From: a virus
DNA: 48,824 nucleotides
Direction: 5' to 3' (one strand)
IMG/VR virus record: IMGVR_UViG_3300018481_000030
Location: 1-48,824 of that record
Below are positions 1-48,824 of the stretch, in pieces (positions within the stretch are counted from its first letter, which is position 1; every line of letters starts with the position of its first letter). The translations under genes and the position numbers were made by a program. The notes beneath the pieces were generated by a model. The model did not search any database. It was not told the DNA's origin and saw only the letters and a list, made by a program, of their open reading frames with translations.

Positions 1-331
1 ACGTGCTCGACGTGCTCGACGTGCTCGACGTGCTCGACGTGCTCGACGTGCTCGACGTGCTCGACGTGCTCGACGTGCTCGACGTCGAGCACGGCCCCCG
101 CGTGCTCGACGTCGAGCACGGCCCCCGCGTGCTCGACGTGCCCCGGCCCTACTACTGGCGCGACGTGCTCGACGTGCCCCGGCCCTACTACTGCCGCGGG
201 TGCTCGACGTGCTCGACGTGCCCCGGCCCCTACTACTGGCGCGACGTGCTCGACGTGCCCCTACTACTGGCGCGGGCCGTTCGTTGCGCGACGTCGAGCT
301 ACGGCCCCGGCCCCTAACTACTGGCGCGACG
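1..331. repeat. Left tract of ACGT-centred short repeats
   Basis: Positions 1-85 are nine or more tandem copies of the 9-mer ACGTGCTCG, then perfect palindromes of GTGCTCGAC with its complement at 75-92 and 101-120. From 136 to 331 a second unit recurs, made of a CCCCGGCCC(C)TA arm followed by CTACTGGCGCGACGT. This unit looks like broken copies of the terminator arm and promoter start seen at 311-337. Open frames across it translate only to monotonous LDV or AR-rich peptides, so I do not regard it as coding. It touches the window edge, so an assembly artefact cannot be excluded. Confidence 0.8.
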
Positions 332-361
332 TTGTCAGAACGTAGTCAGTCGACGTAGTCT
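332..361 (+). promoter_or_regulatory. Promoter for 368-580, probably leaderless
   Basis: TTGTCA at 332-337 and TAGTCT at 356-361 are 18 bases apart. The ATG at 368 starts six bases after the -10 box, where transcription would be expected to begin. There is no Shine-Dalgarno sequence. The region 329-367 is nearly the same as 658-699 before the next gene. Confidence 0.6.
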
Positions 362-367
362 TCTGGC

Positions 368-580
368 ATGACTGCTACCACTACTGCCACGACTGCTCTC
401 TACGTAGAGAACGGCATGAATGTCGTACTGCCCGACGGATCGCGACGGTTCATCGCATCGGCCCACTATTCCGGCCCGATTGACGGTTCCGGAATCATCA
501 CGTTCTGTTGGGTGGATGGCACGTCCACGGTCCTCCCCGCGGATACGGCCGTGCACCTCATCGGTGACGTGCCCGACTGA
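368..580 (+). CDS. Small hypothetical protein in a leaderless cassette
   Basis: This encodes a 70-residue protein of unknown function. After a Thr/Ala-rich start (residues 1-10) the sequence alternates short hydrophobic stretches with Gly/Asp turns and has one Cys-Trp pair near residue 47-48, which suggests a small all-beta fold such as an SH3-like barrel; that is inference only. Codon use is far more normal than in the surrounding repeats, which supports coding. It has its own promoter ending six bases before ATG and a strong hairpin terminator 17 bases after the stop. The same arrangement is repeated at 658-1494, so the gene looks like an independently expressed accessory (moron-like) cassette. 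Confidence 0.6.
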   Translation: MTATTTATTALYVENGMNVVLPDGSRRFIASAHYSGPIDGSGIITFCWVDGTSTVLPADTAVHLIGDVPD

Positions 581-596
581 CACGCCGCGGCCACTA

Positions 597-637
597 CGGC
601 CCCGGCCCCTACCGCTCGACGGTAGGGGCCGGGGCCG
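597..637 (+). terminator. Strong hairpin terminator after 368-580
   Basis: A perfect 18-bp stem (597-614 with 620-637) encloses the five-base loop CTCGA and is followed by TCGTCGTTTATCT. The stem arm CGGCCCCGGCCCCTAC recurs at 1453 and in pieces through the repeat tracts. Confidence 0.75.
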
Positions 638-662
638 TCGTCGTTTATCTGCAGTCGCGACG

Positions 663-692
663 TTGTCACGTCGTAGTCAGTCGTAGTAGTCT
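663..692 (+). promoter_or_regulatory. Promoter for 700-1437, probably leaderless
   Basis: TTGTCA at 663-668 and TAGTCT at 687-692 are again 18 bases apart, with ATG at 700 and no Shine-Dalgarno sequence between. It is a near copy of the promoter at 332-361. Confidence 0.6.
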
Positions 693-699
693 TCTGCCC

Positions 700-1437
700 A
701 TGGCAATCACACCTAGCAACATTCACCCGGACGACGTCGCGGCGATCGCCGCGACGATCGATCCGGACATCCTGGCCGCGGCGATCGCCGCGACGGCGGA
801 ACGGCGGAACGTCGAGCGCGTCGAGCATGACGTCGCGGCCGCGGCAGTCACGGCCGAATTGACGTCCCTGTCCGAGCGCCTCGCGTCGCTCCGGGCCGGG
901 GCCGTCGCGGCCGGTATCACGGTCGCCGACCCGGTGGCGATCGTCCACGCGGCCGTGGACCGGGTCGGCCCCGCGGCCCCGGAGCACGTCGCGGCGATCA
1001 TCGCTCCGGCCCCGGCCCCCGCGGCCCCGGCCCCGGTGGCCGCGGGATCGGAGCGCACGCGTCGCAACCCCGTTCGTTCGCTCCCCGCGGCGTATGACGG
1101 TTCCTACTGGGCCGTGAAGCTCACGGGCCGAATCGACGGCGGCCCGATCGCGACCCATCGGGGCCGTGTCCGCGCCAACATCGCCGCGGATGGCACGGCG
1201 ACGTTCACGGCGACCACTGGCAATCGGGGCACGTACGACACGCCCACCCGCGCCGCGCAGTCCGCGTGTGGCGATCCGACAACTGACGCCCCGAGCGTCG
1301 CGGGCCGGGGCCGATCGGCCGCGACCGTGAACGGTTGGCGCGGGTGCATCCTGGTTCGCAACGCGGGGGCCGCGGCCGATGACGTCGCGAACGGCCCGCG
1401 GATGATGGCAGTCGCCGTCGAGCGCGCGGACGACTGA
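700..1437 (+). CDS. RAMA-like domain protein in a leaderless cassette
   Basis: The protein has 245 residues. Residues 1-120 are Ala/Val-rich and helical, ending in an Ala-Pro linker near residues 100-112. Residues about 125-235 contain a small beta domain that ends in a pattern resembling RAMA or related modules: an aromatic residue, a T/S-P-[ST]-x-A-A turn near residue 183, then N-G-W about 30 residues later. RAMA-type domains are known as accessory modules next to DNA methylase and related functions; binding of modified DNA has been proposed for them. The match is by eye and the typical final Trp is replaced, so this call is tentative. The gene lies between a copied promoter and two strong terminators and is expressed on its own. 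Confidence 0.6.
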   Translation: MAITPSNIHPDDVAAIAATIDPDILAAAIAATAERRNVERVEHDVAAAAVTAELTSLSERLASLRAGAVAAGITVADPVAIVHAAVDRVGPAAPEHVAAIIAPAPAPAAPAPVAAGSERTRRNPVRSLPAAYDGSYWAVKLTGRIDGGPIATHRGRVRANIAADGTATFTATTGNRGTYDTPTRAAQSACGDPTTDAPSVAGRGRSAATVNGWRGCILVRNAGAAADDVANGPRMMAVAVERADD

Positions 1438-1451
1438 CACCCGCGGCCACT

Positions 1452-1494
1452 ACGGCCCCGGCCCCTACGTCGAGCACGTAGGGGCCGGGGCCGT
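1452..1494 (+). terminator. Strong hairpin terminator after 700-1437
   Basis: A perfect 19-bp stem (1452-1470 with 1476-1494) encloses the loop CGAGC and shares its arm with the terminator at 597-637. It starts 15 bases after the stop codon. Confidence 0.75.
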
Positions 1495-1510
1495 TCCGCG
1501 TGTACGGCCC

Positions 1511-1539
1511 CGGCCCCGGAGCAGACTGCTCCGGGGCCG
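1511..1539 (+). terminator. Second tandem hairpin after 700-1437
   Basis: A 13-bp perfect stem (1511-1523 with 1527-1539) has a three-base loop. Both this hairpin and the one before it are followed by TTCCGCGTG, so the pair looks like a local duplication. Confidence 0.6.
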
Positions 1540-2328
1540 TTCCGCGTGCCAGCACGTCGAGCACGTGCCCCTAGGACGGCCCTACGTGCCCCTACGTCGA
1601 GCACGCGGCCAGTACGTCGAGCACGTAGGGCCGTGCTACGTGCTCGACGTCGAGCACGCGGCTACGTGCTCGACGTGCTGGCACGCCGCGACGTGCTCGA
1701 CGTCGAGCACGCGGCTACGTGCTCGCGCTCGACGTGCTCGACGTGCTGGCGCGCCAGCACGTCGCGACGTGCTCGACGTGCTCGACGTCGAGCACGCGGC
1801 TACGTGCTCCGGGGCCGGGGCCGTGCCCTACGTGCTCGACGTGCTGGCACGTGCCCTACGTGCCCCTAGGACGGCCCCCGCGGCCACTAGGGGCACGTAG
1901 GGCCGTGCTCCGGGGCCGTGCTGGGCACGTGCTCGACGTGCTCGACGTGCTGGCACGTGCCCTACGTGCCAGCACGTGCCGAAAGTTTCCGCTCCGGGCC
2001 GTTCGTTGCGCGACGTCGAGCACGGCCCCGGAGCGCGATTCGCACGTGCTGGCACGTGCTCCGGGCCGTGCCGCGGGTCGCGGCGATGTCGTAGCCTCGC
2101 GCGGCGCGCGGGGTTTTATGGGCCGTGCCAGCACGTACGTCGAGCACGTCGAGCACGTACGTCGAGCACGTCGCGCGGGGCCGTGCTCGACGTCGCGCAA
2201 CGTGCCACGCGGGGCACGTCGAGCACGTGCCGCGGGGGACGCGTCGAGCACGTCGCGCGTGGCATCATCGGGCACGTCATCGGGCCGTCATCGGGCCGTG
2301 CTCCGGGGCACGCGGCGCGGGGCAGAAG
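1540..2328. repeat. Right tract of palindromic ACGT-word repeats
   Basis: This stretch without genes is built from few words: GCTCGACGT, CAGCACGT, GGCACGT, CTACGTG and GGCCCCGG. Twenty-base perfect palindromes of the form CGTGCT-N8-AGCACG occur at 1639-1658, 1692-1711, 1742-1761 (centre GGCGCGCC) and 1777-1796. The order of words is shuffled rather than tandem, and copies diverge to the right. I see no coding sequence. Confidence 0.8.
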
Positions 2329-2360
2329 CGTGCCGATAATTGGCATTATCGGCACGTTTT
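2329..2360 (+). terminator. Classic intrinsic terminator closing the repeat tract
   Basis: A 12-bp perfect stem (2329-2340 with 2345-2356) with loop TGGC is followed directly by TTTT. Its A+T-containing stem differs in style from the GC-only hairpins to its left, and base composition changes from here on. Confidence 0.8.
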
Positions 2361-2389
2361 CGGGCCGAATTGCGCGGAATTGCGCGGGT

Positions 2390-2488
2390 TTGACGTCATC
2401 CATGGCATGGATTGACGTCGCTTTCTGGCACGCGTTTGGCATGAATTGACGTCGCGACCTTGCAAGCGATTCACGCGAATCTTGCAAG
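2390..2488. promoter_or_regulatory. Clustered TTGACGTC boxes and CTTGCAAG dyad
   Basis: The octamer TTGACGTC occurs at 2390-2397, 2412-2419 and 2446-2453; the first two flank an imperfect inverted repeat centred on CCATGGCATGG. At 2459-2488 two CTTGCAAG palindromes flank GATTC-ACGC-GAATC, giving a nested dyad. The layout suggests protein-binding sites, but no convincing -10 box follows any of the TTGACG motifs. Confidence 0.45.
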
Positions 2489-2570
2489 CCGGTGGGCGCG
2501 GATTGTCCGAATTGGGGGCAAGTGGAAAAGCTCTCTTGCGGCCATCGCTGGAGACCTCAAATACCCTCCG

Positions 2571-2589
2571 TACTCCGAGATCACTGGGG
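2571..2589 (+). promoter_or_regulatory. Operator-like element A (TACTCC-N6-ACTGGGG)
   Basis: TACTCC, six variable bases, then ACTGGGG. It is the left member of a direct series with 2610-2628 and 2674-2692. The preceding CCCTCCG is also shared with the next copy. Confidence 0.6.
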
Positions 2590-2609
2590 TACACCCCTCC
2601 AACCCTCCG

Positions 2610-2628
2610 TACTCCCCGGCAACTGGGG
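2610..2628 (+). promoter_or_regulatory. Operator-like element B
   Basis: TACTCC-CCGGCA-ACTGGGG. Read on the opposite strand, 18 of 19 bases over 2609-2627 match 4095-4113 upstream of the primase gene, which makes these two the closest pair in the family. Confidence 0.65.
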
Positions 2629-2673
2629 TTGAGCATCACAGAGTTTGTCAATGACCTCACCAATGAGTACAGC

Positions 2674-2692
2674 TACTCCCCCTCGACTGGAA
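2674..2692 (+). promoter_or_regulatory. Operator-like element C
   Basis: TACTCC-CCCTCG-ACTGGAA. The spacing is kept and five of the seven right-hand bases match the consensus. Confidence 0.5.
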
Positions 2693-2778
2693 TACTCGAC
2701 ACCATTGACAAAACAGCTAACAAGGAGTACCCACTAGGTAAAACCCCAGCTAAACACCCACAAAACACACTCTCTCTA

Positions 2779-2797
2779 TACTCTCTGTTCAGTGGGC
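2779..2797 (+). promoter_or_regulatory. Operator-like element D
   Basis: TACTCT-CTGTTC-AGTGGGC. Its right half lies in the left arm of the 19-bp inverted repeat, facing element E. Confidence 0.5.
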
Positions 2798-2940
2798 TGC
2801 CAGTCACCCCACCTCTACCCTCTTTCTGAATTTCGGCCTCCGACGTCGTCTTTTTCGACACCAATATTGCCCAAAACGCTCTGACCAGGGGTTTTGTCAT
2901 TTCCGTCTGGGTGTACGTAGTGGTGACTGGCAGCCCACTG
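2790..2940. repeat. 19-bp perfect inverted repeat with long spacer
   Basis: CAGTGGGCTGCCAGTCACC at 2790-2808 is repeated in reverse complement at 2922-2940. Homology continues outward into elements D and E, so both arms carry an operator-like site facing each other across about 110 bases. Confidence 0.7.
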
Positions 2941-2951
2941 AGCAAGGAGTA
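2933..2951 (-). promoter_or_regulatory. Operator-like element E (reverse)
   Basis: On the - strand this reads TACTCC-TTGCTC-AGTGGGC, sharing AGTGGGC with element D. Confidence 0.5.
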
Positions 2952-2977
2952 GCGAGAGACCCTCCTGGCCGTGGATG

Positions 2978-2996
2978 GCACAGTTCACACGGAGTA
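2978..2996 (-). promoter_or_regulatory. Operator-like element F (reverse)
   Basis: On the - strand this reads TACTCC-GTGTGA-ACTGTGC. Left half and spacing are exact; the right half keeps ACTG. Confidence 0.45.
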
Positions 2997-3245
2997 GCGA
3001 GTGAGCCCCAATTCGGGCCATTTGCAAGATTTCCACCCCGTGGCCGCCATGCACCGCTCGGGGACCGTGTTGGAGGAGGTCAACGACGGGCAACGTCGAA
3101 GCGGGCGTCTGCAACCAGAATTGGTGTACTCTGTGGTCGAATGACTGCACATTCGAGACGCAACAACGACTCCCATCCGGGAACGTGGCTGGGTCTCAGT
3201 GACGTCGTCGACCGACCACCACACTGGCAATTAGGAGCACCAATA

Positions 3246-3509
3246 ATGGTCAAACCACCCACTTCAACCCCTCTGCAAGGGTCCATCCAAGGCTTCCAAG
3301 CAAGCCCCGGAAGATGTCCTCACTGCGTCTCCGTCCTGGCCGAACTTGAGCGTTGTAAGCCCCTCACCGAGAGGCCGTCCGAATGGGGCGCGCGCCCCCG
3401 TTGGGGAGCCGGTCCAGGGGTCTCCGGACCGCTGTTCTCGGATTCCGTTGCTGGATGCGATTGTCAGTGCCACTGGCCGTGGCGCTTCCTCACCGGGATC
3501 AAGTCATGA
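3246..3509 (+). CDS. Small Cys-rich, probably zinc-binding protein
   Basis: The protein has 87 residues and unknown function. C24-x2-C27 (CPHC) and a C-terminal cluster C71, C73, C75, H76 could bind one zinc ion. The ATG at 3246 is chosen because AGGAG at 3233-3237 sits eight bases upstream; an in-frame ATG at 3141 would add 35 residues but has no ribosome site. Its TGA overlaps the ATG of the ribbon-helix-helix gene (ATGA at 3506-3509), so the two are probably translated together. That coupling, and the operator-like elements on both sides of the pair, suggests a regulatory role, which is inference. Confidence 0.6.
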   Translation: MVKPPTSTPLQGSIQGFQASPGRCPHCVSVLAELERCKPLTERPSEWGARPRWGAGPGVSGPLFSDSVAGCDCQCHWPWRFLTGIKS

Positions 3510-3955
3510 GCGGGTCCATCTGGCTGACGAATCCGCACTTCCCGAACCGGGCCGCGCCCGATGTACCAAACGTGGTGACCGGGAACGTCACACCGCTTCG
3601 TCCCGAGACGTCTCTGCCGGTGAAGAAGGTGCAGTTGTCGATCCGGCTCGACAGTTCGGCGCTTGAGAACCTGGATGAGCTTGAGGCCCGTCTGGAGAAT
3701 TATCGGCAGCGTCAGAAGGTGACGAAGATCCTGTGGAAGGCGAAGTTCGTCAGGCGCTTGAGCCTGGACGCCGCCACCCACGCCTACATCCGCGCCGAAG
3801 CGGCAACCAACGGGATGACCATCAACAGCTTCGTCACCAAGCTCCTGACCGACGCGCGTCTTGAGGTGTCGAACGAGCCCAAATCTTCGCCGCCGCCAGA
3901 CGACGACCCGGACGACGACTCAGACGAGTTGACAAACGTCTCTGACACTCAGTAG
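3506..3955 (+). CDS. Tandem ribbon-helix-helix DNA-binding protein
   Basis: The protein has 149 residues. Residues 42-80 fit one ribbon-helix-helix unit (strand VQLSIRLD, helix around 51-66, helix around 71-80). Residues 82-117 fit a second one (strand RRLSLD, helix 89-102, turn at MTINS, helix 109-117), which is the clearer match to the Arc/MetJ fold. An acidic tail (about 131-149) is rich in Asp. Such proteins are usually dimeric repressors; here two units may sit in one chain. The ATG overlaps the previous stop. It is the best candidate in this window for the factor that binds the TACTCC-N6-ACTGGGG elements. The promoter at 3929-3958 lies inside its last codons. Confidence 0.65.
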   Translation: MSGSIWLTNPHFPNRAAPDVPNVVTGNVTPLRPETSLPVKKVQLSIRLDSSALENLDELEARLENYRQRQKVTKILWKAKFVRRLSLDAATHAYIRAEAATNGMTINSFVTKLLTDARLEVSNEPKSSPPPDDDPDDDSDELTNVSDTQ

Positions 3956-3958
3956 AGT
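3929..3958 (+). promoter_or_regulatory. Promoter reading toward the replication genes
   Basis: TTGACA at 3929-3934 and TAGAGT at 3953-3958 are 18 bases apart. The promoter overlaps the end of the ribbon-helix-helix gene and is followed after about 70 bases by a terminator-type hairpin. Confidence 0.6.
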
Positions 3959-4027
3959 GGCGTCATCTCCTGTGCTTGGAGTCAAAAGGGCGGTGGGCTC
4001 GGTGTAGGGCCGGACCCACTGGAACGC

Positions 4028-4064
4028 GAACGGCCGGGAGGGCTCCACCCCCTCCCGGCCGTTC
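4028..4064 (+). terminator. Hairpin between two replication promoters
   Basis: A perfect 15-bp stem (4028-4042 with 4050-4064) encloses a seven-base loop and is followed by CGTCTTCC, not a clear T-run. It would stop or attenuate RNA from the promoter at 3929-3958 before the primase gene. Confidence 0.65.
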
Positions 4065-4093
4065 CGTCTTCCGCCACCTGTTCGACACGGAGT

Positions 4094-4128
4094 ACCCAGT
4101 TGACGGGGAGTACTGGACCGAGTAGGGT
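4094..4128 (+). promoter_or_regulatory. Primase promoter with operator-like element G
   Basis: TTGACG at 4100-4105 and TAGGGT at 4123-4128 are 17 bases apart. The reverse element G (TACTCC-CCGTCA-ACTGGGT on the - strand, 4094-4112) covers the -35 box. A protein on this element would block RNA polymerase, so this looks like a controlled early promoter for 4200-7840. A further GGAGTA lies at 4089-4094. Confidence 0.6.
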
Positions 4129-4199
4129 TCGGGTTCCCTGACGACACCGCCTCCCTGGCGGTCGAGCAAGCACACCGACGCACCACACAGGAGAAGAAC

Positions 4200-5057
4200 T
4201 TGACGGCTCAATCAGAGACCGCGCCCACGTCGCGCACTTCCCACCAGGAGATGGTGCGCGAAGGCGCTTCGCTACTCGGGCAGTTGTTCATCAGCCGCCG
4301 CGACGCCAAGGCGATCTACCGCCCCGACCACAAGAACGTCTGGCACTGGACGTCGGTCCCCGAGAAGTACACCATGGGTGACTTCGCGGAGCACCTGACC
4401 GGCCAGCATTGCCTCGGGACGTACCTGCTCGCCCCGGACAGCACGGTCAGCTTCCTGGCGTTCGATCTTGATCTTGCGAAGCACTCCAAGTACTGGAAGT
4501 GCTACGACATCGAGCAGATCCTCGCTCTCGAAGAACAGCAGTACGGGTTCGATCTGGACGTCGCGGAGGGCGATCTAGAGTCGTCGCTCCATGTCCCCAC
4601 CGCCGAACCTCACCGCTGGGCGCGCATCGTGCTCTTGGAGACAGTGCGCCTCATCGAGCGGGCGGTGAAGAAGCAGTGGGGGATGAACTCGCTGACCGTC
4701 ATCACGGGTGGCGGCGCACACGTCCTCGTTCCGTTCGCCGAGCCGCAACTCGCGGCCGACGCGCGCAACGCTGGCATCGGACTGTTGAAGGAGATCGGGG
4801 CGCGCAAGCGCAACGACATGTTCTTCGATTTTGGTGGCCTGAACGAGTTGACCATCGAGGTCTTCCCGAAGCAGGACACGTTGGATGGAAAGAGTCTGGG
4901 CAACTTGATCCGGCTGCCGTTCGGGTGGCATCACGAAGCGGGCATCCGTACTTATTCGATCGATCCAGAAGCCGCAACGACACCGCTGTGGGACTTCAAG
5001 AAGGTCTCCAGTCTGGGGGCACTGCGAGTACTGGCCCAGAGCCTTGGAAAGAAGTGA
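4200..5057 (+). CDS. Archaeo-eukaryotic-type primase-polymerase
   Basis: The protein has 285 residues and should synthesise primers or short DNA during phage replication. The three catalytic-site motifs of the AEP superfamily are visible in order: D89-x-D91 after a hydrophobic strand, a Gly-rich G170-G-G-A-H174 nucleotide-binding motif, and acidic E220 in IEVFPKQ, followed by NLIRLPFGWHH near 238-248. The EVFPKQ and NLIRLP blocks resemble AEP domains of TOTE conflict systems. The start is TTG, placed eight bases after a strong GGAG ribosome site. It is followed almost directly by the helicase gene, which lacks a catalytic primase domain of its own, so the two probably act together at the fork. 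Confidence 0.85.
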   Translation: MTAQSETAPTSRTSHQEMVREGASLLGQLFISRRDAKAIYRPDHKNVWHWTSVPEKYTMGDFAEHLTGQHCLGTYLLAPDSTVSFLAFDLDLAKHSKYWKCYDIEQILALEEQQYGFDLDVAEGDLESSLHVPTAEPHRWARIVLLETVRLIERAVKKQWGMNSLTVITGGGAHVLVPFAEPQLAADARNAGIGLLKEIGARKRNDMFFDFGGLNELTIEVFPKQDTLDGKSLGNLIRLPFGWHHEAGIRTYSIDPEAATTPLWDFKKVSSLGALRVLAQSLGKK

Positions 5058-5058
5058 A

Positions 5059-7248
5059 GTGGCCGATGCCCAAGAATTGCAAGAGGTCGAGCAATGGCTG
5101 ACCACCCTCTACGGGAACCAGGAGACACCGGACAAGGTGTCTCACCGGGGGAGAGTGATCGACCCCGACGGGGAGATCAACGCCTTCCAGCGACTCGGGC
5201 TCAAGAACATGGCCGCGACGCGACTAGAGGAATTGAAGGCTCAGGGTCCTACTGAAGCGAGCCACGGAGTCGCCCCGCTTCCAGCGGTCGCCCCCGAACT
5301 CGCCCACGACATCCCCGAACCGATCGAGGGCTTCGATGACCGGCCCGACGTGGTGGGGATGGTCAAGGCGGCATGCCGGATCATCACGGCGGTCGCCAAC
5401 TGGGGGAAGCCGCAGCCCAACCTGAAGATCGGCAACCGCACTGAGGGCATCCACGTCCGCTGCCCCTTCCCGAATCACCCCGACAACAACCCGTCGGCCT
5501 GGATCAACACCGCCAAGGACACATGGTTCTGCGGCGCCTGCCAGGAGGGCGGCGACCAGATCGTCTTCTACGCCGCCGCCAAGCACGGGATGACGCAGAG
5601 CGATCTGCGGGACTCCGAGACGTTCCGGTCGGTGATCCAGGAGATGGCCGCGGAACTGGGACTCGACACCGAGCCTCCGCAGCCAGTGCCAGTGGACCCG
5701 CCGGAACCGGAACCCGACGAGGATCCCGACGCTGTCCAGGTGGCGCCAGAACCAGAGATCCCGGCGGCGCCGGACAACGAGCCGCCGTCCGGCCCGCCGA
5801 GCCCCGCACTGGCTGCCATCGACCCTGACGATTTTGACCCACGAGACGAAGACCCCCTTGACTACGAGGGCGTGCTGCCGTCCTACGACTGGCGAGATCT
5901 GGGGCTTCGCCCTGAGACCTTCCTCGCCCAGTGGATGAAGCACAACCTTCAGGACATGTACACCGTTCCCCCGGAATACTTCATCATGTTGGGGTTCCAG
6001 GCTCTCGGACTGGCGTGCGGGCACCACCTCCAACCCGTCACCAACAGGGGGATCACCAACGGTGCCTTCATGATGTTGTTGATCGGCCCGACCGGCTGCG
6101 GGAAGTCACTAGCCAAGCAGCGGATGACCAAGATGTTCGAGTCCTCCGTTGGCTCCAGATGGGACCCAGCCGACGGGACTGGAATCAGGGTGTTCAACAC
6201 GCCTGGATCGGCCGAGGCATTCCTGCGGCTGATGCGTCACGATATCGAAGATCCGAGTGATCCTCTCAAGAAGATCGAGACTCCGGTGACCGCCCTCCTG
6301 GAGGAAGACGAGTTCGCTGTCCTGGCCTCCAAGAACAAGCGTCCGGGGAACGAGCACAACAAGCAGCGATTCATGAAGTTCGTGGACTTCGCCAAACAGG
6401 AGACGGGGCCGGAGATTGTCGATCGTGACTTCTCGATCTCCAACGGGTCTCATGTCGTCCACGACGCTTTCTTCAGTGCTGTCATGTTGACCCAGACGGA
6501 GACGATCCGCACGCAGTTCGAAGAGAAGGACATGGTGTCCGGCTTCATGAACCGGATCATTCCAGTGTTCGGTCAGAGCCCGGCGAAGGAGGACCCGACC
6601 ATCGACTGGAACAAGGGTGTGCCGGGTTACGCCAAGATCTGGGATGCGACCTGGCGATGGATCCGCGGCAATCCGGTGGGAACCCACGTGCCCTGGGAGC
6701 CGGACGTTGGTCTCTACTTGAAGAATCACGAATACTGGAGGCGTCTCGGCGATCTGGAACAGATGGAAGGGATGGCGCTTCTCTCCAGGATGAAGCACCA
6801 ATCATGTCGCCTGGCCTTCCTGCTGGCGGTCAACGAGGGCGCCCTGGTGGTCGAGCGTCGACACTTCGAGATCGTGCTCCGATTCATGCGGGACTACGTT
6901 GAGAAGTGCTTCGCTCGATTCCGACAGGCCGCCAAGGCTACCGAGTCGAAGGATTTGAAGACCAGGATCCTGGAGTATCTTCACAAGTTCTACGACAGGA
7001 CCGGCGAGTGGCCGTCGCGCTGGGAACTGGGAAGGAACCGGTTCTGGCGAGACGCAACCGACTGGGCGCGAATGTCCTCCCTCGACAACTTGTTCTCCGA
7101 CCATCAGGTGTCCGAACTGACTTTGAAAGCGGGTACCAAGACGTCCAAGATTCTTGTTGCAACAGACCAAGAGGGCTACTGGAGACAGTACGCTTCTCAC
7201 CACGGGAAGATCTTCCCAAAGGAATCGTTCTATGCCAGTGCTAGATAA
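5059..7248 (+). CDS. Helicase with DnaG-type zinc finger, no TOPRIM
   Basis: The protein has 729 residues. Residues about 130-185 form a CHC2 zinc finger (C135, H140, C158, C161, with PS and GGD at the usual places). Residues about 200-290 are a Pro/Glu/Asp-rich linker where a TOPRIM catalytic domain would normally sit. The ATPase follows: Walker A GPTGCGKS at 343-350 and an acidic EEDE (415-418) as probable Walker B, similar in style to DUF3987 replication helicases. Residues about 630-725 look like a winged helix. GTG at 5059 is preferred because GGAAAGAAG lies just upstream and the previous TGA ends at 5057; TTG at 5044 is an alternative start. The catalytic primase activity is likely supplied by the upstream protein. 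Confidence 0.8.
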   Translation: MADAQELQEVEQWLTTLYGNQETPDKVSHRGRVIDPDGEINAFQRLGLKNMAATRLEELKAQGPTEASHGVAPLPAVAPELAHDIPEPIEGFDDRPDVVGMVKAACRIITAVANWGKPQPNLKIGNRTEGIHVRCPFPNHPDNNPSAWINTAKDTWFCGACQEGGDQIVFYAAAKHGMTQSDLRDSETFRSVIQEMAAELGLDTEPPQPVPVDPPEPEPDEDPDAVQVAPEPEIPAAPDNEPPSGPPSPALAAIDPDDFDPRDEDPLDYEGVLPSYDWRDLGLRPETFLAQWMKHNLQDMYTVPPEYFIMLGFQALGLACGHHLQPVTNRGITNGAFMMLLIGPTGCGKSLAKQRMTKMFESSVGSRWDPADGTGIRVFNTPGSAEAFLRLMRHDIEDPSDPLKKIETPVTALLEEDEFAVLASKNKRPGNEHNKQRFMKFVDFAKQETGPEIVDRDFSISNGSHVVHDAFFSAVMLTQTETIRTQFEEKDMVSGFMNRIIPVFGQSPAKEDPTIDWNKGVPGYAKIWDATWRWIRGNPVGTHVPWEPDVGLYLKNHEYWRRLGDLEQMEGMALLSRMKHQSCRLAFLLAVNEGALVVERRHFEIVLRFMRDYVEKCFARFRQAAKATESKDLKTRILEYLHKFYDRTGEWPSRWELGRNRFWRDATDWARMSSLDNLFSDHQVSELTLKAGTKTSKILVATDQEGYWRQYASHHGKIFPKESFYASAR

Positions 7249-7840
7249 GAGCGTCACGAATGACGTCAGAAGGCTTCTCTGCGGGATCATCAATTACTTC
7301 GATCGATCTGGCGAGTGGCCGACCGGCGGGTCCGTGAACCAGATGTCCTCCTACAAGAAGATGACCAGCAACAAGGCGGAAGTGGTCAAGCACCTCTTGG
7401 ATCGGGGGTTCCTGGAGTTCGACTACGGCTCCACCAGCAACAACCGGACGTGTCGGTTCTACGTGGCGACCGACAAGGGTCGGGAGTTCGTGTCGCCGCC
7501 GGAACCGCTCCCTCACGTTCCGGGCGCGTACCCGACGCCATTCCCCGACGACGAGATCGAATCCATCGTCTACGGGTTCCACTACTCGTTCTTCCAGCGA
7601 CGCGGCAGATGGCCGAACGGCGAGGAACGGGCGTGGGCGTTTTCGAAGCCCAGGCACCGGACGTCACCCGAGCGTCGCCAGCGGGCGTATGAAGCACTCG
7701 TTGCCGACGGCACGTTCGTCCATGTGTACTTCTGGAACCGATCGGGGCAGTCCGACTCGTACATCTTGCCTGAATACTCGCCAGAGTACGCCGACAAGCA
7801 CGAGTGGCTCTTCTACGCACCCCTGGATGCCGATGCCTAG
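7232..7840 (+). CDS. Tandem winged-helix-like protein
   Basis: The protein has 202 residues. Two copies of a domain are visible, each with an aromatic-x-R-x-G-[ER]-W-P signature: YFDRSGEWP near residue 24 and FFQRRGRWP near residue 125. The C-terminal region of the upstream helicase has the same signature (FYDRTGEWP), so this gene probably arose by duplication of that domain. A DNA-binding role such as origin recognition or helicase loading is inferred. The ATG at 7232 follows AAAGGA by eight bases and lies inside the helicase end (overlap 7232-7248), so translation is coupled. Confidence 0.6.
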   Translation: MPVLDKSVTNDVRRLLCGIINYFDRSGEWPTGGSVNQMSSYKKMTSNKAEVVKHLLDRGFLEFDYGSTSNNRTCRFYVATDKGREFVSPPEPLPHVPGAYPTPFPDDEIESIVYGFHYSFFQRRGRWPNGEERAWAFSKPRHRTSPERRQRAYEALVADGTFVHVYFWNRSGQSDSYILPEYSPEYADKHEWLFYAPLDADA

Positions 7841-9374
7841 CTTGACGAGGCCGGACAGCGTCTCCGTTTGGGGTCCCAAGCGTGAGATGTGGGTGTTCAA
7901 CCCCGGTCCGCGACTGGACATCTGCCTCGAAGAGGGCATCTACGACTTCGTCTTTCACCAGAAGACGTATCAGTTCAAGCCCAACATGGCGATCTCGCCG
8001 CAGAAGCACCTGGAGCAACTGGGCCGCAACTTCCCGTGGCGGGTGATCCTGATCGACTACCACGAGGACATCGCCCTGATGTTCACGAACGAGAAGGGCT
8101 GGAGCGCACCGGCTGGTGTGTTCCCGATGTGGTCGGCGCACAACAGCACTGCCAAGTTGAACAAGATCCTGGACCGCTACCCGAAGCCCGGCACCGTGGT
8201 CGGCCAGTTCACCGGCACCTCCGAGCCGTTCCGGGTGGTGGAGGGCCAGGAGCAGCGGGTCGTCATTTGCAACTTCCCCGGCGCCTCGATCCAGTGGGAG
8301 AACGTCTTCCGCGATCTCGTTGAGGCCAAGCGGGAGCACCCGGAGATCATCTTCCACTCCAACGGCCAGAAGACACTGGCCCGCACACTCGGTGTCGGCA
8401 TCGACAGCTTCGATCACCCGGTGACGATCGCCTGGAGGGACGACCAGCCCGACCTGCTGCTGGCGAACGGCAAGACGCTCTCGTACGGCGCCTACAAGAC
8501 GTCGCGGGACCATGAGACGTGGGCGCGCCTCATCGGGATGCGCGCCCGCGAGATCTTCGAGCAGCCGGACCGCACGCGCAAGTCCAGGCGCATGTACACC
8601 TTCAACCTGCGGTCGATGAAGTGGGCATTCGCCAACTACGAGCAGGTCTGGTCGATGCGGATCGCTGACGAGTCCGAGGTCGACGTGAACGATCCGGATT
8701 CGTCCTGGATCCCGCTCGACCTGAAGTACCGCCCGCGGACCAACATGATGACGGACAAGTGGTTGTGCGATCTATGCTCGATCTCGCACCGATGCCCGTA
8801 CAGCAAGCCAGGAGCAATCTGCGTCGTGGAAGACACCGAAGCCGCCACGCTGGCGAAGAACTTCAAGAGTCGCAACGCCCAGTCGATTCTCGACGGACTC
8901 GGCATCCTGCTGGGCGCTCAGACCGAGCGCACTCACGATGCGCTGAAGGCCGAGAAGGCTCGCAACCAGAACAACCCGGACGAGCAGCGATTCTCCCCCG
9001 AGGTGACCCGGATGCTGGCCCACACGTTCGACCAGGGCGTTACGCTGGCTCGCCTCGTGGATCCGTTCCTGGGTGTCGCCGCTGGCCGCGGCGGCAACCA
9101 GCGGGTGCGGGCGGTCGCTGCCGGTTCTGCCGAACTGGGCAACGCCACGCCGCAGGAGTTGGCAGCCGGGATGATGAAGGAACTTGAGCGCGCCGGTCAC
9201 GACATCTCGCAGTTGTCGCCCGACGAGGCCAGAGACTTCCTTGCTCGCATTGTCCCGGCAGATACGATGCCGCAGCATGTCGATGAAGACGCCCCGCCAG
9301 TGGAGCCTGGCGGAGGAAGTTTTGTGGCTCCACCGGCACCAGGATTTCGAGCAGCGCCCAGCTTCAATACCTGA
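7833..9374 (+). CDS. Four-cysteine protein upstream of terminase; possible small terminase
   Basis: The protein has 513 residues and no sure family. Residues 1-300 are a mixed globular part. A cluster C312-x2-C315-x5-C321-x8-C330 can bind zinc or an iron-sulphur cluster. Residues about 340-430 are helical and charged, resembling the oligomerisation part of small terminase subunits in phages, and a low-complexity Pro/Gly end follows. Its place between replication genes and the large terminase is where small terminases usually lie, which is the main reason for the suggestion. The ATG at 7833 overlaps the previous stop (7838-7840); ATG 7827 is equally possible. The end overlaps the terminase gene by 98 bases. 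Confidence 0.55.
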   Translation: MPSLTRPDSVSVWGPKREMWVFNPGPRLDICLEEGIYDFVFHQKTYQFKPNMAISPQKHLEQLGRNFPWRVILIDYHEDIALMFTNEKGWSAPAGVFPMWSAHNSTAKLNKILDRYPKPGTVVGQFTGTSEPFRVVEGQEQRVVICNFPGASIQWENVFRDLVEAKREHPEIIFHSNGQKTLARTLGVGIDSFDHPVTIAWRDDQPDLLLANGKTLSYGAYKTSRDHETWARLIGMRAREIFEQPDRTRKSRRMYTFNLRSMKWAFANYEQVWSMRIADESEVDVNDPDSSWIPLDLKYRPRTNMMTDKWLCDLCSISHRCPYSKPGAICVVEDTEAATLAKNFKSRNAQSILDGLGILLGAQTERTHDALKAEKARNQNNPDEQRFSPEVTRMLAHTFDQGVTLARLVDPFLGVAAGRGGNQRVRAVAAGSAELGNATPQELAAGMMKELERAGHDISQLSPDEARDFLARIVPADTMPQHVDEDAPPVEPGGGSFVAPPAPGFRAAPSFNT

Positions 9375-11148
9375 GTTCCTGGGGCCGAAGTACCTCGATC
9401 TCGAACACACCATCCGAGAAGCGGTCTACGACGTCCTGATCGACATCTTCGGTGAGGACGTCAACGCCGACCGCATCGCTCTCGTGCAGGAGGCGATCTT
9501 CACCGGGGCGATCGGAATCGGCAAGACGACGCTGGCGTCGATCGTCATTCCGTACATGGCGCACTGGGCGCTGTGCCTCCGGGACCCCCAGAACTTCTAC
9601 GGGTTGATGTCCGGCACGCGGATCGCCTTCATGCTGATGAGCACGTCTCGGCTCCAGGCCAGGAACGTCGTCTACTCCGACATCAAGGCCCGCATCGACT
9701 ACTCGCCGTGGTTCCAGGACAACTACCAGTACGACCCGAAGATCACTTCGCTGTTCAAGTTCCCGAAGGACATCTGGATCATCCCCGGCGACTCGTCCGA
9801 GAAGACCTTCGAGGGGTTCAACATCCTGGGCGGGATCGTGGACGAGATCGACTCGCACAAGTCGACGAAGGACAAGAGTTACGTCGAGATCGGCTACGAC
9901 ACGATCCGCGGTCGCGTCTCCAGCCGCTTCGGTGACCGTGGGTTCATCCTCCTGATCGGCCAGATGAAGTCCGCGACCGGGTTCGCCGCCAAGATGTACC
10001 GGCGCTACTCCGGCGAGCCGAACTCCTACGCCGCCCGGATGTCGATCTGGGACAGCTTCGGGTGGGACAAGTTCAAGGATGCTGACGGCAATCGCGAGAG
10101 CTTCTGGTTCGACTGCGATCGCATGCAGATCACTACGAAGATCCTGGCCGAACTCCAGGGCTTCCCCAGCCACATCATCGAGATCCCGAACGTCTACTAC
10201 AACGACTTCGCCTACTCGCCGTTCAAGTCGCTACGTGACCTCGCTGGTCGCCCGGCGGCGGTGGGCAGCCCCCTGTTCAACGATCCCAGCAAGATCCAGG
10301 AGGCTCGTAGGAACTGGCTGTGGCGGTTCAATGTCGCCGAAGGCCCAGTGGACTTCAAGAACCAGATCGCTCCGTGGTTCAAGGGCCGCAACTCGGTGAA
10401 GCGGGTAGTCCACGTCGACATCGCCTACTCGGCCGAGGGCGACGCTCTCGGTCTCGCCATGGGCCACGTTCCCGAGGTCGTGGACATCGACGGCGAACTC
10501 AAGCCGTTCATCTGCATCGACATGATGATGCGCTTCAAGGCCGCCCCCGGCACGGAGATCTTCCTGGGCGACATCCGGCGCATCATCTACGACCTCAAGG
10601 AGCGACGCGGGTTCAACATCGTCAAGCTGACGACCGATGGCTTCCAATCGACGGACTTCAGGCAACAAGTGGAACGCAAGCGAATCCACACCGACGTCCT
10701 CTCGACCGACAAGTCCACGCTCCCGTACTTCGATCTCTACGACGCGATGAGCGAGGATCGCATCGCCATCCCTCCCTACGAGGTGGCGTTGAGTTGGGAC
10801 CAGCCGGAGCTTGTCGACATCCTGTTCCGTGAGATCTCCCAGTTGGTCGAGGGTGAAAACAAGATCGACCACCCACAGGACGGATCGAAGGATCTCGCCG
10901 ACGCCGTAGCTTGCGTCTGTTCGGTCCTGATGGGGTCCAGGCAGTACAAGCGATCGGCCGTCGGCGCCGCCTACCAGGATCGTGTCTCCAATGCTGAAGC
11001 TGAGATCCGGGTACCTGATAGAACTACGCCTACGGCTCAACTGTTGGGCCACCACGCCGTAGTACGCCAAGGTCCGATGACCGCCATGCCAAGAGCCCCC
11101 ATGCCGCCCAGAGGGGTCGGACCCTCACCGTGGAGAATGCCGCGATGA
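9277..11148 (+). CDS. Terminase large subunit
   Basis: The protein has 623 residues and would drive DNA packaging into the prohead. The N-terminal ATPase has Walker A G77-AIGIGK-T84 and Walker B with D189-E190 after a hydrophobic strand. The C-terminal nuclease has its three acidic positions: D381 in HVDIAY, D454 in TTDGFQS and D542 in KDLADAVA. All key residues are present. The start is taken at ATG 9277 (ATG 9283 is an alternative), inside the end of the previous gene. Its stop overlaps the portal start in an ATGA at 11145-11148, as usual for genes made in step. Confidence 0.9.
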   Translation: MSMKTPRQWSLAEEVLWLHRHQDFEQRPASIPEFLGPKYLDLEHTIREAVYDVLIDIFGEDVNADRIALVQEAIFTGAIGIGKTTLASIVIPYMAHWALCLRDPQNFYGLMSGTRIAFMLMSTSRLQARNVVYSDIKARIDYSPWFQDNYQYDPKITSLFKFPKDIWIIPGDSSEKTFEGFNILGGIVDEIDSHKSTKDKSYVEIGYDTIRGRVSSRFGDRGFILLIGQMKSATGFAAKMYRRYSGEPNSYAARMSIWDSFGWDKFKDADGNRESFWFDCDRMQITTKILAELQGFPSHIIEIPNVYYNDFAYSPFKSLRDLAGRPAAVGSPLFNDPSKIQEARRNWLWRFNVAEGPVDFKNQIAPWFKGRNSVKRVVHVDIAYSAEGDALGLAMGHVPEVVDIDGELKPFICIDMMMRFKAAPGTEIFLGDIRRIIYDLKERRGFNIVKLTTDGFQSTDFRQQVERKRIHTDVLSTDKSTLPYFDLYDAMSEDRIAIPPYEVALSWDQPELVDILFREISQLVEGENKIDHPQDGSKDLADAVACVCSVLMGSRQYKRSAVGAAYQDRVSNAEAEIRVPDRTTPTAQLLGHHAVVRQGPMTAMPRAPMPPRGVGPSPWRMPR

Positions 11149-12611
11149 CGACCAACGGAACACGGGACATGGCGCGGCAGACCGCTCAGTTCTTCCGCAA
11201 GGCCGATCCGCCTGCCCTCGGCCCCTCCTTCGAGGGTGCCAAGCCGGACTGGTTCCTCGGACCGATGAGCGGCGCCCAGTCGCCGGTCCTCATGTTCGAC
11301 CTGTCCCGCCTGACGTGGCTGGACTACTCCGAGATGCGCTGGCACCCGCAGGTCAACGCCTCGCTGTCCCTGATGACCTTCATGCTCCATCAGATGGACT
11401 GGCACATCGAGAGCGAAGACAAGAAGGCTGCGGAGGTGGTCGAAGAGAACCTTCGGCTGATCTGGACCCAGCTTGTGCGTGGCCTCTCGACCGCCTACTG
11501 GGCGGGCTACGCGCCGCTGGTGCTGGAGTGGGAGAACACCAACGACGACAGGATCTTCATCTCCAAGGTGAAGGATCTGCATCCCGGCGAGTCTACTGTC
11601 AACTGGAAGGAAGTGCCGTCGAGCTACCGGCCGCCGCCGGAGTACGCCTCCAAGATCACCCCCAAGGTGCGGGTCTACGACGGCATCTCGAAGCTGGGAC
11701 TTGATTACCCGATTCCGCCGGAGCACACCTTGTGGTATCCGGTTCTTCGGGAACACGGCGACATGACCGGCCGCAAGCTGCTGAAGTCGGCGTTCGCTCC
11801 CTGGTTCTTCTCGCACCTCATCCACCTCTACTCGAATCGCTACTTCGAGCGGTTCGGGGAGCCGGTGCCGATCGCGCGATACCCCAGCGGCGAAGAGTTC
11901 ACCGTCCCCGGCGTGGACGGAGCCGATGACAAGCGGATGACGTCGAAGCAGATTGCTGCGGACGCCGTCCTCGCCCTGCGTTCCGGTTCTTCCGTGATCC
12001 TGCCCAGCGACCGCGACGACTCGGCGTCGGGTGCTCGGGAGTACGAGTACGACATCGAGTACTTGGAATCGCAGATGCGTGGCGCCGACTTCGAGCGGTA
12101 CCTCTCTCGCCTGGACGAAGAGATCTCGCTCTCCATCTTCACGCCGCTGCTGTTGCTGCGCTCGGGTGAGCGCGGATCGCTGAACCTCGGCGTTCAGCAC
12201 ACCAAGACGTGGCTGTGGTCGCTCAACGCTCTCGGCAACGACATCAAGGAGTACATCGACCCGTACGTCTGCGAGCGCATCAAGGCGTTCAACTTCTCTC
12301 CGAACACGCCGCCGTGCAGGTGGGTGCCTCGGGCGATGGGGAAGGACAACGATGAGACGATCCGTGCCATGGTCACGGCGCTCATCACGCAAGGCCACGC
12401 CAAGCCCAACATCGAAGAGCTTGGCGTGGCCTTGGGCATGACGCTGGAGCAGATCACTGCTCTTACAGTCGACCAGAAGGCACAAGTGAAGGCCACCAAT
12501 GACGCAGCCACAGATCAACGGGACCGATCGGGGCGTCCGGATCGAGGAAGCCTCGCGGCTGACGGACCTTCGAACACCGTCGGGGGTTCGACCCCGCGAA
12601 CAGTTCGTTGA
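11145..12611 (+). CDS. Portal protein
   Basis: The protein has 488 residues and would form the ring at the head vertex through which DNA is packaged. Its position right after the large terminase and its size fit. The stretch around residues 60-90 (HPQVNASLSL then MDWHI) and the later KLLKSAFAPWFF block resemble the Mu gp29/DUF935 group of portals. The ATG at 11145 is chosen over GTG 11130 because it overlaps the terminase stop and has GGAGA eight bases upstream. The last 113 bases overlap the next gene in another frame. Confidence 0.8.
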   Translation: MTTNGTRDMARQTAQFFRKADPPALGPSFEGAKPDWFLGPMSGAQSPVLMFDLSRLTWLDYSEMRWHPQVNASLSLMTFMLHQMDWHIESEDKKAAEVVEENLRLIWTQLVRGLSTAYWAGYAPLVLEWENTNDDRIFISKVKDLHPGESTVNWKEVPSSYRPPPEYASKITPKVRVYDGISKLGLDYPIPPEHTLWYPVLREHGDMTGRKLLKSAFAPWFFSHLIHLYSNRYFERFGEPVPIARYPSGEEFTVPGVDGADDKRMTSKQIAADAVLALRSGSSVILPSDRDDSASGAREYEYDIEYLESQMRGADFERYLSRLDEEISLSIFTPLLLLRSGERGSLNLGVQHTKTWLWSLNALGNDIKEYIDPYVCERIKAFNFSPNTPPCRWVPRAMGKDNDETIRAMVTALITQGHAKPNIEELGVALGMTLEQITALTVDQKAQVKATNDAATDQRDRSGRPDRGSLAADGPSNTVGGSTPRTVR

Positions 12612-12858
12612 CGAGAATCTTGAGGCGCCGCAACGTCTTGTTTGCACCTGTTCACGCAAGCCGCTGCTGGCTCGCGTCGGCATCCTCCAGGGCGCTCCGT
12701 TCCTAGAGATCAAGGCATCCAAGAGCGGTAAGCCTCTGGTGGATGTTGTGGTCACCGAGGGAACGGTGGTCATCAGGTGTCGCGAATGCTTCCGATTTCA
12801 CCGCATCAAGGTCAACTCGGTGTTCCGAGACGAGCACTCAATGATGGACCTCCGATAG
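12499..12858 (+). CDS. Com-like zinc-finger protein
   Basis: The protein has 119 residues. C49-x-C51 and C94-x2-C97 with H101 frame a small beta core (residues 46-105), which resembles the Com family of phage Mu, where a single zinc finger binds mRNA to switch on translation of the DNA-modification gene mom. The first pair is C-x-C here rather than C-x2-C. No mom gene is visible in this window, so the target is unknown. The long overlap with portal (12499-12611) is unusual; a later start is not obvious. A structural zinc-ribbon role cannot be excluded. Confidence 0.6.
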   Translation: MTQPQINGTDRGVRIEEASRLTDLRTPSGVRPREQFVDENLEAPQRLVCTCSRKPLLARVGILQGAPFLEIKASKSGKPLVDVVVTEGTVVIRCRECFRFHRIKVNSVFRDEHSMMDLR

Positions 12859-12913
12859 GGGTGCAAGGCTAGAGTGCGCCTGATGATGCCGGGACTGAAA
12901 GGACTTCTCACTG

Positions 12914-13321
12914 ATGCCTGGTGAAGCGACTACGATCGGCGCGGGGATCGCGCTCGATGCCCTCAACGGACGGGCGACGCAGACTGCTCGGTCTACGTGG
13001 ATTGCACTCCTGACCTCCGCCGCGACGGACGCCACGACGATGGCGACGATGGCGGAGATGACCACGACGGGGTACGCCCGCCAGCCGGTGACGTGGAGCG
13101 CCCCGACCGGCGATCCGGCGATCTCCAAGAATACGGGGGTCCTCACCTTCGGACCCTTCACTGCCGATCCCCCTTCGATCGGGTTCCTCGGGCTCGTCAC
13201 GGCAGCCACCGGGACGGCTGGGTCCTTGCTCTATCGCTGGACGGCGGACGTGGCTCGGGACGGCATCTCGGGAGACTCCATCGTGATCGCCATCGATGCG
13301 CTCACGATGAGTCTTGACTAG
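12914..13321 (+). CDS. Small beta-rich virion protein, tail-fibre type
   Basis: The protein has 135 residues. Its layout fits a common phage family: a short helical N-terminus with W-I-A-L-L, a Gly-Tyr-Ala-R-Q-P-V strand (near residues 53-59), a S-A-P-T-G-D turn, and a C-terminal strand ending with sparse charged residues. Members lie next to fibre genes and are thought to be virion surface parts. AAAGGA lies upstream of the ATG. Fibre-type genes follow directly, and the location between portal and head protease is unusual. Confidence 0.5.
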   Translation: MPGEATTIGAGIALDALNGRATQTARSTWIALLTSAATDATTMATMAEMTTTGYARQPVTWSAPTGDPAISKNTGVLTFGPFTADPPSIGFLGLVTAATGTAGSLLYRWTADVARDGISGDSIVIAIDALTMSLD

Positions 13322-13334
13322 TTAAGGGGAACCG

Positions 13335-14651
13335 ATGCCCGGCAAGATCTCCGATCTGGCACTGCTCGACGGCGTCACCGCCGCTACGACCGACCTTCTG
13401 GAGACGCTCGACGTCTCCGACACGTCGATGGCGGAGACCGGTACGAACAAGCGGATGACCTTGGCTGAGATGGTCGTCTTCTTGGTCGCCAACGGCGTTG
13501 CGTCGTCGTCAACGCTGTCGAACTTCTACACCCCGCCGACTTCGTCGCTGGGGACCAGGATCGCGCTGCACGAGGGCACCACCAACGGCACCAACAAGGT
13601 CAGCCTGGCCTGCACCTCCACGATCGGTTCTGACTACACGGTCACCCTTCCGGCGACGGCCGACACCCTGGTGGGCAAGGCGACGACCGACACGCTGACC
13701 AACAAGACGTTCGACACCGCTGGCACCGGCAACGCCTTCTCGATTGCTGGCACCGCCGTGACTGCCAACACCGGGACCGGTGCCGTAGCGCGCGCTACCT
13801 CGCCGACGTTCATCACCCCGGTGTTGGGCACTCCCTCGTCGGGGACGCTGACAAGCTGCACCGGGCTGCCGACGGGCGGGGTCACGATGGCGGCCACAGC
13901 GCGCATCATCGGGCGCCAGACGGCCGGTGCGGGCGTCGCCGAAGAACTGACGGCGGCAAACGTCAAGACGATGCTGGCGATCGCCAACACGGACGTGTCC
14001 GGTCTTGGTACTGCGGCCACGATGGCCGGACCGACCGGCGCCATCGTCGGGACCACCGATACCCAAACCTTGACGAACAAGACTCTGACCTCACCCGTCT
14101 TCACTGCTTCCGTCACGATGCCGGTTGCCCTGACCGGCGTGCTGCGGGCTGACGCGGGTGTTGTGACTGTCGACGCCGACGTCACCGACATCGTGGCGGC
14201 GGCAACGGAGGCGGCGGCGGGCAAGGCGAAGCTCGCCACGACCGCTGAGGTGAACACCGGCACGGACAACACGACGATCATCACCCCCGCCAAGTTGAAG
14301 GCTGTGGCCGACCTGAAGGCTCCGCTCGCCAGCCCCACCTTCACTGGGACCGTGACGTTGCCTGTCGCTCTGACGGGCGTGCTGCGGGCTGACACGGGTG
14401 CCGTGAGCGTCGATTCTGACGTCACTGACATCGTGACAGCGGCGACGACTACGGCGGCAGGCAAGACGAGGCTGGCGACCACGGCGGAAGCGACTGCTGA
14501 GACGCTCACAACGGTGGCGGTCACCCCGGCTGGGCTCGTTGACCGGGCACGCAGTGTGCTGGGCACCGCCCTCGGGTTGTGGACCGGCACCCAAGTGGCA
14601 TACGACGCCATCGGGTCCAAGGACGCCAACACCCTCTACTTCATCGTCTAG
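13335..14651 (+). CDS. Tail fibre protein with collagen-like/repetitive shaft
   Basis: The protein has 438 residues and is rich in Thr, Ala, Val and Gly with few aromatics, as in trimeric fibres. Repeated shaft units are visible, for example TLTNKT at about residues 120 and 243, and the block PVALTGVLRAD followed by VTDIV near residues 260 and 345. The C-terminus (about 408-438) has the pattern LWTGTQ then YDAIG and NTLYFIV, found at the end of many phage fibre or upper-fibre proteins. AAGGGGA six bases before ATG is a good ribosome site. It probably forms one part of a surface fibre together with the next gene. Confidence 0.65.
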   Translation: MPGKISDLALLDGVTAATTDLLETLDVSDTSMAETGTNKRMTLAEMVVFLVANGVASSSTLSNFYTPPTSSLGTRIALHEGTTNGTNKVSLACTSTIGSDYTVTLPATADTLVGKATTDTLTNKTFDTAGTGNAFSIAGTAVTANTGTGAVARATSPTFITPVLGTPSSGTLTSCTGLPTGGVTMAATARIIGRQTAGAGVAEELTAANVKTMLAIANTDVSGLGTAATMAGPTGAIVGTTDTQTLTNKTLTSPVFTASVTMPVALTGVLRADAGVVTVDADVTDIVAAATEAAAGKAKLATTAEVNTGTDNTTIITPAKLKAVADLKAPLASPTFTGTVTLPVALTGVLRADTGAVSVDSDVTDIVTAATTTAAGKTRLATTAEATAETLTTVAVTPAGLVDRARSVLGTALGLWTGTQVAYDAIGSKDANTLYFIV

Positions 14652-14654
14652 ACC

Positions 14655-17600
14655 ATGCCATCGGTCCGCCTCGGCACCAACTCCACCACCAACATCAAGT
14701 TGGGGGTGACGCAACTTCAGAAGGTGTACGGCGGCACGTCCTTGATTTGGTCGGGGCCAACGTCGGCCCCGTCCTACATCACGCCGACGTTGTTCACGGG
14801 GACCACGGGAACCGCCTGGCCCGCCCCCTGGACGACCGCTGGGGGCACGCGCACCATCCAGTCGAACTGGGGTCGCCTGGCCCCTGGGGCGGCTGGCTAC
14901 GCCTACTCTCGGGCGCACACGACCGGGCTGGACATCGCCAATGTTCGGCTGACCGGCGAGTTCCGCATCAACACCTTGTCCGAGCAGTACCCGGTGCTCC
15001 ATGTGCGCCATAACGGCGCCTGGAACGCTGGCGTAGCCGACAAGTCGATTGCGCTCTACCTTGATATCGCCGGGAACTCTGTCGACATCCAGATGTTCGA
15101 CGCCGGGGCTTACGTTGCTTCGGTCGGTGCTCCCGCCTCCATCACCTGGGCGACGAACACCCGCTACCGGTTCACGCTCGAAGTGATCGAGGGTTCGGGA
15201 GTCACGTATTGTCGGACCAAGGTGTGGGCGGCGGTTCCGTGGGCCTCAGAGCCAGAGACGTGGTCGATCAACGGGTCGACCACGAACAGCGTGCGCGCGA
15301 CCTCCGGTGGCGCGGCCCTGGTGATCGTCAGCGGAGATAGCGACGCTTCGTCGTACTTCGAGTTCGACGACTTGCTGATTCAAGACCTGGGCAATACCCG
15401 GCTTCAGGTGCTCGCCATCGGCGACTCGATCACGGCCGGTCCGTACAACCATCCCGACTACCCGGCTGTCGCCACCTGGCGCAAGTACGTCTACGAAGCC
15501 AAGAACGTCACCGCCTTCCCGGTGTCGTTCGTGGGGCAGAACTGGTCGTGTGGTGTCGCTGACGGGTCAGGGAACCTTGGCGGCTACGCCGGAATGGGAA
15601 CGTGGGACGTCGACCACCACGCTCGCAACTCGTGGACCGTCACCCAGGCGGGGGCCACCGCTCCGGCGGACGTCACCAACTACCAGCCCGATGTCGCCAT
15701 CTTGTACATCGGGCTCAACGATCTCGGTGACGCCCCGGCGGACGTGTCTGGCCGGATCGGCACACTCATCGACAACTTGCGTGCCGCCAAGTCGAACCTC
15801 CGGTTCGTGCTCTGCCAGCTTGCCCCGGCCAGCGCATACGGGTCGGCGGTCACCACGCTCAACGGCCTGCTCGCCACGCTGGCATCGACAAAGACGACGG
15901 CTCTGTCGCCGATCGTGCTGGCCGATTGCAACACCGGGTTCAACGCCGGTTGGGTGTACGACGGACTTCACTTCAATGACGCCGGGGACCAGTTCGTCGC
16001 AGGCAAGATCATCGCAGCTTTGTCGGAGTTCGACTCGTACGTGCCACCCGATCTGGTTGTCCCTGGCGTCCCCACCGGACTCGGTGCTGTTGCTGGTAAC
16101 GGACAGGTCACCTTGACGTGGACCGCTCCTGTGGTCGTTGGCACCGGCCTCACCAACTATTCGGTGCAGTGGCGCACTACCGCCGGACCAGGATCGTGGA
16201 ACACGTTCACTCACGGCTCCACGGCGACCACCTCGACCGTTACCGGACTCACCAACGCCACCAGCTACGACTTCCAGGTGGCGGCGATCAACGCCACCGG
16301 CACAGGTGCTTACACGTCTCCGGTGACGGCGACCCCGATTGCCATCACGGTGCCTGGTGCGCCGACGCTCAACACGGCGACGGCGGGCAACCTTCAGGTC
16401 GCTCTCGCCTGGACGGCAGGAAGCACGGGCGGCTCAGCCATCACTGACTACGTCATTGAGAAGTCCGCCGACGGCACTTCGGGTTGGACCGTCGTCACTG
16501 AGTCCGTCTCGACCACACCGAGCTACACCGTCACCGGCCTGACCAACGGCACCATCCAGTACTTCAGAGTGTCCGCCGTCAACACCATCGGCACCGGTAC
16601 TGCATCGAACGTGATGAGTGCTACTCCGCTCACGGTGCCTGGTGCGCCGACCGGTCTTGGCGCTACCGCTGGGGTCGCCACGGCCGCTCTCACCTGGACG
16701 GCCCCAGCCAGCAACGGTGGCGCAGCGATCACCGACTACACGGTGCAGTGGCGCACCACCGCTGGCCCCGGAGCGTGGAACACGTTCTCGCACGCCGCCT
16801 CTACGGCCACGGCAATCACGGTCACCGGGCTCACCAATGGCACCGGTTACGACTTCCAAGTCGCCGCCGTCAACCTCGCTGGCGCGGGCTCGTACTCCAC
16901 TACGGCTTCGGCGACGCCGAACGTGACGTACCCCGTCGTCGCGGCGCAGAACAGCGAGTTCGGCACGTCGATGGGCACTCAGGTCATCAGCATGCCGACC
17001 GGCATCGCGGCCGGGAACTTGCTGATCGCCATCGCCGCCAGCGATCTGAACGGTTCAGCGGGTACGCACGCACCTTCGACCGGTTGGACCGAGATCCGCA
17101 CGCAGTTGCAGGGTACCAACGTGGTGCGTCTCTCTGCCTTCGGGCGCATCGCCGACGGCACCGCCACCGACAACCTGACGATCACCGGCCCGTCGCAGGA
17201 CTACTTGGCCTGGACCGGGCGCATCGCCATACACACCGTGACGGCGATCTCCGAGATTGTTGTGGCCGACGCGACTGCGGCTACCGGCAACGGCGACCCC
17301 CCGAACCTCAACCCCGCCGTAGCGCGGGCCTGGCTGTGGCTTGCCGCCGAGGCCGTCGACTTGACGAACTCCAGCGTGATCACGTCCGTGCCGTCCGGCT
17401 ACACCGAGGTGTACCGCAACGTGTCGGCGTCTTCTACGACATCCGTGGCGTTGGGCGTCGGCAGCAAGACTGGTGATACCACTTCTGAGAATCCCGGCAC
17501 GTTCACCAACAACCCCACGACACGCCCGTGGGTCGCCTTCACGATCGGCATCCCGAACCTGGCGTTGGTGCCCAGCGCCCCGACGCTCTCCACGGCAACA

Positions 17601-18686
17601 CCGGGCACCGGCCAGGTCGCCCTGGTTTGGACGGCGCCGACGGCCCTCAACGGCAGTGCGATCAGTGACTACGTGGTCGAGTACCGCTTGAGCCCCGCCG
17701 GTACGTGGACGCCGTTCTCGCACGCCGCTTCGACGGCGCTGGGGATCACTGTCACCGGCCTCACTAGCGGCACGGCTTACGACTTCAGGGTGTCGGCCGT
17801 GAACAGCGCCGGAGCCGGTGCGGTGTCGAACTCGCTGACGGCGACCCCGGTGGCGTTGACCGCCCCGAGTGCCCCGACCTTGGTCAGTGCGACGCCGGGC
17901 AACACCACCGCTGCGTTGACGTGGACCGCACCGTCGAGCAACGGCGGAAGCGCAATCACCGGCTACTTGGTCGAGAAATCACCGAACGGCACGTCGAGTT
18001 GGACTACGGCTGCCACTCTCGGCGTGGTGCTCACTTACACCGTCACCGGGTTGACGAACGGCACCATTCAACATTTCCGAGTCTCCGCGATCAACTCCAT
18101 CGGGACCGGCACCGCTTCCAACGTGCTGTCGACAACCCCGGCGGCCGGTGGGGCTCTCTACACTGATGACTTCAACCGGGCCAACGGCGCCCTCACGTCG
18201 CCGTGGGTGGGGATGGAAGGTACGCACTCCATCAGCGGGAACAAGGTGGGCGGCGGAACTCTTGACCCGACCATCTCCTATTACAACCAGACGTTCTCGG
18301 CCGACCAGTGGGTCGAGTTCGACGTGATTGCATTTGACTCGTCGGCGATCGTCACTCCCTGCATCCGCGTCAACAGCGCCACTGGTGACTTCTACTACCT
18401 GTGGCGCTCTTTTGGCGGTTCTGACTACATCTCCATTGCCAAGCGGGCCGGAGGCTCCTACAGCACCTTCTCCTTGACGTCGGTCCTTGCCCCCTCCATC
18501 CCGAACTTCAAGTGCCGGATGGAAGCAGAAGGCACGACCCTGCGGATCTACATCGACGGGGCGTTGATACACACCGTCACCGATTCGTCGATCGCTACCG
18601 GTCGACCGGGGATGCTCGGGTTTGCCACCGTGACAGGCGGACTCGACAACTTCCGTTGCGGCGACCTGCCCTACACGTCAGGCTGA
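14655..18686 (+). CDS. Fibre with SGNH esterase and five FN3 domains
   Basis: The protein has 1343 residues. Residues 1-250 hold an N-terminal beta part. Residues about 250-460 are an SGNH/GDSL hydrolase: GDS near 257, G-L-N-D near 352, and D-G-L-H near 436-439, which supply the serine, asparagine and Asp-His residues. Five fibronectin type III domains follow (about 467-563, 564-658, 660-755, then 972-1067 and 1068-1163), with a separate beta domain at 756-970. Residues 1165-1343 look like a jelly-roll sugar-binding domain. An esterase on a fibre would remove acyl groups from surface polysaccharide, and the FN3 and jelly-roll parts would bind it. All catalytic motifs are present. Confidence 0.8.
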   Translation: MPSVRLGTNSTTNIKLGVTQLQKVYGGTSLIWSGPTSAPSYITPTLFTGTTGTAWPAPWTTAGGTRTIQSNWGRLAPGAAGYAYSRAHTTGLDIANVRLTGEFRINTLSEQYPVLHVRHNGAWNAGVADKSIALYLDIAGNSVDIQMFDAGAYVASVGAPASITWATNTRYRFTLEVIEGSGVTYCRTKVWAAVPWASEPETWSINGSTTNSVRATSGGAALVIVSGDSDASSYFEFDDLLIQDLGNTRLQVLAIGDSITAGPYNHPDYPAVATWRKYVYEAKNVTAFPVSFVGQNWSCGVADGSGNLGGYAGMGTWDVDHHARNSWTVTQAGATAPADVTNYQPDVAILYIGLNDLGDAPADVSGRIGTLIDNLRAAKSNLRFVLCQLAPASAYGSAVTTLNGLLATLASTKTTALSPIVLADCNTGFNAGWVYDGLHFNDAGDQFVAGKIIAALSEFDSYVPPDLVVPGVPTGLGAVAGNGQVTLTWTAPVVVGTGLTNYSVQWRTTAGPGSWNTFTHGSTATTSTVTGLTNATSYDFQVAAINATGTGAYTSPVTATPIAITVPGAPTLNTATAGNLQVALAWTAGSTGGSAITDYVIEKSADGTSGWTVVTESVSTTPSYTVTGLTNGTIQYFRVSAVNTIGTGTASNVMSATPLTVPGAPTGLGATAGVATAALTWTAPASNGGAAITDYTVQWRTTAGPGAWNTFSHAASTATAITVTGLTNGTGYDFQVAAVNLAGAGSYSTTASATPNVTYPVVAAQNSEFGTSMGTQVISMPTGIAAGNLLIAIAASDLNGSAGTHAPSTGWTEIRTQLQGTNVVRLSAFGRIADGTATDNLTITGPSQDYLAWTGRIAIHTVTAISEIVVADATAATGNGDPPNLNPAVARAWLWLAAEAVDLTNSSVITSVPSGYTEVYRNVSASSTTSVALGVGSKTGDTTSENPGTFTNNPTTRPWVAFTIGIPNLALVPSAPTLSTATPGTGQVALVWTAPTALNGSAISDYVVEYRLSPAGTWTPFSHAASTALGITVTGLTSGTAYDFRVSAVNSAGAGAVSNSLTATPVALTAPSAPTLVSATPGNTTAALTWTAPSSNGGSAITGYLVEKSPNGTSSWTTAATLGVVLTYTVTGLTNGTIQHFRVSAINSIGTGTASNVLSTTPAAGGALYTDDFNRANGALTSPWVGMEGTHSISGNKVGGGTLDPTISYYNQTFSADQWVEFDVIAFDSSAIVTPCIRVNSATGDFYYLWRSFGGSDYISIAKRAGGSYSTFSLTSVLAPSIPNFKCRMEAEGTTLRIYIDGALIHTVTDSSIATGRPGMLGFATVTGGLDNFRCGDLPYTSG

Positions 18687-18697
18687 GGGGGATGTAG

Positions 18698-19564
18698 GTG
18701 AGCAGATATCTTGAATCTGGGATAGATCGACTCCAGGAAGACTCGACGCCTCGCTTCCTGGAATCCGCGGTTGCGACCCTTCATCAGTTGTCCGCTTCTG
18801 GATCGGGCCAGTTCGAAGGCGATGTCACGCTGCCTGGCTCCGTGACGCTCGCTGCCGCTGGTCTCGGGCAGTTCGATGGCGAAGCGGCGGTGATCGCCGA
18901 TCTGGTGGTGACCGCTTCTGGTCTCGGGCAGTTCGATGGTCAAGAGGCGCTGGCTGTCGATCACGCGTTGACCGGTTCGGGGTCGAACCAGTTCGGAGGG
19001 GATGCTGGGCTGCCGGGTTCTTCTTCGTTGGCTGCTTCTGGTATCGGGCAGTTCGACGGTGAAGCGACGATCGTCGCCGTTGTCCAGGCCGCGGCTTCCG
19101 GCGTCGGGCAGTTCGACGGGTCGGTCGCCCTTGGCATCATTCAACAACACGCGATGTCGGCTTCCGGCGTCGGGCAGTTCGACGGGTCGGCCGACCTTGG
19201 CCTCACCCAACGACACGCGATGTCGGCGCAGGGCGTTGGGCTCTTCGGCGGCGGTGCTGTCTTCTTCAGAGTCCAGGTTGTCGACCTGGACGTCACTGTG
19301 GGCGAGCTTCGCTCCGTCGAACAGTTCGAAGTGGGGGAGATGCTGGCGACCCCGCCGTTCGGCGTGGCGGGCTTCACTACGCCGACCCTCGTGGGTGAGC
19401 TTCGCTCCATCGAACAGTTCGAAGTTGATGACATGGTGGCGAACCCGCCGGTCGGCGTCGAGGGCTTTGCTACGCCGATCCTCGTCGGGGACTTCAGCGA
19501 TCCACCGATGGTTGTACACGAGCTTCGTGCCGAGACGGCTGTTATTGTGGCCGCCGTCGCATGA
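18698..19564 (+). CDS. Repeat protein with GQFDG motifs
   Basis: The protein has 288 residues and unknown function. Residues about 30-185 contain eight or so copies of a unit near 20 residues long, each with G-x-[GN]-[QL]-F-[DEG]-G as core. Residues about 205-270 hold two copies of a different unit of about 35 residues (VGELRS, then EQFEV, PP and GF). Regular short repeats of this type suggest a beta-solenoid or similar fibre part. The start is GTG, preceded by GAGGGG, and the gene lies 11 bases after the SGNH fibre. It probably belongs to the same surface structure. Confidence 0.6.
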   Translation: MSRYLESGIDRLQEDSTPRFLESAVATLHQLSASGSGQFEGDVTLPGSVTLAAAGLGQFDGEAAVIADLVVTASGLGQFDGQEALAVDHALTGSGSNQFGGDAGLPGSSSLAASGIGQFDGEATIVAVVQAAASGVGQFDGSVALGIIQQHAMSASGVGQFDGSADLGLTQRHAMSAQGVGLFGGGAVFFRVQVVDLDVTVGELRSVEQFEVGEMLATPPFGVAGFTTPTLVGELRSIEQFEVDDMVANPPVGVEGFATPILVGDFSDPPMVVHELRAETAVIVAAVA

Positions 19565-19579
19565 GTGAGAGGAAGTCCC

Positions 19580-19912
19580 ATGGCTGATTCGGACATCTGG
19601 ATCACGGCGACCGAGTACCGCCGGAACGCCCTGACGATCAACAGTGGCACGATCGCCGACATCTCGGCTGTGGGTGTCGCTCTGCGTGACAACCCGAACG
19701 ACGTGCCTGATCCAAGCGGCACGGGCCTTGGCGAGTTCACTTCGGTCGTCCTGGATGAGGATGGTCCGGATGTGGTGACGTTGTTCGGGCCGCGAGGCGG
19801 CGACATCGTGCCCGCCGCCGTCGGTGACTATCAGGTCTTCGTCCTGATCAGGACGGCCGACGAAGACATCATTCGTCGGCCATCGGTGCTGACCGTGATG
19901 GGGACTCCTTGA
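19580..19912 (+). CDS. Hypothetical small virion-type protein
   Basis: The protein has 110 residues and is acidic, with alternating strands and Asp/Gly/Pro turns (for example NPNDVPDPSG near residue 40). I do not recognise a family. ATG 19580 follows GAGAGGAAG. Its stop shares bases with the next ATG (TGATG at 19910-19914). It lies at the end of the first fibre block and before the head protease, so a role in head decoration or fibre attachment is possible but unproved. Confidence 0.55.
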   Translation: MADSDIWITATEYRRNALTINSGTIADISAVGVALRDNPNDVPDPSGTGLGEFTSVVLDEDGPDVVTLFGPRGGDIVPAAVGDYQVFVLIRTADEDIIRRPSVLTVMGTP

Positions 19913-20181
19913 TGCGTGCCATCTACCAGGACGGGTGGATCAGGGTCCCGTACTCTGGCCCCGAGCTTGGCGTCATCGAGATCGGCTTGGGCGAGGATTT
20001 CCCGGCCTGGAAGCCCGCCTTCCTTCAGACGGTCGGGACGGACCGGTTCGCTCAGGTGCGGCCACCCGATTCTGCTCTCACTGAGCAGCCGCGGGTCTGG
20101 TTGCGGATCAACGGAGCGTCGACCCTGATCGGTCGTCTTGTCAACCAGGATGCCGATGCTCGACCCCGACGTCGGCGCTGA
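19912..20181 (+). CDS. Hypothetical small protein
   Basis: The protein has 89 residues with several aromatic residues, and ends in a run of arginines. No family is recognised. The ATG at 19912 overlaps the preceding stop, which supports it being the second gene of a coupled pair. A gap of 45 bases without a clear terminator separates it from the protease gene. Confidence 0.55.
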   Translation: MRAIYQDGWIRVPYSGPELGVIEIGLGEDFPAWKPAFLQTVGTDRFAQVRPPDSALTEQPRVWLRINGASTLIGRLVNQDADARPRRRR

Positions 20182-20211
20182 TCAATCCTGGCGTTTGCCC
20201 TTCTCGCTGAC

Positions 20212-20217
20212 TAGATT
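20212..20217 (+). promoter_or_regulatory. Possible -10 box before head protease
   Basis: TAGATT lies nine bases before the ATG at 20227, which has no Shine-Dalgarno sequence. A matching -35 box is poor. A leaderless or nearly leaderless head transcript is possible. Confidence 0.35.
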
Positions 20218-20226
20218 CTCATCCCG

Positions 20227-21279
20227 ATGACCACTGCCACCTTGGAGACGTACAGCTTGACGAGCGTGCTTGACGCTCCGACGGCGAGCGACGGCACGGA
20301 CCTGATTGTCCGAGGTCTCAAGGTCTTCAAGTGCGGAGCGTTCAAGAACAGCCGCGGCCAGCGGAACGAGTGGACGGCGGAACGCCTCCAACGGGCCGTT
20401 GACAACTTCAACACCTTGCGTCGGACGCGAGTCTTCCCGGACGTCCCAGTCCGGATCGATCACACGTCCTCGATGCGGGACGTCGTCGGCTACTTCCACG
20501 AGTTGCACTTCGACGGCCAGTTCCTCCTGGCGGACATCATGTTCACGAAGCGTTCCGCTTATGAAGAGTACGGAGCGGGGCACCTTCGCAACGTGTCGCT
20601 CGAAATCGGGCAATACGAGACAAACGACGAAGTGTTGTACGATGATGTTGTCCAGGGACTTGCGTTCGTGGACATTCCCGCCGTGGAAGGACTCCACCAG
20701 CGAGCTTCAGGAGATGATGACATGGCCGTGAAGGCAGCAACCGAGACGCCCGTTGAGCCGGATCCCGTTGAGCCGGATCCCGTTGAGCCCGATCCCGTCG
20801 AGCCCGATCCCGTCGAGGCGAAGGTCGACGCCCACCAGCGTCCGGCCGTGCAGACCTTCCGGGTGAACGGAGCCGAGATCTCCGATCCGGTTGCTGCTCA
20901 GGCGCACATCGATGCTCTGGAGAAGTTCCGCAGCGACATGCGCTCCACGATCCGGGATTCCTTCGTGGACGACCTCGTGACGCAGGGCAAGATCCTTGGC
21001 CCCCAGGCTGAGCAGTTCAAGAATCACGCTCAGTCGCTCAGCGACACGCAGTTCGAAGCGTTCCGCACGATGTACGACGGGATGCCCGCTCACAACCTGC
21101 TCGCGAAGCACGACACGACGACCGACCCGGCCGTCTTCCACGCTCAGGACACGGCGGACGAACTGGCGATCGCCAAGGAAGTCATCCAGCAGTTCCGACG
21201 TGCGAACCGCCCGCAGGAGTTCATCGAGAAGACCCCGCAGTGGGCTCTCGTCCAGGCCGCTCTCAACGGCACCAAGTAA
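20227..21279 (+). CDS. Head maturation protease with fused scaffold
   Basis: The protein has 350 residues. Residues about 20-160 form the protease part: H79 in VRIDHT and S124 in RNVSLE are the likely catalytic His and Ser, as in Mu gpI-like and related prohead proteases. Residues 172-195 are a Pro-Val-Glu-Pro-Asp linker with five repeats. Residues 196-350 are helical and charged, as expected for scaffolding protein. The protease would cut scaffold and itself once the prohead is built. Decoration and capsid genes follow directly. A second start at 20722 inside the gene could make the scaffold alone. Confidence 0.75.
   Translation: MTTATLETYSLTSVLDAPTASDGTDLIVRGLKVFKCGAFKNSRGQRNEWTAERLQRAVDNFNTLRRTRVFPDVPVRIDHTSSMRDVVGYFHELHFDGQFLLADIMFTKRSAYEEYGAGHLRNVSLEIGQYETNDEVLYDDVVQGLAFVDIPAVEGLHQRASGDDDMAVKAATETPVEPDPVEPDPVEPDPVEPDPVEAKVDAHQRPAVQTFRVNGAEISDPVAAQAHIDALEKFRSDMRSTIRDSFVDDLVTQGKILGPQAEQFKNHAQSLSDTQFEAFRTMYDGMPAHNLLAKHDTTTDPAVFHAQDTADELAIAKEVIQQFRRANRPQEFIEKTPQWALVQAALNGTK
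20722..21279 (+). CDS. Nested scaffolding protein (internal start)
   Basis: An in-frame ATG (M166 of the protease) is preceded by AGGAG at 20709-20713 with eight bases between, a better ribosome site than that of the full-length gene. Initiation here gives 185 residues: the acidic PVEPD repeats and the helical scaffold part without the protease. Nested scaffold genes of this kind are known in lambda (Nu3 inside C) and Mu (Z inside I). Confidence 0.6.
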   Translation: MAVKAATETPVEPDPVEPDPVEPDPVEPDPVEAKVDAHQRPAVQTFRVNGAEISDPVAAQAHIDALEKFRSDMRSTIRDSFVDDLVTQGKILGPQAEQFKNHAQSLSDTQFEAFRTMYDGMPAHNLLAKHDTTTDPAVFHAQDTADELAIAKEVIQQFRRANRPQEFIEKTPQWALVQAALNGTK

Positions 21280-21291
21280 GGAGCGTCTGAC

Positions 21292-21750
21292 ATGGCCCAC
21301 TTCGCCAAGACCGATACGACCCGCACGCCGTTCGGGAAGAACCAATACCTCCGCTCGACGCAGGACGTCAAGTACGAGAGCTACACGTTCGGCAAGAACA
21401 TGGTTCCCAGCGTCACGATCGACGGCGACGTCCAGAAGGTGGTGCAGCCGGGAACGGTCATCGCCAAGGCGACGGCAGCCGCGGGCAACGACCTGAACAA
21501 GGTCGGTGTCTACCAGGCGACGACGCCGACCGATGGTCGCCAGACGGTCGGCAACATCGTCGGCATCCTGGACACCTTCCTCCCTTGGGAGCTTCTGGAG
21601 CGCGATGCTGACGTCTCCGTGGCGTACGAAGGGGCCGTCGTCCAGGCATGGTGCTTCGAGTACAACGCTGCCGGTGCGCCGATCGCCCTGACCGGTGGCC
21701 TGGTGACAACCATGCTGGGTGCCCCCAATCTTAACCTGCTCTTCAAGTGA
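21292..21750 (+). CDS. Head decoration protein (gpD-like)
   Basis: The protein has 152 residues. The order after protease/scaffold and before capsid is that of lambda gpD, a trimer that clamps the mature head. The GTVIAKAT block near residues 54-61, followed by a small beta domain (70-150), fits this family. AAGGAG upstream of ATG is a strong ribosome site, as needed for a protein made in many copies. Confidence 0.7.
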   Translation: MAHFAKTDTTRTPFGKNQYLRSTQDVKYESYTFGKNMVPSVTIDGDVQKVVQPGTVIAKATAAAGNDLNKVGVYQATTPTDGRQTVGNIVGILDTFLPWELLERDADVSVAYEGAVVQAWCFEYNAAGAPIALTGGLVTTMLGAPNLNLLFK

Positions 21751-21762
21751 GGTAACTGAGTC

Positions 21763-22905
21763 ATGGCATATCCAACCCAGGATCGCCTCATCCGCAAGGA
21801 GGTCGCCCTGGCGACCATCCGAGCGATCGAGCCGCCGCAAGGCCACATCGGTCTGACCATCGCTCCCTGGCGCGAGGTCGCATCTGACGATGTGATCTTC
21901 GACTATGCCAAGCCGACCGTGACTGGTCTGGCCCCGGCTCGCGCAGAGGATGCCGAGTCGGAACTGGCACAGAAGGACACGCTCTTCGGCGGGACCGGTC
22001 GGGCAGCCTTGCTCGACTGGGCGCAGAAGGACCACTACACCGCCAGCGACGTTGCTCGCTACCGGGAGCAGGCTCTCATCGACGCCCGCCTGGGTGGAGT
22101 GAATGGCCTTCGTCTCCCGCTGACGGTCGGTTCGGCACTCGAAGACATGCGGCGCAAGTTCGCCACCGACGATGTTGCTCGTCGCCGTCGCATCGACAAC
22201 CGGATCGAGTGGCTGATCATGACGGCCCTGTCGACCGCTGGCATCTCCTACAGCGGCTCGAACATCAAGTTCGTCGTTGACTACGTTCGTCCGCCCGCTC
22301 AGCACGATCAGGCTCCGGCGGGCGGCGTGTGGACGGGCGCCACGTCCGATCCGATCGGTGACGTCAAGTACGTCGTCGAGTACATGGACGTCATGCACGG
22401 GATCAAGATCTCTCGGGCGATCTGTTCGCAGAAGATCATCAATGCGATGATCAACAGCGACAAGTTCATCGCCCGGACTGGTCTCGTCGTCGGCGGCACC
22501 CCGTCCAGCCCGATCGACCTGGACTACGTGCTCCCCGGCTGGGACAACGAGGCGGCTCGCCGCGTCGTGGAGACCGCGACCGGCGTCAAGTTCACCGCCT
22601 ACGACTCGGTGTACCGGACCCGGCCCATCGGTGGCACCACGACCACCAACAACCGGTTCTTCCCGCAGAACAAGATCCTGTTCCTGCCGGACGAGACGCA
22701 GATCACCGATCTGGAAGACGGCGACGGTCTCGGCTTTGGCAAGACGCTGACCAGCCCCCACCCCGAGGGCAACTGGCAGGCGGGCTTCTACGAGTGGGAG
22801 CGCGAGACTGAGGATCCGTGGGGCACGGATCGAGGCACGGGCGTCAAGGCCTTCCCCGTCTTCCCCTACATGAACTACACCTTCACCATGGTGCCGATCG
22901 CTTAA
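21763..22905 (+). CDS. Major capsid protein (gpE type)
   Basis: The protein has 380 residues and should form the head shell with the HK97 fold. Length, position after the decoration protein, and the C-terminal block (residues about 340-380 with FYEWERE, DPWG and FPVFPYMNY) fit the lambda gpE family. A beta-rich middle with VLFLPD-like strands near residue 300 agrees. The ribosome site is GAGGT. It is probably one of the most strongly made proteins of the phage. Confidence 0.8.
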   Translation: MAYPTQDRLIRKEVALATIRAIEPPQGHIGLTIAPWREVASDDVIFDYAKPTVTGLAPARAEDAESELAQKDTLFGGTGRAALLDWAQKDHYTASDVARYREQALIDARLGGVNGLRLPLTVGSALEDMRRKFATDDVARRRRIDNRIEWLIMTALSTAGISYSGSNIKFVVDYVRPPAQHDQAPAGGVWTGATSDPIGDVKYVVEYMDVMHGIKISRAICSQKIINAMINSDKFIARTGLVVGGTPSSPIDLDYVLPGWDNEAARRVVETATGVKFTAYDSVYRTRPIGGTTTTNNRFFPQNKILFLPDETQITDLEDGDGLGFGKTLTSPHPEGNWQAGFYEWERETEDPWGTDRGTGVKAFPVFPYMNYTFTMVPIA

Positions 22906-22914
22906 GGAGTTCTG

Positions 22915-23388
22915 ATGGCTGAGAACGAACCGGCTCACCAGCCGCAGCACAAGGCTGCGCCCAAGGCGGCAGCGAAGGCGGCGGAGCCCGAAGAGCCGAA
23001 GTCCAAGGAAGAGTTGCAGGACGAGGGCTTCGTCGGCGTCGACCCGATCTACGCCAACGTGGCTGACGCTGAGCCGTGGGGAGAGCCCACGTCCGGTACC
23101 GGCGACCTCAAGGACGAAGAGAAGGAAGCCGCCGAGGCCGAAATCGAGATCATCGAGCGGGTCAAGGAGAACGAGCTTGGATGCGTCGTCGAGGTGGACG
23201 AGCCTCAGCCGTTCGAAGATTGGGTGAGCGAGTCCGCTCTGACTGAGCGCAAGAGCACCAAGCTCGGCGTCGACAATGAGCGAGCCGAGGCTGACCGCGC
23301 CAAGACCGAAGAGGCCAAGAACAAGGATGGGAAGATCCCGCCCCGTTCGACCTCCACGCATCAGCCGGGCGTCAACGTCGTCACCTGA
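22915..23388 (+). CDS. Acidic, mostly disordered head-region protein
   Basis: The protein has 157 residues. It starts with Ala/Lys/Pro-rich residues (10-30) and is dominated by Glu, Lys and Asp, with a short ordered block (about 35-60) and a helical acidic block (65-85). No family is recognised. AAGGAG lies six bases before ATG, nine bases after the capsid stop. A strong terminator follows 15 bases after the stop, so it closes the head transcript. A link to neck proteins or to scaffold-like assembly is possible. Confidence 0.55.
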   Translation: MAENEPAHQPQHKAAPKAAAKAAEPEEPKSKEELQDEGFVGVDPIYANVADAEPWGEPTSGTGDLKDEEKEAAEAEIEIIERVKENELGCVVEVDEPQPFEDWVSESALTERKSTKLGVDNERAEADRAKTEEAKNKDGKIPPRSTSTHQPGVNVVT

Positions 23389-23402
23389 CGAGTCAACGAA
23401 CT

Positions 23403-23443
23403 AGAGCGGCCCCGCGCCCCGGTAGCGGGGCCGGGGCCGCTCT
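23403..23443 (+). terminator. Strong terminator closing the head operon
   Basis: Stem 23403-23421 pairs with 23426-23443 (18 bp with one bulged base) around loop GTAG, and TCTTGT follows. The GGCCCCG/CGGGGCC arm is of the same style as the hairpins at 597-637 and 1452-1494. It separates the head genes from the second fibre block. Confidence 0.75.
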
Positions 23444-23461
23444 GTCTTGTGGAGGAAGACG

Positions 23462-24007
23462 ATGCCGACAACCTCAGCACTGCAAGCGGTACCGGTCCCG
23501 ACGACTGCTGACGCGCCGACGATCCCGGCGAACATGCTCACCCATGTCCAGTACATGGAGAAGCGGTTGGTCATGCGCTTCACGGACACGACGCAGCGCG
23601 ACGCCACGATCCCCGCGGGTAGCCGCGAGAACGGCATGGTCGCCTATCTGACGACGGCCAAGATCTTCACGTACTACGACGGGACGCAGTGGCTCAACAT
23701 GATCGCCGCGCTCACGTCCCCGGTGGTCGCCGCCGTGGACGCGGTGAACTCCGGCGGTCAGATGACGCTCAAGGGTGCGGGGTCGAACAAGTCTTGGGGG
23801 GTCAAGAGTCAGGCGGGTGATCTGATCTTCCGCTATGACTTCGAAGGCACGCCAGCGACGATCCTCGCCATGAGTCAGACAGCGATGACGCTCACCACGG
23901 GGATCAACTTCGTGAAGGACGGTGTCGTTCAGCCCACCATCCGTTCGGGGACCGCGGCTCCCAACAACGCCACCGGGGTCGACGGCGATTTGTACATAAG
24001 ATACTGA
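23462..24007 (+). CDS. Fibre-type virion protein
   Basis: The protein has 181 residues. Its C-terminal end (about 160-181), with SGTAAPNNATG then DGDLYIRY, is a form seen at the ends of phage fibre proteins and before trimeric tips. A short N-terminal part with TIPAGSRENGMVAYL and YDGTQWLNM resembles fibre attachment domains. GTGGAGGAAG lies before ATG 23462. The gene follows a terminator, so it needs its own promoter or read-through. Confidence 0.55.
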   Translation: MPTTSALQAVPVPTTADAPTIPANMLTHVQYMEKRLVMRFTDTTQRDATIPAGSRENGMVAYLTTAKIFTYYDGTQWLNMIAALTSPVVAAVDAVNSGGQMTLKGAGSNKSWGVKSQAGDLIFRYDFEGTPATILAMSQTAMTLTTGINFVKDGVVQPTIRSGTAAPNNATGVDGDLYIRY

Positions 24008-24014
24008 CTAAGTC

Positions 24015-25238
24015 ATGACTCTCTACAGGCGCACCGCTGGTGTCTACACAGCCTTGAACTTCAGTGCCGTCTTGCGGCGCGAGGCCGGAGTGTACGTAGT
24101 TGCCAAGGAAGCCTTGGTTCGTGGCAGCGGTGCCTACGCGAACTCGTGGCGTGCAGACGGACCCCCTCCCGCGCCGATCAGCTTGACGTCCGTCGCTGCC
24201 AACGGTGGCACCGTGACGGTCGGCTGGGCCTACGCGGCGAACGTCGAGGCTGACTACAACCGGGTGGAGGTTCAGGCGCCAGGCGACACGGCCCGCAATG
24301 CCACGAACTATGCCGGGTTGTCGCAGGTGCGGACCGGCTACGCACACGGCGTCTCGGTGCCCCTGGAGGCTCGCACGGTTGACAACGGGGGCCAGGTGAG
24401 TGCCTGGACGGCCGTGCCGACGGTCTCCGCTATCAGTGCCCTTCCGGGTGCAGCCAGCATCTCTAACTTCGCCTGGGAGCGGACCAACCAACGCTTCATT
24501 ATCCAGTGGACGGATCCGGGCAACCCTTACGGCGACATCTCGGCCGTGCGGGTCTACTATCGCAACTCTGGCGAAGGCACCTGGACCTTGCACAGTGAGT
24601 ACGGGACCGCGGGTGGACTCCGTACCGTCTACATGGCTGGTCGCGGCTGGGACGTCCTCGCCCAGGCTTTCGTCCGCGTGATCAACAACGCCGGATACGC
24701 CGACAGCGCGGTGGTGACCGCGTGGACGCCGCCGCAGCCAGGGACCGAGAAGATCATCAACTGTGTTCTTGGGGATTCGTGGGGCTTCACTGCTGGCGCG
24801 TACCGCGAAGACGGAACCGTCCGCATGGGGATGTTCTCAACGACGCCGTGGGGCAATCACTACGGCATGTACTTCTACGGGACCAATGGGCTTTGGAACT
24901 TGGGTCACGGGTGGCCCGCGTTCTCGGGCGAGATCTTCATGGTCCGCAGTGGGGTGGAGGGCTTCACCGGCACGGTGTTCTTCTACCCACACGGCTACAA
25001 CACCAAGCCCGCCACCACCCCTGGCGGCAACGGCCTCACCTGGGCGTCCACGAGCCAGTTCGGTGGCGCCGACGCATCCGGGTGGGAGTCGATCCCTGTT
25101 GATGTGCTGTCATCGATCGCCGACGGCGGAACCCGCGGCATCGGGATCTACACGCCGGAGCTTCTCCAGAGCTACTACAAGGTATTCAAGGGACCGGCCC
25201 TCAACGGGCTCGCCGGACAGATCAAGCTAAGGTACTGA
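24015..25238 (+). CDS. FN3-like surface protein with shared tip domain
   Basis: The protein has 407 residues. Residues 1-48 form a short N-terminal part; residues about 50-240 contain two fibronectin type III-like domains. The C-terminal 150 residues (about 255-407) resemble the C-terminus of the 1697-residue fibre encoded at 40674-45767: both have S-W near the start, then G-x-[FY]-x-T and FYGT, a later R-x-G, and a final G-x-I. This is likely a receptor- or sugar-binding tip used twice by the phage. No clear ribosome site precedes ATG; TAAGAT at 23997-24002 could be a -10 box. Confidence 0.6.
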   Translation: MTLYRRTAGVYTALNFSAVLRREAGVYVVAKEALVRGSGAYANSWRADGPPPAPISLTSVAANGGTVTVGWAYAANVEADYNRVEVQAPGDTARNATNYAGLSQVRTGYAHGVSVPLEARTVDNGGQVSAWTAVPTVSAISALPGAASISNFAWERTNQRFIIQWTDPGNPYGDISAVRVYYRNSGEGTWTLHSEYGTAGGLRTVYMAGRGWDVLAQAFVRVINNAGYADSAVVTAWTPPQPGTEKIINCVLGDSWGFTAGAYREDGTVRMGMFSTTPWGNHYGMYFYGTNGLWNLGHGWPAFSGEIFMVRSGVEGFTGTVFFYPHGYNTKPATTPGGNGLTWASTSQFGGADASGWESIPVDVLSSIADGGTRGIGIYTPELLQSYYKVFKGPALNGLAGQIKLRY

Positions 25239-25240
25239 CC

Positions 25241-25801
25241 ATGGCGTACTGCGTTCCCGGTGACCTCCCGCTCGGACAGCTTTCGACCCGCCTTCCTCCG
25301 GAAGTCTCGATCAGCAGCTACATCGAGTCCGCTGCTGATCACATCGATGCTCGTCTCGGGTTCAGGTACGTCACCCCCTTCGACGTCGAGGGTGTTGATT
25401 CGCTGCCCCCGCATCAGGTCAAGCTGCTCAAGGGGATCAACGCCAAGCGAGCGGCGGGTCAGATCATCCTGGCTGCCACGATGGCGTCAGAAGACAGCGC
25501 CCTGCATCAGTACGGTCTCTGGCTGATCCAGGAGTCCGACATCGAGCTTCAGGCGATCATGAACGGGGACGTCATGCTGTCGGCCCCGCTGGTCGACAGC
25601 GACGGCTACCCACTCGATCCGACGACCGACCCGGACGACGCCGACGCCTACGCTCGCGTTCCGACCGCTTACAACATCGACATGTACTCGCCCAACGCTG
25701 CCTTCGAGGCGAACATCATGCAGGGCCAAGACGTGATCTGGTCACCGCGCGACGGCACGCGGTCCTATCCGCACGACGTGCCTTATCCAAGGGGGCGGTG
25801 A
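25241..25801 (+). CDS. Neck protein, Mu gp36-like (DUF1320 type)
   Basis: The protein has 186 residues. It begins with AYCVPGDL, followed by helices with IESAADHIDARLG (residues about 28-40), as in the gp36/DUF1320 family of head-tail joining proteins. Proteins of this group sit on the portal side of the neck. The stop overlaps the next start (TGATG at 25799-25803). No good Shine-Dalgarno sequence is seen; TAAGGT seven bases before ATG hints at leaderless expression. Confidence 0.65.
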   Translation: MAYCVPGDLPLGQLSTRLPPEVSISSYIESAADHIDARLGFRYVTPFDVEGVDSLPPHQVKLLKGINAKRAAGQIILAATMASEDSALHQYGLWLIQESDIELQAIMNGDVMLSAPLVDSDGYPLDPTTDPDDADAYARVPTAYNIDMYSPNAAFEANIMQGQDVIWSPRDGTRSYPHDVPYPRGR

Positions 25802-26397
25802 TGGCGCGCTCGCCGCGCTCCGCGGGGAAGATCAACACGCAGGGGATGAACCTGCCTGCCTTCATGCCCGCATGGAGGGGGGGCAGCCCGATCATCGTGA
25901 CCCCGATCGTGGACGCCAAGGGTCCAATGAAGATGGTCGCCACCCTGGAGGATCGACTCAGCCAGACCCGGCTGATGTGGTTCCTGGAGAAGATCGTCAG
26001 CCCCTACATGGGTGACGTGATCGTTGATCGCTTCGCATGGGGTGGCGACAAGACGGTTGGCGGACCGTGGCCCCCTCTGGCGGCTTACACCGAGCGGCTG
26101 AAGCGTTCGTTGGGTGCTCCGGGCGACGCACCCAACGAACGCTCAGGCGACATGCTCTACCACTTGACTTACAATCACGCCGTCGAACCGTGGTCGCTGG
26201 GGGCGCAACTCCGCATCCCGGACCATTCCGACGCAGCCATGGAGAAGAAGATTCGCACGGCCCAAGAGGGCGAATCGGCAGCGGCCAATCCGTTCGGCGG
26301 CGCCACTCCACCGCGGCCTGTCCTCGCCGTGGGTGAGCAGGACGAGGTCGCGATCAACGAGATGTTCGACGCCTACCTCTGGACGAGTCTGACCTGA
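25801..26397 (+). CDS. Tail completion protein, Mu gpG-like
   Basis: The protein has 198 residues. The block V-G-G-P-W-P-P-L with T-E-R-L-K (residues about 82-96) is the typical feature of the virion morphogenesis (gpG) family, which finishes the neck or tail top. Position between the gp36-like and the tail terminator-like gene fits. The start ATG overlaps the previous stop and its own stop overlaps the next start, so three neck genes are translated in step. Confidence 0.65.
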   Translation: MARSPRSAGKINTQGMNLPAFMPAWRGGSPIIVTPIVDAKGPMKMVATLEDRLSQTRLMWFLEKIVSPYMGDVIVDRFAWGGDKTVGGPWPPLAAYTERLKRSLGAPGDAPNERSGDMLYHLTYNHAVEPWSLGAQLRIPDHSDAAMEKKIRTAQEGESAAANPFGGATPPRPVLAVGEQDEVAINEMFDAYLWTSLT

Positions 26398-26861
26398 TGT
26401 TCCCGCTTCAGTTCATCGATGCCATCGCTGACGCGTTGGATGCCCTGATGGTCGGGTACACCGTTCAGACGGAACCGCTTGATTCGACATCTTCGGACAA
26501 GTCGATCGCTGTGTTCCCGATGTCCTGGACTCCTGAAGTGGAGACGATGTTGATCGGCCAGCGGGAGCCAGCGATCAACCACTACCAGATCAGAGTTCAG
26601 AACCTTACGATCCATGGTGACGTCCACGACGGGTACACCCAGTTCACCAACGACCAGCGCAAGATCCGGGCAATACTGTACCGCGACGCCACCCTCAGTG
26701 TAGCTTTAGCGGCGATGCAGGAAGTATATCTTGGCTCGACTGAGCGATTCAAGCGAATGCACGTTGCTCGCCAGATGACGCTGCCTGCCCGTCAGCGGCT
26801 CGCCATGTACTTCTTGTGCGAGACGGACGTCCAGGTCGACACCGAGACCACACTTCTGTAA
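26397..26861 (+). CDS. Probable tail terminator
   Basis: The protein has 154 residues. Size, alternating strands (TIHGDV, then a helix with YTQFTNDQRKIRAILY near 81-96) and location just before the tail tube gene suggest a tail terminator like lambda gpU, which caps the tail tube. The match is by position and size mainly. The ATG overlaps the preceding stop (ATGA). Confidence 0.55.
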   Translation: MFPLQFIDAIADALDALMVGYTVQTEPLDSTSSDKSIAVFPMSWTPEVETMLIGQREPAINHYQIRVQNLTIHGDVHDGYTQFTNDQRKIRAILYRDATLSVALAAMQEVYLGSTERFKRMHVARQMTLPARQRLAMYFLCETDVQVDTETTLL

Positions 26862-26872
26862 GGGAGATCGAG

Positions 26873-27268
26873 ATGCAAGACCAGGACATCGCAGAGGCCA
26901 AGGAGCGGGTCAACGCTCTGCGTGATCAGATCACGTCCGCCAAGTCCGAGGCCGCGGTTCTGGCCTTCGAGACGTCCAAGAACGTCCGACTCAAGGCTCT
27001 GACCGACGAAGAGCGGCACCTGGAACAGCAACTCGAAGAGATCCGGGCAACGGTGGCCGCTGGGGCGCCTGACGCACCGGCTGCTGTTGAGCTTCAGAGC
27101 ATCCCCGTCGAGGAAGTCGTTGAGGGTGAGTCCTACGTCGAGACGGTCGACGCCCAAGGCAACCTCGTGCGGATGCGGGCCGAAGATGTCGGAACCATGG
27201 AGACGGATGCTCCGCCGCCGGACGTCCCTGACGACGCCACGATGACCAGCCGCGAGCCGCGGTCCTGA
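26873..27268 (+). CDS. Coiled-coil protein before the tail tube gene
   Basis: The protein has 131 residues. Residues 5-62 are a strong predicted coiled coil (regular Leu/Ala with Glu/Arg/Lys), residues 63-100 are acidic and Val-rich, and the rest is disordered and Pro/Asp-rich. The ATG at 26873 is preferred because of GGGAG just upstream. No family is recognised. Between neck and tube genes it may help tube assembly. Confidence 0.55.
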   Translation: MQDQDIAEAKERVNALRDQITSAKSEAAVLAFETSKNVRLKALTDEERHLEQQLEEIRATVAAGAPDAPAAVELQSIPVEEVVEGESYVETVDAQGNLVRMRAEDVGTMETDAPPPDVPDDATMTSREPRS

Positions 27269-27284
27269 GAAGGAGAATTGACCA

Positions 27285-28304
27285 ATGGGATTCGTTGCAC
27301 AGGCTGGTCACTTCGGCCTCAAGACTCAGACGGCCAAGGGCGCCTACCTCAGCCCTGGCGCCGTCGCGCCGAACCAGGGCGTCTTCGTCTACTTCCGTTC
27401 CGGTGCCCTTGGTGGCAACCGTGAACTCCTGATCCCGGATCCCGAGATCGGCGGCGCCCGCGACATTCCGGACGCGCAGCTTGGTCCCATCTCCTACTCG
27501 GGCGAGATCGACATGTACTGCCGCATGGAATCCTTGGCGTTCTTCCTCCGGGCGGCGCTCGGGACGAACGCTGTCAGTGGCACGGCGGCGACCGGGTTCA
27601 CCCACACCCTGACCCCGGCTGACACCATCCCGTGGATCAGCGTCGAAGAGAAGATCGCCAACGGGTTCGAAACCTTCAAGTACACTGACGCCAAGGTGAA
27701 CACCTTCCACATGGAGGCCGACGCCAACGGGTACCTGATGGCAACGGCAGGCATGATCGCCCTCAAGCAGGAAGTGACGACGGCAACGGCTATCGGCACT
27801 CAGCGCCGGGACTCCAGCCCGCTCATCGTCGGCTCCAACGTCTGCGTTCGCTGGAACGGCGTCGACCTCCCGGCGAAGTCGTTCTCGCTCGACATCAACA
27901 ACAACCTGGAAGACGACGACTACCGACTGTGCTCGCTGACGCTCGGTGACGCCGTCGAGAAGCGGCGTGAGATCACGATGGGCGTGACGATCCGACCCAA
28001 CGACGCCACCCTCTGGAAGACGGCGATGTGGGGCGGCCCGACCGCCGTTGCTCCGCTCGGGCAGTCGTACAAGGACGATGTGGTGATCTCCATCACCTCG
28101 TACGAGGATGTCCCCGGCGCTACGGCTGGCATCAAGTACGCCTCCACGATCACGATCCCCTACGCGATCATTGCTCCCTTCTCGATCGATCCTTCCGGCG
28201 ACGACGTGCTGGAGCACGACATCGAGATCCGTGCGGTCAAGCCGGTCACGGCGACCCCGATCATCACGGCTACGGTGCTCAACTCGTACACGACGTTGCC
28301 CTGA
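27285..28304 (+). CDS. Major tail (tube) protein
   Basis: The protein has 339 residues and is beta-rich. A start with QAGHFGLKTQTAKGAY, a middle EDDDYRLCSL (about 205-214) and a final beta part (about 250-335) fit tail-tube proteins of actinophages. Position just before the frameshifted chaperone pair and tape measure gene gives strong support. AAGGAG lies upstream of ATG. Stacked rings of this protein would form the tube around the tape measure. Confidence 0.8.
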   Translation: MGFVAQAGHFGLKTQTAKGAYLSPGAVAPNQGVFVYFRSGALGGNRELLIPDPEIGGARDIPDAQLGPISYSGEIDMYCRMESLAFFLRAALGTNAVSGTAATGFTHTLTPADTIPWISVEEKIANGFETFKYTDAKVNTFHMEADANGYLMATAGMIALKQEVTTATAIGTQRRDSSPLIVGSNVCVRWNGVDLPAKSFSLDINNNLEDDDYRLCSLTLGDAVEKRREITMGVTIRPNDATLWKTAMWGGPTAVAPLGQSYKDDVVISITSYEDVPGATAGIKYASTITIPYAIIAPFSIDPSGDDVLEHDIEIRAVKPVTATPIITATVLNSYTTLP

Positions 28305-28306
28305 TC

Positions 28307-28378
28307 ATGGGCTGGATCGGAATCCTTGTTCTGATTCTCGTGATCTTGGCGATTATCTTCTTCGCCAAGCGCGTCTAA
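28307..28378 (+). CDS. 23-residue single-span membrane peptide
   Basis: This open frame starts two bases after the tail-tube stop and encodes MGWIGILVLILVI followed by ten more residues ending in AKRV. It is almost purely Ile, Leu and Val with a positive C-terminus, which is a classic inside-positive membrane span. It fills the gap between the tube gene and the strong AGGAGGT ribosome site of the next gene. No own ribosome site is seen, so it would depend on translational coupling to the tube gene. Chance cannot be ruled out, but composition is unlike a random frame in this G+C-rich genome. Confidence 0.45.
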   Translation: MGWIGILVLILVILAIIFFAKRV

Positions 28379-28418
28379 TCTCACAACCCAACACCCCAAA
28401 GACCCAGGAGGTCTTCCC

Positions 28419-28988
28419 ATGAGTGACACGGACACCGTCATCGAGACCGAGGAAGAGTACGACGCCCGGATGGCGCGTCGGGATCAGGCGATGCGTGACG
28501 CTGGCGTCGCCGCCAACGAGACCGTGCAGGTCGACTACTTCGGCTTCGAAGAGACAGAGAACGTCTTCCTTCCGGACGGCAAGTCGTACGTGACGATCCA
28601 GGCTCTCAACGAGGGCGGGCGGCGGCGCTACCTGAACCGAGTCAACCGCGAAGTCAAGATCGCCAAGCAGACCGGCGACGCGATCATGCAGTTGGCGAAC
28701 GGCGACGAGCGCCGGATTCTTCTGGCCGAGGCGATCGTCGCGTGGAACCTTGTCCGCAAGAACAAGACCGATGGCTCGCTCCAGCCCCTCGTGTTCAACG
28801 AGGGCAAGCTGAACGAGTTCCTGACCACGGGCAACCCGAAGGTCATCGACGTCATCGACAAGGCTGTCAGGGCACAGAACCCGTGGCTGATGGCCGACGT
28901 CACCCTGGACGACCTGCTCCAGCAGCGCGAGGAACTGGATGAGCAGATCGAGAAGAAGCGGGCAGAGGAAGAGGGAAAAGAGTCCTAG
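28419..28988 (+). CDS. Tail assembly chaperone G
   Basis: The protein has 189 residues. It is acidic, helical, and ends in a Glu/Lys/Arg-rich coil with GKES at the frameshift site. By place and layout it is the lambda gpG equivalent, a chaperone that keeps the tape measure protein soluble and helps tube subunits load on it. AGGAGGT is one of the best ribosome sites in the window. A fraction of ribosomes shift back one base at 28973-28979 and make the longer GT form. Confidence 0.8.
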   Translation: MSDTDTVIETEEEYDARMARRDQAMRDAGVAANETVQVDYFGFEETENVFLPDGKSYVTIQALNEGGRRRYLNRVNREVKIAKQTGDAIMQLANGDERRILLAEAIVAWNLVRKNKTDGSLQPLVFNEGKLNEFLTTGNPKVIDVIDKAVRAQNPWLMADVTLDDLLQQREELDEQIEKKRAEEEGKES

Positions 28989-29260
28989 AGACTCAAGCCA
29001 ACGCCTTCTTCTCAGAGAAGCCCATTGAGGGCCAACTGCACGAGTCCCTGAGGCTCTACACAATCTGCAAGATGTTGAAGTGGACGCACCTCCCCGCTGA
29101 TGGGGGGCTCTACCACCAACACCCGAAGTTCTTGGATGATCTGGTCACCATTGCCCAGATAGAAGTCAAGATCGAACGGGCCAGGCAGAAGAAGCAAGAA
29201 GCCGAGATGAAGCGCAAGAGCGGTTCATCGGGTGGACGACGAGCAGGACGCCGCAGGTAG
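28419..29260 (+). CDS. Tail assembly chaperone GT (-1 frameshift product)
   Basis: Reading zero frame to codon AAA at 28977-28979 (residue 187), then shifting back one base (base 28979 read twice), opens 93 more codons (RVLETQ onward) to the stop at 29258-29260, so the product has 280 residues. The T part has ELSK-like helical content, a conserved-looking core around HLPADGG, and a basic end with RR repeats. Its own frame has only a weak internal ATG at 29072 and no ribosome site, so frameshifting is the natural way to express it, as in lambda and most siphoviruses. Confidence 0.8.
28973..28979 (+). promoter_or_regulatory. Programmed -1 frameshift site GGGAAAA
   Basis: The heptamer is in the correct phase (G_GGA_AAA), so both tRNAs can re-pair after slipping one base. 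The zero frame ends nine bases later at TAG (28986-28988), while the -1 frame stays open to 29260. Confidence 0.85.
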
Positions 29261-29280
29261 TGGACAGGTGGTGATGACTT

Positions 29281-32200
29281 ATGGACAGCAATCTAAGTAT
29301 TACCATCAGGGTCAACGGGAGGCAGGCGCAGCAGCAGTTGCGGGCTGTCGCCAAGGAACTCCAGGACGTCCAGAAGATGGTCGGCAAGAAGCCGTCCCTC
29401 TCACCGGCTTCCAGCCCGTGGTCGCCCGCCATCGCCAAGAAGCAGGCGACCCAGGCGGCGAACGCAGCGAAGCAGGCCGCCGCCGCCCAGGCCAGAGTTA
29501 CCAAGCAGGCGGCAACACAGTCGCACAAGATGATGGTGACGTCTCAGCGGGCTCAGGCTCGCGCCACCAAGCAGGCGGCAACGCAGGCGCACCGCATCAT
29601 GGTGCAGGCGCAGAGACAGCAGCAGCAGGTTCTACAACGAGCGTGGATCCAGCAGCAGCAGAAGTACCGGAACCATTTGGCGAAGATGGCCGCACAGCAG
29701 AGGGCCAATGGCGCCACCATGCTGCGGCAACAGAAGGCAAATGCCAAGTCTCAGGCGAAGGCTGGAGTGGGAGGTCTGTCTCCACTTGGCTTCGCTGAAA
29801 ACTTGTCCAAATCCAAGCTAGTCAACGCGGGCAAGAACATCAACTGGGTCGGTCGCCAGTTGACCTACAACTTCACGCTCCCCCTGGCTGCCGCCGGGAC
29901 GGCGTTGTTCAAGTTCAACCAGGACGTGACGCGGTCGATGACCGGTCTGTCGAAGGTGTATGGCGACATCACCGAGGATCAGACCGTACTGAAGCAGGAG
30001 ATCGACGCTCTCGCTACGAGCTTCGATCTCTTGAGCACGCGGTTCGGCGTCCACAAGGTTGAGGTCATCGACATCGCCGCGCAGTGGGCGGCGGCAGGTG
30101 CGGCTGGAGTGGGCCTGGCGAACGCTACGCGGGCGACCTTGGAGACCATGATCCTGGGCGACATGGATGCAGCGGCGGCCACCGAGGGACTGATCGCCAT
30201 CCAGGCGCAGTGGCGATTCTCTACCGAGAAGAACGCTGAGGGCACCAGCGAACTCACGACTCAGCTTGCGTACCTGAACGCGATCGAGAACGCCACCGGC
30301 ATCTCCACGGCGGGCTTGATCGACGTCATCCAGCGTGCCGGTGGTACGGCCCGGACGTCCGGGGCGAGCCTTCGCGAGTTGGGCGCCATGGCGGCTGCTC
30401 TCGTCCCGGCGACTGGCGATGCCGCCCAGGCGGGCACTGCGCTGCGATCGATCATTTCCAGCCTCATGAGTCCCACGGCCGCAGCGCAGGAGGCTCTGGG
30501 TTTGATGGGCATCACGGTGACTGATCCGGAGTGGATGGGCGCACCAGTGACAAAGAAGCTGGAGACGTTGGCCGGTACATTCGTCGGTCTGTCCGACGCC
30601 CAGCAGGCTGTCGTCAGCCAGTTCATCTCAACCAAGTGGCAGGTCTCGCGCTTCGATGTGTTGATGCGGGACGTCGCGTCCGGTACTGGCTACTACGCCA
30701 AGGCGCTTGACGTTACGAGCGATGCCACCAAGGCCTTGGATATTCGGAACCGTGAGCTTAAGGCGGTTCTGGAGTCGAGCCCCAAGCAGTGGGACATCAT
30801 GGTCAACGCCGCGCGCAACGCGATGGCGGATGCCTTCCTGCCGATGATGCCAGCGATCATGTCGATCGTTCAACTCATCATGCAACTTGCTGTGGCGTTC
30901 CAGAACCTCGACCCGGAGATTCAGAAGTTCATCCTGATTGGCCTGGCGATGATCGCTGTGCTTGGGCCGATCATGTCGCTGCTCGGCTCGACCATGCAGT
31001 TGCTTGGAACCTTCGGTTCCGCCTTCAAGGGCGCCGGGAAGGCCATCGGGTGGTTCACCAGCAAGGCTCTCTGGCCTCTCATGAAGATCCTCGGCACCCT
31101 CACCGGCAAGTTCGCCTTGACGTTCGTGAAGGTGATGGTCATCCTGGTCAGGACTCTTGGCCTTCTGTCGATGGCTCTCGTTCGCACGGCGGCGACGGCG
31201 ATGGTCAGCTTCCTGGCGGCCATCGGCCCGATCGGGTGGGCGATCATCGGCGCCATTGCTCTGATCGCAGCGACGGTCGTGCTCATCCTCAACACGGATC
31301 TCGAAGACAGGGTTTGGGAGATCATCAAGTCGATCGCTAGGGCGTTCTGGGCGCTGCCCCAGGCGATCGGCAACGCCCTGATGGCCGTCCTGCGAACCAT
31401 CGGTCAGGTGATGACGGGGATCGTGGAGGCTCTCAGCTACCTGAACCCCTTCGCTCGTCACTCGCCCTCCCTGGTCGACAACGTGAAGAACGGCGTCTCG
31501 ACCATTCTGGATCAATACAGTCGCCTCCGCGCCGTCCCCCTGATGATTCGCTCGGCCGCCGCCGCCTTGGAAGCCTTCTCGACGTCGACATCTCCAACCG
31601 GTCAGTCTGCTCGGGAGATCGAGCTTCGCAAGAAGGCGAACATTGAGGGGGCGTCGCCCGCCCAGACTTCCACCGCCAACTCCGTGGTCGATAACATTCT
31701 TGCGCTGGAGCGCCAGCTTCCGAACCTGGAAGCTGAGATCCGCGCCCAGGAGGCAGTGGTCGAGCAGTGGACTGCGGCGCTGAAGGCTGCCGATCTCCAG
31801 ATTGAGCAGATGGAGAAGAGCCTCAAGACTCTCGAAGACCAGTACGAGGCCATCGGTGATCAGATCGCCGCCGCTAACAATCGGATCTCCGAGTTGGCAG
31901 ACACTCCCATCGAGGGGATGGGTGCGCTGGAGGATCAGATCTTCGCCAACCAGCACGCTCAGAACTTGCTCAACATGGAGCTTCTGGAGTTCGAGCGGCA
32001 GGGCGTCTCGATCGACAGCATCAGGGACAAGTACGCCGCGATGGCGGGTGAGATCGAGACGCTGCGGGGCACCCAGGAGGATCTGCGGAACGCCGGGGCG
32101 GGTTCCGACGTCCTCGGTTGGTACGACCAGCAGATCGCCGCCATCGAGGGCCAGCGCCAAGAGATGGGCGAGGTCGAGCAGACGATCCGCGACATCGAAG

Positions 32201-35070
32201 CCCAACTGGACGCCTTGGATCTGGAGCAGCGGTTCCTCGACTTGACGAGGGCGATCAACTTCGATCCCTTGCAGCGACAGATCGATCAGATCACCAATCA
32301 GGTCACTGAGATGCCGTTCGATGAGATCGTCCGGCAGATCCTTGAGCAGCAAGCGATCGTTGCTGAACTCACGCCTGAGTACGAAGCTCTCGGCGACCAG
32401 ATTGAGCGAGAGAAGGAGGCCATCGAGGCGGCGAATGGTGCTCGCGATCTGATCGCCGAGAAGCTTGACGTGGAGAAGGAGAAGCTCGACGCCCTCAACG
32501 ACGCCTACTCCGATATCAAGAATCTCATCCAGGACATGGAGTCGGCACTCGGCGGCTTTGGTGACGCCATGAAGACTGTCGCCGACGAGGCGTCACGGAT
32601 CGAGGAACTGTTCAGCGCGGCCGAGGGCTTGGACTTCGAAGACCAGGGGGGCAATGCTCCGCTCGGTCGCGAGGGCGGTCTGGCCGACATCGAGAAGTTC
32701 AATGAGGACTTGCAGGCCGAGATCGACGAGATGCTCCGGGGCATGGGCGACATGGATCTTCTCGGGACCATTCAGGATCAACTCGATGACCTCAAGAATC
32801 TTGACTTCCTGGGGCCGATCAAGGAGGCGTGGAAGAAGGTCGAGACCTGGCTCACCGGGATCGGCCAGTGGATCAAGGATCACCTGTGGATGGTTCTCAC
32901 GGCCGCCTTCTACTTCGTCGGTGGTTCTATCGTTTTCTTCTACTACGGGGTCTACAAGGTTCTTACGGAGTTCGTGCCGGTCATTGCTGGCTGGATCAAC
33001 GACCACATCATCCAGCCGATCTGGCAGGCGATCCAGGACGGTTGGGATGTCGTCGTCGGAGTCTGGAACTGGGTCTTCGAGAACATGCTCCAGCCGGTCA
33101 TCGATTTCGGAGTGAGGGTCTACAACCTCTTGGCCCCGCCGATCATCACTGCCTGGAACATGATCGTTGCTGCCTTCCAGTGGGCGTGGGGGATCATCGA
33201 GCCGATCTTCAGTTGGATCTGGGAGCAGATCAACAACTATGTCGTCCCGATCTTCGAACTGTTCTGGGTCAGCGCCCAGATCGCATTCAAGCTCGCAGTC
33301 CTCGCTCTCCAGTGGCTGTGGGGTCACTTCGACGAGATCTTCGCTCTAATCTGGGGCGTCATCACCAACGTCGTGATCCCGGTGTTCGAGTGGCTGTGGC
33401 AGCGGGCTGGCGAGGTCTTCGGTCTGTTGGGCACGGTCATCGAGTCGATCTGGCGGACGGTCATCGAGCCGGTCTTCAATACGGTCAGGACAATTATCGA
33501 GACCGTGGTGGTTCCTGCCTTCGAGTGGATGTGGACTCAGATCGATCGCATCTGGGGTGGGATCGCTGCCGCGATGCAGTTGGTCTGGGACACCGCGTTC
33601 GCTCCGATCTGGGAGGCATTCAAGATCGCGTTCGAGACGGTGATCCAGCCAGCCTTCGAGTTCCTGCGGGACAGCATCATCAGGCCCATCATGAATGGGA
33701 TCTACCAGTCCATCGCTTGGGTCTGGAATGCCGTGGCCGGAGTCATCGAGGGTGGCGTCAACTTCTTCATCGAAGCCTTCAACAAGATCGCCGGGGCGGT
33801 CAACAGGGTGGCCGCCTTCCTGAGCATCGACTACGAAGTGTCGCCAATGCCCCCGGTCACGCTGCCTCGCATCGGTCTCACTGCTCCGGCTCAGCCAGGT
33901 GGTGCCGGGGGCGGCGGTGGCGCCCAGTACATGGCCGCTGGTGGCATCCCGCCGACCAACCGCTACGGCGGCGCCTACAACGCTCCACGGGCGATCGTCG
34001 GCGAGGGCTCCAAGATCTACCCCGAGTACGTGATCCCGACCGATCCGCAGTACCGCAGCCGGGCGTTGAGCTACTGGCAGCAGGCCGGGACTCGCCTGAT
34101 GCGAGAGGGCGGCACGGTGCCGGAGACCCTGTATGAGGGCGTCACTAACTGGTCCCCCCCGGCTCCGCCCCCAGGCAGTGTCGGCTCCGGCGGCGGCGGC
34201 GGAAGCTCCGGGTCGTGGGGTGGTGGCGGAGGCTGGATGGACAGCATCATGAAGAAGCTCTCCGCTGCCGGGGAATGGATCGCCAAGGGTGCGATCAAGG
34301 CACTATGGGTGCCGGGCAAGTTGATTGCCCAGACGGCGGTCGATGCGATCCCGAACAAGTTCTTCAAGGATGCTGGCAGTGGAATGCTTCGAGCCGTGGA
34401 CAACTGGGTGAATGGCCGCGATCAGGAATGGGACGCCTTGGCGCCCAATTACCCGTCGGGACCAACGTCCGCGATTCCCGGCGCTACTGGCCCCACCGGC
34501 TCGGGCGCCACGGCGGCGGGGATCCCGATCACCCACGGTCCTGGATCTTGGAAAGCCTTCACGACGTTGCTCCAGGGCATGGGAATCCCCTACACCAACC
34601 TCGGTACCTACGCTTCACGTCCTACGGCTGGCGGCAATCCGTCGATGCACAACTACGACCGGGCCATCGACCTCGGCGGCTCACAGATGCAACTCCAGAG
34701 GATCGACCACGCTCTCTACGACGCCTTCGCTCCGTACATGCACGAGTTGATCTGGAAGGGTCCGGACGCGCGCAACGTCTACCGGGGCAAGGACCACGTC
34801 TTCACGCCCGCTATCGCCAATGCTCACACCACCCACATCCACGCCTCGATGGCAACCGGTGGTCGCTTCCACATCCCGAACATCCCCGGTGGCGTCAACC
34901 TCAACGTCTCTGAGGGGCGCTCCGGCGAGCAGGTGCAGATCCTCCCGGTGGACGACAATGCGATGGGCGGGACGGCCATCATCATCAACGGCAACCTGGA
35001 GTTCCCGAACGTCAAGAACGGCACTGACGCCAAGGACTTCATCGACAACCTGAAGGCACTGGCGAACTGA
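29281..35070 (+). CDS. Tape measure protein with C-terminal M15-like domain
   Basis: The protein has 1929 residues and is the longest here; it sets tail length. Residues 10-165 are Gln/Ala-rich coil with a duplicated TKQAATQ unit. Residues about 180-500 look like the TP901-type core. Hydrophobic spans lie near 549-570, 617-670 and 1202-1228. A long coiled coil runs from about 800 to 1130, and Trp-rich repeats from 1240 to 1500. Residues 1746-1870 resemble M15 peptidases: S1788-x-H1790 with D1797, and H1852-x-H1854, are the expected metal ligands. Such a domain could cut cell-wall peptide bonds during DNA entry. A Gly-rich linker lies near 1634. Confidence 0.9.
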   Translation: MDSNLSITIRVNGRQAQQQLRAVAKELQDVQKMVGKKPSLSPASSPWSPAIAKKQATQAANAAKQAAAAQARVTKQAATQSHKMMVTSQRAQARATKQAATQAHRIMVQAQRQQQQVLQRAWIQQQQKYRNHLAKMAAQQRANGATMLRQQKANAKSQAKAGVGGLSPLGFAENLSKSKLVNAGKNINWVGRQLTYNFTLPLAAAGTALFKFNQDVTRSMTGLSKVYGDITEDQTVLKQEIDALATSFDLLSTRFGVHKVEVIDIAAQWAAAGAAGVGLANATRATLETMILGDMDAAAATEGLIAIQAQWRFSTEKNAEGTSELTTQLAYLNAIENATGISTAGLIDVIQRAGGTARTSGASLRELGAMAAALVPATGDAAQAGTALRSIISSLMSPTAAAQEALGLMGITVTDPEWMGAPVTKKLETLAGTFVGLSDAQQAVVSQFISTKWQVSRFDVLMRDVASGTGYYAKALDVTSDATKALDIRNRELKAVLESSPKQWDIMVNAARNAMADAFLPMMPAIMSIVQLIMQLAVAFQNLDPEIQKFILIGLAMIAVLGPIMSLLGSTMQLLGTFGSAFKGAGKAIGWFTSKALWPLMKILGTLTGKFALTFVKVMVILVRTLGLLSMALVRTAATAMVSFLAAIGPIGWAIIGAIALIAATVVLILNTDLEDRVWEIIKSIARAFWALPQAIGNALMAVLRTIGQVMTGIVEALSYLNPFARHSPSLVDNVKNGVSTILDQYSRLRAVPLMIRSAAAALEAFSTSTSPTGQSAREIELRKKANIEGASPAQTSTANSVVDNILALERQLPNLEAEIRAQEAVVEQWTAALKAADLQIEQMEKSLKTLEDQYEAIGDQIAAANNRISELADTPIEGMGALEDQIFANQHAQNLLNMELLEFERQGVSIDSIRDKYAAMAGEIETLRGTQEDLRNAGAGSDVLGWYDQQIAAIEGQRQEMGEVEQTIRDIEAQLDALDLEQRFLDLTRAINFDPLQRQIDQITNQVTEMPFDEIVRQILEQQAIVAELTPEYEALGDQIEREKEAIEAANGARDLIAEKLDVEKEKLDALNDAYSDIKNLIQDMESALGGFGDAMKTVADEASRIEELFSAAEGLDFEDQGGNAPLGREGGLADIEKFNEDLQAEIDEMLRGMGDMDLLGTIQDQLDDLKNLDFLGPIKEAWKKVETWLTGIGQWIKDHLWMVLTAAFYFVGGSIVFFYYGVYKVLTEFVPVIAGWINDHIIQPIWQAIQDGWDVVVGVWNWVFENMLQPVIDFGVRVYNLLAPPIITAWNMIVAAFQWAWGIIEPIFSWIWEQINNYVVPIFELFWVSAQIAFKLAVLALQWLWGHFDEIFALIWGVITNVVIPVFEWLWQRAGEVFGLLGTVIESIWRTVIEPVFNTVRTIIETVVVPAFEWMWTQIDRIWGGIAAAMQLVWDTAFAPIWEAFKIAFETVIQPAFEFLRDSIIRPIMNGIYQSIAWVWNAVAGVIEGGVNFFIEAFNKIAGAVNRVAAFLSIDYEVSPMPPVTLPRIGLTAPAQPGGAGGGGGAQYMAAGGIPPTNRYGGAYNAPRAIVGEGSKIYPEYVIPTDPQYRSRALSYWQQAGTRLMREGGTVPETLYEGVTNWSPPAPPPGSVGSGGGGGSSGSWGGGGGWMDSIMKKLSAAGEWIAKGAIKALWVPGKLIAQTAVDAIPNKFFKDAGSGMLRAVDNWVNGRDQEWDALAPNYPSGPTSAIPGATGPTGSGATAAGIPITHGPGSWKAFTTLLQGMGIPYTNLGTYASRPTAGGNPSMHNYDRAIDLGGSQMQLQRIDHALYDAFAPYMHELIWKGPDARNVYRGKDHVFTPAIANAHTTHIHASMATGGRFHIPNIPGGVNLNVSEGRSGEQVQILPVDDNAMGGTAIIINGNLEFPNVKNGTDAKDFIDNLKALAN

Positions 35071-36923
35071 TGACCGCTATTCCCTCCAACGTGCAGCCGC
35101 CGCACCAGGGCTTGGTTCTCACCGACTACCCGGAGCTTCAGGCGTACGTGGAGTACGCGGCTGGGGTGCAGGAGACGGGCATCGCTGTCACCTGGAACCT
35201 TGCAACCGACGCTGCGTTCACGACCAACCTTCAGTCAGTGACGACCGCCATCCGTTACGCGTCGGGCCAGGTCGCCAAGCAGCCGGTGGCAACCCGGCTC
35301 AACGCCAACGTCTGGTACATCCGGGCCAGGTCGACGGACGGTGCCGGGAACGTGTCGGGCTGGACCGGCACCAACATCTTCGAAGTCGATCACCGGCCAT
35401 TCGTCAGCGACATGAGTCCCTCGCATGGGTCCATGGTGTCCTACGGGGACGGCAACCTGAAGTTCACCTGGGCCTTCTCGGACATGGATGTGTCCGATGT
35501 GCAGACGGCGTATCAGGTTCGGGCGTATCACGCGGGCAACGACGCGCTCCTGTTCGATACCGGCAAGGTGGTCTCGACCATCGAGCAGCGCACGCAGGCA
35601 ATCGCTCCTGCCAACAGCACCGGGTACTTCTATTGGCAAGTGCGGGTCTGGGACTTCTACGACATCGACTCCCCGTGGAGCGATCAGACCTTGTTCCAGA
35701 TGGGCATCCATCCGACCGCTCTCGTCCTGTCGCCCGACAACAACGGTGTCGTCAACAACCCGGCGCCGACGATTCAGTGGGCCTTCTCCACAAGCAATGC
35801 TCCGCAGGCCACCTACGCCTCTGTCGCTGCCGACTTCGCCACCTACGCCCTGCTGGCATCAGGTAACGCCAGCTACACCGAGGTGCTTGCAGACTCACTC
35901 GACCAGTCGGGGCAGACCCACTACCGCATCACGGTCACGGAGTTGCCTGGCAACATCACCACTTACGACGTTGGCGACACCTCGTTCGGTGGACCCTACG
36001 CATCGATCGGTGGACCCCACGACTCGATCGGTGGACCCTTTCTCTTCGACTCCGGGTGGCTGGCTGGCACCGCAAGCACGTATCAGATCCCGGCCATCGT
36101 CCACCTGGGCTCGATGTACGAGGTGGTCGTCAACGTCAGGGACACGAGTACCTTCGAGGGTTCCAGCGGACCGATCAGGTTCACTGCGGCGTGGCCCGCC
36201 CCCAGCGAACCTCTGGACGTCATCGCTGACGTCTCCGTGGTGGACGACCCAGCGATCGGTGCCGTGCAGTTGACGTGGAACGCTGCCCTGACCGACCCCA
36301 CCTTCAAGGAGTGGAGAACTTACCGACGGCTTGCTGGCACCTCCAACTGGGAGCAGACGGGGACGAGTACGGTCAAGGCGGGCCGGGGCGAGGTGTTGGA
36401 CTACTTGTTCATGTCCGGCTACACCTACGAGTATGGGGTCAGTCAGGTGGCCTTCCGATACTTCAACGAGTTGTCGGAGAGTCCCATCAAGATCGTGACG
36501 GTCACGCCACAGAGCACCAAGTATTGGCTGATCCACGGCACCGACCCGACCTTCAACCTGACACTCAGTACGGTCGTCTCCGACTCGTTCACCGAAGAGT
36601 ACGAAGAGTTCGAAGACCTGATCATCGGTCGCGGTCGCCGCCAGGAGATCGGCACCCGCTGGGGCTACAGCGGCTCCTTGACGTGCCACCTGCGCGACAT
36701 GGATTCACGCGGTTCGTCGCTTGAACTCCAAGAGATCCTTGCCTTCAAGGCTGGGAGGGTGAACGCCTTCCTGCGAGTCCCGTTCGGCCACATCTGGGAG
36801 GTCAGCATCGGGAACATCGCCTTCAGCCGGATGGCTGGCGTCGGGAGGCGCGAGTTCGGTGAGGTGACGATTCCGTACGTAGAGGTCTTCAGTTCCACCA
36901 CCGTTGTCAGGGCTGACAAGTAA
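35070..36923 (+). CDS. Distal tail protein with Ig-like insertions
   Basis: The protein has 617 residues. Several beta-sandwich repeats of FN3/Ig type occupy the first 480 residues (each with W-x-L/W-A-F strands and a late W-[SG]-[DW] motif). The last 110 residues (about 505-617, with RGRRQEIGTRWGYSGSL) look like the distal tail (Dit) core seen in siphoviruses. The start overlaps the tape measure stop in ATGA, the usual place for Dit. A triple 21-bp repeat at 35982-36044 encodes three SIGGP-type units. Confidence 0.65.
   Translation: MTAIPSNVQPPHQGLVLTDYPELQAYVEYAAGVQETGIAVTWNLATDAAFTTNLQSVTTAIRYASGQVAKQPVATRLNANVWYIRARSTDGAGNVSGWTGTNIFEVDHRPFVSDMSPSHGSMVSYGDGNLKFTWAFSDMDVSDVQTAYQVRAYHAGNDALLFDTGKVVSTIEQRTQAIAPANSTGYFYWQVRVWDFYDIDSPWSDQTLFQMGIHPTALVLSPDNNGVVNNPAPTIQWAFSTSNAPQATYASVAADFATYALLASGNASYTEVLADSLDQSGQTHYRITVTELPGNITTYDVGDTSFGGPYASIGGPHDSIGGPFLFDSGWLAGTASTYQIPAIVHLGSMYEVVVNVRDTSTFEGSSGPIRFTAAWPAPSEPLDVIADVSVVDDPAIGAVQLTWNAALTDPTFKEWRTYRRLAGTSNWEQTGTSTVKAGRGEVLDYLFMSGYTYEYGVSQVAFRYFNELSESPIKIVTVTPQSTKYWLIHGTDPTFNLTLSTVVSDSFTEEYEEFEDLIIGRGRRQEIGTRWGYSGSLTCHLRDMDSRGSSLELQEILAFKAGRVNAFLRVPFGHIWEVSIGNIAFSRMAGVGRREFGEVTIPYVEVFSSTTVVRADK
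35982..36044 (+). repeat. Three tandem 21-bp coding repeats
   Basis: TCG[TA]TCGGTGGACCC followed by six varied bases occurs at 35982, 36003 and 36024. Each unit encodes S-x-G-G-P and keeps frame inside the distal tail gene. Confidence 0.8.
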
Positions 36924-39900
36924 TGCCGAATCGCGGAACCTTCGACGCTGCTGCCCACAGTCAGTACCGTTGGCACACGTACCCCAAGGGGAACGGAATG
37001 CGGCGGCTCGACGGCTCCGACGTGGCCTGGTGGTCGGACGCCGGAGCGTTGCTCGGCATCGAACTGCCCAACCTGTCTGCTGGCAAGAACTCGCACCAGG
37101 GCGTCACGCTCGGCACCCCGGCGTTCTTCGATGCTGACTCTGCCGGGGAGCGTTGCGCCGTCCTGCTCGACGGGGTCAACGATTCGATCTCGATCGGCGC
37201 CGCCCCCTACACCGAGGGGTACTTCGACTTCCGCGCCTCCGACACCCACCTGATCAGCATCCCCCATCACGCCAACTACAACCTGGCGGGAGACCTGACC
37301 CTGATGGTCCGGCTGGCGGCTGGATCCTGGACGCCGGGATCCACGCAGACGCTCTTCTCGCGGTGGCTCCCTGGCGCCAACAAGGTCGTCCTGTTCCGGC
37401 TCAACGGCCAGGGGCGCTTGGTCTATGACTGGAGCAGTGACGGCGCCATCGAGTTCCAGGTGACGTCGTCGTCGCAAGTGGTACCGGCTGCATCCGGCGA
37501 CCTGTGGGTGGGCGTGACCCACGATGTGAACGACGGAATCGGTGGCAACGTCGTCCGGTTCTTCACGTCAACGCAAGCGTCTGAGCCGACGTCGATGACG
37601 CTGCTCTCGGCGCACACCAACCCATCGGTAACCACTTCGTTCTTTGCCAGCCCCGGCACACCGATCCGGCTCGGCTCCCGCGACTCCAACCAGGACCGCC
37701 TGTACGGCCGGGTCAAGACCGCCATCCTGCGCGGCTCGATCAACGGAGCCAACATCGGCTTGACCAGCGAGGTCTTCCGGATCGATGCCGACGTCATCGT
37801 GGACGAGGCAGCGACGACTCTCCCGGTGGCGGTCCCGGCCGGACAGACAGCCACGGTGACCGGTTCGATCCTCAAGCGACCGATCGGCGGGGCCGCTAGC
37901 TTCGGGCCGGAAGAGTCGGGCACCGTGATGCTCTGCGGGCTTTTCGAGGCGACGCAGCCCTCCGGTGCTCGGTTCTTTGACTCGCAGCCAGCCAGCCTGA
38001 TGGGTGGTCAGGCGATCCACGCCACGGCAACCAGCGGCGCGGCCATCACCGGCCGCGTGGCGCTCGCTGGGGTGGGCACGGAGACCACGGTGGCCGAGAC
38101 GGCCATCACGAACGGTCCGGACTGCGTGTGCCTGCGGACCGACCGGCAGGCCAGCCTGCTCAAGATCTGGACGAACAGCGGCGGCGAGACGACGGTGGCG
38201 CTCAACCCCTTGCAGGGTTCCAGCCAGCGCTTTACTGACATCCGGATCGGCAGTTCAAACGAGAACACCCAGTACGCCAACTTCGACTTCTACTCCGGGG
38301 CGATCTTCCGGACGGCGATCTCGGACGCTGACCGCACGCTGATCAAGACGATGTTCATGAACGCCAGCGACACCTACGACAACGGTGATCTCTGGACGGT
38401 CACCACGCCGGGGATCTTCGACGGCACGTTCTATATGCCCGGCGATCAAGTCTTGGCGACCGGTACATCCGGCATGGACTTCGCCGAGGTGGACTGGGCG
38501 CGGATCCCGGCGCCCACCGTCGTGGCTGGAGAAGAGGTGGTCCCGGAGGTCCCTGGCTACGTCGACTTCCCCGGCACGGCCACCAACTACCTCCGCATCC
38601 CGCTCTCAACGATCTCTGCCGACCCATCCTTCGATCTCCGCATCGAGGCGGAGCGTCCGACGAATCCGGCTACGGGCGAGCACCGCATTGTGGACGTTCC
38701 CTTCTACATGGGCTTCTCTCCCACCACGATTCGGGTTGGAGCGTTCGCGGCTGCGGACGCCACAACCGTGTCCACGGCTGCGCCCCCCACCTACGCAACG
38801 TTGGAAGCGGCTGGCTTCCCGCAGGTCGGTCAGTGGGTCCACATGCGGCTGGCGTTCGACGCGGCCACCGATGTCCTCACCATGTACTGGCGCAAGCCGG
38901 ACCTGGACATCACCAGTGACACCGGGTGGGCGCAGGCGGCGACCGTCACGGCGGCAGGCAAGCAGCTTCGGGTGTCGGACGCCACCTGGAACCTCACCGG
39001 AACGACCGCCGCCACGACCATGAAGGGCAAGATTCGCCGTTGGCGGCTGCTGATCAACGGCTCCATGTGGCGAGACGTCAATGCCGCCGTGGACTTCGTT
39101 GACGGGTCGGTGGCGAGCTTCACGTCATCGTCCGGCCAGACGGTCACCGTGTTCCGGACCAGCCAGCCCTCCACCAGCCTCGTGCCGACCGTCCCTGAGC
39201 ACATCAAGTCGCAGCCGTTGACCCCGACGCCGACGTACTTCGGCATCGTGGAGAAGAACGGGCCGCCCTCCGACATCGAGGCTTCGTTCTTCGAAGACTC
39301 GGTCATCTACCCGTACCGGCGCCTGGATATCCACAACTTTGACAACAGCCTGTGGTTTGAGAACGCTCCCTTGATCAGCGGCATGGTCAACATCGACTAC
39401 GGCCGCGACGAGCGCCGTTCCGGGGACTGTGAGATCTGGCTGCCGGACACCGTGATCGGGCCGGGCGGCCTGTGGTACGACAAGGTGTTCAAGTTCTACC
39501 GCGGCATCACCTTCGGCCCCTACCATCGGGATCCGAACTACGCGGGCGCCAGCCTGGTCTGGCAGATCGGATCCTTCGTAGCAGACAAGATCTCGGAGTC
39601 CTCTGAGAGTGCCAACTTCAAGGTGACGTTCAGGGACCTGACGAAGCGGATGATGCTGTCCAAGACGACCGAGGCGGTGACGTTCCCCGAGGGCACCGAG
39701 GTGGCCGTCGTGATCCGCGCCCTGGCTGCCAACAGCGGGATCATCGACATGCTGGTGCCAGCCACCGGCAAGGAGATCGGAAAGGACTTCACCTTTGAGC
39801 AGGGATCGAGCCGGTGGGAGATAGCCAAGAAGATCGCTAACGACTTCGGCTACGAGTTGTTCTTCGATCACCGTGGCTGGCTGGTCATGCGGAAGTTCAT

Positions 39901-40417
39901 CGACCCGCTCACGTCGCCTATCTACTTGAACCTCGTCGCCCGCAGGGGAGGTCTCGGCGCGGATGGTCACAAGAGCAACGTCGGCAGCTACGACCGGTCC
40001 GCGAGCGATGAGCGGATCTACAACCACATCGTGGTGATCGGGGAGGGCACGGACCGGACCATCGTCTACCGGGCCGAGGCGGAGAACACCATCCCCAACT
40101 CGCCTACATCGATCTCCCGCATCGGGCGGCGCACGATGACCTACACGTCCAGCTTCATCACGTCGATAGAGCAGGCGCAGGAGACCGCCAACGCCCTGCT
40201 CGGCATCAACGCCTTGGAGCAGTTCTCGATCAGCGTCGGCACCATCGTCTATCCCTGGATCGAAGTGGGCACCACGATCCGCTTCGATGACGACAATCCC
40301 GATGACGAGTTCCCGTCGCGCTACTTGCTGCTCTCCGCTGGCATCCCGCTCGGCCTGGAGGCCATGAGCCTGAGCGGGTCGCGGGTCACGATCATCGGGA
40401 CGGCGCCAACATCATGA
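36923..40417 (+). CDS. Baseplate hub/tail-tip protein with lectin-like domains
   Basis: The protein has 1164 residues. Two concanavalin/LamG-type beta sandwiches are visible at about 100-300 and 540-750, each with a Y-x-x-x-x-x-L-x-x-x-V-R-style strand. From about 770 onwards (YFGIVEKNGPPSDIEASFF and later ISESSESANFKVTFRDLTKRMM) the sequence resembles the hub of phage baseplates, with a knot of strands near the end. The gene follows Dit with TAATG overlap, so it fits the Tal/hub place. Lectin-like parts suggest sugar binding at the tail tip. Confidence 0.65.
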   Translation: MPNRGTFDAAAHSQYRWHTYPKGNGMRRLDGSDVAWWSDAGALLGIELPNLSAGKNSHQGVTLGTPAFFDADSAGERCAVLLDGVNDSISIGAAPYTEGYFDFRASDTHLISIPHHANYNLAGDLTLMVRLAAGSWTPGSTQTLFSRWLPGANKVVLFRLNGQGRLVYDWSSDGAIEFQVTSSSQVVPAASGDLWVGVTHDVNDGIGGNVVRFFTSTQASEPTSMTLLSAHTNPSVTTSFFASPGTPIRLGSRDSNQDRLYGRVKTAILRGSINGANIGLTSEVFRIDADVIVDEAATTLPVAVPAGQTATVTGSILKRPIGGAASFGPEESGTVMLCGLFEATQPSGARFFDSQPASLMGGQAIHATATSGAAITGRVALAGVGTETTVAETAITNGPDCVCLRTDRQASLLKIWTNSGGETTVALNPLQGSSQRFTDIRIGSSNENTQYANFDFYSGAIFRTAISDADRTLIKTMFMNASDTYDNGDLWTVTTPGIFDGTFYMPGDQVLATGTSGMDFAEVDWARIPAPTVVAGEEVVPEVPGYVDFPGTATNYLRIPLSTISADPSFDLRIEAERPTNPATGEHRIVDVPFYMGFSPTTIRVGAFAAADATTVSTAAPPTYATLEAAGFPQVGQWVHMRLAFDAATDVLTMYWRKPDLDITSDTGWAQAATVTAAGKQLRVSDATWNLTGTTAATTMKGKIRRWRLLINGSMWRDVNAAVDFVDGSVASFTSSSGQTVTVFRTSQPSTSLVPTVPEHIKSQPLTPTPTYFGIVEKNGPPSDIEASFFEDSVIYPYRRLDIHNFDNSLWFENAPLISGMVNIDYGRDERRSGDCEIWLPDTVIGPGGLWYDKVFKFYRGITFGPYHRDPNYAGASLVWQIGSFVADKISESSESANFKVTFRDLTKRMMLSKTTEAVTFPEGTEVAVVIRALAANSGIIDMLVPATGKEIGKDFTFEQGSSRWEIAKKIANDFGYELFFDHRGWLVMRKFIDPLTSPIYLNLVARRGGLGADGHKSNVGSYDRSASDERIYNHIVVIGEGTDRTIVYRAEAENTIPNSPTSISRIGRRTMTYTSSFITSIEQAQETANALLGINALEQFSISVGTIVYPWIEVGTTIRFDDDNPDDEFPSRYLLLSAGIPLGLEAMSLSGSRVTIIGTAPTS

Positions 40418-40677
40418 TCGAGACCATCCGTCGCCTGGCGCTGCCGATCGCGATCACGAGCCTTGCTGTGAACATCGTGATCACCGTCGTCTCCGTCTTC
40501 CTGTGGTGGCTGGCGATCGTCAACGACTGGCTGGACTCGGTGGTGTTCGTCTCCAACGTCTCGATGCTGGCGTTGGTGTTCGCCGGACTCTCCGGCGTGG
40601 CTGCCGGGGTGGCGGGGATCCTTGCCCTGGTGCCAACTGATGACATCATTGACGCCGTGACGGGAGACGAGTCGTGA
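40414..40677 (+). CDS. Two-helix membrane protein in tail operon
   Basis: The protein has 87 residues. Two hydrophobic spans are clear (about 8-36 and 43-73), and the rest is short: an N-terminal IETIRR with positive charge and an acidic C-terminal tail (DDIIDAVTGDES). It overlaps the hub gene by ATGA and the next fibre gene by GTGA, so all three are coupled. The two-span, 87-residue build fits a holin of class II, but holins usually sit beside the endolysin 7 kb away. A tail-tip membrane protein is an alternative. Confidence 0.6.
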   Translation: MIETIRRLALPIAITSLAVNIVITVVSVFLWWLAIVNDWLDSVVFVSNVSMLALVFAGLSGVAAGVAGILALVPTDDIIDAVTGDES

Positions 40678-43600
40678 CGACTTCTTGGGATACGCAAGAC
40701 GCTGCGATCGGAATGCGCGACGTCATCGCCGCCATCGCCGACAAGCGCATCAACACTCTTCGTCCCGAGAGCAGCTACGCCGTCGTCCAGACGATCAACC
40801 GGGAGAACCGCTCGGCCACCGTCCTCTACATGGGAGACACCGAAGCGGTCTCCGTGAACCTGGGTTCGATCGAACCGGCCACGGTCGGTCAGACGGTCCG
40901 CATCGGCGGGATGCTCGGTCACCGCTACATCGAAGACGTGCTTGGCAACGCCATCATGTCGGGCAACGACTCCCGCTACGCCGAGACCGGCCACACCCAC
41001 GCTGGTGGCGGGGCCATCTCCCTCGCCATCAATGACCTGTCGGACGTCGATACGGCGACCAACCCGCCGACGGGAAGCTCGGTACTGGGCTTCAACAACG
41101 TCAACGGTCAGTGGCGCCCGGTCTCGATCGATCTCGGCACGGCCTACCTGCCGTTGACCGGCGGCACCGTCACCGGAGCCACGACCTTCAGTTCGACGCT
41201 GGCTGTCGGCACGACGCTGACGGTCGGCGGCGCCGTCACCGGCAACAGCTTCAGCGGTGTCGGTACCAACCTCACCAGTCTCAACGCCACCCAACTCCTG
41301 TCGGGAACCATCCCAGTCGGTCGCTTCCCGGCCACCATCGGTTCCAACACCACCGGCACCGCAGCCGCCTGGACGACCGGGCGTCTGCTGACGGTCGGCG
41401 GCGACATGACCGGCTCCGTCACTCTCAAGGGTGATGGCGACGTGACGCTCAATGTCGCCTTGCAGCCGAACTCCATCGACCTTGGCAACGACACGACGGG
41501 CAACTACGTCGCCCACATCATCGGCACGGCCAACCAGATCATCTCGAACACCGTGGTCGCTACTGAAGGCGCGACCCACACGCTGAGTCTTCCGCAGAGC
41601 ATCGGGATCAACTCGTCCCCGGTCTTCATGCGGGTCACCCTCGGGCAGACAACCGGCACCTCGCCGTTGGCGGTTACGTCCACGACGATGGTCAGCAACC
41701 TGACCGCCAACCACCTGGGGTTGGTCGGCCAGGATGCTGCGTTCTTCCGGAACGCAGGCAATCTCAACGCGGGCACTGTCCCCGGCACTCTTCTGTCGGG
41801 CGCCTACACCGGCATCACGGGCGTCGGGACGTTGACCACCCTGAGCGTCACTGGCGTGGCGACGCTGGGGGCCAACTCCACCATCGCCGGTCAGACCGTC
41901 TGGCACGCCGGGAACGACGGTGCTGGGTCTGGCTTGGATGCCGGTCTTCTCGGCGGTGTGCTTCCTGCCGGGTACGCCTCCACCAACGTCGTTGAGTCCT
42001 TGATGGGCGACCTGTTGGCGGTCGGCCTCTACGACGCCGCCTCTTACAGCGGCCAGAAGTTCAACTTGCTGTTCGACCGGACGGCCAGTCAGAGCATGAC
42101 GGGGTTCACGTCGCCTACCGGCGACCACATCATCGACTACCGGGTGGCGCTCGACATGCCGGTCATCCCGCAGGCCGACGTGACGACGAGCAACCACCGT
42201 CGCTGGATCTTCCACAACGCCAACAACAGTGTGTACTTGCAGGTGCAGCGCACCGGGGACGACGACTACCTCGACCGCGCCATCAGCGCGGTCTCGACAC
42301 CCACGACGGCGACGCTGGCGCTCCCGTCTTCCTTCACGGTCCGCATGCGCGTCCGCAAGACGATCCTGAACAGCGTCACGGAGCGAGTGATCATTCGCCA
42401 CGGCACTGCTGCTGGCCTCGCCGGGTTCCAGATCGCGATGCAGGACGGCAAGCTCATCCTGAAGGTGACGGGTGTCAGCGGAACGCCGACCGCCACCCTG
42501 GATGTCCTCACGGCGCTTGAGTTGGACGCCGTCTCCGGGACTGCCAACGACACGGACTTCTACGTTGCGGTCGTTATCAACCTGGCGGGAACCACCGTCA
42601 CGGCTCGCGGCTGGGGTTCGCCCGACGGCGACAACTGGGCGGTTGCCGCAGCGGTGAAGTCGATTGCCTTTGCTCCCACTTCGCTGTACCAGAGCGCGGT
42701 CCTGTGGGTGGGCGGCGAATCCGCTGGTACCGCTTGGGATGGTCGGATCTACTGGGTCGACATCGTGGCCGACGACGACCCCAACGGGTCGGTCGCTGCA
42801 CTGCGAGTCAAGTTCGATGCCTCTGATCATGTCTTCGGTGGCGCGGCCACCTTCACTGATCCGCGCAACTACGAGTGGACGGCGTCGTCGGCCACCGCCT
42901 TCGTGAACTCCACCTATGAGGTTCGCTCTCAGGTGCAGACGTCCACCGGTACGTGGGGGGCCAACAGCGCCAGTATCGGGTACTTCAACAACGTCGGCCG
43001 CCTCTTCCACCTGAAGCTGGGTTGGCTCCCGGCGTCGGATTCCGTCACGGTCGCCTGGCGCTATGGCGATGATGTCACCCTGGACGCGGCGACCCCAGCG
43101 TTCACCACCGTGACTCAGGCGGCGACCACTGGCTCCACGCTCACCATCATCGGCGCCGTCACCTTCGGCCAGGGACTCGATGTGGCGGTCAACACGAGCT
43201 TCGGTGGCCTCATGCACCAGGCTCGCTTCCTCAAGAACGGCGTGGCTCTCCTGGATGTCAGGAGCACGAACTTGACGGCGGTCGGCCAGACATCGTTCAC
43301 CCCCACGATCGGTCCGACGATGACGCTCAGTTCCAACACGATGTCGATCACGACGATGCCAAGGCCACTGTGGGCGGAAGGCCCGAACGTCTACCGCCAC
43401 AACATGTACTGGATCGTCGCCTCGCCGGGCGAACTTGGCTTCATCGACAGCGACTACTCCGGCCGCTACGACGTCAGCACCGACGAAGCGGTGATGATGG
43501 CGAACGGCGACTGGGTGATCGCCGTGGATCCGGTGTTCGGATCGCCGGGTCACGAAGAGGGCGCCAACCTGACCCTCGATCAGGTGACCTTCCAGTACAT

Positions 43601-45767
43601 CCCGTTCTCCACCGAGTCGTACGTCCAGGCCGAGATCCAGCTTCACACGAGTGACAAACTGGATCCGCACTCTGCTGCCGGGTACCTCAAGGTCGTCGCT
43701 GCCAACTCGCTCTACGCGCCGATCATCCACACCCACGCCGCGGAGATCTCCAGCTTCATCGACCTCCACACCCAGGAGAGCAATCCGCATCCGATCTATC
43801 TGACTCAGGCTGAGGCTGATGGCTTGTACCTCGGCCCCGAAGACGTGCAGCCCTACGAACCGCAAGGCGCTGTTCTGGCTCACGAGCAGAAGCCCGACCC
43901 GCACCCGGTGTACGTCACCCACGCCGAAGGCAACGCCGCCTTCGCTGTGGTCACGCACGCTCACGCAGAGTTCGCGCAGGCGGGGCACACGCACCCGACC
44001 GATTACGAAGTGCTCGCGACGGACGGCGCCCAGAGTGCCCGCGTCTTCATCGGTGATGACGCTCCGGTGAACCCCCGCATCGGGGACCTGTGGGTGCAGA
44101 CCTTCGATATCTCCCTCCAGGCGCCGCCCGCTCCGACGGGCCTGGTCGTCAGCGCGACCACTCCGACGACGATCACGCTCACTTGGACTACGTTCGATTC
44201 TTCTGTGGCCCAGAACAGCGTGCAGGTCGAACGTTCGGCGGACGGCGTAACCGGTTGGGCGCAAGTCTTCTCCGACTCGATCGCCCCCTACGCCACGACC
44301 TTCACCGACACGGGCAGGGCCGAGCGCACCACGTACTTCTACAGGGTGCGGGCGGTCAACGCGACCAGCGTCGGCGCGTGGGGTTCCATCTCGGCGGCTA
44401 CGACCAATGCCCCTCCCACTGCTCCGGGCGGACTTGGCACGACGAACGTGTCCGCTACTGGCATCCGGTTGACCTGGGCGGCTGTCACTCCACCAGCCAA
44501 CGACCCGCTGCATGCCACGCTCCCGTATGAAGTGTTCCGCAATGGGGTCAGCCAGGGGGGCACGGCGGCCCTGTTCTGGGACCACACCGGACTCACGGAG
44601 AACACCACCTACACCCTGGGTGTCCGCTCCCGCGACAGCACGGACCTGTACTCCACCACCACCGTAGTGACGCCGACCACGTCGAATGGTCTTCCGCCAG
44701 CCCCCACCGGGCTGACGAGTCCGAGCAAGACCCACAACTCGATCAACACGTCCTGGACCGCCGTGTCCGGCATCACGGACTTCAACCGCTATCAGGTCTT
44801 CCGGGGTGGCGCCTTCATCGCCGACGTCTACACGACCAGCTACAACCACACCGGCCTCACCCCTTCGACCAGCTACTCCCTGGGTGTCCGCTCCGTGGAC
44901 AACGCCGGGGCGGTGTCCACGACCACGACGCTTACTCCCAACGTGACCACCAGCGTCAACCCGGACACCACGGGACCGGCAGCCCTGACGATCGACTCCT
45001 TCCAGCCCGAAGGCGACTACGGCCACATGTACGTCAGGTGGACTCAGGCGGAGGCCACGGCAGATACCAAGGCGTACGTGAACGTCAACGGTGCCGGATG
45101 GGTTACGAAGTACACCGGGGCTCTCCCGGCGACGTCGGGCCATTGGGTCGATCTCGGAACTTACGGTGCGGGCAACTCGATCCAGACGGTCGTCCACCAG
45201 TGGGATGCGGCCGGGAACGTCACCTGGGGCGATGTCAAGACGTACAACTTGGTGCCGAGTCCCACTCTCTTCACTCCGCACGCCGGAAGCTCCTGGCGAC
45301 CGACGAACGGCGGCGCGTGGAACCCGATCGGCAACGGTCGGCTGTACGTCGGATACTTCGACACTCCCAGTTGGAACTCCGTTGGATTCTTGTTCTACGG
45401 CACGGCCTTCTCCGACTGGTGGCAGACGGGCCGAACGATCACGCTGTCAAGGATCCATCTCGCCCGCTACGGATGCGGCAACGCGGTGCAGGATGCCGTC
45501 GATATGTACGTACACAGCATCGTGACCAAGCCCGCCGACGGCAACAACGTTGGTACGCCGTCTTACACCTGGATCGGCGGCCCTCCCATCGGCACCATCA
45601 ACCACTACGAGAAGAAGTGGATGAACTTCCCGATCGCCAACGCTCTGCAACTGATGGCCGGGACCTACCGCGGGGTCGCCTTCGCCAACGGCGGCAAGCC
45701 TTACTACTGCCTCCACCCCGCCGGGACGGAAGAGAACGGCAACATCGAGATCTACCACTATGGTTGA
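40674..45767 (+). CDS. Large fibre with FN3 domains and shared tip domain
   Basis: The protein has 1697 residues. Residues about 25-100 form an OB-like barrel (YAVVQTINRENRSATV) as seen in tail baseplate spikes. Threonine-rich shaft repeats follow to about 460, then a lectin-type sandwich near 525-725, and HxH and PHPxY repeats (about 1015-1110) like metal-binding trimer shafts. Four fibronectin type III-like domains run from 1149 to 1525. The last 170 residues resemble the C-terminal part of the protein at 24015-25238. GTG start overlapping the upstream stop. This is probably the main receptor-binding fibre. Confidence 0.7.
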   Translation: MTTSWDTQDAAIGMRDVIAAIADKRINTLRPESSYAVVQTINRENRSATVLYMGDTEAVSVNLGSIEPATVGQTVRIGGMLGHRYIEDVLGNAIMSGNDSRYAETGHTHAGGGAISLAINDLSDVDTATNPPTGSSVLGFNNVNGQWRPVSIDLGTAYLPLTGGTVTGATTFSSTLAVGTTLTVGGAVTGNSFSGVGTNLTSLNATQLLSGTIPVGRFPATIGSNTTGTAAAWTTGRLLTVGGDMTGSVTLKGDGDVTLNVALQPNSIDLGNDTTGNYVAHIIGTANQIISNTVVATEGATHTLSLPQSIGINSSPVFMRVTLGQTTGTSPLAVTSTTMVSNLTANHLGLVGQDAAFFRNAGNLNAGTVPGTLLSGAYTGITGVGTLTTLSVTGVATLGANSTIAGQTVWHAGNDGAGSGLDAGLLGGVLPAGYASTNVVESLMGDLLAVGLYDAASYSGQKFNLLFDRTASQSMTGFTSPTGDHIIDYRVALDMPVIPQADVTTSNHRRWIFHNANNSVYLQVQRTGDDDYLDRAISAVSTPTTATLALPSSFTVRMRVRKTILNSVTERVIIRHGTAAGLAGFQIAMQDGKLILKVTGVSGTPTATLDVLTALELDAVSGTANDTDFYVAVVINLAGTTVTARGWGSPDGDNWAVAAAVKSIAFAPTSLYQSAVLWVGGESAGTAWDGRIYWVDIVADDDPNGSVAALRVKFDASDHVFGGAATFTDPRNYEWTASSATAFVNSTYEVRSQVQTSTGTWGANSASIGYFNNVGRLFHLKLGWLPASDSVTVAWRYGDDVTLDAATPAFTTVTQAATTGSTLTIIGAVTFGQGLDVAVNTSFGGLMHQARFLKNGVALLDVRSTNLTAVGQTSFTPTIGPTMTLSSNTMSITTMPRPLWAEGPNVYRHNMYWIVASPGELGFIDSDYSGRYDVSTDEAVMMANGDWVIAVDPVFGSPGHEEGANLTLDQVTFQYIPFSTESYVQAEIQLHTSDKLDPHSAAGYLKVVAANSLYAPIIHTHAAEISSFIDLHTQESNPHPIYLTQAEADGLYLGPEDVQPYEPQGAVLAHEQKPDPHPVYVTHAEGNAAFAVVTHAHAEFAQAGHTHPTDYEVLATDGAQSARVFIGDDAPVNPRIGDLWVQTFDISLQAPPAPTGLVVSATTPTTITLTWTTFDSSVAQNSVQVERSADGVTGWAQVFSDSIAPYATTFTDTGRAERTTYFYRVRAVNATSVGAWGSISAATTNAPPTAPGGLGTTNVSATGIRLTWAAVTPPANDPLHATLPYEVFRNGVSQGGTAALFWDHTGLTENTTYTLGVRSRDSTDLYSTTTVVTPTTSNGLPPAPTGLTSPSKTHNSINTSWTAVSGITDFNRYQVFRGGAFIADVYTTSYNHTGLTPSTSYSLGVRSVDNAGAVSTTTTLTPNVTTSVNPDTTGPAALTIDSFQPEGDYGHMYVRWTQAEATADTKAYVNVNGAGWVTKYTGALPATSGHWVDLGTYGAGNSIQTVVHQWDAAGNVTWGDVKTYNLVPSPTLFTPHAGSSWRPTNGGAWNPIGNGRLYVGYFDTPSWNSVGFLFYGTAFSDWWQTGRTITLSRIHLARYGCGNAVQDAVDMYVHSIVTKPADGNNVGTPSYTWIGGPPIGTINHYEKKWMNFPIANALQLMAGTYRGVAFANGGKPYYCLHPAGTEENGNIEIYHYG

Positions 45768-45783
45768 GTGTTAGAAATAATGC

Positions 45784-45789
45784 TAGGTT
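45784..45789 (+). promoter_or_regulatory. Possible -10 box before HNH gene
   Basis: TAGGTT lies eight bases before ATG 45798. There is no Shine-Dalgarno sequence and only a weak -35. A leaderless transcript is possible. Confidence 0.3.
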
Positions 45790-45797
45790 CTCTCGGT

Positions 45798-46259
45798 ATG
45801 ACTCGACCAGCGGTAGAAGACTTTGAGCGGTTGGCTGCCATCGAGACTGATGAGTGTGTGGTGTGGGAGGGTGCTCGCTGGAAGAACGGCTACGGCATGG
45901 TGAAGAACTACAACACCGGGAAGCTTGGACGCGTTCATGTCATGGCTCTTGAACTACGCGTGCCGCGTCCATTCTTCGGTGCGTGGGCGTTGCACGGTGA
46001 ATGCCACAACCGAGCCTGCATGAACTACCGCCACCTCTACTGGGGGGATGCCAAGCGGAACCAGAACGACCGGAAGCGGGACGGCACAGCTTCGGTCAAC
46101 CGAGGCGAGGCGAACGGAAGAGCAACCTTGACGGAGGCGGAGGTGGCCGAGATCCGAGCGGCGGCGGCGACGGGTGAGTTGCAGAAATCGATCGCCAAGC
46201 GATTCGGTCGGTCACAGGGGAACATCTCCATGATCCACACGCGCAAGATCTGGAAGTAA
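45798..46259 (+). CDS. HNH endonuclease (homing type)
   Basis: The protein has 153 residues. The HNH core is clear: H47 on a strand (RVHVMALE), C69-H70 and C74 with N-Y-R-H79-L, then W-G-D, N88 and a D-R-K-R-D-G segment. A C-terminal helix-turn-helix (about 110-153, LTEAEVAEI and then QGNISMIH) would give DNA recognition. This is the common freestanding homing-endonuclease form of actinophages. It lies between two fibre genes. ATG 45798 is favoured by the HNH family start; ATG 45780 and GTG 45768 are in frame upstream. Confidence 0.85.
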   Translation: MTRPAVEDFERLAAIETDECVVWEGARWKNGYGMVKNYNTGKLGRVHVMALELRVPRPFFGAWALHGECHNRACMNYRHLYWGDAKRNQNDRKRDGTASVNRGEANGRATLTEAEVAEIRAAAATGELQKSIAKRFGRSQGNISMIHTRKIWK

Positions 46260-46262
46260 GAC

Positions 46263-46799
46263 ATGGCATCAAGAATCAGCAGATTCGCAGCGAACTCGAC
46301 TTGGGTCGAAGTCATCGACGGGGACGACCTGTTGGCGGCCGACGTCGCCCTGGACGGCCGCCTGGACACCCTGGAAGCTGCCGACATCGCCCTCGACGGT
46401 CGCCTTGACACCCTGGAGGCGGCCGACATCGCCCTGGATGGCCGCCTGGATGTCTTGGAAGCCGTCCCCACTTGGACGGCGGTGACACTTATCAACAACT
46501 GGATCAACTACGGCTCCGGCGGCTACAGCGATCTCAAGTACTGCAAGATCAGATACGTCGTCTACCTCCAGGGGACGATTAGAGGTAACGGCTCGCCCGC
46601 CGCCACTAACCCCCATTTCGCGACGTTGCCGGTCGGAATCAGACCTCTCACAAGTATTCAGATTCCGATCCGGGTCGACACCGAGCCAGCCACCTACATC
46701 GACATCAGCTCCGGTACCGGGGCGATCTCGATGCAGGGTCACACGGCGAACGCCACCTTTGGTGCGGCGTCCATCGCTGTGAGCTTCCTCGTCTTGTGA
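46263..46799 (+). CDS. Short trimeric-type tail fibre
   Basis: The protein has 178 residues. Residues 1-22 are a likely attachment segment. Residues about 25-66 contain three copies of the 14-residue unit AADIALDGRLDTLE (42-bp DNA repeats), which form two heptads each and so suggest a coiled-coil stalk. Residues 70-178 have a compact beta head (W-T-A-V-x-L-I-N-N-W, then Y-x-K-x-R-Y-V-V-Y-L-Q-G and T-L-P-x-G-x-R-P), a form seen in receptor-binding tips. The head would contact the cell surface. Confidence 0.65.
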   Translation: MASRISRFAANSTWVEVIDGDDLLAADVALDGRLDTLEAADIALDGRLDTLEAADIALDGRLDVLEAVPTWTAVTLINNWINYGSGGYSDLKYCKIRYVVYLQGTIRGNGSPAATNPHFATLPVGIRPLTSIQIPIRVDTEPATYIDISSGTGAISMQGHTANATFGAASIAVSFLVL

Positions 46800-46807
46800 C
46801 TTCAAGT

Positions 46808-46813
46808 TAGGAT
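46808..46813 (+). promoter_or_regulatory. Possible -10 box before 46822
   Basis: TAGGAT lies eight bases before the ATG; the -35 region (TTCCTC at 46785) is poor. It could start a lysis-region transcript. Confidence 0.3.
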
Positions 46814-46821
46814 CGATCGCG

Positions 46822-47229
46822 ATGACCAACCAGATGCCCCACCAGGGACCCCATGATCACGACCACGGCCACGACCACCCGCAGATGCCGCCCCTGACCG
46901 TCCAAGCTCAGGACGTGATGGCGGAGGCGGTCCATGCTGGCGCCGAGCAGTGGCTCGCCCGCGAGTTCGTCGGCGGGCTCGTCGCCCTGGCCGACGCCCA
47001 CGGGGTGAACCCCGCCGACTTCCTGGCCGAGAAGTGCATGCTGCTGTCGCTTCGGGTCGCCCTGGCCGAGAGCGAGGTGGAGGTGCTCCGCACCCGGATC
47101 ACCGTTCTCGACAGCAAGCTGGCCGAGTGCGGCTGCGACGACACAAGTACTTCTGTTCAGCCGGACGAAATATTCACGGGCATTCCTCAAGATGTGCCGA
47201 GTACCAATAATGGTGACGGAACGACCTGA
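46822..47229 (+). CDS. Small protein with His-rich N-terminus
   Basis: The protein has 135 residues. Its first 22 residues hold seven histidines in a HDHDHGHDH-type run that could bind metal ions. A helical part follows (about 27-103) with a coiled-coil end (ALAESEVEVLRTRITVLDSKL), then a Cys pair (C-G-C) near 103-105 and an unordered tail. No family is recognised. It lies between fibre and endolysin genes and is coupled to 47229-47456 by an ATGA overlap. Confidence 0.55.
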   Translation: MTNQMPHQGPHDHDHGHDHPQMPPLTVQAQDVMAEAVHAGAEQWLAREFVGGLVALADAHGVNPADFLAEKCMLLSLRVALAESEVEVLRTRITVLDSKLAECGCDDTSTSVQPDEIFTGIPQDVPSTNNGDGTT

Positions 47230-47456
47230 TGGGTCCCTTCGTAACCATTTCTGGTGCTGCCGTTGATGCGACGTTGGTGATCGACGCATTGGTCGCCAAG
47301 GTCGGAGAACTGGCCCTGGAGAACGCTGCGCTACGGGCGCAGGTGGCCTCCTGGAGCGCCATCGCGCATGCCCAGGTGGTCGATGGCGTCCCGGAACCCG
47401 ATCGAGTCCCAGAGAGCCCTACAGGGGTGTCTCCGGAGATGTCCACGCTGCCCTGA
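47229..47456 (+). CDS. Small coiled-coil protein
   Basis: The protein has 75 residues. A helical part at residues 13-47 (VIDALVAKVGELALENAALRAQV) has the heptad spacing of a short coiled coil; the rest is Pro-rich. It starts in the stop of the previous gene. It might pair with the coiled coil of that protein, but no family is recognised. Confidence 0.5.
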   Translation: MGPFVTISGAAVDATLVIDALVAKVGELALENAALRAQVASWSAIAHAQVVDGVPEPDRVPESPTGVSPEMSTLP

Positions 47457-47545
47457 CAGCCACGCATGAGTGGCTGTGTGCCGCTCAGAGCCGCGTGGCC
47501 GACAACCCAGTCCCAGGAGGGCTCGAATCCTCCTAGGGGCACACA
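47457..47545 (+). ncRNA. Structured intergenic RNA candidate, not a standard tRNA
   Basis: A 7-bp hairpin (47457-47463 with 47470-47476) follows the stop. Next, an 8-bp perfect stem TGTGTGCC/GGCACACA (47475-47482 with 47538-47545) closes a 71-base element that holds a GCC-GCGT-GGC hairpin and a stem (CCCAGGAGG with CCTCCTAGG, one mismatch) whose loop GCTCGAAT is near a tRNA T-loop. The two large stems share bases and could be alternative. tRNA size is met but the T-stem is not next to the acceptor, so I do not call tRNA. A 38-codon frame (47466-47582) overlaps it and ends in ATGA at the next gene. Confidence 0.35.
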
Positions 47546-47578
47546 GAGAACCTTGCGAGCACCCAGAGAGGGGCCACA

Positions 47579-47782
47579 ATGAGCACCGGAGAGGACGAGA
47601 TCGGCGACATCGACGCCGACGACGTGTTCGATCCCGACGACGGGGACATCAACTGGGACAAGGTCGAGACCGTGCAGCAGCAGGTCGACGAGATCAACGC
47701 GATCGAGGACCCGGACGAACAACTGGTCGCCGCCGCCGAGTGGGCCAGCAATCTCGAAGGGGATGATTCCGTTGGGGAGTAA
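47579..47782 (+). CDS. Small acidic protein before endolysin
   Basis: The protein has 67 residues and is dominated by Asp and Glu (residues 4-30 and 40-66). A short helical part near 28-58 has some hydrophobics. GAGAGGGG lies before ATG. It overlaps the endolysin start by 20 bases. No family is recognised; it may act in lysis control or be a DNA mimic, but neither is shown. Confidence 0.5.
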   Translation: MSTGEDEIGDIDADDVFDPDDGDINWDKVETVQQQVDEINAIEDPDEQLVAAAEWASNLEGDDSVGE

Positions 47783-48824
47783 GTGGATCCACGACCTGCC
47801 GCAGGCGCTCGCTGGCCTGCCTGACGTCACGTACTACCCCGGCTGGCAGACGCGTTCGCGCGCTTCTGGTGGCTTCGACAACCTCTACGGCATCGTCTGC
47901 CACCACACGGCGACGCGCGAGACGCTCTCGTTCGAGGCGTACTGCCGGATGGCGTGGGCGACGCACCCGGAGCGCCCGGTCGCCAACATCAACCTTGGTC
48001 GCGGCGGGGAGATCTGCGTCGGTGTCGCCGGGGCCAGCAACCACGCTGGCAGGGGCGGTCCCCGCAGGATGAGCAAGGGCACCGTCCCGCTCGACCAGGG
48101 CAACCGCTACCTGATCGGCATCGAAGCGCTCAACACTGGGATCGGTGAGCCCTGGCCGGACGTCCAGCAGAACCGTTACGTCGCCTTGGTGCGGGCGCTC
48201 TGTTCCTTCTACGGGTTCAACACCGGCACCGACGTGATCTCCCACCATGAGTGGACCCCGGCCCGCAAGATCGACACAGCGGGTCCGTCGCGCTTCGGAA
48301 GCATCAACCGCTCCGGCACGTGGGACATGAACCTGTTCCGCGCCGAGGTGGCGAATGCTCCCGTCACGCCCCCGGTTGAGCCGCCACCTGTCGTTGAGCC
48401 GCCGCCCGTGGTCGTGCCGCCCAAGCCAGCAGTCGGGTGGCCTGCCAGTCTCACGAGCACACTGCCAGCGATCAAGAAAGGCTCGACCGACTTCTGGATG
48501 GTCAAGCGGATGCAGCACTTGCTCGCGGCGCACGGCTATCTGAACGAGGCGAACACCGCCAACTACGACGGCGTGTGGGGGAACGGCACCGACGAAGCCA
48601 AGCGCCGCTTCGACAACGACCACGGCCTCACGCCCAGCCCCCCGACCGACTGCGGCAAGGGATCCTGGGCGGCGCTGTGCGGGGCGATGCCCGTCCTCAA
48701 GAAGGGCAACTCGGGCTTCAACGTCAAGATCATGCAGCACTTGCTCGCAGCCTGCGGCTTCATGAACGAGGGCAACGTGGCGAACTACGACGGAGTGTGG
48801 GGCAACGGTACCGAGACAGCGAAG
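47763..48824 (+). CDS. Endolysin: amidase plus two peptidoglycan-binding domains (partial)
   Basis: The gene is open to the window edge (354 codons seen). Residues about 15-200 form an N-acetylmuramoyl-L-alanine amidase (amidase_2 type): H47-H48 in CHHTAT, H94, and H161/H162 with K169 and D171 in HHEWTPARKID. A Pro/Val-rich linker (about 204-225) follows. Residues about 240-295 and 310-354 are two peptidoglycan-binding domains with nearly equal sequence (NYDGVWGNGT in both). It would cut wall peptidoglycan at the end of infection. ATG 47763 and TTG 47772 are both possible; TTG has AAGGGG at better spacing. Confidence 0.85.
   Translation, partial: MIPLGSKWIHDLPQALAGLPDVTYYPGWQTRSRASGGFDNLYGIVCHHTATRETLSFEAYCRMAWATHPERPVANINLGRGGEICVGVAGASNHAGRGGPRRMSKGTVPLDQGNRYLIGIEALNTGIGEPWPDVQQNRYVALVRALCSFYGFNTGTDVISHHEWTPARKIDTAGPSRFGSINRSGTWDMNLFRAEVANAPVTPPVEPPPVVEPPPVVVPPKPAVGWPASLTSTLPAIKKGSTDFWMVKRMQHLLAAHGYLNEANTANYDGVWGNGTDEAKRRFDNDHGLTPSPPTDCGKGSWAALCGAMPVLKKGNSGFNVKIMQHLLAACGFMNEGNVANYDGVWGNGTETAK

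Follow-up and report, generated by a model that had tools for sequence, protein, structure and literature searches.

Other primases bind their template through an additional domain or protein. In DnaG and PrimPol, this is a zinc domain, and in many archaeo-eukaryotic primases (AEPs) it is a helical bundle, fused or present as a subunit (PMC7581432). The T7 gp4 primase-helicase combines a DnaG-type N-terminal zinc domain, a TOPRIM domain, and a RecA/SF4 helicase in one chain. In the CRISPR-associated Prim-Pol (CAPP) of Marinitoga, the AEP domain shares its chain with TPR and C-terminal domains, and the gene lies beside cas1/cas2. When an AEP-class catalytic domain is coupled to a DUF3987 ATPase, as in the NrS-1/ORF904-type fusions (L139-L142 and L152-L154), both belong to a single chain with a helix-bundle domain (HBD). 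In other proteins, the DUF3987 ATPase is preceded by TOPRIM (L137, L138, L143, and L149; a weak match by Pfam except in L149), and an N-terminal zinc finger stands before it in L137, L138, and L143. The CCPol-MP-Cch2 system of SCCmec is a split primase-helicase operon, with an A-family polymerase core and an accessory template-binding part on another polypeptide (PMC7581432). There is no homology between the TOPRIM and AEP classes, and the evolutionary displacement of one by the other is a standing question.

Here, we analyzed a virus record of 48,824 bases (the whole of it is called the window), which carries the siphovirus genes for a terminase, a Mu-like portal, a major head protein, a tape measure, and an endolysin, and whose host is probably an actinobacterium. 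In this window, parts of the two unrelated primase classes appear to be combined in one phage gene pair. Like T7 gp4, its helicase bears a DnaG-type zinc domain in the same chain, but it has no TOPRIM, its motor is of the AAA+ type, and catalysis is left to a separate, unrelated protein. That protein, an AEP, shares fold and motifs with CAPP but is a bare core, lacking the cis domains. The ATPase family is probably common to the helicase and the TOPRIM-DUF3987 proteins, three of which also resemble it in the zinc finger, whereas the TOPRIM kept in those proteins is missing here. As in the NrS-1/ORF904-type fusions, an AEP is paired with a DUF3987-like ATPase, but the two come from separate genes, with a zinc domain and no HBD match. 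In contrast to SCCmec, the split system has an AEP core and a zinc domain.

In the records examined for Rhodococcus phage ReqiDocB7 (gp105 and gp102), Perlina, and the Gordonia phages Chelms, Katyusha, and GordDuk1, the same AEP precedes a DUF3987-like helicase with a zinc finger, and both genes share a strand. Their proteins are 18 to 30% identical to those of the window, and at least one gene intervenes there, whereas none does in the window. Both genes are already annotated as primase and helicase in databases, and the relation of the AEP to CAPP in Gordonia phages has been published (PMC8211822). In the literature searched, which was mostly that available without subscription, no paper was found to describe an AEP whose partner helicase has the DnaG zinc domain but no TOPRIM. 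We consider it probable (roughly 0.6) that the two genes are a primosome gene pair of the siphovirus, in which the zinc domain on the helicase serves the stand-alone AEP in trans.

The AEP and the zinc-finger helicase

The AEP gene (4200..5057, + strand) encodes 285 aa from TTG 4200, with AGGAG close upstream; ATG 4251 is an alternative start. The protein matched Pfam AEP-TOTE PF22548 (E 1.3e-19; 71 bits against a cut-off of 27) and the DNA primases of PHROG 5362 (1.7e-31). When its model (pLDDT 95.4) was compared with the PDB by Foldseek, the CAPP Prim-Pol 7p9j was the top match (E 9.7e-16; TM 0.76 by target length), followed by LigD polymerase domains and primase small subunits. The initial annotation had described an AEP-type catalytic domain with all motifs directly upstream of the helicase, and every residue that it named was found, numbered from TTG 4200. 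Motif I is D89-x-D91 (FDLDL; 4464..4472, +), with both aspartates conserved in 98% of 60 sequences and invariant in 53. Motif II is GGGAH (G170-H174; 4707..4721, +), with G170, G172, and H174 100% conserved, and motif III is IEVFPKQD with E220 (4854..4877, +), in which E220, P223, K224, and Q225 are 100% conserved. A possible loss of active-site residues in relatives was also checked and not borne out: the catalytic residues were 98 to 100% conserved in the 60 sequences and invariant in the 53-relative set. The phage AEP thus has the DxD, GxH, and hE motifs of the superfamily within an AEP fold. It is a bare catalytic core whose model has the same fold as the CAPP Prim-Pol domain, and neither it nor the helicase gave a Pfam match to an HBD-like domain.

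By its family names, the AEP would be placed in a TOTE or CRISPR adaptation system and not in replication, since Pfam assigns it to AEP-TOTE and PADLOC matched it as a PrimPol adaptation polymerase. We regard this as scarcely credible. PADLOC, run on part of the ORFs of this incomplete contig, gave no match, cas-type or other, among the remaining proteins scanned, the helicase excepted. In addition, the AEP adjoins the helicase and the terminase in phages, and the Gordonia phage homologues were termed viral replicative Prim-Pols by the authors of the CAPP work (PMC8211822).

The helicase gene (5059..7248, + strand) encodes 729 aa from GTG 5059, in an ORF that opens at TTG 5044. The protein matched PHROG 5311 helicases across residues 132-667 (8e-50), and its AlphaFold2 model had a mean pLDDT of 87. 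The top full-length structural matches were the Chelms DNA helicase and D4P7A8 (620 aa), which is taken, by protein length, to be ReqiDocB7 gp102.

A DnaG-type zinc domain occupies residues about 98-199 (5350..5655, +). Its ligands, C135, H140, C158, and C161 (5461-5541), lie where the CHC2 finger had been placed beforehand, in numbering from GTG 5059. Pfam Zn_ribbon_DnaG PF01807 was matched with 25.0 bits, barely above the cut-off of 24.9, and the same family was matched in 31 of 45 helicase relatives (Pfam, E 0.01); the DNA primase PDB 2au3 (E 0.014) and PHROG primases were matched as well. In the model, the domain has a pLDDT of mostly 80-97, with strands at 131-133, 147-150, 155-158, and 163-166 and a helix at 167-176. 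The CHC2 zinc-binding domain of DnaG is therefore present, with a C-x4-H spacing in the window; the usual DnaG spacing is C-x2-H. Among 52 non-redundant helicases, the four ligands were conserved at 96, 92, 94, and 98%. Since these proteins have a mean identity to the window of only 22%, the zinc site is no chance pattern. Mean pairwise divergence was 0.58 for the zinc domain, 0.61 for the AEP, 0.69 for the ATPase, and 0.78 for the linker; the zinc domain is thus the least divergent part of the helicase, ahead of the ATPase. The finger was degraded to three ligand-like residues in one phage lineage (L053, L054, and L062), which kept the AEP-helicase pair. Two other apparent losses were rejected: L052 has a spacing variant, and the ORFs of L027 and L031 are split, with the finger on the upstream piece.

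The finger is followed by a disordered, Pro/Glu-rich linker (residues 200-277; 5656..5889, +), which occupies the place of TOPRIM in the Zn-TOPRIM-DUF3987 proteins. That such a linker stands in place of TOPRIM had been proposed in the initial annotation, and the data bear this out. No Toprim family was matched by Pfam in 45 helicases, and the check for a TOPRIM fold in residues 190-300 found none: residues 200-277 are almost structureless in the AlphaFold2 model (pLDDT about 40-57 for most), and the ATPase comes next. The TOPRIM catalytic core of DnaG is thus absent from the window helicase, by sequence and by model. No other part of the helicase diverges as much as the linker, whose length is 45-245 residues among relatives.

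The ATPase (residues 278-626; 5890..6936, +) is of the DUF3987/MCM-like AAA+ type, and its top PDB matches in Foldseek were MCM AAA+ domains (E 4.9e-8). It contains the Walker A motif GPTGCGKS (6085-6108, +) and a Walker B-like LLEEDEF (6295-6315, +), and K349, E418, R499, and R577 were invariant in 45 helicases. DUF3987 (PF13148) was matched by 40 of 45 relatives; the window helicase itself gave no match at E 0.01. A helicase role has been predicted for DUF3987 (PMC5862659). With its matches going to DUF3987 (in relatives) and MCM AAA+, a T7-like RecA helicase was rejected.

Because the ATPase resembles MCM, and MCM proteins also bear a zinc ribbon, the finger could be read as an MCM-type N-terminal zinc ribbon instead of a DnaG-type one. 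This reading was rejected as highly improbable: the sequence matches, in Pfam, in the PDB, and among PHROG primases, go to DnaG zinc ribbons, and the model has no folded domain between finger and ATPase, the disordered linker following the finger directly.

Distribution of the gene pair and the remaining replication genes

When single sequences were used to search viral contigs, the AEP found one relative and the window helicase none, and alignments were needed. An alignment-based search gave 80 loci. For the converse search by helicase, a 10-row alignment was used, since the rows of the 45-row alignment differed too much to serve in a pattern search. It gave 51 loci with the AEP upstream in 49, including about a dozen contigs that the AEP search had missed. 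Of the two loci lacking an AEP, one is a second piece from an AEP-bearing contig; the other holds a zinc-only protein that adjoins another ATPase, with no AEP in the same record.

With all loci pooled, 71 distinct AEP-helicase pairs were obtained, and the two genes lay on the same strand in every one (71/71). In 37 of the 71, they touched, overlapped, or lay within 17 bases of each other, and in 55 they lay within 500 bases; in some phages, they were 0.5-5 kb apart. Many of these pairs are related by descent, so the 71 are not 71 independent events. The AEP paired with a zinc-finger, TOPRIM-less helicase is a conserved gene pair across phages. In the IMG/VR contig L006, the AEP (60% identical) and the helicase (55% identical) adjoin directly, and the order downstream, with small ORFs, terminase, and portal, is the same as in the window. 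Among cultured phages of Gordonia, Rhodococcus, and Tsukamurella, 86 records were matched by the AEP in tblastn and 14 by the helicase. ReqiDocB7, Perlina, GordDuk1, Katyusha, and Reynauld have both genes nearby in the same direction, and all five helicases carry the zinc finger, with a longer spacing in GordDuk1 and Reynauld.

It had been noted at first that no DNA polymerase gene is visible in the window. Taken alone, this means little, because the contig is incomplete: its endolysin ORF runs past the right end. Cultured relatives are about 75-81 kb long. The absence gained weight from the relatives. DNA_pol_A was found in none of 7 plus 17 records, DNA_pol_B in none of 23, and Pol III alpha in none of 33; each set included the window, and five complete cultured phages were covered per family. 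For DNA_pol_B_2, the controls gave no match either, so that absence carries no weight. With Toprim_2 and Toprim_4 likewise missing from 23 records, including the window and the five complete phages, a TOPRIM of these families elsewhere in the genome was rejected. No primase catalytic domain other than that of the AEP was detected in these phages. Since the relatives have no PolA, PolB, or Pol III alpha, it is probably the host polymerase or the AEP itself that extends the primers. Other actinophages differ, as cluster CR phages have Pol III alpha together with a primase/polymerase and a helicase (PMC13313380).

The lack of these polymerases could also mean that the pair is a split replicative primase-polymerase-helicase of the ORF904/NrS-1 type, whose AEP synthesizes most of the phage DNA. 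However, many phages without a polymerase use that of the host. The related CAPPs polymerize DNA with strand displacement (PMC8211822, PMC10345425), which agrees with a replicase role, but characterized AEPs have no proofreading and are thought to be mainly primases (PMC5862659). As an HBD-like match is also missing from both proteins, we consider such a replicase rather improbable. It is far less probable that the partner of the zinc domain is the host DnaG with its catalytic core, while the AEP serves in gap filling, repriming, or the like. Corn et al. 2005 are said to have found that subunits of DnaG-class primases can regulate primer synthesis in trans, which would suit such a partnership, but it leaves the invariant AEP neighbor unexplained.

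Role of the zinc domain and origin of the combination

For the primosome pair, the following order of events is proposed. The ZBD-DUF3987 protein would unwind DNA, presumably as a ring of MCM-like AAA+ subunits. The zinc domain, on its flexible linker, would hold the template single strand, the first nucleotide, or both for the AEP, and the AEP would make the primer in trans, which implies that the two proteins interact and that the zinc domain acts on priming. Either the host polymerase or the AEP could then extend the primers. In favor of a two-gene primosome, the AEP is a bare core, whereas other primases use a second domain or protein for template binding. That the zinc domain helps or directs AEP priming is thus the best reading, and we infer it from the arrangement of the pair. 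It may assist priming and not be required, since priming by the CAPP Prim-Pol domain is efficient even when the C-terminal accessory domain is absent; similarly, the PrimPol core primes without its zinc finger, which stimulates but is not essential (PMC10345425).

The same independence of the CAPP core is what would be expected if the zinc domain served the helicase only in DNA binding or structure, as a remnant of a DnaG-like ancestor, and the AEP primed alone after recruitment through another helicase surface. The lineage that retains the pair despite a degraded finger agrees with this. In addition, AEP distances correlated less with those of the zinc domain (0.58) than with those of the ATPase (0.75), which gives no sign of a special AEP-zinc coevolution and, like the 0.5-5 kb gaps in some phages, counts against a role of the zinc domain in trans. 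On the other hand, no part of the helicase is as strongly conserved as the zinc domain, not even the ATPase, and such conservation is unusual for a relic or a generic DNA-binding part. We therefore hold this explanation to be unlikely, though deserving of serious consideration, and prefer a zinc domain that serves the AEP.

Of 296 genomes drawn from the phylum to which a Dietzia bin belongs, 20 carried DUF3987. When 19 such proteins were scanned, several were AEP-HBD-DUF3987 and one was TOPRIM-DUF3987, and three (L137, L138, and L143) had the zinc finger and the weak TOPRIM match before DUF3987. A structure search of viral models also returned AEP-DUF3987 and TOPRIM-DUF3987 proteins, as judged by their names. 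The ATPase, fused with AEP-HBD as well as with TOPRIM with or without a zinc finger, thus works with primase modules of both classes. In the domain tree, the phage zinc-finger helicases formed one clade (96/90), and their nearest sampled neighbor was the TOPRIM-DUF3987 protein L149 (100/100), on long branches and in a small sample. The placement of L004 was disregarded, because its segment had been cut at the wrong GKS.

As Zn-TOPRIM-DUF3987 and AEP-DUF3987 both exist as single chains, the likeliest history, and a plausible one, is that TOPRIM was lost from the helicase and the AEP took over catalysis in trans. The fuller proposal, that a DnaG zinc domain parted from TOPRIM recognizes the template or initiating nucleotide for an AEP in trans, after TOPRIM loss from a Zn-TOPRIM-DUF3987 ancestor, is possible, with odds that we put a little short of even. 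If it is true, catalysis passed to one primase class, and the recognition domain of the other was retained; CAPP-like Prim-Pols would gain an accessory domain, and phage-borne DUF3987 ATPases a function. As the two-gene unit is conserved in cultivable Gordonia and Rhodococcus phages, the interchangeability of recognition and catalytic modules is directly testable.

The helicase ends in a region (residues 629-729; 6943..7245, +) that has helices and two strands in the model and is probably a winged helix. The following ORF (7232..7840, +) matched no Pfam family. When the two proteins alone were compared by BLASTP, it showed a weak likeness to the helicase C terminus (E 3e-4; 23% identity over 75 columns), and it may be a partial duplicate of this region.

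Variants of the zinc module

In L128 (2480-4239), a locus from the helicase search, a 214-aa protein consists of the zinc domain only, and its neighbour is a P-loop ATPase that is a distinct protein and belongs to a different type. The archaeo-eukaryotic primase (AEP) is absent from this record; the zinc module is thus able to stand alone. The zinc region of the window's helicase (5353-5664) was also matched by the PADLOC model RTasDnaG-like, from the DRT defence systems, at an E value of 9.7e-8.

In one phage lineage (L053, 2106-4124; also L054 and L062), the zinc finger is degraded and the AEP-helicase pair is intact, which provides a natural test of the need for the finger. The helicase ORF was found in two pieces in relatives L027 (6011-8171) and L031 (4278-6177), and in both it is the upstream piece that carries the zinc finger; this broken frame may reflect a frameshift, a sequencing error or a real split.

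Genes within and beside the pair

In three relatives, proteins of one family of unknown function are encoded between AEP and helicase (L001, 1019-2056; L002, 2107-3051; L052, 11005-12420). They have in common a C-terminal motif resembling NPAYWAHxxEDKINGILQQA, and the family is possibly a third component in these phages. Downstream of the helicase, the window ORF at 7232-7840 was similar to the helicase C-terminus (E value of 3e-4 when these two sequences alone were compared). Together with the ORFs after the helicase of L006 (4488-5542), a contig with a close pair, it perhaps represents duplicated winged-helix genes.

Upstream repeats and host range

Window positions 1-2400 contain an array of 40 copies of the 9-mer GTGCTCGAC, in forward or reverse-complement orientation, and the window's other 46 kb contain none. 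The 9-mer is also clustered close to a contig end in relatives L010 (99-515) and L011 (23-168), where the AEP lies 3-5 kb downstream. The array possibly comprises origin iterons, or else an assembly-breaking repeat.

The pair was also present in L087, a contig from a Thioalkalivibrio metagenome bin. Unless this contig was misbinned, the pair-bearing group may not be restricted to actinobacterial phages.
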